A stretch of 44,323 nt of DNA from Candidatus Peregrinibacteria bacterium (lineage in GTDB: Bacteria > Patescibacteriota > Gracilibacteria > UBA1369 > LOWO2-01-FULL-3), in the NCBI GenBank assembly GCA_030688025.1, contig JAUYJL010000026.1, forward strand, positions 1 to 44,323. Direction: 5' to 3'. Below the pieces are notes generated by a model. The model ran no database searches and was not told where the DNA came from. It was given only the letters and a program-made list of their open reading frames with translations. How positions within the stretch are numbered: position 1 is the stretch's first letter; each line of letters begins with the position of its first letter. The position numbers and the translations under genes were made by a program. Shown here in pieces: positions 1 to 44,323 of this stretch.

Positions 1-687
1 AGCCTTAAGTTCATCATTCACAGCTATCCTAAGCGCCTGAAAAACTCTCGTCGCAGGATGGATTTTTTCCTTCCATTTCTTTCCAACTCCCCCGCAGACC
101 GCAACTTCAATGAAAGTCGCTAACTGCAATGTAGAAGTGAATTTTTCAGTTTTCCTGTGAGTACAAATCTCTCTTGCAATTTTTCGAGCATATTTTTCCT
201 CGCCATACTCGTAGAAAATCTTCATAAGATCTTCCTCTTTCCATTCATTCACCACTTTTTCAGCAGTAAGTGGACCGCGCTCATCAAATCTCATATCGAG
301 AGGTCCATCATTCAGGAAAGAAAATCCTCTATTTGAATCGTCTATATGTGGCGAACTCAAGCCCAAATCAAACAAAATCGCATCTATTTTTTTGATTCCA
401 ATTCCGATAATCCTTTTTTTCAAGTAACGAAAATTATCACTAACGTAGAAAACATTTTTAACTTCACCTTTCATAAACTCTTTAATCCTCTTCTTCGCTT
501 CAATAAGATTCCTTTCATCCTGTTCAAATGCTACAAGTTTGCCGGTTTTCCCAACATTTTTCAGTAACATCATCGCATGTCCACCAAGTCCAAGAGTTGC
601 ATCCACCACAATTTCACCTTTCTTTAAATCCAGTAGCTTTTCGACATCATTTTTTAACACAGATACATGGCTGAATTTTGGCTTCAT
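1..687 (-). CDS. rsmH: 16S rRNA (cytosine-1402-N4)-methyltransferase RsmH, 3' end outside window
   Basis: Translating the minus strand from the ATG at 687-685 gives an open frame that runs off the left edge. It has the RsmH landmarks: HVSVL near the N-terminus, the SAM-binding DATLGLGGHA, then LSSPHIDDSNRGFSF followed by GPLDMRFD, and HPATRVFQALRI near the edge. The family methylates N4 of C1402 of 16S rRNA in the decoding centre. About 229 codons are visible, so the C-terminus is missing. There is no ribosome-binding site before the ATG. A minus-strand promoter lies about 90 bp upstream. No mraZ gene is seen on the 5' side; the next gene upstream is divergent. The family assignment is certain and the start is very likely. 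Confidence 0.95.
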   Translation of the reverse strand, partial: MKPKFSHVSVLKNDVEKLLDLKKGEIVVDATLGLGGHAMMLLKNVGKTGKLVAFEQDERNLIEAKKRIKEFMKGEVKNVFYVSDNFRYLKKRIIGIGIKKIDAILFDLGLSSPHIDDSNRGFSFLNDGPLDMRFDERGPLTAEKVVNEWKEEDLMKIFYEYGEEKYARKIAREICTHRKTEKFTSTLQLATFIEVAVCGGVGKKWKEKIHPATRVFQALRIAVNDELKA

Positions 688-1027
688 ATAAAGGAATTCT
701 CAATGTACTAATTAAATCTCTTGTTCAAAACTTGTGCACAGCGCGTGTATAACTTTTTTACACTCCATTTCTTTCAAGATAATAGGAGTAATCTCGCATA
801 CAGTCAACAAAACATAACAAAAGGGTTCAATAAAACTGAACAATGACCGCCAATTACACGCCAAACAGCGCACAGACAAGCCAAACCCACCCCTTGTAAA
901 ATAATATTGAACAAAGTCTAATCTATTGCGTAACTTTTTTGATCATAAAAGTTTTTTCAAAAAACCGTTTAACATCCGGAGATAAAAAATATAGAATAAA
1001 AAAACGAGCAAATCTTAAAAAATCATA
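688..1027. other. Divergent intergenic region between rsmH and the small export-family gene
   Basis: These 340 bp are AT-rich and contain no ORF with coding character. They hold the rsmH promoter described separately. On the plus strand a weak pair, TTTAAC (968-973) and TAGAAT (992-997), could serve the gene at 1028. I see no RNA gene or long repeat here. Confidence 0.6.
779..807 (-). promoter_or_regulatory. Putative promoter of rsmH
   Basis: On the minus strand TTGACT (807-802) and TATTAT (784-779) are separated by 17 bp, close to the sigma-70 consensus. It points toward rsmH and predicts an 80-90 nt leader. Confidence 0.6.
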
Positions 1028-1498
1028 ATGCCTCCAGAAATAATAGTATTTTTCGCCTCAATGACTCCATTCGTGGATATCAAATTCTCGATTCCTTTGG
1101 GCATGAAACTCGGACTTACGGCACTAAGCTCAGCACTTTTCTCCATAGCCGGATCAATGACCCTTTGCGCAATAATCTTGGCCTTACTTGGCCCTGTATC
1201 GAGATTCGCGATGAAAAAATCCAAATTCCTAAATAAATATTTTACAAAATTATTCGACACGACAAGAAGCGCTCACGCAGAAAAAATCAGCAAATACGGT
1301 ATAATCTTCCTCCCAATCTTTATAGCAATACCATTTCCAGGTAGCGGCATTATGGGAGGCTCCATCCTAGCCTTCATTTTCGGCATAGAATACTTCAAAA
1401 GCCTCGCACTAATATTCATGGGTACTGCAATTCCGGCAATAGTAATAACCCTCGGAAGCAAATCCGTGTTTATGATAATCCGACATTTCATGCCCTAA
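1028..1498 (+). CDS. Small multi-drug export family membrane protein (COG2426 type)
   Basis: 156 residues, almost wholly hydrophobic, with about four membrane segments. The pattern is that of the Sm_multidrug_ex family (PF06695): an early polar-hydrophobic PFVDIKFSIPLGMKLGL segment, then PIFIAIPFPGSGIMGG (about residues 96-111), a glycine/proline hinge typical of the family. A basic stretch of roughly residues 60-85 should be a cytoplasmic loop. The family name is historical and the transported substrate is not established. The gene is divergent from rsmH and convergent with tsaC, whose stop lies 10 bp away, so it is probably monocistronic. No Shine-Dalgarno sequence is present. Confidence 0.75.
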   Translation: MPPEIIVFFASMTPFVDIKFSIPLGMKLGLTALSSALFSIAGSMTLCAIILALLGPVSRFAMKKSKFLNKYFTKLFDTTRSAHAEKISKYGIIFLPIFIAIPFPGSGIMGGSILAFIFGIEYFKSLALIFMGTAIPAIVITLGSKSVFMIIRHFMP

Positions 1499-1508
1499 AC
1501 CACGTGCA

Positions 1509-2123
1509 TCAGATAAAAATCTCCCCCTGCCGCAAAACCGTCACTCTGTCCCCCTCAATCTTCACAACCGTAGATGGCTTATTTAAAGGAATTTTTCCAC
1601 CATCAACCACAAAATCAATCAAATCTTTTGCCATAACACGCCGCGAAACCTCACCTGAATCACCACCTGAAATTTCCACCTCAAATTTTCGCATATCAAC
1701 CTCGTACATCACACTCTCCCCCGCCAAATTCGCACTCGTCGTCACAATCGGTCGCCCCAAGGCCTTCACCAAATCCGTCGAAAATTTATCAGATGAAACT
1801 CTCATTGAAACAAATTTCTCACCACTATTCAAAAATATAGGCAATTTCTCAGTTCTCGGAACAACGATAGAAAGCGCACCAGGCCAAAACCTACTCGCCA
1901 AACCCAAAGCCCTGTCCCCAAAAACTCCATATTCCTTCGCCATTTCAATGTCAGAAACCAAAATCGCCAAAGGTTTTCCTTTATCCCGCCCCTTTATTGC
2001 ATAAATTTTCGCCAACGCAGATTCACTAAAAACATCACACGCCAACCCATAGCAAGTTTCCGTCGGATGCAAAATCACGCCATTAGCCTGCAAAATCTCC
2101 AAAGCCTTCTCAAAATCATTCAT
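1509..2123 (-). CDS. tsaC: L-threonylcarbamoyladenylate synthase (YrdC/Sua5 domain)
   Basis: The product makes threonylcarbamoyl-AMP from threonine, bicarbonate and ATP for tRNA t6A37 synthesis. Visible family features: GVILHPTETCYGLACDVF at the N-terminus, AIKGRDKGKPLAILV, FWPGALSIVV, SMRVSSD and the TTSANLAGE motif. I start it at the ATG at 2123 (MNDFEKAL), giving 204 residues, the usual size of a single YrdC domain. An in-frame ATG 36 nt further upstream would add residues absent from the family. No C-terminal Sua5 extension is present, so it is the short TsaC form. It ends with TGA. It is transcribed divergently from gap, with about 115 bp between the starts. Confidence 0.92.
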   Translation of the reverse strand: MNDFEKALEILQANGVILHPTETCYGLACDVFSESALAKIYAIKGRDKGKPLAILVSDIEMAKEYGVFGDRALGLASRFWPGALSIVVPRTEKLPIFLNSGEKFVSMRVSSDKFSTDLVKALGRPIVTTSANLAGESVMYEVDMRKFEVEISGGDSGEVSRRVMAKDLIDFVVDGGKIPLNKPSTVVKIEGDRVTVLRQGEIFI

Positions 2124-2186
2124 AAATTTAAATTTATTTACACGTAGAGTACACAACACTTTAATTCATCGTCAAGCAAACTTACC

Positions 2187-2215
2187 TTTAAAGCTTCGAA
2201 AAACAACTCTATACT
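2187..2215 (+). promoter_or_regulatory. Putative gap promoter
   Basis: TTTAAA (2187-2192) and TATACT (2210-2215) are spaced by 17 bp, 24 bp before the gap ATG. The -35 is poor, but the -10 and spacing fit. Confidence 0.4.
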
Positions 2216-2238
2216 TTAAAAAATTAACCCCTCAAAAA

Positions 2239-3240
2239 ATGTTAAAAGTTGCAATAAACGGATTCGGAAGAATCGGAAGACAAATTTTCCATATAAACTC
2301 AGAAAAAAAATATTTTGAAGTCGTCGCGATAAATGACCTCACAGACTCAAAAACCCTAGCTCACCTACTCAAATATGATTCAAATTACGGAATTGCAAAA
2401 CAAGAAATTTCCGCAACAGAATCAGAAATAATCATAGACGGAAAAGCAGTAAAAATCTTCAAAGAAATGGATCCTGAACGCTTGCCATGGAAAGACCTCG
2501 GCATAGATTTGGTCATCGAATCCACAGGCGCATTCACAAAAAAAGAAGGCGCAGAAAAACACCTGAAAGCCGGCTCGAAAAAAGTAATTGTAACCGCTCC
2601 GGGCACAGACCTTGATCTCACTATAGTCCTTGGAGTAAACGAAAACGAATACGACTCAAGCAAACACAACCTCGTTTCAAACGCATCATGTACGACAAAC
2701 TGCCTCGCTCCGGTTGCAAAAATCATAAACGATAATTTCGGCATAGTAAAAGGCTCGATGACGACAATCCATTCATATACAAACGATCAAAGAATACTTG
2801 ATTTGCCACACAAAGATTTACGACGAGCGCGCTCCGCAGGCCAATCCATCATCCCGACAACAACAGGCGCCGCAAAAGCAATCGGCTTAGTAATCCCTGA
2901 ACTTGCAGGAAAACTAAACGGAATCTCAATCCGCGTACCGACTCCAACAGTTTCAATCGTTGATTTGGTTTGCGAAATTAAGAAAGAAACAACCGTCGAA
3001 GAAGTAAACGCCGCCCTCAAAAAAGCCGCAGAAACTTCAATGAAAGACGTACTCGGTTACACAGAACTTCCACTCGTTTCAATCGATTTCAGAAAAAATC
3101 CACTCTCCTCAATCGTCGACGGACTCTCGACACAAGTCGTTGAAAAAAATCTCGTCAAAGTCCTTTCATGGTATGACAACGAATGGGGCTACAGCAACAG
3201 AGTCGTAGATTTGGTAAAATTCATGGGAGAGAAAATGTAG
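2239..3240 (+). CDS. gap: Glyceraldehyde-3-phosphate dehydrogenase, type I
   Basis: 333 residues, the normal length for phosphorylating GAPDH. It has the N-terminal NAD-binding INGFGRIGRQ, the catalytic SNASCTTNCLAP with the nucleophilic Cys near residue 150, the TGAAKA phosphate-binding segment, RVPTPTVSIVDL, and the C-terminal WYDNEWGYSNR. It is a cytosolic enzyme of lower glycolysis, oxidising GAP to 1,3-bisphosphoglycerate. It stands alone, divergent from tsaC, and the next gene has its own promoter. The start is preceded by an A/C-rich leader without a Shine-Dalgarno sequence. pgi later in the window belongs to the same pathway. Confidence 0.98.
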   Translation: MLKVAINGFGRIGRQIFHINSEKKYFEVVAINDLTDSKTLAHLLKYDSNYGIAKQEISATESEIIIDGKAVKIFKEMDPERLPWKDLGIDLVIESTGAFTKKEGAEKHLKAGSKKVIVTAPGTDLDLTIVLGVNENEYDSSKHNLVSNASCTTNCLAPVAKIINDNFGIVKGSMTTIHSYTNDQRILDLPHKDLRRARSAGQSIIPTTTGAAKAIGLVIPELAGKLNGISIRVPTPTVSIVDLVCEIKKETTVEEVNAALKKAAETSMKDVLGYTELPLVSIDFRKNPLSSIVDGLSTQVVEKNLVKVLSWYDNEWGYSNRVVDLVKFMGEKM

Positions 3241-3257
3241 GCACTCAAAACAACCAA

Positions 3258-3286
3258 TTGACTTTTCCATCAAGAATTGCTAAGAT
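3258..3286 (+). promoter_or_regulatory. Promoter of the MerR-GHKL / DUF4325 operon
   Basis: TTGACT (3258-3263) and TAAGAT (3281-3286) with a 17-bp spacer. The -10 runs directly into the 10-bp repeats at 3286-3315, so the predicted transcription start lies inside the repeats. Confidence 0.65.
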
Positions 3287-3315
3287 TTACCTAGGTTTAC
3301 ATAGATTTACCTAGA
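3286..3315 (+). repeat. Three head-to-tail 10-bp repeats, putative operator
   Basis: TTTACCTAGG, TTTACATAGA and TTTACCTAGA follow each other without spacers and end 1 bp before the ATG of the MerR-type gene. The 10-bp period places each copy on the same face of the helix. The position between the -10 box and the start codon, next to a DNA-binding protein gene, suggests autoregulation. One further TTTACCTAGA copy lies at 13023-13032, again next to an ATG. Confidence 0.65.
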
Positions 3316-3316
3316 T

Positions 3317-4066
3317 ATGGCTAAAAAATTACTATCAATAGGAGAAACATCCGAACTACTCGGAATATCTATCGACACCTTAAGACAGTGGGATGAAAAA
3401 CAAATCTTAAGCTCTTTTCGCCCATCACCATCAGGCAATCGCTACTACCGCATGGAAGATATAGAAAATTTTCTAAAAAAAGACACCAAAAACAAAGAGG
3501 AAAACATCGCGAACTTAGCCCAAGAATGGGCAACAAATAAGGCTCCAATCTCAATCCCAGCATCTTTTTATTGTGAAACCAATGACGTTTTTTCCGCCCG
3601 CTTGCAAAGTTTGAGCATACTACTTGAACGCTTACCAAAACTAAAAGAAATTTTTCCTTTAATTATTGCCATTGTCGGCGAAATTGGCAACAATTCATAC
3701 AATCATAACATCGGCAATTGGCCGGATGTACCGGGAATATTTTTTGCCTACAGTCTTGATAAACGCCAAATAGTATTAGCGGATCGCGGACGGGGAATTT
3801 TAAAAACATTGCAACGCGTCGTACCAAACCTTAAAACAGACAAAGAAGCACTCAATATAGCATTTACAAAATACATTTCCGGCCGCGCACCGGAAAATCG
3901 AGGAAATGGCTTAAAATTCGTCAAAGATGTAATCTCCGAAAATCCATTCCAGCTACAATTTTACACAGGAAACGCCGAAACAGAACTCAAGCAAAACACA
4001 ACCGAATTAAATATCAAAACTCTGGATACAAAATTCCACGGATGCATCGCAATAATTCAATATTAA
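3317..4066 (+). CDS. MerR-type HTH fused to a GHKL (histidine-kinase-like) ATPase domain
   Basis: 249 residues with two parts. Residues about 5-56 are a MerR-like winged helix: LSIGETSELLGISIDTLRQWD, then a wing ending in GNRYYRMEDIENFL. Residues about 90-249 look like a GHKL ATP-binding fold: an N box EIGNNSYNHN (122-131), a G1 box LADRGRGI (154-161) and a G2 box ENRGNGLKF (193-201). I see no dimerisation/phospho-acceptor helix with a histidine, so it resembles the RsbW/SpoIIAB serine-kinase branch rather than a sensor kinase. The next gene, 10 bp downstream, encodes a STAS-like protein, the usual partner type for such ATPases. My inference is a partner-switching pair in which the ATPase is itself the DNA-binding regulator. 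Signal and targets are unknown. MerR and ATPase folds are fairly sure; the mechanism is not. Confidence 0.75.
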   Translation: MAKKLLSIGETSELLGISIDTLRQWDEKQILSSFRPSPSGNRYYRMEDIENFLKKDTKNKEENIANLAQEWATNKAPISIPASFYCETNDVFSARLQSLSILLERLPKLKEIFPLIIAIVGEIGNNSYNHNIGNWPDVPGIFFAYSLDKRQIVLADRGRGILKTLQRVVPNLKTDKEALNIAFTKYISGRAPENRGNGLKFVKDVISENPFQLQFYTGNAETELKQNTTELNIKTLDTKFHGCIAIIQY

Positions 4067-4076
4067 CCCTCTCAAT

Positions 4077-4352
4077 ATGAAAATATATTTAAAAAAATTT
4101 GGCACCACATTAATCTCCAGACCTGCGGGCAAAGAAGCCTTTTTAGCGCTTCAGCCCTCAATAAACGAAACACCGACAGATAGAAAAATCGAAATAGATT
4201 TTGAAGGGGTTTCAGTCCTCACTCCATCTTGGGCGGATGAATTTATCACACCCCTGTCAAATCAACACAACGTAACTTTATTAAACACCGAGAATCCTTC
4301 AGTCAAAGCCACTTTGGAAACATTGAAAAAATCACAAGAGCCGGAGTCCTAA
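4077..4352 (+). CDS. STAS-like protein, DUF4325 type
   Basis: 91 residues. The pattern LISRPAGKEAFLAL, then a beta strand KIEIDFEGVSVLTPSWADEF (residues about 37-56), matches the STAS-like DUF4325 family (PF14213). That family resembles anti-anti-sigma factors and is often encoded beside GHKL ATPases. Ser51 in LTPSWADEF sits roughly where the phosphorylated serine of SpoIIAA-type STAS proteins lies; this is only an analogy. The gene follows the MerR-GHKL gene by 10 bp and must share its transcript. It ends about 20 bp before the hrcA promoter. Likely role: binding partner or substrate of the upstream ATPase. Confidence 0.7.
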   Translation: MKIYLKKFGTTLISRPAGKEAFLALQPSINETPTDRKIEIDFEGVSVLTPSWADEFITPLSNQHNVTLLNTENPSVKATLETLKKSQEPES

Positions 4353-4370
4353 AACACAAAAATCCCCCAC

Positions 4371-4400
4371 TTGCCAAATCTGTATTTAGCACTGTATAAT
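4371..4400 (+). promoter_or_regulatory. hrcA-grpE promoter
   Basis: TTGCCA (4371-4376) and a perfect TATAAT (4395-4400), spacer 18 bp. The -10 box lies inside the CIRCE spacer, the same layout as at dnaK. Confidence 0.75.
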
Positions 4401-4412
4401 CGCAACTGCTAA
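4386..4412 (+). promoter_or_regulatory. CIRCE operator, degenerate, before hrcA
   Basis: TTAGCACTG, a 9-bp spacer, then AACTGCTAA. The left arm differs from the CIRCE consensus at one base and the right arm at two. It is the known HrcA-binding inverted repeat and here covers the -10 box, so HrcA binding should block RNA polymerase and autoregulate hrcA-grpE. Confidence 0.85.
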
Positions 4413-4466
4413 CATGCGGCTACGTCGCAATTGCATTCGTTCACAATAATTTTCACGAACCAAACA

Positions 4467-5183
4467 ATGTCCGAAGATCGCAAAAAACAAGTACTGCAAG
4501 CCATCATCAATCATTTCATCCAAACTGCTGAACCTGTTGGATCCAACACTATTTTGATAAGTTATAAATTTCACGTGTCCCCTGCGACAATCCGAAACGA
4601 CATGATGGAGCTCGAAAACGAGGGATATATTTCACAACCGCACACATCGGCGGGAAGAGTACCAACAGACAAAGCATACCGACTTTTTGTAGATGAAATG
4701 GCCGACTACAACAAAGCTCGCAAGGAAGCCCTAAAAACCCTCGCACTTATTCAAGGAAAATACGCCGCAGAGAAAGTTAGAGAAAACCTACACGACGCAG
4801 TTTCGGTGCTTTCCAGAGCCACAAATCAAGTAAGCTTCTCCACGACTCCTGACAATCCACGCACATTTTTCTTAGGAATGAGCAACGCATTTCTCCAACC
4901 CGAATTTGCAAATAATCCGGTAAATGCCAGCGAAGTTTTCGAGATCCTAGAAAGAAGCGATAAATTCGTAAAAACTCTCGCAAATCTAGATGTTTCAGAT
5001 CAAATAAAAGTATTCATCGGAGACGAAAACATCATCCCGCAGGCACAATCTTGCAGCATCATCGTCACAAAATATCACAAAAACGGATTCGATGGATTCA
5101 TGGGAATCCTCGGCCCAAAACGCATGAACTACGCATTTAATATCGTGATTTTGGAAGAAATCAAAAAACTTTTAGAACAATAA
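4467..5183 (+). CDS. hrcA: Heat-inducible transcription repressor HrcA, compact form
   Basis: 238 residues from the ATG at 4467 (MSEDRKKQ). The N-terminal winged helix is clear: VLQAIINHFIQTAEPVGS, SPATIRNDMMELENEGYISQPHTSAGRVPTDKAYRLFV. The C-terminus keeps the GAF-like end, including IKVFIGDENI and GILGPKRMNY. HrcA is normally about 340 residues, so roughly 100 residues are missing, mostly from the middle inserted/dimerisation part. It represses chaperone genes by binding CIRCE, and GroEL usually modulates it. grpE follows 10 bp downstream in the same operon. An in-frame ATG 36 nt upstream is less likely because it lacks family similarity. Confidence 0.93.
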   Translation: MSEDRKKQVLQAIINHFIQTAEPVGSNTILISYKFHVSPATIRNDMMELENEGYISQPHTSAGRVPTDKAYRLFVDEMADYNKARKEALKTLALIQGKYAAEKVRENLHDAVSVLSRATNQVSFSTTPDNPRTFFLGMSNAFLQPEFANNPVNASEVFEILERSDKFVKTLANLDVSDQIKVFIGDENIIPQAQSCSIIVTKYHKNGFDGFMGILGPKRMNYAFNIVILEEIKKLLEQ

Positions 5184-5193
5184 ATCCACAAAA

Positions 5194-5760
5194 ATGACAG
5201 ACGACAAAAATAACGAAAAAATAGATTTAAATAAAAAACTTAAAGAGGCAAAACTCAAAGCCGCTCAAGAAACCGAAAAAACAAGCTCGACAATAAAACA
5301 AAAAGGAGAAGACGAACTTGCAAAACTCCGCGAAGAACTCGCTCAAATGACCGAAACCGCAAAACGCACTATGGCCGATATGCAAAACCTCCGAAGACGC
5401 TATGAAGAAGAAAAAAAATCGCTCGTCATGATGGCAAACACAGATTTAATAAAAGATATTTTACCAATTTTCGACAACTTCAAAAGAGCGCAGACACATG
5501 CGCCAAAAGACGCAAACGAAGAGACCACAAAATGGCTCGAAGGAATCGGAATGTCCATAACTCAACTCGAAAAATTACTTCAAGATTTCGGCGTCAAAAA
5601 AATAGAATCACTTGGCCAAAAATTCAATCCAGATTTCCATGAAGCCCTAGCCCAAGACAAAGGCGAAAAAGATATCGTCCTCGAAGAGCTCGAATCCGGC
5701 TACACCCTCGGCGACAAAGTCCTCCGCCACGCCAAAGTCAAAGTAGGAAACGGAGAATAA
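5194..5760 (+). CDS. grpE: Nucleotide exchange factor GrpE
   Basis: 188 residues. It has a charged N-terminal region (1-45), a long coiled coil with MADMQNLRRRYEEEK, then ILPIFDNFKRA and the beta-domain signature VKKIESLGQKFNPDFHEAL and the GYTLGDKVLRHAKVKVG segment. GrpE releases ADP from DnaK. It is the second gene of the CIRCE-controlled hrcA operon. It converges with the large minus-strand gene, whose stop is 9 bp away, and no clear terminator is visible between them. Confidence 0.96.
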   Translation: MTDDKNNEKIDLNKKLKEAKLKAAQETEKTSSTIKQKGEDELAKLREELAQMTETAKRTMADMQNLRRRYEEEKKSLVMMANTDLIKDILPIFDNFKRAQTHAPKDANEETTKWLEGIGMSITQLEKLLQDFGVKKIESLGQKFNPDFHEALAQDKGEKDIVLEELESGYTLGDKVLRHAKVKVGNGE

Positions 5761-5769
5761 ATCATCTCA

Positions 5770-8700
5770 CTATTCCTGCTTCCTGCTTACAAGAGGCCTA
5801 TTTGGATTTGTAGAAAGAGACTCATGTATAACCTCCGCAAGCTTGCCCCCAATCGGATGAACACCCCTTAAAGGAATATTTGGGCTGGCATAAAAACGCA
5901 AAGTCTCACTTCCATAAGGACCATATCCACCTCCAATTTCAGCAATACCCGTCGCCCTACGCCTTATATCCGCCTGATCCCTATCCACAACCGTCGCATG
6001 CAGAAGAACCTCGGAACGATCTTTCCTATCATGTACAGCATGAGCAAGATGCTTCACAACGCCACCTACATGATTCCCATTTCCATTACCATTTGAATCA
6101 TCAATCAAAAGATCCGAAGATAGCAAATTAAGCCTTCGTCTCGTTTCAAACGCAATATGTTCTATCCCACCAAGCGCAATAAAATCATCAAGCACTTTTT
6201 CAAGCTGTAAAAGCCCCCTCAAATTATGAACCTTTCCAGCCTCTTGCTCCGTAAGCATATCAACAAAAGTGCGATATTGCGGTGCTTCCGGAATCCCAAC
6301 ACTTCTTCTTCCAGTTCTTCTAGGATTTCTTTCAACATTGTATTCCTGCGCCCTCTTCATCGCACGAGGAGAAACAATTATAACACTAAGCCCTGACGGC
6401 ACTCCAAAAAACTTTTGCATAGACCCAAAATAAACATCCATATCATTAAAATCCCTCTGAACAGCTCCTATTTCCGACGTTCCATCAACGATTTTGAAAA
6501 TCTCAGGACTAAGCCTACTAGAAAGCGCGGAAACATCGGCCTGCACACCAGTTGAAGTCTCATGTCCAGTCATAAAAAAACCACAAGACGTATCCCGAAG
6601 AGACCTCGGTTGATTGCTCCTTATTTCACCAACAATCGTATCCATCCTACTATTCGGCCCTGTTCCCCATCTCATCTGAATACCACGAACTTTTGAACCT
6701 TGCTTAGAAAACCTTTCAACCACAGACCTCTGCCTATCGCCAAAAGCCCCCATATTCAAAACAATGGAATGATCCACCCCTAAACTTTCTGTAATCTGCT
6801 CCATCGCCTGCGTCGCAGACCCTCCAAAAAATATCTCATAATCCCTTGGAATTTGTAAAAATTCCCGAAGTTTATCTTTAACATCTTCAATTTTTGAAAT
6901 TCTATCTTCAGCCTCTCCCGCATTCAACGAATCCGCTTCAACATTTATTGCCGCCGCATCTCTTATAATATCAGGATGAATCTGTGAAGGCCCCGGATTA
7001 AAAGTCACAAATTTTTGCTGTTCACCAAGAACCTCAGCGTCAACTTCAGAAGAAACATCATGCGCTTGCCCACCCCTTTCCGCCAACAAAATTCCCAATT
7101 CCGCAATCACCTGCATTTTCGGAGTCTCAATAGTAGAATGTGGCATTTTATTTAAACCATCCAAAGAATGAACATATCCGACATTATTACCATTCTTTTT
7201 AATTTCTCTGGCATGCTTCACTGTATCCATCGAAGTCACAATAAGCCCCATTTCTCCACCAGTCCCAAATGCCTCAGCGCTATAAACAACAACGTCAGCT
7301 TTTTTTCTATCTTCAGGCAAAAGAGCCTCCACCCCATCAACACACAAAACTTTTTTCATTCCAGCAAACCTCTCATCATCCAAATCTCTCGCATCAGATA
7401 AAATAACAGTTGTAACACCTTTCAAATCCGCAGAACCAGACACTCTAAAATCCGCCACTTTCCCTCCATTCTTATAATCAACAAGACTCGCAAGAGCTAT
7501 GTGCAAAGCCTTTTCCGGAGATTCCGCATAAAAAATCCTGTCATCAAAATCAAGTTTCAAATAATCACGCAAAAGCCCGAGGACTTCAGTAAAAACATTC
7601 ATCGCTTCAGGACTTCTGTGAGAATTTTGACACCAAAGAGAAATAGATTTTGCAAATTTCGTCAAAGAAGATGCATCAGAAGAAACCTCCCCGTCCGCCG
7701 CAAAATAATTCAAAATACCTCCTTCCATTCTCGTAGGACATGCATGAAGTTTAAATTTACCATTCCTCGCAGAAAAAGTTTTACCTCCATATTTTTCCAT
7801 ATAATCAAAAGTATCCTTGGCTTCCCCAGGCCTATGTTCCTCCAAAAATCTCGTATATTCCTCAGACGAAACTTTTCCCTTTTCCCCCGCCGCAACACTA
7901 ATCCCAAACTGACCATCAAGCGCAATAAGTTCCTCATACATCTTCGTTAATCTGCCTCCCAAAAACGCCATATTTTCTGCCGCTCTACTCTGATGATCTT
8001 GCTCTTTCAAAGGAAATGTCACGCGAATATGCGCATCCACTCCGCCTCCTCCAGACTTTGCATCCCCCGGATGATTATGCCCATAAATATAAATTTGCGC
8101 ATCACGAGCATCAGCATCCTGAATATATGAAGAATAAATTTTCCATATTTTTTCATAAGCAACTTTTGCTTGTTCAGGATCAGAAACCGAAACTTTCAAA
8201 TTTAAATCTGTAGACTTTGTCGGCCCCTCTTTTTTTGATTCTCTTGCCGAGACAGCAATAGCCTCTCTGGCTTTTCTAAAATCATCTATTGTAGAATCCC
8301 CAAACGGAATAATTCCGTCAACACTTCCACCATCATCAACAGGCACAAATCCAGAAGAACAGAACTCCTTCAAAACATCCACAAATCTACCTTGCCCCTC
8401 TTCATCTTCATATAAAGCTCCAAGATGTTCCACAAATTTCACTCCAGACATCGAAGTGCGACCATTCATCATAACTCCAACTTCACATTTGTGATCTCTC
8501 ATAAATTGAAGCATCGTACCAACCACACCTTTCCCAACAGCCCCCTCACTCATAGAGCTAAAAGCCGCATGAAGTCCTTTTCTTGTAACAATTTCAAAAC
8601 CTTTCACATGTGCATTTGGATCATGCTTTCCCTTTAAAACACCACCACCCGCAACCCCAGGAACAACATGTTTTTCATATTCCGTAAATTTCCCAACTTC

Positions 8701-9561
8701 AGACATAAGAGAAGGAAAAGCCTCCGTAAAACCACTCTTAAGACTTCCGCGAAGAGGAATAAAAACACCAAATTCATATGGTTGCTCCTGTACTACCTCC
8801 ATATCAACCTCGGAAATCGCACCAGCAAGCCCCCCTAGTCCAACCTGTTTTTTCGCTTCCTCTCCCTCCAAATGTTGAATATTCCCATCTCCATCAATCA
8901 CAATAACACCATGAAGATTAAAACTAGCATCCGCTCTCACGGGCCCTTGCCCTCCAGTAGCAACAACAGACCCGATAAAAGCCTGATCGCGCGTAGTCAA
9001 ATCAAGATAAATACTATGACCTTTCCCAAGATATTTCACCAATTCCGCATTCACGTTATCCGGAATAGCTCCACCCCAAACCTGAACTCTATGCGGGACT
9101 CCCTCCTTTTTACTTTTCAAAATTCTTCCCTGTTTTTCCAAAATTGGAATTACCTCATAAACATTTCCATCCATTTCAATTTTTTCAAATTCTTCAACTT
9201 TCCCCTGCCCATTTATTTTCAACCCAACCCATCCATTTAGCCCATGAATAGCCGCAGATTTAAATGCACTCACCGCGCTTGTCAAAGCCCCAATAGGCAT
9301 AACTCCATATCCCATTTTCCTAGCAACCGAAACAACTTTCGCCGCATCAGCCGACGATTTAACAGAACAATGACATTCCACTTCCACCCTATTCCCCCCA
9401 TCATCAAAAATCGGATCAATCGAAAAAGAAACTCCCTCTTGTTCAAGCGCCTCAATGATATTTTTCGGAACTACTTTTTCTGCATCGCCACCGAACTCAT
9501 CTCCACCCGCTCCTCCACTCCAAGGATTTCCATCTCCTAAATTTGACACACCATTTCCCAT
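5770..9561 (-). CDS. FAD-linked oxidase fused to tandem class-V (phosphoserine-type) aminotransferase domains
   Basis: 1263 residues, unusual architecture. Residues about 55-560 resemble the GlcD/D-lactate dehydrogenase type FAD-linked oxidases: the PCMH-like region includes GALTSAVSA (91-99) and ATGGQGPVRA (201-210), and a C-terminal YGHNHPGDA...DAHIRVTF (493-516) stands where the family has GHxGDGNxH. Residues 850-1250 are a class-V aminotransferase close to SerC: FVTFNPGPSQIHP, FFGGSATQAM, KIVDGTSEIGAV (Asp1026) and GSMQKFFGVPSG with the PLP lysine Lys1050. Between them, residues about 640-830 repeat the same fold in degenerate form: NSHRSPEAM, FYAESPEKALHIALASL, VLCVDGVEALLP (Asp742) and VVVYSAEAFGTGGEMGL. 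The PLP lysine position is Ala764. A plausible, unproven role is oxidation of a 2-hydroxy acid followed by transamination, for example toward phosphoserine. The N-terminal 30 residues are glycine-rich and probably disordered. Confidence 0.8.
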   Translation of the reverse strand: MGNGVSNLGDGNPWSGGAGGDEFGGDAEKVVPKNIIEALEQEGVSFSIDPIFDDGGNRVEVECHCSVKSSADAAKVVSVARKMGYGVMPIGALTSAVSAFKSAAIHGLNGWVGLKINGQGKVEEFEKIEMDGNVYEVIPILEKQGRILKSKKEGVPHRVQVWGGAIPDNVNAELVKYLGKGHSIYLDLTTRDQAFIGSVVATGGQGPVRADASFNLHGVIVIDGDGNIQHLEGEEAKKQVGLGGLAGAISEVDMEVVQEQPYEFGVFIPLRGSLKSGFTEAFPSLMSEVGKFTEYEKHVVPGVAGGGVLKGKHDPNAHVKGFEIVTRKGLHAAFSSMSEGAVGKGVVGTMLQFMRDHKCEVGVMMNGRTSMSGVKFVEHLGALYEDEEGQGRFVDVLKEFCSSGFVPVDDGGSVDGIIPFGDSTIDDFRKAREAIAVSARESKKEGPTKSTDLNLKVSVSDPEQAKVAYEKIWKIYSSYIQDADARDAQIYIYGHNHPGDAKSGGGGVDAHIRVTFPLKEQDHQSRAAENMAFLGGRLTKMYEELIALDGQFGISVAAGEKGKVSSEEYTRFLEEHRPGEAKDTFDYMEKYGGKTFSARNGKFKLHACPTRMEGGILNYFAADGEVSSDASSLTKFAKSISLWCQNSHRSPEAMNVFTEVLGLLRDYLKLDFDDRIFYAESPEKALHIALASLVDYKNGGKVADFRVSGSADLKGVTTVILSDARDLDDERFAGMKKVLCVDGVEALLPEDRKKADVVVYSAEAFGTGGEMGLIVTSMDTVKHAREIKKNGNNVGYVHSLDGLNKMPHSTIETPKMQVIAELGILLAERGGQAHDVSSEVDAEVLGEQQKFVTFNPGPSQIHPDIIRDAAAINVEADSLNAGEAEDRISKIEDVKDKLREFLQIPRDYEIFFGGSATQAMEQITESLGVDHSIVLNMGAFGDRQRSVVERFSKQGSKVRGIQMRWGTGPNSRMDTIVGEIRSNQPRSLRDTSCGFFMTGHETSTGVQADVSALSSRLSPEIFKIVDGTSEIGAVQRDFNDMDVYFGSMQKFFGVPSGLSVIIVSPRAMKRAQEYNVERNPRRTGRRSVGIPEAPQYRTFVDMLTEQEAGKVHNLRGLLQLEKVLDDFIALGGIEHIAFETRRRLNLLSSDLLIDDSNGNGNGNHVGGVVKHLAHAVHDRKDRSEVLLHATVVDRDQADIRRRATGIAEIGGGYGPYGSETLRFYASPNIPLRGVHPIGGKLAEVIHESLSTNPNRPLVSRKQE

Positions 9562-9647
9562 ATAAAAAAATTATAAAATTCATCTCAAGAATTAGGAGAT
9601 GGATAATAGGTTAATCACGCCCATTCCGTCAATAAAAATAACAAAAA

Positions 9648-9676
9648 TTGACAGCAAAAAAACGTTTGGATATAAT
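9648..9676 (+). promoter_or_regulatory. Consensus sigma-70 promoter
   Basis: Perfect TTGACA (9648-9653), 17-bp spacer, perfect TATAAT (9671-9676). It drives the small gene at 9710 and predicts a leader of about 27 nt. It is the best promoter match seen in the window. Confidence 0.85.
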
Positions 9677-9709
9677 AAAGTCCTTTTTTAATATTAACAA
9701 AAAACAACC

Positions 9710-10057
9710 ATGCCAGAAGCTCAAAATGCGCATCCAGAAGCCACACCTCAAGCGCCACAAAAACCGCTTTTGTTCGGGCCTCAATACCAAGCAAAAAAAC
9801 CGATACTAATCCCCGGATTAAACATAGACATTAAAGCAGGAGAAATATTCAAACTAACTTCAATAACAGACATGACAGGAAGCGGCTGTGTCGGAACACT
9901 CGAAATAACAGACGCAAATGGAGAAAAACGCACAACAGGAGAAATTTATATTCCAAACGCCCTAGGAAATCCAGACACAGCGGAAAAGATTCAAGATAAA
10001 GCCCCTCAAGCCGCAGCACAAAGCACACACGACAGATTCGAAGCAGTCGGAGCATAA
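9710..10057 (+). CDS. Hypothetical protein, strongly promoted, 115 aa
   Basis: I do not recognise the family. Residues 1-25 are Ala/Pro/Gln-rich and look disordered. Residues about 28-85 form a compact, probably beta-rich domain (PILIPGLNIDIKAGEIFKLTSI, GSGCVGTLEITDANG, TTGEIYIP). The C-terminal 30 residues are again polar and Ala/Gln-rich. There is no signal peptide or membrane segment, so it should be cytosolic. A perfect consensus promoter lies directly upstream, implying high expression. It ends just before the dnaK promoter/CIRCE, but its own promoter has no CIRCE. The start is preceded by AAAACAACC with no Shine-Dalgarno sequence. Confidence 0.8.
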   Translation: MPEAQNAHPEATPQAPQKPLLFGPQYQAKKPILIPGLNIDIKAGEIFKLTSITDMTGSGCVGTLEITDANGEKRTTGEIYIPNALGNPDTAEKIQDKAPQAAAQSTHDRFEAVGA

Positions 10058-10072
10058 TTAGAAAAATTACTC

Positions 10073-10101
10073 TTGACCAACACTCATTAGCACTCTATAA
10101 T
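10073..10101 (+). promoter_or_regulatory. dnaK promoter
   Basis: TTGACC (10073-10078), 17-bp spacer, TATAAT (10096-10101). The -10 box is exactly inside the CIRCE spacer. Confidence 0.85.
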
Positions 10102-10113
10102 TACGAGTGCTAA
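10087..10113 (+). promoter_or_regulatory. CIRCE operator, perfect, before dnaK
   Basis: TTAGCACTC, 9-bp spacer, GAGTGCTAA: both arms match the CIRCE consensus exactly. HrcA, encoded 5.6 kb upstream, should repress dnaK here. Confidence 0.95.
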
Positions 10114-10160
10114 TTTGCTGTGACAAACAGCAATCACATAAAACATTAACCAAAAAAAAT

Positions 10161-12164
10161 ATGTCAAAGATAATAGGTATCGACTTAGGTACAACAAATT
10201 CATGCGTTTCTGTAATGGAAGGTGGTGAAGCGATTGTAATCCCAAATTCCGAAGGTGGACGAACAACTCCATCCGTTGTCGCGATCAAAGACGGCGAAAG
10301 ACGCGTGGGAATTGCCGCAAAAAACCAAGCAGTCACAAATCCAGACAACACGATCTACTCAGCAAAACGTTTCATTGGTCGCCAATACGACGAAGCAACA
10401 ACAGATGTAAAACGCGTTTCATATAAAACCGCAAAAGGAAAAGATGGAGAAGTAGAAATCATCCTTGAAGGCAAACAAAAACGTCCTGCAGAAATTTCCG
10501 CAATGGTTCTACAAAAACTAAAAGCGGACGCAGAAGCTTATCTCGGATATGAAGTAAAAGAAGCCGTCATCACAGTTCCTGCATACTTCAACGATTCGCA
10601 AAGACAAGCCACAAAAGACGCGGGAAAAATCGCGGGACTTGATGTAAAAAGAATTATAAACGAACCAACCGCCGCCGCACTTGCATACGGAGTTGATAAA
10701 AAAGGAGGCGAGAAAAAAGTTGCAGTTTACGACTTTGGTGGAGGAACTTTCGACGTCTCTATTTTGGAGCTTGGCGAAGGCGTTTTCCAAGTAAAATCCA
10801 CAAACGGAAACACACAATTAGGAGGTGACGATTTGGACGAAAGAGTAACAAAATGGCTCGTAGATGAGTACAAAAAACAAAACGGTGCAGACATTTCGAA
10901 AGATAAATTGGCTATGCAAAGAATCAAAGAGGCCGCAGAAAAGGCAAAAATCGAATTATCAACTTTGCACGAAACCACAATTTCACTTCCATATATTACT
11001 GTCGACAAAGACGGTCCAAAAAATTTCGAAGCAAAATTGACCAGAACAAAACTCGAAGATTTAGTCGCAGACTTGATTGCACTCACTGAAGAACCTTGCA
11101 GACAAGCCATGAAAGACGCGAAAATTTTCGAAAGCGATATTGACGAAGTTTTGCTTGTCGGAGGAATGACACGTATGCCGGCTATCCAAGCAAAAGTAAA
11201 AGAAATTTTCGGAAAAGAGCCATCAAGAGGATCAAATCCGGATGAAGTGGTCGCGCTCGGTGCCGGAATTCAAGGAGGAATTTTGCAAGGAGACTCTAAC
11301 GTAAAAGACATTTTATTGGTCGACGTCACTCCCCTTTCACTTGGAATCGAAACACTTGGCGGCGTTAACACAATTTTGATTGAAAAAAATTCCGCAATCC
11401 CAACATCAAAATCACAAATTTTCTCAACTGCGGCCGACAATCAAACATCTGTGGAAATCCACGTTGTTCAAGGTGAACGTCCGATGGCGATCGACAACAA
11501 ATCGCTTGGAAAATTCACACTAGATGGAATCCCACCATCACCACGCGGAATGCCACAAGTTGAGGTTTCATTCGACATCGATTCAAACGGAATTTTGAAT
11601 GTAAAAGCGGCGGACAAAGCCACAAGCAAAGAACAACACATCACTATCGCCGGAAGCTCAAACATGAGCAAAGAAGAGGTCGAACAACGCAGACAAGAAG
11701 CTGAAAAATACGCAGAAGAAGACAAGAAAAAGAAAGACATGATTGAACTAAAAAACCAAGCCGAAAGCTTGATCCTCCAATCCGAAAAAGCGATCAAAGA
11801 CGCCGGCGACAAAGTCTCTGACGAACTCACAAAACCAATCAAAGAAAAAATCGAAACACTTACAAAAGTTTTAGGAAACAAAGACGCCACATTCGAAGAA
11901 ATCAAAACACCTTACGAAGATTTAAGCCAAGAGATCCAAAAAATCGGTGCTGAACTATACAAAACCGCCCAAGCCTCTGCCCAACCCGCAGGCGCAGAAG
12001 GAAGCGAACCTAGCGGCGACGCTAACGGAGCAGAAAGTGCGTCAAACGAATCCGACGACGACGTCAAAGTCTACAAAAAAGGCGACAAAAAGAAAGGCAA
12101 AAAAGGTAGCGACGATGCAGTAGAGGCAGAGGTTGTGGAGGAGAAAGAGGAGAAGGAGGAGTAG
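10161..12164 (+). CDS. dnaK: Chaperone protein DnaK (Hsp70)
   Basis: 667 residues from the ATG at 10161 ([14 protein letters not shown]). An upstream in-frame ATG at 10107 lies inside the CIRCE right arm and cannot be the main start. Visible signatures: [35 protein letters not shown], and the substrate-binding part with VQGERPMA. The lid is followed by a long low-complexity tail, Ala/Gly/Ser-rich then Lys- and Glu-rich (last about 60 residues), which ends EEKEEKEE instead of the common EEV-like end. It is an ATP-dependent cytosolic chaperone working with GrpE. dnaJ is not adjacent; the next gene is an unrelated hypothetical. Confidence 0.98.
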
Positions 12165-12216
12165 AAGAGATAATAAATACATAGTAAGAACAAATCACAA
12201 ATAAATATAAAACAAT

Positions 12217-12555
12217 ATGGAAAACGACCAAAACGAAATCAAAAAAACTTATGTTAATTTGATGGCATTAAAACAAAATTTGCCAAAATCTCTGAATATA
12301 GAAGATAAGTATGCTAACATGTTTAATAATGAATTAGATCGTCTTATTACCATTGGTTTTAAGATTGAAGATTTCAAAATACCACTACAGGAAATTAAAA
12401 AAATATTCGAATCAGGTAATTATGTTATAGGTGAACAATATTACTCAGACGAAAAATATGTTGACCGCGAAATAATTCTAATGAAATTAGACGCCATACT
12501 GGCATATTTTTCCATCTCAAACCCAGAAACAAAAATAGGATTTAAAATTGATTAA
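12217..12555 (+). CDS. Hypothetical protein, 112 aa
   Basis: Not recognised. The protein is polar and probably helical, with no signal or membrane segment; it is rich in Lys, Ile, Asn and Glu. Local base composition is more AT-rich than the flanking core genes, consistent with an accessory origin. It begins 50 bp after dnaK without a visible terminator or promoter of its own. Its stop is 22 bp before the start chosen for the next gene. Confidence 0.6.
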   Translation: MENDQNEIKKTYVNLMALKQNLPKSLNIEDKYANMFNNELDRLITIGFKIEDFKIPLQEIKKIFESGNYVIGEQYYSDEKYVDREIILMKLDAILAYFSISNPETKIGFKID

Positions 12556-12577
12556 TTTTATTTCTAATAATAACCAC

Positions 12578-13018
12578 ATGAAAAACAAGATACTTACATC
12601 TTCTATCGCACTCGGAATTTTAATAATAAGTTTTTCTATTAGCTACTATTTTTTAAAAATTCTTCCAGCTCAAAAACAAATAAATATTACAATATCTGAA
12701 CAAGAAAAAGTTCAAAATCTTCGAGAAAAATGCAACCAATTAGGAAAAGAAAAATATAAAGAAGAGCAAAAAGAACAAGAATCTGCTAAAATCGGGAACT
12801 TTGGTGCCCCTAATTATATTTACAACAAAACTTTAGATACATGCCTATATAAGAACGTGTATTTCGGCGACAGTGGTTACAGGAGTTTCTATATAATAGA
12901 CCTATACACAAACAAAACCTTAGCAACAAACGATTCTCTTGACGGGAAAGACTGGAAGAATGGATTAACATTGCCTGAATTTTTGGAAAAAGAAAACGAA
13001 TTAATGAATAAAGAATAA
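12578..13018 (+). CDS. Membrane-anchored protein, paralogue of the gene at 13532
   Basis: 146 residues from the ATG at 12578 (MKNKILTSS). A start at 12548 would overlap the upstream gene and add a polar piece before the membrane helix, so I prefer 12578. One N-terminal transmembrane helix (about residues 5-28) is followed by an extracytoplasmic domain with two conserved cysteines, CNQLGKEKY and NKTLDTCLYKNVYFGDSGY. The same order (helix, CNQL, FNTDLNTCL, NIYNGEKDY) occurs in the gene at 13532. The cysteines could form a disulfide. Function unknown. Confidence 0.65.
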   Translation: MKNKILTSSIALGILIISFSISYYFLKILPAQKQINITISEQEKVQNLREKCNQLGKEKYKEEQKEQESAKIGNFGAPNYIYNKTLDTCLYKNVYFGDSGYRSFYIIDLYTNKTLATNDSLDGKDWKNGLTLPEFLEKENELMNKE

Positions 13019-13022
13019 CAAT

Positions 13023-13032
13023 TTTACCTAGA
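13023..13032 (+). promoter_or_regulatory. Single TTTACCTAGA copy like the 3286-3315 operator repeats
   Basis: The decamer matches the third operator repeat before the MerR-GHKL gene and overlaps the first base of an ATG. It may be a binding site for that regulator or a coincidence; a single decamer is weak evidence. Confidence 0.2.
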
Positions 13033-13130
13033 TGGAAACATTTGCATTACTCAGTGGCGGCACGATACTCGGAATACTAATAAAATACCTTTTAGACTTG
13101 AATGCGAAAAAAAAGAGAAATGCTCTTTAA
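13032..13130 (+). pseudogene. N-terminal membrane part of a frameshifted gene (continues at 13102)
   Basis: From the ATG at 13032 the frame reads METFALLSGGTILGILIKYL, then LDLNAKKK, then goes out of frame and stops at 13128-13130. It gives a signal-anchor helix. Removing one A from the run of eight at 13107-13114 joins it smoothly to the frame starting at 13102 (NAKKREMLFNARQ). Either this is a real +1 lesion or the run is corrected by slippage. Confidence 0.55.
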
Positions 13131-13452
13131 CGCGAGACAAAAAGCATATTCTGATTTAATGGGAAAACTATTAAATCATTTTCATGAGTTAATCAAATTG
13201 CCACACAAGGCAGAAAAAATTGTAGCAATCCACGAAATATTTTCGGAAGTTTATCTCTTAGGTAGCAATGGTTTAATAAAAGAAATAGAAAAGTACAAAA
13301 AATCTATAGTAGAACTACACCAAAGAGCCATAGACAATTTTTCAGCAAAGAGGGACACTAAAACAGATAAAATTGCTGAGGAATTACACAGAGATTGCTC
13401 AAAATTAGTAGAAAAAATACACAAAAAATTAAGAGAAGATTTATATATATAG
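13102..13452 (+). CDS. Hypothetical helical protein, likely C-terminal part of a frameshifted membrane protein
   Basis: 116 residues as read from its own ATG at 13102. It is charged and helical (MRKKREMLFNARQKAYSDL; many Lys/Glu, predicted coiled coils around residues 75-110). Read alone it is soluble, but the preceding frame (13032-13115) codes a membrane helix that fits directly in front of it across an A8 run. So the intact protein would be about 140 residues with an N-terminal anchor and a cytoplasmic helical domain. The family is not recognised. Confidence 0.55.
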   Translation: MRKKREMLFNARQKAYSDLMGKLLNHFHELIKLPHKAEKIVAIHEIFSEVYLLGSNGLIKEIEKYKKSIVELHQRAIDNFSAKRDTKTDKIAEELHRDCSKLVEKIHKKLREDLYI

Positions 13453-13531
13453 TCACATAAAAACAAACAATTTTTAGGGACTTTTTTATTAAAAAGAGAT
13501 ACACTTAAAAAGGAAATTAACTATCTTCACT

Positions 13532-14044
13532 ATGAAAATAAATGATGCATTAAAAATCTCACTAATCATATCCATACTCTTGATAAGCATTTCAGTTGCA
13601 TATTATTTTATTATTTTTCTACCTAATTCAAACAAAACAACAGATACAGCTGGAAATGACCTAAAATGTAATCAGCTGTATGAACTCAAAAAAACAAAAT
13701 ATTGGAAAGAAGAAATTGGACAAAGCGGAGCAATTTTTAATACAGACTTAAATACATGCCTAGCATTTAACATATACAATGGGGAAAAAGACTATTTTGC
13801 AATGGTCTTAGACATGTCAGATGACACAACACTCATGTACTACAACTCAACTCCAAAAGGTTATTATTTTGAAGGAGAAGAATATAAAAAAATAACATGC
13901 GAACAGGAATACTCTTCTTTTGAATTCATAGAAAACGGCAAAGAAATCAAAGAGTACGGTTGCGAAAAATATGATCTACTCAAAAAAGCGCTAGAAAAAC
14001 TTAGAGAATATGGATTCACTATATTTGGCGACGAACTACTTTAA
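13532..14044 (+). CDS. Membrane-anchored protein, paralogue of the gene at 12578
   Basis: 170 residues. An N-terminal transmembrane helix (about residues 8-30, ISLIISILLISISVAYYF) is followed by an extracytoplasmic domain with CNQLYELKK, FNTDLNTCLAFNIYNGEKDY, and two further cysteines (TCEQEY, YGCEKY). It shares the helix-CNQL-DTCL-NIY order with the 12578 gene but carries a longer C-terminal half. The predicted topology is N-in, C-out. The first frame of the next gene overlaps its end if the upstream ATG is used. The two copies suggest duplication in this accessory stretch. Confidence 0.7.
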   Translation: MKINDALKISLIISILLISISVAYYFIIFLPNSNKTTDTAGNDLKCNQLYELKKTKYWKEEIGQSGAIFNTDLNTCLAFNIYNGEKDYFAMVLDMSDDTTLMYYNSTPKGYYFEGEEYKKITCEQEYSSFEFIENGKEIKEYGCEKYDLLKKALEKLREYGFTIFGDELL

Positions 14045-14051
14045 GCAAAAA

Positions 14052-14570
14052 ATGACCTCCTGGCTCTACTCCAAAACCAGCGACAACAAAGCAAGATTTT
14101 TACTTGGAGAAAAAGGTAATAAAACTTTAATCTGTATTGGCATAAATCCAAGCACCGCAGAACCTGATAATTTAGATCGAACTTTAACAATTGTTAAAAG
14201 ATTTTCTCGTGAATTGAAATACGATTCTTGGCTGATGTTAAACGTATATCCACAAAGGGCAACAAATCCAAATGCTTTAGATTTAGAAATTAATAACGAT
14301 TACCATTCCGAAAATTTAAAACAAATTGAAGCATTATTGAAAACAGGAAAATTTGATATTTGGGCAGCATGGGGAACAAACATTGAAATAAAAAAATATT
14401 TATTTTCATGTTTAAAAGATATAGTTTCGATAACGAAAAAACATTCGATTAACTGGCATACAATCGGCAAAAAAACAAAAAAAGGTCATCCACATCATCC
14501 ATTATATTTAGATAAAAACTCAAAACTCGATTTATTTGATATTGAAGAATATTTGCAAAAACAAAACTAA
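14052..14570 (+). CDS. DUF1643 domain protein
   Basis: 172 residues from the ATG at 14052 (MTSWLYSK). An in-frame ATG at 14010 would overlap the previous gene by 35 nt and is less likely. The pattern ICIGINPSTAEPDNLDRTLTIVKRF, then LMLNVYPQRATNPNAL, then IWAAWGTN and GHPHHPLYL matches DUF1643 (PF07799), whose activity is not established; the NPSTA and GHPHHP motifs look like an active-site or nucleotide-binding region. DUF1643 genes are often found in accessory regions. It lies immediately upstream of the 600-bp cassette-like array. Confidence 0.75.
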   Translation: MTSWLYSKTSDNKARFLLGEKGNKTLICIGINPSTAEPDNLDRTLTIVKRFSRELKYDSWLMLNVYPQRATNPNALDLEINNDYHSENLKQIEALLKTGKFDIWAAWGTNIEIKKYLFSCLKDIVSITKKHSINWHTIGKKTKKGHPHHPLYLDKNSKLDLFDIEEYLQKQN

Positions 14571-14596
14571 AAATACCTAAGAATATTGATATCCCG

Positions 14597-14626
14597 AACC
14601 ATTTTGTTAACGCCAACAATATGGTT
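14597..14626 (+). repeat. Hairpin element before cassette repeat A
   Basis: AACCATTTTGTT (14597-14608) and AACAATATGGTT (14615-14626) pair at 11 of 12 positions around a 6-nt loop. A closely similar hairpin lies at 15880-15911, just before repeat C. Confidence 0.6.
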
Positions 14627-14663
14627 TTTCTCACCTCCAGACTCACAAACAAAAGATTTTAAG

Positions 14664-14733
14664 AAAACTTTATCTTTTTTTAACGAAAATTTAATCTCCA
14701 CCTGCTACGCTCTCTCAAATAACGTAGCAAGCA
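14664..14733 (+). repeat. Cassette-boundary repeat, copy A
   Basis: A 70-bp element beginning AAAACTTTATCTTTTTTTAA, containing TTTAATCTCCAC and the palindrome arms GCTACG (14704-14709) and CGTAGC (14723-14728), and ending at the ATG of the 138-aa gene. It is nearly identical to copy C at 15916, and its first 46 bp match copy B at 15261. Confidence 0.8.
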
Positions 14734-15150
14734 ATGGCTCAAGCATACCAAACAAAGGCTTCAATTTTATCAGGTACTGACTTCCGTGAAGTTCAGAAAA
14801 AAGCCTTAGCAATATATGCAAAAATAAAAAGGAGAAGCAAAAGAATCCCTTACGTAAGATCAGCTTATTTTCAAAAAGATAAGATTTTCTTGCCTCTATT
14901 CTGGCAACACCTTTGGGATAAAGAAAAATGGCAAGACAGAATGCGCCGACTAAAATACTACGCATCCGCCATAGAATTAATTCATCACAATAAATTCGCT
15001 CCAAAATCAAAAGAAAATCCAAATAAAACAAGTGAAATTCTACATCGTTTCACGGGAATAACAAAAGAAAATTATATATTTTACGTACAAATCAAAGAAA
15101 ACAAAAAATCAGGACGCAAAGATTTAATCTCTATATTCCCAGAGAAATAA
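14734..15150 (+). CDS. Cassette protein, 138 aa, paralogue of the gene at 15986
   Basis: About 86 of 138 residues are identical by eye to the 15986 protein, without gaps. Conserved blocks: the N-terminal MAQAYQTK, DKIFLPLFW, RRLKYYASAIELI, SKENPNKTSEILHRFTGITKEN and IFYVQIKENKK, ending SIFP. It is basic and soluble, with no signal peptide. The C-terminal half reads like a small beta-sheet domain; a RelE/barnase-like RNase fold is a guess only. It is flanked by boundary repeat A and a dedicated terminator, inside a unit of 597 bp (repeat A to repeat B). I know no experimentally defined function. Confidence 0.75.
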   Translation: MAQAYQTKASILSGTDFREVQKKALAIYAKIKRRSKRIPYVRSAYFQKDKIFLPLFWQHLWDKEKWQDRMRRLKYYASAIELIHHNKFAPKSKENPNKTSEILHRFTGITKENYIFYVQIKENKKSGRKDLISIFPEK

Positions 15151-15162
15151 CACAAGAAAAAA

Positions 15163-15209
15163 GACCTTCCGCTAGGTGTGGTATATAAACCACGGGCCGA
15201 AAGCCTTTT
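15163..15209 (+). terminator. Terminator of cassette unit 1
   Basis: A long imperfect hairpin: CCTTCCGC pairs loosely with GGCCGAAAG, and an inner GTGGT/ACCAC stem closes over ATATAA. It is followed by CTTTTC. The same structure, with base changes, follows the 15986 gene. Confidence 0.65.
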
Positions 15210-15260
15210 CAGCAAAATAATAACCAAATCATTCGCGAAAATCAAGTTTTTCCTCCAAAA

Positions 15261-15306
15261 AAAACTTTATCTTTTTTTAACAAAAATTTAATCTCGACCT
15301 GTTACG
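15261..15306 (+). repeat. Cassette-boundary repeat, copy B
   Basis: Same 5' part as copies A and C (AAAACTTTATCTTTTTTTAA, then TTTAATCTC and ACCTGTTACG). It departs from them after 15306, where the tRNA-like RNA unit starts. Its CTGTTA (15299-15304) can pair with TAACAG (15399-15404), which brackets the tRNA-like element. Confidence 0.75.
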
Positions 15307-15326
15307 ATCTCCTCGACTGATAGAAT

Positions 15327-15394
15327 GGGACTAGGGTGGTCCCATCGCCTGGCTCGACACCCGGCAGATCAGGGTTCGATTCCCTGTAGTTCCA
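15327..15394 (+). ncRNA. tRNA-like RNA, 68 nt, not a canonical tRNA
   Basis: GGGACTA (15327-15333) pairs with TAGTTCC (15387-15393) over 7 bp, followed by A and CCG. A normal T arm is present: CAGGG, loop TTCGATT, CCCTG (15370-15386). The middle is too short and the anticodon arm has a mismatch (CCTGG/CCCGG, loop CTCGACA with C at position 37), and positions 8-9 are not U/A. So it is probably a degenerate tRNA or a tRNA-like domain. An alternative hairpin, ATGGGAC/GTCCCAT, competes with the acceptor stem. A good terminator follows. It is not a tmRNA, since no 5' half or tag reading frame is found upstream. Confidence 0.5.
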
Positions 15395-15406
15395 CCGCTA
15401 ACAGTC

Positions 15407-15441
15407 AAAAAGCCCTCCCACATAACGTGAGAGGGCTTTTA
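15407..15441 (+). terminator. Rho-independent terminator after the tRNA-like RNA
   Basis: AAAAAGCCCTC and GAGGGCTTTT pair, with a further CAC/GTG inside the loop after one mismatch. The T run follows directly. It suggests that the tRNA-like element is really transcribed. Confidence 0.8.
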
Positions 15442-15536
15442 TCTAGGATTTTCATCGCCAGACTCGACACTACAAACATTATACCAACCACATTCAAAAA
15501 TTTCAAATGTTTGTCACCACTCAATTTCTTGATAAA

Positions 15537-15914
15537 ATGAACGCACTTATGAAAACCATCACTATCAACAAAATCACCACCCCTTCCACCCTCGACATCC
15601 TCCTCAACAAATCGTCCTTCAATTACACGTACACGCAGGCCACGATTGACATGCTCAAAAAAAACTTGGACTTAAAAGACAGTTTGTATCTCATTGCAAA
15701 AGAAGGCGCGGAGTTTGTGGCTTTCTGCTCGATTGATAGGGATTGGTGGGAAGACGGATACTTTTTTATTCGGGAAATTCTTGTTGATCCGAAATTTCAA
15801 AAACTGGGCATTGGCAAAACGCTAATGAGCAAATGCATAGAACATGCCAAGGATAAAAAAGCCATCGGAGTCGTCACCGAAACCATTTCGTTGACGCCAA
15901 CAAGATGGTTTTAG
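15537..15914 (+). CDS. GNAT N-acetyltransferase, C-terminus frameshifted and cut by cassette repeat C
   Basis: 125 residues from the ATG at 15537; 15549 and 15507 are other possible starts. It has a GNAT fold: LYLIAKEGAEFVAFCSIDRDWWEDGYFFIREILVDPKFQKLGIGKTLM (motif A with the Q/RxxGxG/A-like LGIGK) and SKCIEHAKDKKAIGVVTET. The frame then ends SLTPTRWF at 15914. Adding one base after GTTGA (15890-15894) would read SLNANKMVLEKL, the usual GNAT motif B, so a 1-nt deletion is likely. That reading runs straight into boundary repeat C, so the last part of the domain is lost. Acyl acceptor unknown; probably inactive or decaying. Confidence 0.6.
   Translation: MNALMKTITINKITTPSTLDILLNKSSFNYTYTQATIDMLKKNLDLKDSLYLIAKEGAEFVAFCSIDRDWWEDGYFFIREILVDPKFQKLGIGKTLMSKCIEHAKDKKAIGVVTETISLTPTRWF
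15880..15911 (+). repeat. Hairpin element before cassette repeat C
   Basis: AAACCATTTCGTTG (15880-15893) and CAACAAGATGGTTT (15898-15911) pair at 12 of 14 positions plus one wobble. It is homologous to the hairpin at 14597-14626 and lies at the end of the GNAT reading frame. Confidence 0.6.
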
Positions 15915-15915
15915 A

Positions 15916-15985
15916 AAAACTTTATCTTTTTTTAACAAAAATTTAATCTCCACATGCTACGCTTTTCCAAATAACGTAGCAGAAA
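15916..15985 (+). repeat. Cassette-boundary repeat, copy C
   Basis: About 70 bp nearly identical to copy A, including GCTACG (15956-15961) and CGTAGC (15975-15980), ending at the ATG of the 139-aa gene. Differences from A lie mainly in the palindrome loop and the last 4 bp before the ATG. Confidence 0.8.
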
Positions 15986-16405
15986 ATGGCACAAGCATAT
16001 CAAACAAAGTGCAGAAAACTTGCAGGAACAGATTACAAAGAAGCATACAAAAAAGCTTTTAATATATATTCTCGAATCAAAAAACATAGCAAAAGAAGGT
16101 GTCATATAAGATCAAAATACTTCAACAAAGATAAAATCTTCCTAAGTCTCTTTTGGGAACACTTGCATAACAAACTCAACCTCAAAGACAAAACCAGAAG
16201 AGTAAAATATTTCGAATGCGCCTTGGACCTCATTCAAAACACAAAATTTGATCCGGTTTCAAAAGAAAATCCAAACAAAAAATCAGAAGTTTTACACCGT
16301 TTTACGGGAATAACAAAAGAAAATGAGATTTTCTTCGTTCAAATTAAAGAAAACAAAAAAACTTCACAAAAATATTTCATTTCGACTTTTCCACAGAAAG
16401 AATGA
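15986..16405 (+). CDS. Cassette protein, 139 aa, paralogue of the gene at 14734
   Basis: Same family and length as the 14734 product (about 62 percent identity by eye). Shared blocks: MAQAYQTK, DKIFLSLFWEHL, RRVKYFECALDLI, SKENPNKKSEVLHRFTGITKEN, IFFVQIKENKK and FISTFP. It is soluble and basic; the HRFTGITKEN core suggests an enzyme or nucleic-acid-binding domain, but I cannot name it. It ends with TGA. It sits in a 600-bp unit between boundary repeats C and D and has its own terminator. The flanking repeats are more alike than the two coding sequences, so the unit rather than the protein alone seems to be conserved. Confidence 0.75.
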   Translation: MAQAYQTKCRKLAGTDYKEAYKKAFNIYSRIKKHSKRRCHIRSKYFNKDKIFLSLFWEHLHNKLNLKDKTRRVKYFECALDLIQNTKFDPVSKENPNKKSEVLHRFTGITKENEIFFVQIKENKKTSQKYFISTFPQKE

Positions 16406-16417
16406 CACAAAAGAAAG

Positions 16418-16466
16418 AAGCCTTCCGCCAGTTTGTGGTGTATAAACCACGGCCGAAAGCTTTTTC
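16418..16466 (+). terminator. Terminator of cassette unit 3
   Basis: AAGCCTTCCGCC pairs imperfectly with GGCCGAAAGCTT around an inner GTGGT/ACCAC stem, then TTTTTCC. It is the same element as at 15163-15209. The conserved tail CAAAATAATAACCAAA and AAATCAAGTTTTT follows both copies. Confidence 0.7.
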
Positions 16467-16508
16467 CACCAAAATAATAACCAAACCTTACAAAGAAATC
16501 AAGTTTTT

Positions 16509-16541
16509 TTCACAAAAAAGATTTTAACTTTTTTTAATCTC
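16509..16541 (+). repeat. Degenerate boundary repeat, copy D
   Basis: AAAAGATTTTAACTTTTTTT followed by AATCTCC resembles the first 36 bp of copies A-C with deletions. It closes the third unit and ends the array; ordinary genes follow. Confidence 0.4.
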
Positions 16542-16602
16542 CTTAAAACTTCAAATTTCCAGAAAACAGGCATATACTCACATAAGAAATAACACCCACC
16601 AC

Positions 16603-16857
16603 ATGCCAACACTCACTTCCTTACAAAAAGAAATCGACACAATCAAAACCCGCAACAAAAAAGTCGAGCTCGACAAAGCGTGGGAGACTTCATGGACACG
16701 CAAATTAGTTATTCTGATCCTGACATACATTGTCATCGTAATATTCTTCTTCGCAGCAAATCTCGAAAATCCATTCCTAAACGCCATCGTCCCATCAATC
16801 GGATTTTTCCTCTCCACACTCACAATCACAATCTTCAAAAACTGGTGGATAAAATAA
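16603..16857 (+). CDS. Small two-helix membrane protein with N-terminal coiled coil
   Basis: 84 residues. Residues 1-32 are a charged helix (LQKEIDTIKTRNKKVELDKAWE), followed by two transmembrane helices (about 33-53 and 59-78) split by NLENPFLNAIVPSIG. The ending FKNWWIK is basic. Similar small proteins occur in many bacterial genomes without a known function. It may form a bicistron with the SMR-like gene 40 bp downstream. Confidence 0.65.
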   Translation: MPTLTSLQKEIDTIKTRNKKVELDKAWETSWTRKLVILILTYIVIVIFFFAANLENPFLNAIVPSIGFFLSTLTITIFKNWWIK

Positions 16858-16897
16858 TATAGACATCCATATAAACCTCACAAAATAAAAAATTTAC

Positions 16898-17215
16898 ATG
16901 ACCAAATTTTACCTTCTCATAGCCGCGATCAACACACTCGACCTCGTTGCCATAATATTCGCAAAACTTTGGAATATACATAAAAATCCAATTTTCCTCG
17001 CACTCACAATCCTCGGTTTCGGAGGAGCAGGCTTCTTTTTCGCGCTCTCTCTAAAATACGAAGGCGTGGCCATCACAAACATTCTCTGGATCGCCATTTC
17101 AGTAATTCTAGTCACAATCGTCGGCTATTTTTTCTTCAAAGAAACAATTTCAGTCCTACAATTCATAGGAATCGCATTAATCATGATTGGACTCGTCCTC
17201 ATAAATTTAAAATAA
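16898..17215 (+). CDS. Small multidrug resistance (SMR/EmrE-like) transporter with Asp in place of the key Glu
   Basis: 105 residues, four transmembrane helices, the size of an SMR protein. Lining it up with EmrE puts LDLVAIIFAK (residues 14-23) on the helix-1 AEVIGTTLMK segment, so Asp15 stands where Glu14 binds substrate and protons. ITNILWIAISVIL matches the helix-3 AYAIWSGVGIVL region with the tryptophan kept, and IGIALIMIGLVLINL matches helix 4. A proton-coupled exporter or a related EamA-like half transporter is likely; substrate unknown. SMR proteins act as antiparallel dimers, and only one gene is present here. Confidence 0.65.
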   Translation: MTKFYLLIAAINTLDLVAIIFAKLWNIHKNPIFLALTILGFGGAGFFFALSLKYEGVAITNILWIAISVILVTIVGYFFFKETISVLQFIGIALIMIGLVLINLK

Positions 17216-17275
17216 AACTTTTCTTTTAACTCAAAAATCCGCTATATTAAGACACGAAACTAATATTTCTTTCAC

Positions 17276-18478
17276 ATGCTCACACTCGATTCAAAAAATT
17301 CAAAAGGTTCACCGATAAAATTCTTGAGAGACATAGAAAAACGAAACCAAGGATTTTACAAAATCATCGACGATAAAAAAGCATTTGAGAAAACAGAAAA
17401 TCTCGCAAAAAAACTAAAAAACAATTTTAATCACTTCGTGGTTTTAGGCATCGGCGGTTCAGCACTCGGCACAATTTGCCTTAAGAATGCGCTAAAACCA
17501 AAGGATTACGAAAAACTTTTCGTCATAGACAACATTGATCCGGATTTCATAAAAGAAATAGAAAATAAAATCGACATCAAAAAAACACTCTTCATCGTAG
17601 TTTCAAAATCCGGAGACACTCTTGAAACGTTGTCACAGTTTTTTTATTTCCACAAAAAGATTACAGACCAAAAATTAGACACAAAAAAACATTTCATTTT
17701 CATCACTGATTCAGAAAAAGGATACCTTCGAGGTCTAGCAAACAAAGAAAATTACGAGACACTTGATGTGCCAAGTAACGTAGGAGGAAGATTCTCAGTT
17801 TTAACAGCAGTAAGCCTTTTTCCCGCCGCGCTCATAGGCATAGATATCAAAAAAATAATCACTGGTGCAAAAAAAATGAGAGATAGATTCTTGTCAAAAG
17901 ATGCAAAAAAAAACATACCATTTTCACTCGCAAACACACAGTATGATTTTTACGAAAAAGGATTTAAAACAAATATTTTATTCCCATATTCAAACTCACT
18001 TTCAAGTTTTTCTGACTGGGTCAAACAACTCGTTTGTGAAAGTACAGGAAAGAAATTCGACAATAAAAAACGGAAAGTTTTCACCGGTATAACAATAGTC
18101 CCCGCCATCGGCGTGACTGATCAACATGCGCAAAGTCAGCTATTCCACGAAGGACCAAATGATAAACTTATAATATTTTTTGAAATAGAAAAATTTAAAA
18201 ATACATTAAAAATTCCAAATAAAAATTTAAAAAACATCACTTTCAACGAATTAATAAACATCGAAAAAACATCGACAAAAAAATCATTACAAGAAGCAAA
18301 GCGTCCAACGCTCACAATAAAATTAGACCAAATTTCCGAAGAAACTTTAGGTGAATTATTCATGCTTTTCGAAGGAGCAACAGCATTCCTTGGCGAATTT
18401 TTAAACATCAATGCCTTCAATCAACCGGGAGTTGAACATTCAAAAAAACTCACAAAACAGGCAATACTAAAATTATAA
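17276..18478 (+). CDS. pgi: Glucose-6-phosphate isomerase
   Basis: 400 residues, a short bacterial PGI (typical E. coli-type is about 550). Seen: VVLGIGGSALGTICL (phosphate site), VVSKSGDTLETL, the NVGGRFSVLTAVSLFPAAL signature, and HAQSQLFHEGPNDK with the catalytic His/Glu region, ending GVEHSKKLTKQAI with the conserved lysine. It interconverts glucose-6-P and fructose-6-P in the cytosol. The LOG-family gene starts 4 bp after its stop, so the run pgi-LOG-epmA-efp-serS may be one transcript. No Shine-Dalgarno sequence is present. Confidence 0.96.
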   Translation: MLTLDSKNSKGSPIKFLRDIEKRNQGFYKIIDDKKAFEKTENLAKKLKNNFNHFVVLGIGGSALGTICLKNALKPKDYEKLFVIDNIDPDFIKEIENKIDIKKTLFIVVSKSGDTLETLSQFFYFHKKITDQKLDTKKHFIFITDSEKGYLRGLANKENYETLDVPSNVGGRFSVLTAVSLFPAALIGIDIKKIITGAKKMRDRFLSKDAKKNIPFSLANTQYDFYEKGFKTNILFPYSNSLSSFSDWVKQLVCESTGKKFDNKKRKVFTGITIVPAIGVTDQHAQSQLFHEGPNDKLIIFFEIEKFKNTLKIPNKNLKNITFNELINIEKTSTKKSLQEAKRPTLTIKLDQISEETLGELFMLFEGATAFLGEFLNINAFNQPGVEHSKKLTKQAILKL

Positions 18479-18482
18479 ACCT

Positions 18483-19169
18483 ATGAAAAAAATCCAAACA
18501 ACAGTTTCAAAAAATCCATTATTAAAACATGCGAGCATCGGAGAACTTCTCAAACGCAATGATTTTAGAGTCACAATTTTTGGATCAGCAAGAATAAAAA
18601 GAAAAGACAAAATTTATAAACAAATCTTCGATCTCGCAAAAAGCATTGGAAAAGAAGGATTCGACATCGTAACCGGAGGCGGCCCTGGGCTTATGGAAGC
18701 CGCAAATGCAGGACACGAAGCCGGAGACAAGCCAAGACGCGCACAATCGATCGGACTTACAATTCGCCTACCATGGGAAGCTGAAAAAAATGAATACCTC
18801 GAAGTCCACAAACATTTCGCAAAATTTTCAAAAAGATTAGACACTTTCATGACTCTATCTAGCGCGATAGTGATAACTCCTGGAGGAATAGGAACATGCC
18901 TAGAGCTTATGTACACTTGGCAACTCGAACAGGTTCAACACATCTGTCCCCTACCAATAATCCTAGTAGGAAGAATGTGGGAACCACTCATAAAATGGTT
19001 TAAGAACTATCCTCTAAAACAAGGACTAATAAGCCCAAAAGACATGAATAACATTTACGTGGCACGCAGCAATAAAAAAGCCATGGAAATAATTTTAAAA
19101 ACTTACAAAGTTTTCCAAAAAGAAGGAAAAAACTATTGTTCAAATGTCAGAAAGTACAAACTGGATTAA
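18483..19169 (+). CDS. LOG-family Rossmann-fold protein (TIGR00730-like)
   Basis: 228 residues. It has VTIFGSARIKR, the nucleotide-binding GGGPGLMEAANAG, and TPGGIGTCLELMYTWQLEQ, the PGGxGTxxE signature of LOG / 'lysine decarboxylase-like' proteins. Characterised members are cytokinin-nucleotide phosphoribohydrolases or nucleotide 5'-monophosphate nucleosidases; none decarboxylates lysine. Nucleotide monophosphate hydrolysis is therefore the likely activity. It follows pgi by 4 bp and precedes epmA by 17 bp. A larger, divergent LOG protein is coded at 25191-26303. Confidence 0.88.
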   Translation: MKKIQTTVSKNPLLKHASIGELLKRNDFRVTIFGSARIKRKDKIYKQIFDLAKSIGKEGFDIVTGGGPGLMEAANAGHEAGDKPRRAQSIGLTIRLPWEAEKNEYLEVHKHFAKFSKRLDTFMTLSSAIVITPGGIGTCLELMYTWQLEQVQHICPLPIILVGRMWEPLIKWFKNYPLKQGLISPKDMNNIYVARSNKKAMEIILKTYKVFQKEGKNYCSNVRKYKLD

Positions 19170-19186
19170 TTCTCGGAACGAACAAA

Positions 19187-20179
19187 ATGATTTACGATAA
19201 AAAAACTGCAATCGAAAGAAATAAACTCACAAAATCATTGCGAAGTTTTTTTGAAAAAGAAAAATTCCTAGAAGTCGAAACGCCGATAATGGTGCGCATT
19301 CCAGGCATGGAACCACATTTAAACATATTCGAAACAGACCTAATCGTACAAAATAAAAAAACAAAACTTTTCTTAAACCACTCCCCTGAACTTCAGATGA
19401 AAAAACTTCTCGGCGCAAATTTTGGCAATATTTTTACACTGATAAAAACATTCCGAAATGGTGAAATAGGCGGAGACACACACAATCCCGAATTCACAAT
19501 GCTCGAATGGTATCGCATAAAAGCTGACTACAAAGACCTCATGAAAGATTGCGAGAACTTAGTAAAAACACTCACAGAAAAAACTCAAATAACATACCAA
19601 AATCACAAAATCGACCTAAAAACTCCTTGGGAAAAACTTTCATGCGAAGAACTTTTCCAAAAATACTGCAAAATATCGCTTGACCAAAATCGCACATTCA
19701 AACAACTAAAAAAAACTGCTGAAGAAAAAAATTTCGATACAAATTTTTGCAAAGATTGGGACGATATTTTCTTCAAAATTTTCTTAAATCACATAGAACC
19801 GCACCTAGGGAAAGAAAAGCCAACTTTCGTCTACGACTACCCATCAACCCAAGCCGCACTTGCAAAGAAATCATCAAAAAATCCATTCTTTGCGCAGCGT
19901 TTTGAGCTATATATCGGAGGCATTGAAATAGCTAACGCATTTTCAGAACTCACAGACGCAAAAGAACAAAAAGCACGATTAATTGAAGAACAGAAATTAA
20001 GGAAAAAACTCAAGAAAACGATATTTGATATTGACGGGGAATTTTTAGCTAGTCTAGAATCCATTCAGCATAACTGCGCGGGCATCGCACTCGGAGTAGA
20101 CAGATTGTTCATGATTCTCATGGACAAAAAAAATATTGACGAGACTTTACTCTTTCCACTAAACAAAATTCTTAACTAA
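19187..20179 (+). CDS. epmA: EF-P--(R)-beta-lysine ligase EpmA (GenX/PoxA), lysyl-tRNA-synthetase-like
   Basis: 330 residues from the ATG at 19187 (MIYDKKTAIERNKL); an upstream ATG at 19136 would overlap the LOG gene. It is a stand-alone class-II LysRS catalytic domain without an anticodon-binding domain. Features: FLEVETPIMVRIPGMEPHL, LFLNHSPELQMKKLL, IFTLIKTFRNGEIGGDTHNPEFTMLEWYR (motif 2), the GIEIANAFSELTDAKEQ block and the terminal GIALGVDRLFMIL (motif 3). EpmA attaches lysine or beta-lysine to a lysine of EF-P. The efp gene starts 8 bp downstream, strong support for the call. EpmB, which supplies beta-lysine, is not in the window. Confidence 0.93.
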   Translation: MIYDKKTAIERNKLTKSLRSFFEKEKFLEVETPIMVRIPGMEPHLNIFETDLIVQNKKTKLFLNHSPELQMKKLLGANFGNIFTLIKTFRNGEIGGDTHNPEFTMLEWYRIKADYKDLMKDCENLVKTLTEKTQITYQNHKIDLKTPWEKLSCEELFQKYCKISLDQNRTFKQLKKTAEEKNFDTNFCKDWDDIFFKIFLNHIEPHLGKEKPTFVYDYPSTQAALAKKSSKNPFFAQRFELYIGGIEIANAFSELTDAKEQKARLIEEQKLRKKLKKTIFDIDGEFLASLESIQHNCAGIALGVDRLFMILMDKKNIDETLLFPLNKILN

Positions 20180-20187
20180 AAATTTTT

Positions 20188-20748
20188 ATGGCAATGACAA
20201 CTGACATCAAAAAGGGACTAGCAATAAACTTCAAAAACGGCACATGGCTCGTAATTGAAGCGCAATTCGTGAATCCAGGAAAAGGTGGAGCCTTCACAAG
20301 AGCAAAAATTCGAAACCTAAAAAGCAACCAAGTAATCGAATACACTTTCAAAGCTGGAGAATCTGTGGACGAAGCGGAAGTAAGCAGAAGAAGATGCCAA
20401 TATTTGTACAACGACGGATCAACTTTCAACTTCATGGACAATGACAGCTACGAGCAATTTTCGCTTACTGCAGACGTAATCGGAAACGACAAACGATTTT
20501 TAACAGATGGAATTGAATGCTACGCAATGCACATCGATGGAGTCCCAGCAAGCATCGAATTATCTCCAAAAATGGATTTCAAAGTAATCACAACAACTCC
20601 AGGAATAAAAGGAGACACCGCTACAGGAGGCTCAAAAGACGCAACAATTGAAACAGGCGCAACAATCAAAGTTCCACTATTCGTGAAAGAAGGAGACATG
20701 ATAAAAATCAACACATCAGACGCATCATACGTAAGTAAAGCAAATTAA
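20188..20748 (+). CDS. efp: Translation elongation factor P
   Basis: 186 residues with the KOW-like N-terminal domain and two OB domains. The modification loop FVNPGKGGAFTRAKI carries Lys32 at the tip, matching E. coli Lys34, the residue EpmA modifies. Later blocks: VIEYTFKAGESVDEAEVSRRRCQYLY and the EF-P signature region KMDFKVITTTPGIKGDTATGGSKDATIETGA. It relieves ribosome stalling at polyproline. It is co-transcribed with epmA. Met1 and Met3 are both possible starts. Confidence 0.97.
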   Translation: MAMTTDIKKGLAINFKNGTWLVIEAQFVNPGKGGAFTRAKIRNLKSNQVIEYTFKAGESVDEAEVSRRRCQYLYNDGSTFNFMDNDSYEQFSLTADVIGNDKRFLTDGIECYAMHIDGVPASIELSPKMDFKVITTTPGIKGDTATGGSKDATIETGATIKVPLFVKEGDMIKINTSDASYVSKAN

Positions 20749-20767
20749 AATTTTACATCCAAATCCT

Positions 20768-22033
20768 ATGCAAGACGTAAAACACATTATCGAAAATCCT
20801 GATAAATTTATAGACGGAGCAAAAAATAAAAGAGCAGACGTAGACATCAAAAAACTAGTATCTCTATACGAAAAACGAAACAAAGCTATGCAAGATTTGG
20901 AAAGTCTTCGTGCACGCCAAAACGAAGTTTCAAAAGAAATCACAAAAACTGAGAACAAAGATGCATTTTTGGAAGAAATGAAAAAAGTAAAAGAAGAGAT
21001 AAAAAATCTCTCTCCACAAATAGAAGAATTCGAAAAAGAAATCGACGAAATCGCCATAAAGATTCCAAATCCAACCCTTCCGTCAACTCCACACGGCAAA
21101 GATGAATCAGAAAGTGTAGTGGTCAAAACACATGGAAACAAGCCACAATTCGACTTTGAGCCTTTAGACCACATCGCACTTGGAAAGGCACTCGACATCA
21201 TCGATATCGAAAGAGGAACTCGCGCCTCCGGCGCTCGTTTTTATTATCTAAAAGGCGACGCCGCGCTTTTAGAATTTGCACTTCTTCAATATGTGATAAA
21301 CAAATTAGTCCAAAAAGGTTTCACCCCTGTAATTCCACCAGTTTTGGTAAAAGAAGAAGCCATGTATGCGACAGGCTTTTTTCCTGCAGATAGAAACGAA
21401 ATCTACTCTGTAAATCCGGGCGAAGATAATCTTTTTCTAGTCGGAACATCAGAAGTTCCACTCACAATGCTCCACGCGACAGAAATTCTTGAATCAGAAA
21501 AATTACCAATCAGATACGCAGGATTTTCCACATGTTTCAGACGCGAAGCCGGTTCATACGGCAAAGATACAACAGGAATTATTCGCGTTCACCAATTCGA
21601 CAAAATCGAAATGTTCTCATTCTGCCATCCTGAAAAATCCGAAGAAGAACATGAACTCATTCGTAAAACGGAAGAAGAAATAATGCAAGAACTTGGATTT
21701 CACTATCAAGTTTTAAACATTTGCGATAGCGATTTAGGTTATCCTGCCGCGAAAAAATACGACATTGAAGTTTGGATCCCAACGCAAGAAAAATTTAGAG
21801 AACTCACATCTTGCTCAAATTGCACAGACTTTCAAGCGCGAAGATCAAAGATAAAATACAAGAATAAAGAAGGGAAAAATGAATACCTACACACGTTAAA
21901 CGGAACCGCAATGGCAAGCGCACGAACACTCGTCGCAATCATCGAGAACTATCAAACAAAAGAAGGAAACGTAACTATCCCTGAAGTTTTACGCCCATAC
22001 ATGGGAGGTCGCACGGAAATTACAAAAAAATAA
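20768..22033 (+). CDS. serS: Seryl-tRNA synthetase
   Basis: 421 residues. Residues about 25-105 form the antiparallel coiled-coil arm that contacts the tRNA-Ser long arm. The catalytic domain shows TSEVPLTMLHA, motif 2 STCFRREAGSYGKDTTGIIRVHQF, and motif 3 LNGTAMASARTLVAIIENYQ. It charges tRNA-Ser with serine, also the donor for selenocysteine where used. It lies 19 bp after efp. A small hairpin with arms CGCG/CGCG follows its stop. Confidence 0.98.
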   Translation: MQDVKHIIENPDKFIDGAKNKRADVDIKKLVSLYEKRNKAMQDLESLRARQNEVSKEITKTENKDAFLEEMKKVKEEIKNLSPQIEEFEKEIDEIAIKIPNPTLPSTPHGKDESESVVVKTHGNKPQFDFEPLDHIALGKALDIIDIERGTRASGARFYYLKGDAALLEFALLQYVINKLVQKGFTPVIPPVLVKEEAMYATGFFPADRNEIYSVNPGEDNLFLVGTSEVPLTMLHATEILESEKLPIRYAGFSTCFRREAGSYGKDTTGIIRVHQFDKIEMFSFCHPEKSEEEHELIRKTEEEIMQELGFHYQVLNICDSDLGYPAAKKYDIEVWIPTQEKFRELTSCSNCTDFQARRSKIKYKNKEGKNEYLHTLNGTAMASARTLVAIIENYQTKEGNVTIPEVLRPYMGGRTEITKK

Positions 22034-22058
22034 CACGCGGTACCTACGCGACAAACTC

Positions 22059-22724
22059 ATGATTGTCCTACAAGAAATCTCTAAAAAATTCAGTTCCGGT
22101 AAATCAAAAACCGACGCCCTTATTAACGTAAACATTAAAATCAAGGAAGGCGAATTTGTAGCTATCACAGGCCCTTCCGGCTCCGGCAAAACAACTCTTC
22201 TAAATATAATCGGCGGACTTGATTCCCCAACCAAAGGAAAAGTTTTCATCAATGATTTCGATTTGAAACACATGGACGACGACGAACTTTCACGATACAG
22301 AAACAAAGAAATCGGATTCATTTTTCAAGAATTTTATCTGGAACCATTTCTCAGTGTAAGAAAAAATATTCTACTCCCTACTCTTTTCGACGGCCACACT
22401 CATAACGTCGAAGTTTACGCCGACGAACTTTTAAAAGAAGTAAAACTCACAAAAAAATCAAACGCAAAAGCAAAAGAACTTTCAGGTGGAGAGAAACAAA
22501 GAACCGCTATAGCAAGAGCTTTAATCAACAAACCAAAAATAATAATTGCAGATGAACCGACAGGAAATCTCGACCAAGATACCGGCGAAGCAATAATAAA
22601 TTTACTTAAAAATTTACAAAAAACACACGGCATAACTCTAGTCATTGCAACTCACGACAAAGAAATCGCACGGCTTGCAGAGCGCATAATTCACATTGAA
22701 GACGGAGTCATAAAACGTCACTAA
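22059..22724 (+). CDS. ABC transporter ATP-binding protein, MacB/LolD type
   Basis: 221 residues. Walker A GPSGSGKTTLL, Q-loop FIFQEFYLEPFLSV, signature LSGGEKQRTAIARAL, Walker B IIIADEPTGNLD, and H-loop IATHDKE are all intact. The sequence class is that of LolD/MacB/FtsE ATPases, which work with a FtsX-fold permease. The permease gene follows after 11 bp. Together they form a mechanotransmission-type ABC system that moves lipoproteins, peptides or drugs out of the membrane rather than transporting through a channel. The exact substrate cannot be told from sequence. Confidence 0.93.
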   Translation: MIVLQEISKKFSSGKSKTDALINVNIKIKEGEFVAITGPSGSGKTTLLNIIGGLDSPTKGKVFINDFDLKHMDDDELSRYRNKEIGFIFQEFYLEPFLSVRKNILLPTLFDGHTHNVEVYADELLKEVKLTKKSNAKAKELSGGEKQRTAIARALINKPKIIIADEPTGNLDQDTGEAIINLLKNLQKTHGITLVIATHDKEIARLAERIIHIEDGVIKRH

Positions 22725-22735
22725 AAAATCGCACA

Positions 22736-24004
22736 ATGATATCAATTGCATTAAGAAGCATCATCGCACATCGTTCACGCACACTACTTTCAATACTCTC
22801 AATCACGATAGGAGTAGCGTCGATTTTCCTTTTTGTAAGCCTAATAAACGGAATCAATAAAGCATCGACAGAATCCACTGCAAAAGTAAATCCATTAAAT
22901 CAAATTATTGTAAGACCACGCCTCGACAAAACCGGTCTCGTATCTTTTCTTACAAAATCCGAAAAAGGAAAACTAACAGACCAAACAATCGAAGATATAA
23001 AAAAAATCGACGGAATAAAAAATATTTATCCGGAAATCCAATTCGGAAATTTCGCATCAGTCGAAGTCCAACTCGTAGGAATCGGCGTACTCACCGACGC
23101 AATGGTCTTCGGCGTTCCATATGAATTTATAAAAGATGAAATCCAAAGTGAAGAAACTTGGAAATCATCAGAAGAACCATATCCCGCGATTCTCCCACGC
23201 AAAATTATTGAACTCTACAACCTCTCCGTCGCCTCTCCACAAGGCCTTCCGCTCCTTTCCGAAAAAGACCTCATCGGAAAAGAAATGATTTTTTACCCAA
23301 GATATTCCACATTTTTCGGATCCGGAGAAAACGACAAATCAACCAAAATCACTCTAAAAATTGTTGGTTTTTCAGACAAAGCAAGCCTGCTCGGCCCGAC
23401 ACTTCCTATAGACACATTAAACAAATTAAACAGATACTACGCGCCATCCGGAAACAATTCATACACAGAGCTTTTTGTTGAGACCTTCGACCAAAACAAG
23501 ACCACGCAAATCGCAAAAGAAATCGAAAATCTAAACCTTTCAACGCAATATTTCACGAAAGACATGAAAGAAGTTCAAGCAAAAATCTCATATTTATCAA
23601 TGGGCTTAGCGCTGATCAGCTTCATAATAATCCTCCTTTCCGCAATCGCGATAATCAGCACATTCCTAAGTCAAATCGCAGAACGCAGAAAAGAATTGGG
23701 ACTTCTCCGCGCACTCGGCGCAACACGCAAACAAATCAAACTTTTGATAATGTCGGAAGCCGGATTCATCGGCTTCATCGGTAGCACCATAGGAATCGGC
23801 ACAGGAATTTTGACCAGCATCATCTTCGACAAATACGTTACAACTGAGCTAAAAAACACAATTCTACTCCCGGACACTCTCTTCCAAATCACTCCGGAAA
23901 TAATCATCGCAACTCTCGCATTCGGCATCTGCTTGAGCATCCTCGCCGCCTACATTCCGGCAAACGCTGCGGCAAAAGTCGACCCGATCACAGCATTAAA
24001 ATGA
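22736..24004 (+). CDS. ABC transporter permease, MacB/FtsX family
   Basis: 422 residues. An N-terminal segment RSIIAHRSRTLLSILSITIGVASIFLFVSL (first membrane helix), a large extracytoplasmic domain (about 45-280, MacB_PCD type), then three helices with the FtsX signature ERRKELGLLRALGATRKQI between helices 2 and 3, ending AKVDPITALK. This is the standard MacB-type topology. It pairs with the ATPase directly upstream. Its stop TGA overlaps the next gene's ATG by 4 nt (ATGA), implying translational coupling to the hydrolase. No outer-membrane partner or MacA-type fusion protein gene is adjacent. Confidence 0.92.
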   Translation: MISIALRSIIAHRSRTLLSILSITIGVASIFLFVSLINGINKASTESTAKVNPLNQIIVRPRLDKTGLVSFLTKSEKGKLTDQTIEDIKKIDGIKNIYPEIQFGNFASVEVQLVGIGVLTDAMVFGVPYEFIKDEIQSEETWKSSEEPYPAILPRKIIELYNLSVASPQGLPLLSEKDLIGKEMIFYPRYSTFFGSGENDKSTKITLKIVGFSDKASLLGPTLPIDTLNKLNRYYAPSGNNSYTELFVETFDQNKTTQIAKEIENLNLSTQYFTKDMKEVQAKISYLSMGLALISFIIILLSAIAIISTFLSQIAERRKELGLLRALGATRKQIKLLIMSEAGFIGFIGSTIGIGTGILTSIIFDKYVTTELKNTILLPDTLFQITPEIIIATLAFGICLSILAAYIPANAAAKVDPITALK

Positions 24005-24546
24005 ACCAAACAATCCTAATCCTTCCAGGCTGGCAAGATTCAGGACCACAGCATTGGCAAAGTATTTGGCTTAAAAAATATCCAAACGCAGTAAAAGTCA
24101 TTCAAAAAGATTTCATGAATCCGGAAAAAGAAGAGTGGGTGAAAACACTAAACGCCTACATCGAAAAATACAAAGATAACGAAATCATTTTGGTCGGACA
24201 CAGCCTTGCTTGTGCGACTTTTGCACACTGGTCAAACGAATATTTCGCGAAAACCTCCGCAAAAATCAAAGGTGCTTTGCTAGTTAGCCCCTCCGACATG
24301 GACGCACCAAATTTCCCGGAAGAAATAAAAGGTTTTGCCCCAATGCCAATTCAAAAACTAGCATTCAAAAGCATCGCAGTAGTAAGCTCAAACGACAGAT
24401 GGGTTAGCCTTGAAAAAGCAAAATTCTTCGCAGAAAAATGGAACGCACAACTCATAAACATCGGCCCTCATGGCCACATAAACGCCGATACCGGTTTCGG
24501 AGAATGGAGCGAAGGAGAAAAATTGTTACAAGAATTGACACAATAA
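24001..24546 (+). CDS. RBBP9/YdeN-type alpha/beta hydrolase
   Basis: 181 residues, the normal length for RBBP9/YdeN. It begins ILILPGWQDSGPQHWQSIW (oxyanion and substrate region), has the nucleophile elbow LVGHSLACATFAHW (Ser), an acid SSNDRWV, and a histidine in GHINADTGFGEW. All three members of a Ser-Asp-His triad are therefore present. The family comprises cytosolic serine hydrolases of unclear substrate. It overlaps the ABC permease stop by 4 nt, so it belongs to that operon. Its end contains the promoter of the next gene. Confidence 0.88.
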   Translation: MNQTILILPGWQDSGPQHWQSIWLKKYPNAVKVIQKDFMNPEKEEWVKTLNAYIEKYKDNEIILVGHSLACATFAHWSNEYFAKTSAKIKGALLVSPSDMDAPNFPEEIKGFAPMPIQKLAFKSIAVVSSNDRWVSLEKAKFFAEKWNAQLINIGPHGHINADTGFGEWSEGEKLLQELTQ

Positions 24547-24564
24547 TAAAAGATTTGATACAAT
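24535..24564 (+). promoter_or_regulatory. Promoter of the hypothetical gene at 24595
   Basis: TTGACA (24535-24540) and TACAAT (24559-24564), spacer 18 bp. The -35 lies within the last codons of the hydrolase gene. Confidence 0.7.
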
Positions 24565-24594
24565 CCGACCCCTTTATTAAGAACAATAAAAAAT

Positions 24595-25170
24595 ATGCCC
24601 CAAGCAGAAAAAGCAGAATTACCAAAAATGCCAACCCCCGAATATAAAAATGGATGGAATACAACAGAGTGCCTAGATTGGCTAGAATTAACCGTTATGG
24701 CTTCGAAGAACCCAGATGGTGCATATCATGATGCACTAAAATCTTTAGAAGACGCAATCACTCCGAGTGAAGCCATCCAGAACATAGCGGCTGCAAAAGC
24801 ACAATTTTTAACAGCATTAGCCCAAAAAGCGGCAAACCGAGGAGAAGGAGGAGACATCAGAACATGGCAACGAAGAATAGGATTAAGCATTAGAAGAGAT
24901 CGAACAAAAAGCTTTGATGATATCGTGAGCACTATCGTATCACAATGGGAGACTCTTTCTTCAGAATTAAAAAACACCCCTTCTGTAGTAGAGGGATTGA
25001 TTGATTCAATTTTAAAAAGCCAACCTAGTCTTGGACAAATACATAGAGCTAAAATAATACGTCTTCTAAACATCGCCATAAAAGAAGCAGGATATACTGG
25101 TGAACTTCTTGACGAAACTCACGAAAAAATCACCAATTGCGCCTTTCCCGATCAAACGGCAATCCAGTAA
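24595..25170 (+). CDS. Hypothetical helical protein, 191 aa
   Basis: Not recognised. Residues 1-20 are polar and Lys/Pro-rich; the rest is mainly helical and soluble, without signal or membrane segments. Patterns such as WQRRIGLSIRRDRTKSFDDIVSTIVSQWETL suggest a compact helical bundle. A strong dedicated promoter and no Shine-Dalgarno sequence mark it as an independent, probably well expressed gene. It converges with the large LOG-family gene 20 bp downstream. Confidence 0.7.
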   Translation: MPQAEKAELPKMPTPEYKNGWNTTECLDWLELTVMASKNPDGAYHDALKSLEDAITPSEAIQNIAAAKAQFLTALAQKAANRGEGGDIRTWQRRIGLSIRRDRTKSFDDIVSTIVSQWETLSSELKNTPSVVEGLIDSILKSQPSLGQIHRAKIIRLLNIAIKEAGYTGELLDETHEKITNCAFPDQTAIQ

Positions 25171-25190
25171 AGAATAATCCTTCTTTCACC

Positions 25191-26303
25191 CTACCCTTTC
25201 ACCGGTGGATGCTCCACAATAAATTTCACGACCTCATCAATATCATCAGAAATGGCCAACATATCATGATATTTTAATCCTGTAGATAATTGTTGAACCA
25301 ATTGATAAACCTGACAGTCCTCACTCCAAAATTTCTTTCCAAAGAAGATCATCGGACTCACCCATCCAAAACTCGCATAATGATCCTGCGCCGCATCAGT
25401 AAATATTTCCTGAACAGTTCCAGCACTTCCCGGCCCATAAATAATTCCATGCAGAGCCACAGCCAAAAGAACATCTTCACGAATCGCATTTGAAAAATAT
25501 TTTGCAATACTTGTCGCAAAAATATTCAAAGGCTCATGCCCATAAAACCACGTAGGAATAGCGATATTTTCTGCACCGGTCGGATACATCTCTATAACTT
25601 TCTTTGACTGCACAATATAGTTTTCATCCTGACACTTCGGCGCAACTTTCAAAATTTCCACCGCTTCTTTTAATTGCACATCCGTTTTTCCTGCAAGATA
25701 AGCCCCAAGATTCGCCGCCTCCATAATTCCAGGACCTCCTCCAGACAAAATCAAATAACCTTTTTCGGTCAATTTTTTGGAAAGTCTAGCAATCTTTTCA
25801 TAAGCCGGGTCATCACGCAAAACACTATGCCCACCCATCACTCCAACACATTTTTTCTGAGTCATTCCATCTTCATTAACCCCAATAATATCGTAAATCG
25901 CATCATCAATCGCGTGATCGTGAATCCTTTCACAAAGCGCTTCATTGATATCTCCGGAATTTTTAAAAGACACAAAATGGTTATAAATTTTAACATCCAA
26001 AATCTCACCATTTTTAGTATCATTTTCCTTTATCAATTCCTGCCAAGTATAAAGGGTTTTTCGATAAGGATTATATGGAAGTCCGACAATTTTCGGATAA
26101 ATTGTCGCCCCTTTTTTACGCAAAACAGCCTCCGTCTCATCATCCATTTCGCATCCAAGAAACGTCGTATTCCCCAATTTTATATTTCGAAAATCAATCT
26201 TCTCCTTCTTAAAATCCAAATCCTGAATCGTCAAATTCAAAAGCGTATTCCCCTCACTCAAAAGATCTTTCACCGATTTTATTTCCTTTATTAATTTTTT
26301 CAT
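25191..26303 (-). CDS. Large LOG-family Rossmann-fold protein (PpnN/YgdH-like)
   Basis: 370 residues from the ATG at 26303 (MKKLIKEIKS). The longer frame back to 26564 reads through a probable leader and is cysteine-rich and unconvincing. The C-terminal two-thirds carry GVMGGHSVLRDDPAYEKIARL, LSGGGPGIMEAANLGAYL and GPGSAGTVQEIFTDA, the LOG signatures; here the usual PGGxGT is GPGSAGT. The N-terminal about 120 residues are extra, as in the long PpnN-type nucleosidases that cleave nucleotide monophosphates. The activity is inferred from family only. Convergent with the 24595 gene, divergent from rpoB. Confidence 0.8.
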   Translation of the reverse strand: MKKLIKEIKSVKDLLSEGNTLLNLTIQDLDFKKEKIDFRNIKLGNTTFLGCEMDDETEAVLRKKGATIYPKIVGLPYNPYRKTLYTWQELIKENDTKNGEILDVKIYNHFVSFKNSGDINEALCERIHDHAIDDAIYDIIGVNEDGMTQKKCVGVMGGHSVLRDDPAYEKIARLSKKLTEKGYLILSGGGPGIMEAANLGAYLAGKTDVQLKEAVEILKVAPKCQDENYIVQSKKVIEMYPTGAENIAIPTWFYGHEPLNIFATSIAKYFSNAIREDVLLAVALHGIIYGPGSAGTVQEIFTDAAQDHYASFGWVSPMIFFGKKFWSEDCQVYQLVQQLSTGLKYHDMLAISDDIDEVVKFIVEHPPVKG

Positions 26304-26501
26304 AGACACAGTATTCCACAAAATCTTCTTGAAATCAAAAAATACATTTGATAAGCTACACCCTTTCCACGTAGCTTTCGCTAGAGAAATATGTTTTCGT
26401 GAAACACACGGAGTCGAAGCATGGAAACACAAACACGGTATAGAAAACAACGCTACAGAAGACACAAAATCTGTATAATCAAAACTATCTTTAAAATTCT
26501 C

Positions 26502-26529
26502 TTGACTTCCTGTCAAAATACCATAGAAT
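26502..26529 (+). promoter_or_regulatory. rpoB promoter
   Basis: TTGACT (26502-26507) and TAGAAT (26524-26529), 16-bp spacer. It predicts a leader of about 100 nt before the rpoB ATG. The rest of the 26304-26501 stretch shows no gene I can support. Confidence 0.65.
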
Positions 26530-26542
26530 TGGGCGGTGATAA

Positions 26543-26634
26543 AGTCACGACGGTGACTAGTCATAAAGACCTTTAGATACGAATGTGTTGTGGCAAGTTT
26601 GGTCTTAATTTATGCAAACTTTGACCACCTTTTT
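26543..26634 (+). promoter_or_regulatory. Structured rpoB leader with terminator-like hairpin
   Basis: A perfect 6-bp hairpin AGTCAC/GTGACT (26543-26558) is followed by a larger one: GTGG (26590-26593) and AAGTTTG (26595-26601) pair with CAAACTT (26615-26621) and CCAC (26625-26628). CTTTTT follows at 26629-26634, directly before the rpoB ATG at 26638. This looks like an attenuator, or a hairpin that hides the start region. Confidence 0.5.
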
Positions 26635-26637
26635 ATT

Positions 26638-29600
26638 ATGCCAAAAGCAAAAAAAACACTCAAAAAAACTTCAAAAAAAGATTCAAAGATAAAAAAATCC
26701 GCAAAAAAAGTAGCGAAAGCTATTGTCAAAAAAGCTTCTCCGAAAAAAGAGAAGAAAATTTTGAAAAAAGCGGAAAAATCTTTGAAGAAAGCCGAAAAAA
26801 AGACAGCTAAAGCGGCTCCGGAAAAGAAAAAAGATATGGTTTTGCCTTCGGAAATTCCGATTAAGCAAGAATTGATTATGACAAGGAGCAAGCGAAAACA
26901 CATCACTCCTCAAATCGATAGAAATGTACTTATTCCTGGACTTATCGAAGTACAAACAAATTCTTACAAATGGTTTTTGGAAGAAGGAATTCGTGAACTA
27001 CTAGACGAAATCTCCCCTATCCAAGATTTCTCAGGGAAAAAACTTGAGCTAAAATTTTTGGATCACTCTCTCGGCGAAATCAAATACAACGCCGAAGAAG
27101 CAATGAAGAAAAATATTACTTTCGAAGCTCCATTAAAAGTACACGTACAACTTATAAACAAAGAAACAGGTGAAATTAAAGAGCAAGATGTATTCCTAGG
27201 AAATATTCCATTGATGACAAATCGTGGAACATTTATCGTAAACGGAATTGAAAGAGTGGTGGTGAGCCAAATTGTACGTTCACCAGGTGTTTTCTTCTCA
27301 AGAAATCCGGCCGCTCCGGGAATGCACAGCGCAAAGATTATTCCAAAACGTGGAGCATGGCTTGAAATTGAAACAGACAAAAAAGGAATTATCACAGTAA
27401 AAATCGATAGAAAAAGAAAAATTCCAATCACTTCCCTATTAAGAGTTTTCGGATACAAGACAGATAAAGAAATCGGAGACCTATTCAAAGACGAAATAAA
27501 AGACATCGAACAAGATTCGATCACGTTAACACTTGGAAAAGACCAAGCGGAAACACCCGAAGAAGCATACCAAAATATTTATAAAAAAATTCGTCCCGGC
27601 GATTTAGCGACAGCCGAAAACGCGAAAAACCTGATAGACTCAATGTTTTTCGACTATCGAAAATATGACATGGGTCCGGTTGCAAGATACAAATTAAACA
27701 AGAGATTCGCAATAACTGTCCCAAACAAAAAACAATATCACACTTTTCAAGTAAGTGATTTGATACAAATTCTTAAACATTTGATGAGGTTAAACAACGG
27801 AGAAATGGCTCCTGACGACATCGATCACCTTTCAAACAGAAGAATTCGACCTGTCGGAGAGCTTGTACAAAACAAATTCCGCGTTGGACTTCTACGTACA
27901 GACAGAATCGCAAAAGATAGAATGACAGTCATGGATCTTGAAACTGTAACACCTACACAACTTGTAAATTCACGACCTATCACAGCGGCATTAAGAGAAT
28001 TTTTCGCAAGTTCACAGCTTTCACAGTTCATGGATCAAACAAATCCACTATCAGAACTTGAGCACAAACGAAGACTTTCAGCGATGGGTCCGGGAGGACT
28101 TTCCAGAGAACGTGCATCCTTCGATGTTCGTGACGTGCATCCTTCCCATTACGGAAGAATCTGTCCTATCGCCACTCCTGAAGGACCAAATATCGGACTT
28201 GTTGTCCACTTGGCCACATACGCAAAAGTAAATGAATATGGCTTCATTGAGACACCTTTCCGTGAAGTTTCAGACATTAGCAAAAACGGAGAAAAAGCTC
28301 TTATTGGAAGAATCTTAAGAGAATCAATAGACGATAAAGGCAAAATAATTGCAAAAGCCGGAGAAGTTGTCACAGAAGAATCAGCAAAAAGAATCGCAAA
28401 AGTAAAAATTGAACAAATTAAAGTTCGACCATACATCACAGATCGCATCAAATATTATGATGCTGATTCCGAACAAGAACTAATTATTGCACAAGCGAAT
28501 TCAGAATTGGACGAAATCGGACAATTCACAAACACTCGTGTTTCAGCCAGAAAAAATGGAGAACCATTACTTGCGCACGTCAACGACGTAACGCATATCG
28601 ACGTCTCTCCAAAACAAATTATCTCAATAACTACTGCACTTATTCCGTTCCTTGAGCATGATGATAATACTCGTGCATCCATGGGTTCAAACATGCAACG
28701 TCAGGCCGTTTCTCTTGTTTCACCACATGCGCCTATCGTCGGAACAGGTATTGAAGAAATAGCGGCAAAAAGCTCAGGACAAATCATTCTAGCCGAAATG
28801 GATGGAGTCGTTTCATATGTTGATGCAGGCCAAATCACAATCGTATATGAAAACGGAAAACAAGTTACCTACAAAGTTACAACATACCACAGATCAAACC
28901 AAGGAACATGTATTCACCAAAGATCAAAAGTCGACAAGGGCCAAAAAGTCCGAAGAGGAGACATATTGGTTGACGGACCTGCAATCGACAACGGAGAGCT
29001 TGCTCTAGGGCAAAATCTACTTGTCGCCTACTTACCATGGGAAGGTTACAACTTTGAGGACGCCGTAATTTTATCAGAAAAAATTGTAAGAGAAGGACTT
29101 TACGACTCAATTCACATCGAAACATTTACAGTAGATGTGCGTGAAACAAAACTCGGAGCTGAAATCATCACAAGAGATATTCCAAACGTTGGAGAAATCA
29201 AACTAAAAGATCTGGACGAAGACGGTATCGTTAGAATCGGAGCAACAGTTCATGAAGGAGACATCCTTGTAGGTAAAATTACTCCAAAAGGAGAAACTGA
29301 ATTAACCGCAGAAGAAAGACTTCTTCGCGCGATTTTCGGAGACAAGGCCAGAGACGTTAAAGATACATCTCTAAGACTTCCGGGAGGAGAAGGAGGAAAA
29401 ATCGTTGCTATACAATTATTCACAAAAGAAAACGGAGACGAATTACAGACAGGAGTTTTGAAACAAATCAGAGTCGACGTTGCGCAAACAAGAAAAATCT
29501 CAGTTGGAGATAAGATGGCCGGACGTCATGGAAATAAGGGAGTTGTGTCTATCATAGTTCCACAAGAAGACATGCCATTCTTGCCTGATGGAAGACCTGT

Positions 29601-30399
29601 AGACATTGTCCTAAATCCACTTGGAGTTTCAAGTCGTATGAATATCGGACAAATCCTTGAGACACATTTAGGGTGGGCCGCAAAAGAACTTGGAATCACG
29701 ATTGCAACACCTGCCTTAAACGGAATTCCAACAGCTGAAATTCAAGAACAATTGAAAAAAGCCGGACTTCCTGAAGACGGAAAAATCACACTTTATGACG
29801 GAAAAACAGGAGAAGCATTCGACAGAAAAGTCACAGTCGGTATCGCATACATGATGAAACTTCATCACTTGGTTGAAGACAAAATCCATGCTCGTTCAGT
29901 TGGGCCATACTCTCTTGTCACACAACAACCACTTGGAGGTAAAGCTCAGCATGGAGGACAAAGATTCGGAGAAATGGAGGTGTGGGCACTTGAGGCATAC
30001 GGAGCCGCTCACGTTCTACAGGAAATGCTTACAATCAAATCAGATGACGTTTACGGAAGATCTAAAGCTTATGAATCAATCGTAAAAGGCGAATTGATCA
30101 AAAAGCCTAGAATACCTGAATCTTTCAACGTTCTTGTGAAAGAGCTTCAGAGTCTTGGACTTTCCGTAAGACTTATTCAAACAGGAGAAGTTGAAGCAGA
30201 AATGGATGAAGAGGAAATCCTCGAAGAAGATCCTGAAATAAGAGAAGAAGTTCCTACTGCCATAAAAGCGGAAATTGCAGAAGAAAGCGGAAATACTTCT
30301 GTCGGAGAAGGCGAGCTTGAAGGTATAGATGAAGATAATATCAATGAAGATTTGGGAGTCTTAGCGGATGAATTAGCACCCGACGAAGACGAAAAATAA
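26638..30399 (+). CDS. rpoB: RNA polymerase beta subunit, with lysine-rich N-terminal tail and acidic C-terminal tail
   Basis: 1253 residues from the ATG at 26638 ([10 protein letters not shown]). Core blocks include [18 protein letters not shown], the rifampicin-region [41 protein letters not shown], and [15 protein letters not shown]. Residues 1-66 hold 30 lysines in AKK/KKA patterns, like histone H1 or chlamydial Hc tails; the usual RpoB starts near residue 80. The last about 65 residues are very acidic ([14 protein letters not shown] to PDEDEK). An ATG at 26836 or 26878 could bypass the tail. ssb follows after 37 bp, rpoC after that. Confidence 0.97.
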
Positions 30400-30436
30400 T
30401 CCTTATCGCTAAACCACATCAAATAACATTACATTC

Positions 30437-30916
30437 ATGAGATCAATAAATAAAGTAATAATCATCGGAAACCTTACTCGCGACCCTGAACTAAGACAAA
30501 CTCCAAACGGACAAAGCGTCACAACATTCGGAGTTGCAACAAACCGCCAATGGGTTACAAAAGGAAACGACAAAAAAGCATCAACAGAATTCCACGAATG
30601 TGTAGCATGGGCACACCTTGCTGAAATTTGTGCGAATTACATCAGAAAAGGAAATCTTGTTTATGTTGAAGGATACCTAAAAACACGAAGCTGGGACAGT
30701 CCTGAAGGAATCAAAAAATTCAAAACTGAAATCGTAGTTCAAGATCTTGTAATCTTGGAAAAGAGAAGAGCGGAAGAAGGAGAATACATTCCAAGTGAAG
30801 AGGAAATCACAGAGGGCACACATTATCAAGCCTCTGAAGAACCTTTAGACGAAGAATCTTCACCTCAAGATTCTCAAAGCGCCCCAACTGACATTGATAA
30901 AGACTTAGGTCTCTAA
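30437..30916 (+). CDS. ssb: Single-stranded DNA-binding protein
   Basis: 159 residues. The OB fold reads INKVIIIGNLTRDPELRQTPNGQSVTTFGVATNRQW, EFHECVAWAHLAEICANYIRKGNLVYVEGYLKTRSW. The C-terminal part is acidic and Ser/Glu-rich, ending DIDKDLGL rather than the canonical DDDIPF tip. It binds ssDNA during replication, repair and recombination. Its place between rpoB and rpoC (37 and 31 bp spacing) is unusual and implies co-transcription with RNA polymerase genes. Confidence 0.95.
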   Translation: MRSINKVIIIGNLTRDPELRQTPNGQSVTTFGVATNRQWVTKGNDKKASTEFHECVAWAHLAEICANYIRKGNLVYVEGYLKTRSWDSPEGIKKFKTEIVVQDLVILEKRRAEEGEYIPSEEEITEGTHYQASEEPLDEESSPQDSQSAPTDIDKDLGL

Positions 30917-30947
30917 TAATAAAACCAATTAAACCTTTATAAATACT

Positions 30948-33900
30948 ATGGGTAAAGAAAAAACAACCAAAGAACAAGTTTCAGAGGACAGAGCTCCAAG
31001 AAACCAAGATCAGAACAAAAATATGAAATCCGAAGTTTTCAATGCAATCACACTTGCAGTTGCATCTCCGGAGGAAATACTTTCATGGTCACACGGTGAA
31101 GTAAAAAAGCCGGAGACCATCAATTACCGCACACAAAAGCCGGAAAGAGACGGTCTATTTTGTGAAAAAATATTTGGCCCAACAAAAAACTGGGAATGTT
31201 ATTGCGGAAAATACAAAAGAATCAGATACAAAGGCGTAGTTTGTGAAAAGTGTGGAGTCGAAGTCACAAAATCCGCAGTAAGAAGAGAAAGAATGGGACA
31301 CATCAAACTTGCTGTTCCAGTAACTCATATCTGGTTTTTGAGATCTACACCAAGCAGAATCGGTCTTCTTCTAGACCTTCCAATCAAAACATTAGAACAA
31401 GTTGTATATTTTGCGGCATACGTAGTTTCACACGTTGACGAAAAAGAAAGACTTTCCGCTTTGGAAACAGTTCACACTGAATACAAGAGTCAGAAAAAAA
31501 CAATTCAGAAAGATTTCAAAGACGAACTTTTGACAGCAGAAAGCGCAAAAACAGCAGAAGACAAAAAGAAAAAAGAAATTGAAATCGAAAAAGAATTCGC
31601 AAGACGAGCGGAAGAACTCGACTATCAACATTCAGAGATGAAAGAAGCTTTGGAAAAAATGAAAGTCGGAAAAGTTTATTCTGAAATTGAATACAGAAAA
31701 CTCGCAATGAAATTCGGTCATGTGTTCAAAGCAGGCACAGGAGCTGAGACACTACGCGAAATTATCGCCTCAGTTGACTTGGCAAAATTAATCGAAGACC
31801 TAAATAAAGAATCTAAAAAATCAACAGGACAAAAACAGAAAAAAATCATTAAAAGAATAAAATTGGCTGGAAGTCTGCTTAAAGCCGACATTCATCCAGA
31901 ATGGTTTATCATGATGGTTCTTCCTGTAATCCCACCAGATCTTCGTCCTATGGTTCAGCTCGACGGAGGAAGATTTGCGGCTTCAGATTTGAACGATCTA
32001 TACAGACGTGTAATCAATAGGAACAACCGTTTGAAGAGACTTCTATCAATCGGCGCACCGGAAGTAATTTGCCGAAATGAGAAAAGAATGCTTCAGGAAG
32101 CGGTCGACACACTTCTAAACAACAGCGCAAGACAAGGAAAAACAGTCTTCTCATCAGGAGATAAACGTAAGTTACGTTCACTTTCAGATATGTTGAAAGG
32201 AAAACAAGGACGTTTCAGACAAAATTTGCTTGGAAAACGTGTCGATTACTCAGGACGCAGCGTAATTATCATTGGACCAAAACTAAAACTACATCAATGT
32301 GGAGTTCCGAAAATTATGGCTCTTGAATTATTCAAACCATTCATTATCGGAAGACTTATTCGTGACGGATACGCTCACAATATCAAAAACGCGGAAAGAT
32401 TAATCCAATCTTCAAAACGTGAGGTTTGGGATATTCTTGAAGAAGTTACAAAAGACCATTACGTACTTTTGAATCGTGCGCCTACACTTCACAGACTTGG
32501 TATTCAGGCTTTCCAACCAATTCTTATCGAAGGTAAAGCTATTCAGGTTCATCCACTCGTTTGTGCGGCCTTCAACGCCGATTTCGATGGAGATCAAATG
32601 GCTATCCACGTACCACTTTCAAAGAATGCACAGCTTGAGGCAAAATCCTTAATGGTTTCAACAAAGAATCTACTTAAACCATCAGCTGGAGAACCTATCG
32701 TTACGCCTATCCAAGATATGGTTTTAGGATGCTACTACCTAACAAGACTCATCAAAGACTCAAAAGGAGCAGGAATGGTATTTGCAAGCACTGAAGAAGC
32801 AGTTTTCGCTTACCAAAGCGATCACGTCACTCTTCACGCACCAATAAAAGCAAGATTTGATGGAGAGATTCGCGAAACAACTGTAGGAAGACTTATCTTC
32901 AACAGCTTCATGCCAAAAGGACTTCCCTACTACAACGAAAACATGGGAAAGAAACAACTTTCAAGTCTTGTTACAGATTGTTTTGAATACCTTGGAGAAG
33001 CAAAAACAGCAATCCTTGCAGATAATTTGAAAGACATCGGATTCAAATTCGCAACAAAATCAGGAATTTCAATCGCTCAAAACGATATGGTTATTCCAAA
33101 AGAAAAAACTGCAATCATCGACAATGCGTCAGAAACAGTAAAACAGATCAACAACCAATACTGGAAAGGTCTTATTACAGACGATGAAAGATATTTACAC
33201 ACAATCAAAATCTGGACAAAAGCAAAATCAGACATCATGGCCGTTATGGTCAAGAGTGTTGAAGAATCAAACAGCATTTTCTATATGATCGACTCCGGAG
33301 CCCGTGGTAACTGGGGACAAATCACTCAGCTCTGCGGTATTAAAGGACTCGTAGCTAATCCAGCCGGAAAAACCATCGAACTTCCTGTAAAATCCAACCT
33401 TAAAGAAGGATTTACAATTCTTGAGTACTTCATCGCTACTCATGGAGGACGTAAAGGTAAATCAGATACAGCTCTTAAGACTGCTGAAGCTGGTTACCTA
33501 ACACGTCGTTTGGTTGATTCAAATCAGGATACAGTCATCAGAGAATACGATTGTGGATGTTCACACCCACACAAAATTACTCGTGAAGAATCAGAGAAAA
33601 TCGGAGAGAAATTTGAAACAAGAGTTTACGGAAGAACACTTTCAGAAGATTTGAAAGATCCAAAAGGAAAAGTCATTCTAAAGAAAGAATCGATTATTGA
33701 AAAAGATACTCTAAAAGACATTCAAGAATACGGCGTAAACGAAGCACTCGTTCGTTCAATCATGACATGTCAAACAGAAGGAGGAATTTGTATCAAATGT
33801 TATGGAAAAGACCTTGGAACAAACAAAGAAGTTGACCTTGGAACAGCCGTTGGAATTATCGCCGCTCAAAGTATCGGTGAACCGGGAACTCAGCTTACTA

Positions 33901-34922
33901 TGAGAACCTTCCATATGGGAGGAGTTGCGGAAGGAGGAGATATCACGCAAGGTTTGACTCGTGTTGAAGAATTATTCGAAGCACGAACCCCAAAAAGACC
34001 TGCAATCATTTCTGAAATCGCAGGAAAACTAAGAGTTTCACAAAAAGGAAAACAAACAGAGCTTACAGTCACTTCTCTGGATTCAGTCGAAGTCGAATAC
34101 TTAATGATCGGAGAACTTGAACCGATTGTAAAGAAAGGAGACAAAGTAAACGAAAAAACAATCATCGCAAAAGCAGAAGGATCAAAAAACACAATAAAGG
34201 CTGACGGAAGCGGAAAAGTCACAGAAGCAACTGCAGAAAAAATCGTAATTAGAAGCGAAGGCCCTATCCAAAAAATATACAAAGTCCCAGCAGGAAGAAG
34301 TGTAATCATCAAAGACAACACTCTCGTAGAAAAAGGACAACCTATCACAAACGGACATCTTGACCTGAAACAACTGCTAAGACTTGCAGACACATATACG
34401 GTTCAAAAATATATTGTCACAGAGGTTCAAACAATTTACGCATCACAAGGACAAAGTATCAATGATAAACACATCGAAATCGTTGCAAGACAAATGCTTT
34501 CAAAAATGCGTGTTATCGACAGCGGAAGCACAGAATTCCTACCGGGAGAAATTTCAGACATCATAAAGTTCAACAGAATCAACGCAAAAGCAAAAGTAAA
34601 AGCAAAAGGAGAACGTCTGCTTCTAGGACTTACCAGAGTCGCTTTACACACAGATAGCTGGTTATCTGCAGCATCATTCCAGGAAACAATTCGTGTCCTC
34701 GTTGAAGCCTCTACAACAAGCAGAGTCGATAAGCTAGAAGGACTAAAAGAAAACGTAATCATCGGAAAACTTATCCCGGCCGGAGAAACATACAGAAGAA
34801 AAAACAAAGAGCTTGTCGAAGAAGTAAGAAAGAAAATAAAATCACTCGAAACACTTGAAGAAAAAGCTGAAGCCGTCGAAGAAATAATTGAAGAAGAGAA
34901 AAGAATATTACCTGTAATATAG
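30948..34922 (+). CDS. rpoC: RNA polymerase beta' subunit
   Basis: 1324 residues. Early blocks: the zinc ribbon [23 protein letters not shown] (about residues 84-106) and [12 protein letters not shown]. The catalytic [15 protein letters not shown] is near residue 541. Later: [21 protein letters not shown] with the trigger-loop region, and a second cysteine cluster [20 protein letters not shown]. An alternative start at 31023 (MKSEVFNAI) removes a charged 25-residue lead. Catalyses RNA synthesis with RpoB. The rpsL promoter follows its stop. Confidence 0.97.
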
Positions 34923-34924
34923 TT

Positions 34925-34953
34925 TTGTCTTGCTTTTCGCAAAAACTTAATAT
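34925..34953 (+). promoter_or_regulatory. Putative promoter of rpsL-rpsG-fusA
   Basis: TTGTCT (34925-34930), 17-bp spacer, TAATAT (34948-34953). Transcription would start near 34960. The rpoC readthrough alternative remains open, as no terminator is seen here. Confidence 0.45.
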
Positions 34954-34977
34954 AAATTAGCCGAGCTACAAGCGAGT

Positions 34978-34991
34978 GTCGCGAAAGCGAC
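34978..34991 (+). promoter_or_regulatory. Small hairpin with GAAA tetraloop in the rpsL leader
   Basis: GTCGC, loop GAAA, GCGAC. It lies 36 nt before rpsL in an otherwise unstructured leader. A similar GTCG/CGAC hairpin occurs in the tuf leader. A role in r-protein feedback is possible but unproven. Confidence 0.35.
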
Positions 34992-35027
34992 CAAGCGAAA
35001 ATCAGGCATATATCTAATAAATTTCAC

Positions 35028-35441
35028 ATGCCAACAATAAACCAACTAATCAGAAAACCAAGAAGGAATGCTTCCACAAAAAGCAAATCCCCTGCTCTTC
35101 AATCAATTTTCAATCATTTGAAGACGAAATCAAACGCATTATCATGTCCTCAAAAACGTGGTGTATGTACAAGAGTTACAACAATGACTCCAAAAAAACC
35201 GAACTCAGCTTTGCGTAAAATCGCCAGAGTTCGTCTTACAAACGGAGTTGAAGTTTCAGCATATATTCCGGGAGAAGGCCACAACCTACAGGAACACTCA
35301 GTTGTAGTTGTAAGAGGAGGAAGAGTTAAAGATTTACCTGGAGTTAAGTACCACATTGTCAGAGGAAGCCTCGACACACAAGGTGTACAAAAAAGAAACA
35401 AGAGCCGATCAAAATACGGCACAAAGAAGCCTAAAAAGTAA
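35028..35441 (+). CDS. rpsL: 30S ribosomal protein S12
   Basis: 137 residues, starting [16 protein letters not shown]. The decoding-centre loops [10 protein letters not shown] and [10 protein letters not shown] are intact. Compared with the usual 124 residues it has a short insertion [15 protein letters not shown] before [10 protein letters not shown], and a normal basic C-terminus. First gene of the str-type cluster rpsL-rpsG-fusA; rpsG follows after 25 bp. The start is preceded by AATTTCAC, with no Shine-Dalgarno sequence. Confidence 0.98.
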
Positions 35442-35466
35442 ATCCATAAAATAAAGAAAATCCAAT

Positions 35467-35928
35467 ATGGCAAATTATAAAGCAATCAAAAAGTTTATCC
35501 CGGAAGAATCTTCCCCAATGCAAGAAAAGTTTATCAACTACATAATGCTTGCAGGCAAGAAATCAACCGCCAGAAAAATTTTTAATGACACATTAAAACT
35601 TATCAGCAAAAAAACTTCAGGAGATCCGGAAAAAGTATTCAAAACAGCCATTGAAAACGTAAAACCTCAGCTTGAAATAAAAGCAAAAAGAATCGGAGGT
35701 GCAGTTTACCAAATTCCAATGGAGGTTAAGCCAGACAGACAATTGGCAGTGGCATGCAGATGGATAATCCAAGCATCAAGAAGCAAAAAAAGCGGAACTA
35801 TGGCGGAGCGCCTAGCAAACGAAATAACAGAAGCTTCAAGTGAACAAGGAACAGCCTTCAAGAAAAAAGAAGACACACATCGCATGGCACAAGCAAATAA
35901 GGCCTTCGCTCATTTAGCGAAATACTAA
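35467..35928 (+). CDS. rpsG: 30S ribosomal protein S7
   Basis: 153 residues, normal size. Signature region [34 protein letters not shown] and the C-terminal [39 protein letters not shown]. Binds the 3' major domain of 16S rRNA. Second gene of the cluster; fusA starts 34 bp later. No Shine-Dalgarno sequence is present before the ATG. Confidence 0.98.
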
Positions 35929-35962
35929 AAAACTTTTTTTAAACTTTAATATCCCACAAACA

Positions 35963-38053
35963 ATGGCAGATGAGTTAAGAAATTTACGCAATATTGGTAT
36001 TATTGCCCATATTGACGCCGGAAAAACAACAGTTTCAGAACGTATTCTATTCTACACAGGAAAATCATACAAAATCGGAGAGGTTCATGAAGGAGCCGCT
36101 GTAATGGACTGGATGGATCAGGAAAGAGAAAGAGGAATTACAATCACATCTGCCGCAACAACTTGTTTTTGGACAACACCGGACGGAGAAAAATATAAAA
36201 TCAATCTTATCGATACTCCAGGACACGTTGACTTCACAGTTGAAGTAGAACGTTCTCTTCGTGTACTTGATGGAGGTGTCTGCGTTTTTGACGGAGCAAT
36301 GGGAGTAGAACCACAATCCGAAACAGTATGGAGACAAGCGGATAAATACGATGTTCCTCGTATTGCGTTCATTAACAAAATGGACAAAATCGGAGGAGAT
36401 TTTTACATGAGCTTAGATTCAATTCACACAAGACTAAATCCACACGCAGTCGCAATCCAACTTCCAATCGGAATGGAAAAAGACTTCAGCGGCATGGTTG
36501 ATCTTATCGAAAGAAAAGCCTACACATTTTCAGGAGACAAAGGAGAAACAGTTGTAGAAATCCCAGTTCCTGAAGACATGAAAGAAAAAATGGAAGAATT
36601 CAGAGCTATTCTAGTTGAAAAAGTTTCAGAACACGACGATGCTCTTATGGAAAAATTCATAAACGGACAAGAAATTTCAGTCCCGGAATTAAAAGCCGCT
36701 CTAAGACAAGCCACAATTCATACAAAACTTTTCCCTGTTATGTGCGGAACAGCGCTACAAAACAAAGGTGTTCAAATCCTTTTGAACGCAGTTTGCGCAT
36801 ACCTTCCATCCCCACACGATCTACCTCCTATCAAAGGTCATGACGTCAAAACAGGAGAAGAAATTTTGAGACATCCAGATGGTAAAGAACCATTCTCAGC
36901 ATTAGCATTCAAAATTGCAACAGATCCATTCGTCGGATCACTTTGTTACTTCCGTGTTTATTCAGGAACACTTGAATCAGGAAGCTACATTTTAAATGCA
37001 TCAAAAGACAGCAAAGAAAGAGTCGGTCGTATTCTTCAAATGCATTCAAACAATAGAGAAGAAATCAAAACTGTACACGCAGGAGATATCGCCGCATTAG
37101 TTGGACTAAAAAGCACAACTACAGGAAACACACTTTGCGACCCTGGAAGTCCCCTACTACTTGAATCAATCACATTCCCGGAACCGGTTATCAGAATTGC
37201 AGTTGAACCAAAAACCAAAGCCGATCAAGAAAAGATGGGACTTGCTCTTCAAAAACTTGTTGAAGAAGATCCAACATTAAGAGTTAATTCAGACCAAGAA
37301 ACAGGACAAACAATCATCGCCGGAATGGGTGAACTTCATCTTGATATCATCATCGATCGTATGAGAAGAGAGTTCAAAGTTGAAGCAAACATCGGTGCAC
37401 CGCAAGTTGCATACAGAGAAACAATTACAAAAGAAGTAAGATGCGAAGAGAAATACGCAAAACAATCAGGAGGACGTGGACAATACGGACACGTAATTAT
37501 GAAACTTTATCCACAAGAACCTGGAAAAGGATACGAATTTGAAAACTCGATCGTCGGAGGAAAAATTCCAAAAGAATTTATTCCAGCTGTCGATAAAGGT
37601 GTACAGGAAGCCCTTACTAGAGGAATTCTTGCAGGATATCCTGTTGTAGATATCAAAGCAGAACTTATCGATGGAAGTTACCATGATGTTGACTCATCCG
37701 AAATGGCGTTCAAAATCGCCGCATCAATCGCCTTCCAAAGTGGAGCAAAAGCCGCAAGCCCTGTCATTCTTGAACCTATCATGAAAGTGGAAGTTGTCGT
37801 TCCTGAAAATTATTTTGGAGATGTAATGGGAAATATCAGTTCACGCCGTGGACAAATTCTTGAAACAGGCGACAGAACAATGGTCAAATTCATCAAAGCT
37901 ACTATTCCATTGTCTGAAATGTTCGGTTACGCAACTGACCTTCGCTCAATGACTCAAGGTCGCGGAAACTACACAATGGAATTCGGTTTCTACGAAAAAG
38001 TTCCAACATCTGTTGCTGAAGCAATCATCACAAAAAGAACAGGAGCAAAGTAA
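35963..38053 (+). CDS. fusA: Elongation factor G
   Basis: 696 residues. G1 [14 protein letters not shown], switch [13 protein letters not shown]3 [17 protein letters not shown]4 NKMDKIGGD, followed by domains II-V ([21 protein letters not shown], and [16 protein letters not shown] near the end). GTP-driven translocase. It closes the rpsL cluster; tuf, which usually follows, is 2.7 kb away beyond an inserted cassette-like stretch. Confidence 0.98.
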
Positions 38054-38072
38054 ATCTTTAACCCTCACCTCT

Positions 38073-38336
38073 ATGACTCTACGTCTAAAACCACTTGCAA
38101 TGGCCCTCGGCGGACTTTTTGCCATCATGTTTGCCATCTGTTTTTTCTGGGGCTTCGCAATTCCTGCAGACCTTCTCGAATTGCACACAAACCTTATGAG
38201 AATGTCATTTTTCGGATACACAGGCCTAAACCTCCTAAGCTTCGTTTATGGCTTCCTTCAGAGCTATATCTGGGGAATCATCACAGGATTAATCTTCTGG
38301 AGGTGCTACTACCACTGCGACAAATGGTTTAAGTAA
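38073..38336 (+). CDS. Two-helix membrane protein, DUF5676-like
   Basis: 87 residues from the ATG at 38073 (MTLRLKPLAM); a longer frame from 38013 would overlap fusA. Two transmembrane helices (about 8-28 and 58-78) around SFFGYTGLNLLSFVYGFLQSYIWGIITGLIFW; the C-terminus CYYHCDKWFK has two cysteines. The glycine pattern of the second helix resembles DUF5676 proteins; function unknown. It lies 19 bp after fusA, so may be in its transcript, and the cassette-like region starts right after it. Confidence 0.6.
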   Translation: MTLRLKPLAMALGGLFAIMFAICFFWGFAIPADLLELHTNLMRMSFFGYTGLNLLSFVYGFLQSYIWGIITGLIFWRCYYHCDKWFK

Positions 38337-38353
38337 AGTTCGTATAAGAACGA

Positions 38354-38360
38354 GTTAGCT
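38354..38360 (+). other. Possible recombination core site before the first cassette ORF
   Basis: GAACGAGTTAGCTGACAG resembles the R' ends of the two attC-like sites (GAACGTTAGCGGAAAT at the second). GTTAGCT (38354-38360) would be the core. No full attC fold is seen upstream, so it could be a truncated attC or an attI-like end. Confidence 0.3.
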
Positions 38361-38374
38361 GACAGAAAATAAAC

Positions 38375-38403
38375 TTGACAAAACTGCAATTTAGGTGTTA
38401 AGC
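38375..38403 (+). promoter_or_regulatory. Putative promoter of the cassette ORFs
   Basis: TTGACA (38375-38380) with TTAAGC at 38398-38403 (17-bp spacer). The -35 is perfect, the -10 poor. It lies after the first core-like site and before the lipoprotein-like ORF. Confidence 0.4.
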
Positions 38404-38434
38404 TGTAAGCACTAATTTTTTAGCCCTGCAAACT

Positions 38435-38695
38435 ATGAATATAAACGTGCCAGAAACTAAGACAGAATGTCCCACCTTAGCAAATAAAACTGCCTTACTT
38501 GCCGCAGTTCTTGCAGCCATCGGTACAATAAGTGGTTGTGCACATCAAAGTGCAATTTCTACTAGTCAGACAGTCCATGTCAACGGCTCCGGAAAACCTC
38601 ATGTTACTTGTATTAGTTCAGGTGGCAATGGCAATGCTAGAGTTAGATCAACAACAACAATAAATGGAAAAACTTATAGGTGTCCTGAAAACTGA
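38435..38695 (+). CDS. Putative small lipoprotein, cassette ORF 1
   Basis: 86 residues. After a polar start the segment TALLAAVLAAIGTISGC looks like a signal peptide ending in a lipobox-like ISGC (Cys at about residue 35). The mature part is short, Ser/Thr/Gly-rich and polar, with two more cysteines. I recognise no family. It lies between a GTTAGCT core-like site and attC-like site 1, so it has the position of an integron cassette gene. Stop codon TGA. Confidence 0.55.
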   Translation: MNINVPETKTECPTLANKTALLAAVLAAIGTISGCAHQSAISTSQTVHVNGSGKPHVTCISSGGNGNARVRSTTTINGKTYRCPEN

Positions 38696-38716
38696 ACGTC
38701 AAATTTATTTTTCATC

Positions 38717-38844
38717 AGCTAACAAAGTTTAAGCGGTTCCGTTCAATCGCTTCGCTCCTTCACTGCACCCATATTCACTGGCGGTTGATCGCTTCGCGAT
38801 ATATTATACCGCCAGTGAACATCGCTTAAACTTGGACGTTATGT
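38717..38844 (+). repeat. attC-like site 1
   Basis: Outer arms: AGCTAAC (38717-38723) and GTTATGT (38838-38844) around an 11-bp inner pair, AAGTTTAAGCG (38725-38735) with CGCTTAAACTT (38823-38833). The 5' spacer between the boxes is 1 nt and the 3' spacer 4 nt, giving extrahelical bases. Inside, TTCACTGGCGGT (38774-38785) pairs perfectly with ACCGCCAGTGAA (38808-38819), topped by ATCGC/GCGAT with a TTC loop. Same layout as site 2. RYYYAAC and GTTRRRY are each met with one mismatch. Confidence 0.75.
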
Positions 38845-38873
38845 GAAATAGTAAAAAAATTTAAACTAACAAT

Positions 38874-39320
38874 ATGCCACCAGAAAAACCAACAGTAACT
38901 CCAAATACACCGCCACCCAACAACAATCCAAAACCTAAAGAGGATAAGGAGTTTCATACTTTTGAACAACTTATATTTTCTAGAACACAACGTGTCCAAC
39001 AAAAACCTGGAGAAACTTCTGGGCAATTACATGAGAGACTAAGGCCACAAATAATGGATAGCTTTCAAGTTATCAAAAAACCAACAAAGGTTATTACACA
39101 CTCATGGTATACATTTGATACAAGTCATATACTAGGAAAAGATACATTTGTACTATGCACCTCAACTTGTAAGCATGAAACTCCTTATCAGCTTATAGTT
39201 GGAAAAAGAGACACGAATTTTCAAAAAGAGCTTGGTGACGGTAGATATGAATACACAGTATATACTTTAGGGAAAGAGTTAACTGAAAAACAAAAGAATC
39301 AGATATATGATGAGATGTAA
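38874..39320 (+). CDS. Hypothetical protein, cassette ORF 2
   Basis: 148 residues, not recognised. Residues 1-25 are Pro/Thr/Asn-rich and disordered (MPPEKPTVTPNTPPPNNNPK); the remainder is a soluble mixed alpha/beta region with WYTFDTSHILGKDTFVLCTSTCKHETPYQLIVG and YEYTVYTLGKELTEKQ. No membrane segment. It starts 29 bp after the core of attC-like site 1 and ends 16 bp before site 2, exactly the gene-attC order of integron cassettes; unit length between the two cores is 612 bp. Confidence 0.65.
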   Translation: MPPEKPTVTPNTPPPNNNPKPKEDKEFHTFEQLIFSRTQRVQQKPGETSGQLHERLRPQIMDSFQVIKKPTKVITHSWYTFDTSHILGKDTFVLCTSTCKHETPYQLIVGKRDTNFQKELGDGRYEYTVYTLGKELTEKQKNQIYDEM

Positions 39321-39336
39321 TTTTTTTTACTAGATC

Positions 39337-39456
39337 ACACAACACGCACTTTGCGGCTTCGCTCCTTTCAGTCGCTACACCCATATTTTGGCCTGTTTCA
39401 GCACTCCGTGCTAAATTGTAACAGGCCAAAACATCGCAAAGTGCGGAACGTTAGCG
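39337..39456 (+). repeat. attC-like site 2
   Basis: Outer ends ACACAAC (39337-39343) and GTTAGCG (39450-39456); 11-bp pair CGCACTTTGCG (39345-39355) with CGCAAAGTGCG (39435-39445); spacers 1 and 4 nt. Inner TTTTGGCCTGTT (39386-39397) pairs perfectly with AACAGGCCAAAA (39420-39431), topped by AGCAC/GTGCT with a TCC loop. The 5' bulge GCTTCGCTCC through ACCCATA is shared with site 1 although the stems differ in sequence, the pattern expected for structure-conserved attC sites. Confidence 0.75.
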
Positions 39457-39473
39457 GAAATAATCAAAAAAAT

Positions 39474-39599
39474 ATGATAAAAACAGCACTAGCATCTCTA
39501 ATCATTGGAGACCCCTTGTCCATTGCATGTCCAGCATTTGGTGGGAATATATTCACAATAACAATTTTCGGAGTTTCATGTGGAGTAGCTATGCACTGA
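39474..39599 (+). CDS. Small hydrophobic peptide, cassette ORF 3
   Basis: 41 residues, MIKTALASLI followed by a glycine- and cysteine-containing hydrophobic stretch ending SCGVAMH. It starts 17 bp after the core of attC-like site 2, after the sequence GGAAATAATCAAAAAAAT, which resembles the stretch after site 1. Too short to assign; it could be a membrane peptide or not expressed. No third attC-like site follows, so it is the last unit. Confidence 0.4.
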   Translation: MIKTALASLIIGDPLSIACPAFGGNIFTITIFGVSCGVAMH

Positions 39600-39646
39600 T
39601 CCCCAAAGGTGCAATTTAAAATAACACAAACCTTAACCTCATCAAT

Positions 39647-40570
39647 ATGCTCCAAGTCCTAACCGTAATCGCGCCACTATTTCTCATAATTTTTGCCACA
39701 GCAATCTTGCAAAAATTCACAAACCTCGGCGACGACTGGTCAAAAGTACTAAATGCTTTTGCTTTAAAAATTGGTCTACCGGTTTTGATTTTTTCTGCAC
39801 TTTCGAAAGCACCATTCTCATTTTCAGAACAATCATCCCTAATAATTTCAAATTCATTATTCGTTGTCGGCAGCCTTTTATTAGCTTATTTGATCGGAAA
39901 AATTCTACGTCTAAAAAACCAAATGTTCGCAACATTATTCATTTGTTTCATTTTTGGAAATGTAGCATACCTTGGAATTCCAGTATTAACTCAAACATCA
40001 GGCGATAAAATACTACCAACCGCCACTTTAATTGTAGCAATATATTTGTTCTGGATGTTCACAATCGGAATCGGATATTTGGACTATTCAATCACAAAAA
40101 GCAAAAGAGACATCCTAACAAATGTTATAAAAAATCTTTTCTTTAATCCTCTTCTAATTGCTGTAATCCTTGGAATAACAATAGGAAGCCTAAAACTCAC
40201 ACTTCCCTCAGTACTGCTAAAATCATTAGATATGATAACAGCTTCAGTCACTCCAACAGTATTGATAGTAATAGGACTTTTCATCGGAAAATCCAAATTC
40301 GGAAAATTAACTGATTGGTTCCCTATCTTACTATTTTCAATCCTAACTTTAGGAATATTGCCGGCAATTTTCTACTTCGGCGCAAAGCTTTTCGGATTCT
40401 CTCCAAGTCACTTTTCAAGCTCAATAATCCAAGCCGCAATGCCACTCGCAATCACCCCTTTTGCCTTAGCTGATAAATACAAATTGAACAAAAACTTCAT
40501 AGCCCGTTCAATCGTCCTGAGCACAATCCTTTCGGTAATCTCCCTACCATTTTGGATCTCAATATTGTAG
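39647..40570 (+). CDS. Auxin efflux carrier (AEC) family permease
   Basis: 307 residues with about ten membrane helices. The N-terminus VIAPLFLIIFATAILQKF, ALKIGLPVLIFSALSKAPF and the second-half repeat TPTVLIVIGLFIGKSKF, ending QAAMPLAITPFALADKYKLN (the conserved AEC segment), fit the Mem_trans family. Bacterial members export malate or other organic acids; the substrate here is unknown. It lies between the cassette stretch and tuf. Confidence 0.88.
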   Translation: MLQVLTVIAPLFLIIFATAILQKFTNLGDDWSKVLNAFALKIGLPVLIFSALSKAPFSFSEQSSLIISNSLFVVGSLLLAYLIGKILRLKNQMFATLFICFIFGNVAYLGIPVLTQTSGDKILPTATLIVAIYLFWMFTIGIGYLDYSITKSKRDILTNVIKNLFFNPLLIAVILGITIGSLKLTLPSVLLKSLDMITASVTPTVLIVIGLFIGKSKFGKLTDWFPILLFSILTLGILPAIFYFGAKLFGFSPSHFSSSIIQAAMPLAITPFALADKYKLNKNFIARSIVLSTILSVISLPFWISIL

Positions 40571-40605
40571 GACTTATGAAAACATATTTGTTCTCCAAAT
40601 TTCTC

Positions 40606-40634
40606 TTGCATTGCCCCAAATTCTCGTATATATT
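40606..40634 (+). promoter_or_regulatory. tuf promoter
   Basis: TTGCAT (40606-40611), 17-bp spacer, TATATT (40629-40634). It predicts a leader of about 75 nt that includes the hairpin GTCG/CGAC (loop CACG). Confidence 0.55.
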
Positions 40635-40715
40635 TCCGAAGCTGTCGCACGCGACTAATTCTTGCGTATTAAGCCGACATCAAATCACTCATCTATTATT
40701 TTAACAATTACCAAT

Positions 40716-41909
40716 ATGGCAGAAGGAGTATTTGTGAGAAATAAGCCACACATGAACGTTGGTACAATAGGCCACGTTGATCATGGTAAAACTACACTCA
40801 CAGCCGCAATCACTATGGTTGCTGCAAAAAACTTCGGAGGCGGAAACAAGGCGGTAGCATACGACCAAATTGACAACGCTCCTGAAGAAAAAGCTAGAGG
40901 TATCACGATTGCTACCTCACACCAGGAGTATGAAACACCAAAGAGACATTACGCTCACGTGGATTGTCCTGGACATGCCGATTATGTCAAAAACATGATC
41001 ACTGGAGCCGCTCAAATGGATGGAGCAATCCTGGTAGTTTCAGCCGCAGACGGCCCTATGCCACAAACTCGTGAACATATCCTTCTTGCCCATCAGGTTA
41101 ACGTTCCATACATTGTTGTTTTCTTAAACAAAATGGACATGGCGGATCCTGAAATCGCAGATCTTTCAGAAATGGAAGTTCGTGAACTTCTAAATAAATA
41201 CGAATACCCTGGAGATACAACACCTATCATCAGAGGATCAGCTCTAAAAGCAGCTGAAAATCCGGATGATCCAGTAGCAGCAAAACCAATTCTTGATCTT
41301 CTTGAAGCTTTAGATACATACCTCCCGGATCCGGTTCGTGAACTAGACAAACCATTATTGATGTCAGTTGAAGATGTATTCTCTATCAAAGGTAGAGGAA
41401 CAGTTGCAACGGGAAGAATTGAAAAAGGAATTGTTAAAGTAAATGAAGAAGTTGAAATCGTTGGTATTAGAGACACAAGAAAAGTTACAGTTACCGGTGT
41501 TGAAATGTTCAAGAAGAGTCTTGATCAAGGACAAGCCGGAGATAACGTAGGTCTACTTCTACGTGGAATTGAAAGAGAAGAAATTGAAAGAGGACAAGTT
41601 ATTGCAAAACCTGGATCAATTACTCCTCACACACAATTCGAAGCTGAGGTTTACGTACTTACAAAAGATGAAGGTGGAAGACATACTCCATTCTTCAAAG
41701 GATACAGACCACAATTCTACATCCGAACAACAGACGTTACCGGAGCTTTCGAGCTTCCGGCAGGTGTTGAAATGGTTATGCCCGGAGATAACGTAAAAGC
41801 GGTTATCACACTTGGAGCACCTATCGCTCTAGACCAAGGAACACGTTTCGCTATCCGCGAAGGTGGACGAACAGTCGGAGCTGGAGTAGTTGCAAAAATC
41901 CTAAAATAA
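40716..41909 (+). CDS. tuf: Elongation factor Tu
   Basis: 397 residues from the ATG at 40716 ([16 protein letters not shown]). The 40662 ATG would add 18 residues and sits in the leader. G1 [13 protein letters not shown], switch [16 protein letters not shown]3 [13 protein letters not shown]4 NKMD, and domains II/III with [23 protein letters not shown]. Delivers aminoacyl-tRNA to the ribosome. It has its own promoter and a strong terminator, so it is a separate transcript from fusA. Confidence 0.98.
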
Positions 41910-41928
41910 TTGGATTAAAAAGACTTTC

Positions 41929-41958
41929 AAAAGACCTCCTGAAAAGGAGGTCTTTTTT
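41929..41958 (+). terminator. tuf terminator
   Basis: Perfect 12-bp stem AAAAGACCTCCT/AGGAGGTCTTTT with a GAAA tetraloop, followed by the T run. It may serve both strands, since the next gene converges. Confidence 0.93.
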
Positions 41959-41977
41959 GTACACTATAAATAAAACT

Positions 41978-42472
41978 CTACGCCTCTATTACTCCACCAG
42001 CCTTAGCCGAAGTTTCAGCAGCAACATTCCCAACTTCCCCACGAACTGTTCTTTCAAAAAATTCAACAGACATTTGAACCTCCGGCAAAAACCTACCAGG
42101 AAGAGTAAACACATCAATTTCAGGAACCTTCGCAAAAGCGGCCTTAATTGCATCATTCATCAACAACCCCTTCATCACCAATAATGGCTTCCAATTCAGA
42201 GTCTGAAAAAACAAAACAGGCAACTGCATATTTATAGGAACATTAAGTTTCTCGAAAAAAACCACACACATAGCCTCCAATTTTTGAGAACATTCAAAAG
42301 CATCAGGATTTCTCGGATTAAGAGAATCTTTACGCATCTGTAAAACATCCACAGGCTTATCGGCAGAAGGTTTCATTCGAACAGCAGAATCAAGAGATCT
42401 AGCCATAAAAACACCACCAACAGAAGCCTCACCACCATTACTTCCTCCATCACCAGGAGCAAAATCACTCAT
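41978..42472 (-). CDS. Hypothetical protein, 164 aa
   Basis: Not recognised. The N-terminal 25 residues are Gly/Asp-rich and disordered (MSDFAPGDGGSNGGEAS). The rest has hydrophobic core blocks such as CVVFFEKLNVPINMQLPVLFFQTLN and LPEVQMSVEFFERTVRG, compatible with a soluble helical domain. No signal peptide. It converges with tuf and lies 87 bp downstream of another minus-strand hypothetical. Confidence 0.7.
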   Translation of the reverse strand: MSDFAPGDGGSNGGEASVGGVFMARSLDSAVRMKPSADKPVDVLQMRKDSLNPRNPDAFECSQKLEAMCVVFFEKLNVPINMQLPVLFFQTLNWKPLLVMKGLLMNDAIKAAFAKVPEIDVFTLPGRFLPEVQMSVEFFERTVRGEVGNVAAETSAKAGGVIEA

Positions 42473-42559
42473 ATTTTTTTATAATTATTTGAATTTACGT
42501 GAGAGGGATTTTACCCGGTATATTCAAAAAATCAAGTAATTAAAACCAAACAGCTAAAA

Positions 42560-43243
42560 CTATGCATTTTCATCATCTACAGGAAAGAATCCCTGACTTT
42601 CCTCATCCCCTAACGCTCGACCAGCTCGACCTTTAACCACATCAACTACAGCTTCATGCCCAAGATTCATATCTTTTCTAGGCAAAACCCTGGTAACCTC
42701 CCCAACCGCACTTGAACTCGCAGGCACTTCATCAAAGATACCAACAGGCAACTCCAAATCAAAAACCGCACCACTCGATGCGACCTTGAATCCTTCAGTA
42801 GAACAAAGAGTAGAAAACAAAACTTCTTCTTCCCCTTCCTTCCCGACAGAAACGACACCATCATTCAATCCTTCTATCCTTATAAATCGCCCCTTTCCTC
42901 CGGTAATAACAGAAAAATTCAATTGTTCCGGAACAACATCAATATTCACATCTTTAAAAGTTCTGGACAGAAAAGCCTTAAAACGCGTGACTAATGCCGC
43001 TTTCGCAGAATCAATCCTCTCACATAATCCAGCAGAATCAACATTACTCATATCCTCAACTCCTTGACTCATCCCCTCTCGCGATTCACCCATAGCGAAA
43101 ACATCAGGCTCAGTCAGAGGAGACCTCCTCCCCACGTTAACATCCTCAACAGGAAAAGCAAAACTGGAAGGATCCTGTATTCTTGGAGGCAAAACCACTC
43201 TCGAATCACCATCATCCGATCCTTTTGGCGCACCTACCGTCAT
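42560..43243 (-). CDS. Hypothetical protein, 227 aa
   Basis: Not recognised. The first 70 residues are low-complexity and acidic. Residues about 73-165 include RIDSAKAALVTRFKAFLSRTFKDVNIDVVPEQLNFSVITGGKGRFIRIEG, which looks like a helix followed by a beta-rich module. The C-terminus is charged. No signal or membrane segment. The coding character on the minus strand is consistent over the whole frame, and it shares its orientation with the gene at 41978; a common transcript is possible. Confidence 0.65.
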   Translation of the reverse strand: MTVGAPKGSDDGDSRVVLPPRIQDPSSFAFPVEDVNVGRRSPLTEPDVFAMGESREGMSQGVEDMSNVDSAGLCERIDSAKAALVTRFKAFLSRTFKDVNIDVVPEQLNFSVITGGKGRFIRIEGLNDGVVSVGKEGEEEVLFSTLCSTEGFKVASSGAVFDLELPVGIFDEVPASSSAVGEVTRVLPRKDMNLGHEAVVDVVKGRAGRALGDEESQGFFPVDDENA

Positions 43244-43343
43244 AAATTCATTTTAATAAATTATTACAACATTATACCCCAAAATGGCTACAATATCAAA
43301 CAAAGCCCCCCCCCACACAAACCCAATCAAATCAACATTTTTC

Positions 43344-43372
43344 TTGACTTTCATCCAACCATACTTTATAAA
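43344..43372 (+). promoter_or_regulatory. rpsJ promoter
   Basis: TTGACT (43344-43349), 17-bp spacer, TATAAA (43367-43372). Predicted start near 43379. Confidence 0.65.
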
Positions 43373-43379
43373 TCCATTA

Positions 43380-43546
43380 CAAAATTGATTTCTTGTTTTT
43401 AAGGAATCGCTCGCGACCTTCACCAAAAGTGAACACAGCGGGACAGCTCAACATTATAAGGATATAATCATCCGATGCGAAAATCGCAAATATAACCGAG
43501 CTAAAACAATCTCGGTTTTTTTAAAATTTATATAACAACCAAAAAC
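43380..43546 (+). promoter_or_regulatory. Structured rpsJ leader RNA, putative attenuator
   Basis: About 165 nt between promoter and rpsJ, with hairpins in order: TTCAC/GTGAA inside a possible CGCT/AGCG helix, GGAT/ATCC, TGCGA/TCGCA, and a terminator AACCGAG/CTCGGTT plus seven T directly before the gene. An upstream terminator in a leader is the layout of r-protein or riboswitch attenuators. I match it to no known motif. Confidence 0.55.
43494..43522 (+). terminator. Terminator in the rpsJ leader
   Basis: AACCGAG (43494-43500), 10-nt loop, CTCGGTT (43511-43517), then T to 43522. It lies 25 nt before the rpsJ start, with no other gene between, so it must be regulated or leaky for rpsJ to be expressed from the upstream promoter. 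Confidence 0.75.
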
Positions 43547-43870
43547 ATGGCAACAAAGCAAAAAATCAGAATCAAAATCAAATCATTCGATCACAGAGTT
43601 ATCGATGAAACAACAAAACTAATCATCGACACTGCTGAAAGAACAGGCGCAATCATCGCTGGTCCAATTCCACTTCCAACAAAAATTGAAAAATTCACAG
43701 TAAACAAATCAACATTCGTTCACAAAAGATCACGTGAACAATTCGAAATCAGAACTCACTCTCGATTAATCGACATCCGAGAAACAACACCAAAAACAAT
43801 CGAATCACTCTCAAACCTAAACCTCCCCGCCGGAGTACAGATTGAGATCAAGATGTTGTCAGAAGAGTAA
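43547..43870 (+). CDS. rpsJ: 30S ribosomal protein S10
   Basis: 107 residues, starting [59 protein letters not shown] is the S10 signature with the loop that contacts 16S rRNA. Normal size. S10 is also NusE in antitermination. It is not followed by rplC as in the S10 operon, but by a small hypothetical. No Shine-Dalgarno sequence (ATATAACAACCAAAAAC precedes the ATG). Confidence 0.98.
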
Positions 43871-43908
43871 GCTACAATATATCTTCGTATATACTAACAA
43901 TCAACAAT

Positions 43909-44109
43909 ATGACAGGAACAAAAGCTCCGGAAACAACACCGGAAACTTCCCCATGGACACAAGAAAGAATCGAAGGAATTAAAGACCCAGGACTAAGAAA
44001 GGCAATCGAAGAAGGACTACAACCAGAAACGATAAAGAGAGTTAAAAAAATAATCGCCGGCAGGGCAGGTGACGTACGGGTGTGTGGCGCAGACGAAATA
44101 GATCGATAA
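43909..44109 (+). CDS. Small hypothetical protein, 66 aa
   Basis: Not recognised. Residues 1-15 are Thr/Pro-rich (MTGTKAPETTPETSP); residues 17-50 look like two amphipathic helices (QERIEGIKDPGLRKAIEEGL, ETIKRVKKIIAG). It lies 38 bp after rpsJ and before a strong terminator, so it shares the rpsJ transcript. Soluble; function unknown. Confidence 0.6.
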   Translation: MTGTKAPETTPETSPWTQERIEGIKDPGLRKAIEEGLQPETIKRVKKIIAGRAGDVRVCGADEIDR

Positions 44110-44137
44110 CTTTACAATCTTCCTTAAGCGAAATATC

Positions 44138-44170
44138 AAAGTGTTGTTGCAATTCCAACAACACTTTTTT
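44138..44170 (+). terminator. Terminator after the rpsJ operon
   Basis: GTGTTGTTG (44141-44149) and CAACAACAC (44156-44164) pair perfectly, extended by A/T pairs, followed by TTTTTT. It ends the rpsJ transcript. Confidence 0.9.
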
Positions 44171-44268
44171 CGTCACCAAATATACGTAGTTTCACAAATC
44201 TCAAGTGCACCCCTAGTCGAAGAAGGGATGTAGAATAGGTATGCTTTAATATCTAACCCTACACCCCG

Positions 44269-44323
44269 ATGAAACTATATCATCCAACGAAAGGATTGAA
44301 AGGGATTCGTACAGTTTTAAATC
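44269..44323 (+). CDS. N-terminal fragment of an unidentified gene at the right edge
   Basis: The frame from the ATG at 44269 reads MKLYHPTKGLKGIRTVLN and is open to the window end, so 18 codons are visible. The base before the ATG is again not preceded by a Shine-Dalgarno sequence. Too short to name. Confidence 0.4.
   Translation, partial: MKLYHPTKGLKGIRTVLN

Follow-up and report, generated by a model that had tools for sequence, protein, structure and literature searches.

The window, i.e., the whole stretch of 44,323 nucleotides analysed here, is contig C18 of genome G000 (G000:C18), one of the 34 contigs of an uncultured member of the Patescibacteria (CPR) with a genome of about 1.18 Mb, available as a MAG; the evidence base of this work consists of MAG sequences. 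Its fusA-tuf interval holds a DUF5676-like gene, a cassette array, and a Mem_trans gene. The features of the array and its flanks, including the scores of our covariance model R1, are as follows:

35963 to 38053, plus strand: fusA (EF-G), left flank of the array, as ORF and protein.
38013 to 38336, plus strand: DUF5676-like 2TM gene as the listed ORF, left neighbour of the array (Pfam PF18926, E 3e-6).
38337 to 38354, plus strand: attI-type site AGTTCGTATAAGAACGA/G(TT), left boundary of the array (matrix rank 1 of 571; predicted cut between 38354 and 38355).
38355 to 38838, plus strand: cassette 1 (86-aa lipoprotein-like ORF and attC); its 5' core GTTAGCTGA and its own R'' TCAGCTAAC are reverse complements at 9 of 9 positions.
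38365 to 38379, plus strand: 5' outer arm of cassette 1, complementary to 38698-38712 except for one or two positions; positions 10-12 before it are unpaired.
38435 to 38695, plus strand: ORF of cassette 1, small and lipoprotein-like (YgdI/YgdR lipoprotein family, a weak match under the cut-off).
38698 to 38712, plus strand: 3' outer arm of cassette 1, partner of 38365-38379.
38713 to 38848, plus strand: attC site 1 (R1 110.9 bits, E 7e-28, held-out; fold z -3.8/-4.4).
38839 to 39450, plus strand: cassette 2 (148-aa ORFan and attC); its 5' core GTTATGTGA agrees with its own R'' TCACACAAC at 8 of 9 positions.
38849 to 38860, plus strand: 5' outer arm of cassette 2, with 11 of 12 bases complementary to 39321-39332.
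38874 to 39320, plus strand: ORF of cassette 2, an ORFan (no match in Pfam, NCBIfam, or PADLOC).
39321 to 39332, plus strand: 3' outer arm of cassette 2, partner of 38849-38860.
39333 to 39460, plus strand: attC site 2 (R1 82.4 bits, E 5e-20, held-out; fold z -5.1/-5.3).
39451 to 39586, plus strand: truncated start of a third cassette, with GTTAGCGGAAATAATC first after attC site 2.
39587 to 39619, plus strand: conserved right flank, left over from the 3' end of a small native ORF, with GCTATGCACTGATCCCCAAAGGTGCAATTTAA common to G002.

EF-G is 94-98% identical in the same-genus genomes G001 to G003, reaching 98% in G002, where the DUF5676-like neighbour is found at the same place with 91% identity; the true start of this gene is probably the ATG at about 38074 and not the listed one. 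On the right, the flanking GCTATGCACTGATCCCCAAAGGTGCAATTTAA differs by one base in G003. The ORF at 39474-39599 turned out to be a fusion of the truncated cassette with the end of the small native ORF, which is intact in G002 and G003, and R1 revealed no attC downstream of the start of the third cassette. Among the three small ORFs on one strand that the original prediction had pointed out, two belong to cassettes, while the third, with no attC after it, does not form a complete one. The ORF of cassette 2 was not found in the 98 other relatives searched, and neither Rfam nor ARAGORN gave a match in the window.

The hairpin anatomy that had been predicted, from the R boxes to the terminal loop, could be read directly at both sites. 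The outer boxes comprise AAC at 38721-38723 and GTT from 38838 in site 1, and AAC at 39341-39343 and GTT from 39450 in site 2; both sites display an L stem of 11 bp (AAGTTTAAGCG/CGCTTAAACTT and CGCACTTTGCG/CGCAAAGTGCG, respectively); their spacers measure 1 and 4 nt, the inner stem pairs perfectly over 12 bp, and the cap has 5 bp and a loop of 3 nt. The internal loop is large and one-sided, with CCCAWA opposite CAT or CTT. Folding as DNA gave z-scores of -3.8 to -5.3 against dinucleotide shuffles, none out of 200 of which was equally stable on either strand. Sites were located by a covariance model, a strict regular-expression scan having proved too narrow; the model, R1, was trained on only eight attC sites of another contig of the same genome, C23, with the window held out. 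The check proposed with the original prediction, carried out with this model of our own, clearly retrieved both sites (E-values above), and no further match was found in the 44-kb window. That the stems differ in sequence while pairing is kept could also be confirmed, since in the L and inner stems of the training set 41 cells were changed on both sides, compared with 12.7 in shuffles; 96.5% of the cells were paired, compared with 29-49% when the stems were slid. The best L helix came with spacers of 1 and 4 nt in 92 of 124 sites, and a perfect uninterrupted L helix of 11 bp was present in 78 of them, and likewise in both window sites. While the sites fold as an attC does, into a hairpin comprising R and L boxes, a central spacer, and a terminal structure, the canonical definition includes two or three extrahelical bases and a conserved G in L'' (PMC2727003), and the L stem carries no extrahelical base in either window site. 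An alignment of 11 class-1-type canonical attC sites yielded no consensus structure. A DNA search of the genome with site 1 gave matches on C21 and C23. The site on C21 (L011 3069-3207, minus strand) stands alone; it is attC-like but degenerate and lacks a proper R'' box.

The GTTAGCT core-like site that had been described as opening the run, at 38354, is real, and it belongs to a candidate attI. Beside integrases, the motif TTCGNATAAAAACGA/GTT is found, and a position-weight matrix was built from 11 integrase-adjacent sites of other genomes, leaving out both this genome and G002. The window core at 38354 ranked first among 571 GTTR positions, with a score of 15.5 versus 5.2 for the next one. 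G002 has a near-identical attI-type site at the same locus and another beside its integrase. At the shared locus, the same DUF5676-like gene and the same attI-type site are followed in G002 by a cassette other than that of the window, which, according to our reading of the translated ORF, appears to encode a short-chain-dehydrogenase-like protein; the right side, located on a separate contig, displays a different attC, a DsrE-like gene, and then the right flank of the window. Cassette content differs between G000 and G002 at a fixed site, as it should in an integron, and the variation among relatives that had been suggested as a check does exist. In G001, the fusA-tuf interval contains neither attI nor array. 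The attI in this interval may have originated as a copy or as a chance site.

Integron cassettes start with GTTRRRY, the complement of which (R'') lies in their own attC. We compared the ends of 103 cassettes from the window genome and its relatives, and the four variable core bases matched the own 3' end in 65 of them (63%), versus 6.5% in mismatched cassettes. Resolved by position, complementarity covers positions 1-9, is almost never seen at positions 10-11 (5-6%), and resumes in an outer arm at positions 12-23, with an agreement of 64-83% versus 24-36% in mismatched pairs, position 12 itself being conserved (65% agreement even in the mismatched control). Beyond position 24, pairing sinks to background, so that the arm has a sharp end. 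The resulting end signature of 9 + 2 + 12 positions can be written as CATCNNNYAAC ... GTTRNNNGAAA. In 13 canonical cassettes from plasmids, no second arm was detected, and complementarity was contiguous over 7-12 nt. We therefore claim only the separate arm at positions 12-23 as different; end complementarity beyond the R box as something wholly new was dropped, given that canonical cassettes reach 7-12 nt as well. The outer-arm pattern recurs, more weakly, in 20 cassettes of other CPR phyla, and in Paenibacillaceae the arm comprises 6 bp. Both the attI-type site and these cassette-specific terminal inverted repeats go beyond the original prediction.

The outer arm is able to pair only where a circle joins the two ends of a cassette, and the circle hairpin was computed to be more stable than the array hairpin in 88 of 94 cases, with a median of -12 kcal/mol. 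Homologous cassettes in which both ends have changed still pair end to end, e.g., in a pair whose ORFs are 40.6% identical over 224 aa, the arms TGCTTTTGGGGC and TAGTTTGGCTTT are each perfect with their own partner. The arms might be scars of cassette birth, left for instance by foldback copying when a hairpin joins a gene, and being cassette-specific and of fixed length, they do look as if derived from one copying event. This explanation, which concerns the arms only and is compatible with our main reading of the array, seems rather unlikely to us, since unrelated as well as homologous cassettes have held the pairing of both arm and R box although both ends have changed, the fixed 2-nt mismatch and the sharp limit at 12 bp resemble a protein footprint, and the arm of Paenibacillaceae measures 6 bp.

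On contig C23, the integron-integrase profile matches positions 40327-41127, where a tyrosine recombinase of 274 aa (P0001, 40327-41151) is encoded. Divergent from it, at least 10 cassettes extend over about 18 kb, each closed by the same type of hairpin, and all site-associated ORFs are directed away from the integrase. The array had been described as lacking an integrase, which holds for the window but not for the genome; similarly, the proposed search for an IntI with the patch domain led to an integrase with an array on C23, but not to a patch domain. The catalytic R, K, HxxR, H, and Y are kept in the aligned orthologues. In all full-length members, the interval between KDR and HxLRH amounts to about 61 residues, compared with 65-71 in Xer and 103 in IntI1, IntI2, and a Vibrio IntI. 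The IntI-specific insertion of about 42 residues (I2, the additional domain around patch III) is absent from the CPR recombinases, and the IntI4 structure 2a3v aligns in two pieces only, with the gap at the missing insertion. The TIGR02249 score is 187.8 bits versus a cut-off of 265, and no IntI above this cut-off was detected in the genome. In a maximum-likelihood tree, 46 CPR proteins formed a clade of their own (100/95), four IntIs another (100/100), and Xer a third. Because of the missing insertion, the separate clade, and the score under the cut-off, the C23 enzyme does not fall within IntI as this family is defined, though judged by its sequence and setting its role would be that of an integron integrase. 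A Microvirga plasmid recombinase (39% identity) was considered as a relative; it has a long branch and was set aside.

The cargo of the C23 cassettes includes a type III restriction-modification pair, an EcoRI endonuclease-methylase-ATPase set, a TdeIII-type nuclease, an HNH protein, and a DsrE protein. The whole type III pair and the whole EcoRI set each occupy a single cassette (L010 8978-13824 and 15265-18679, respectively), and in the window genome restriction systems apparently move in cassette form.

Lacking the additional patch domain, the integrase does not define an ordinary IntI integron. The chance is small that we are dealing with an ordinary CALIN of canonical IntI-type integrons, horizontally acquired and mobilised by a canonical IntI. 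Such a CALIN would have the same overall layout, with R and L boxes, the cut at GTT, and ORFs in the cassettes, and class 1 cassettes have end complementarity of 7-12 nt too, but this genome is without an IntI above the TIGR02249 cut-off, the sole integrase beside such sites has 61 residues versus 103 in IntI and belongs to a clade apart, with full support, extrahelical bases are missing from the L stem, and none of the 13 canonical cassettes has an outer arm. Somewhat less probable still is that not the C23 enzyme but a resident XerD-like recombinase encoded on contig C6 moves the cassettes, as Xer does for some phages; CTX phage indeed recruits the XerCD of its host to a hairpin devoid of extrahelical bases (PMC4792948), but the C6 protein is an XerC/D relative of the usual type and has no adjoining array, whereas in many genomes members of the C23 family are encoded next to arrays, and their occurrence goes together with that of the sites. 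If the sites were structured repeats (MITE, REP-like, or terminator hairpins) with no more than a likeness to attC, this would explain conserved-loop hairpins in multiple genome copies, but we give this reading hardly any credence, given that the sites occur at the junctions of cassettes, oriented alike and next to a recombinase, that their stems differ in sequence and covary, that end-to-end complementarity is cassette-specific, that a sister species has different cassettes between equal flanks, and that, instead of near-identical copies at non-cassette positions (the original prediction had named identical hairpins there as a sign of ordinary repeats), most sites were found at cassette junctions with differing stems, besides one degenerate copy on C21.

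Among 99 relatives, orthologues of the integrase (E <= 1e-30) were identified in 52 and sites in 66, with 47 genomes having both, 5 the integrase only, 19 sites only, and 28 neither (Fisher P = 1e-7); that 19 of the 66 site-bearing genomes show no orthologous integrase at E <= 1e-30 is partly due to the incompleteness of MAGs. In a named collection, orthologues were present in Peregrini-, Peri-, Gracili-, Nomura-, Moran-, Magasanik-, Uhr-, Buchanan-, and Wolfe- (complete chromosome), and further in Dojka-, Roizman-, Shapiro-, and WWE3 lineages. Of the named CPR loci, 23 extend for about 1.5 kb or more beyond the integrase on its upstream side, and 19 of these display a divergent adjoining array. 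Patch-less recombinases of a sister clade are encoded at L178, L194, L197-L199 (Paenibacillaceae), and L188 (Nitrospinae); at the sister-clade loci, attC-like sites with CATCNNNYAAC...GTTRNNNGAAA ends share the strand of the integrase. L121, in a MAG labelled Actinomycetota, encodes an integrase with 61% identity to that of the window genome; the MAG is probably mis-binned or mislabelled. In the Gracilibacteria loci L158, L159, L161, L162, and L186, the integrase orthologues are broken or shortened under table 11. As such breaks are expected if TGA is read as glycine, the integron system is probably present in code-25 bacteria.

Taken together, we consider it very probable that the feature is a two-cassette satellite array (a CALIN plus a truncated third cassette) of a CPR-wide class of patch-less chromosomal integrons, located at an attI-type site in the fusA-tuf interval. 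The integron-like CALIN reading of the original prediction is hereby supported, with two attC sites in the window and the integrase on another contig. What argues for it at the sequence level are cassettes in one orientation, covarying attC-type hairpins, complementary cassette ends, an attI-type site bordering the array on the left, other cassettes between equal flanks in a sister species, and a genome-encoded recombinase divergent beside a larger array of the same kind. From these data, the C23 enzyme would be the one that recombines the cassettes (excision and integration), and as it is encoded on another contig, we infer that it acts on the window array in trans.

According to this mechanism, the C23 recombinase would excise cassettes as circles, joining the two GTT cores, and a circle would be inserted at a double-stranded attI via the folded single strand of its attC, cut at G/TT. 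In canonical integrons, the additional domain and the extrahelical bases are reported to secure strand choice and single-strand exchange (PMC4792948, PMC2727003); with no I2 insertion in the enzyme and no extrahelical base in the L stem, this route is probably unused here. Strand choice might come from the asymmetric central spacer of 1/4 nt and the one-sided loop with CCCAWA opposite CAT or CTT. The outer arm would steady the folded substrate in the circle by about 11 kcal/mol over the same attC in the array, and could thereby favour the capture of circles over the excision of resident cassettes. Counting against the mechanism, the additional domain of IntI, absent here, is necessary for integron integrase activity according to Messier and Roy (2001) in the form in which PMC4792948 cites them. 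With its third cassette broken, the window array may be an ageing relic.

For the wider picture, we lean, by a narrow balance, towards regarding the systems of CPR and of the sister clade (Paenibacillaceae and others) as a separate integron class, in which a patch-less integrase, the lack of extrahelical bases, and a circle-only arm would constitute another solution to strand choice and cassette flow, maybe a Xer-like stage before IntI gained I2. Integrons are the best-known natural device for gene capture, and the additional domain of IntI and the extrahelical bases are held to make them work. If a large bacterial radiation runs cassette arrays with neither of them, as it seems to, that claim can be put to a direct test, and the transition from Xer recombinases to integrons, long under discussion, gains a candidate. 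Streamlined CPR genomes would moreover have a modular means of swapping genes, e.g., type III restriction-modification and EcoRI-type systems. We found no papers on integrons in CPR bacteria in the open-access literature, subscription papers and preprints lying outside the search, so that novelty is provisional, and no report of an outer arm or of a patch-less CPR integron in the papers searched. In a survey of defence systems in groundwater, IntegronFinder was run and only complete integrons were kept, and a report on Firmicutes lists one complete integron and a few CALIN. Searches that require the IntI domain would overlook such systems or class them as CALIN, and the 9 + 2 + 12 end signature offers a simple means of finding them.

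In comparison with known systems, canonical integrons (class 1, Vibrio chromosomal) share with the CPR arrays a divergent tyrosine recombinase, an attI-type site, cassettes in the same orientation, a folded attC with R and L boxes, the G/TT core, and a 5' core complementary to the own R''. They differ in that the CPR integrase lacks the insertion of about 42 residues and forms a separate clade, that the CPR L stem has 11 bp without extrahelical bases, with spacers of 1/4 and an R box of 9 bp, and that the CPR sites have an outer arm of 12 bp behind a fixed 2-nt mismatch and a CCCAWA/CAT internal loop. CALIN, in the sense of IntegronFinder, are clusters of at least two attC sites with no integrase nearby. 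Like them, the window has two attC sites with cassettes and the nearest integrase on another contig; unlike them, its array starts at an attI-type site of its own, and an intact-looking integrase is present elsewhere in the genome. Archaeal integrons (PMC9668308) likewise come from uncultured lineages known from MAGs only, but their IntIs were reported with the IntI-specific additional domain (PMC9668308), which the CPR enzymes do not have. With XerC, XerD, and XerA, the CPR enzyme has in common its size, fold family, catalytic residues, and the lack of the I2 insertion, whereas it is located beside cassette arrays, belongs to a separate clade, and is not a dif resolvase; its C-terminus carries SPL/F, as in IntI and unlike Xer. 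Finally, the integration of CTX-type phages by the host Xer also relies on a tyrosine recombinase that has no patch and whose substrate is presumably a folded single strand devoid of extrahelical bases, but while the phage genome hijacks Xer, the CPR bacteria possess cassette arrays together with a dedicated integrase.
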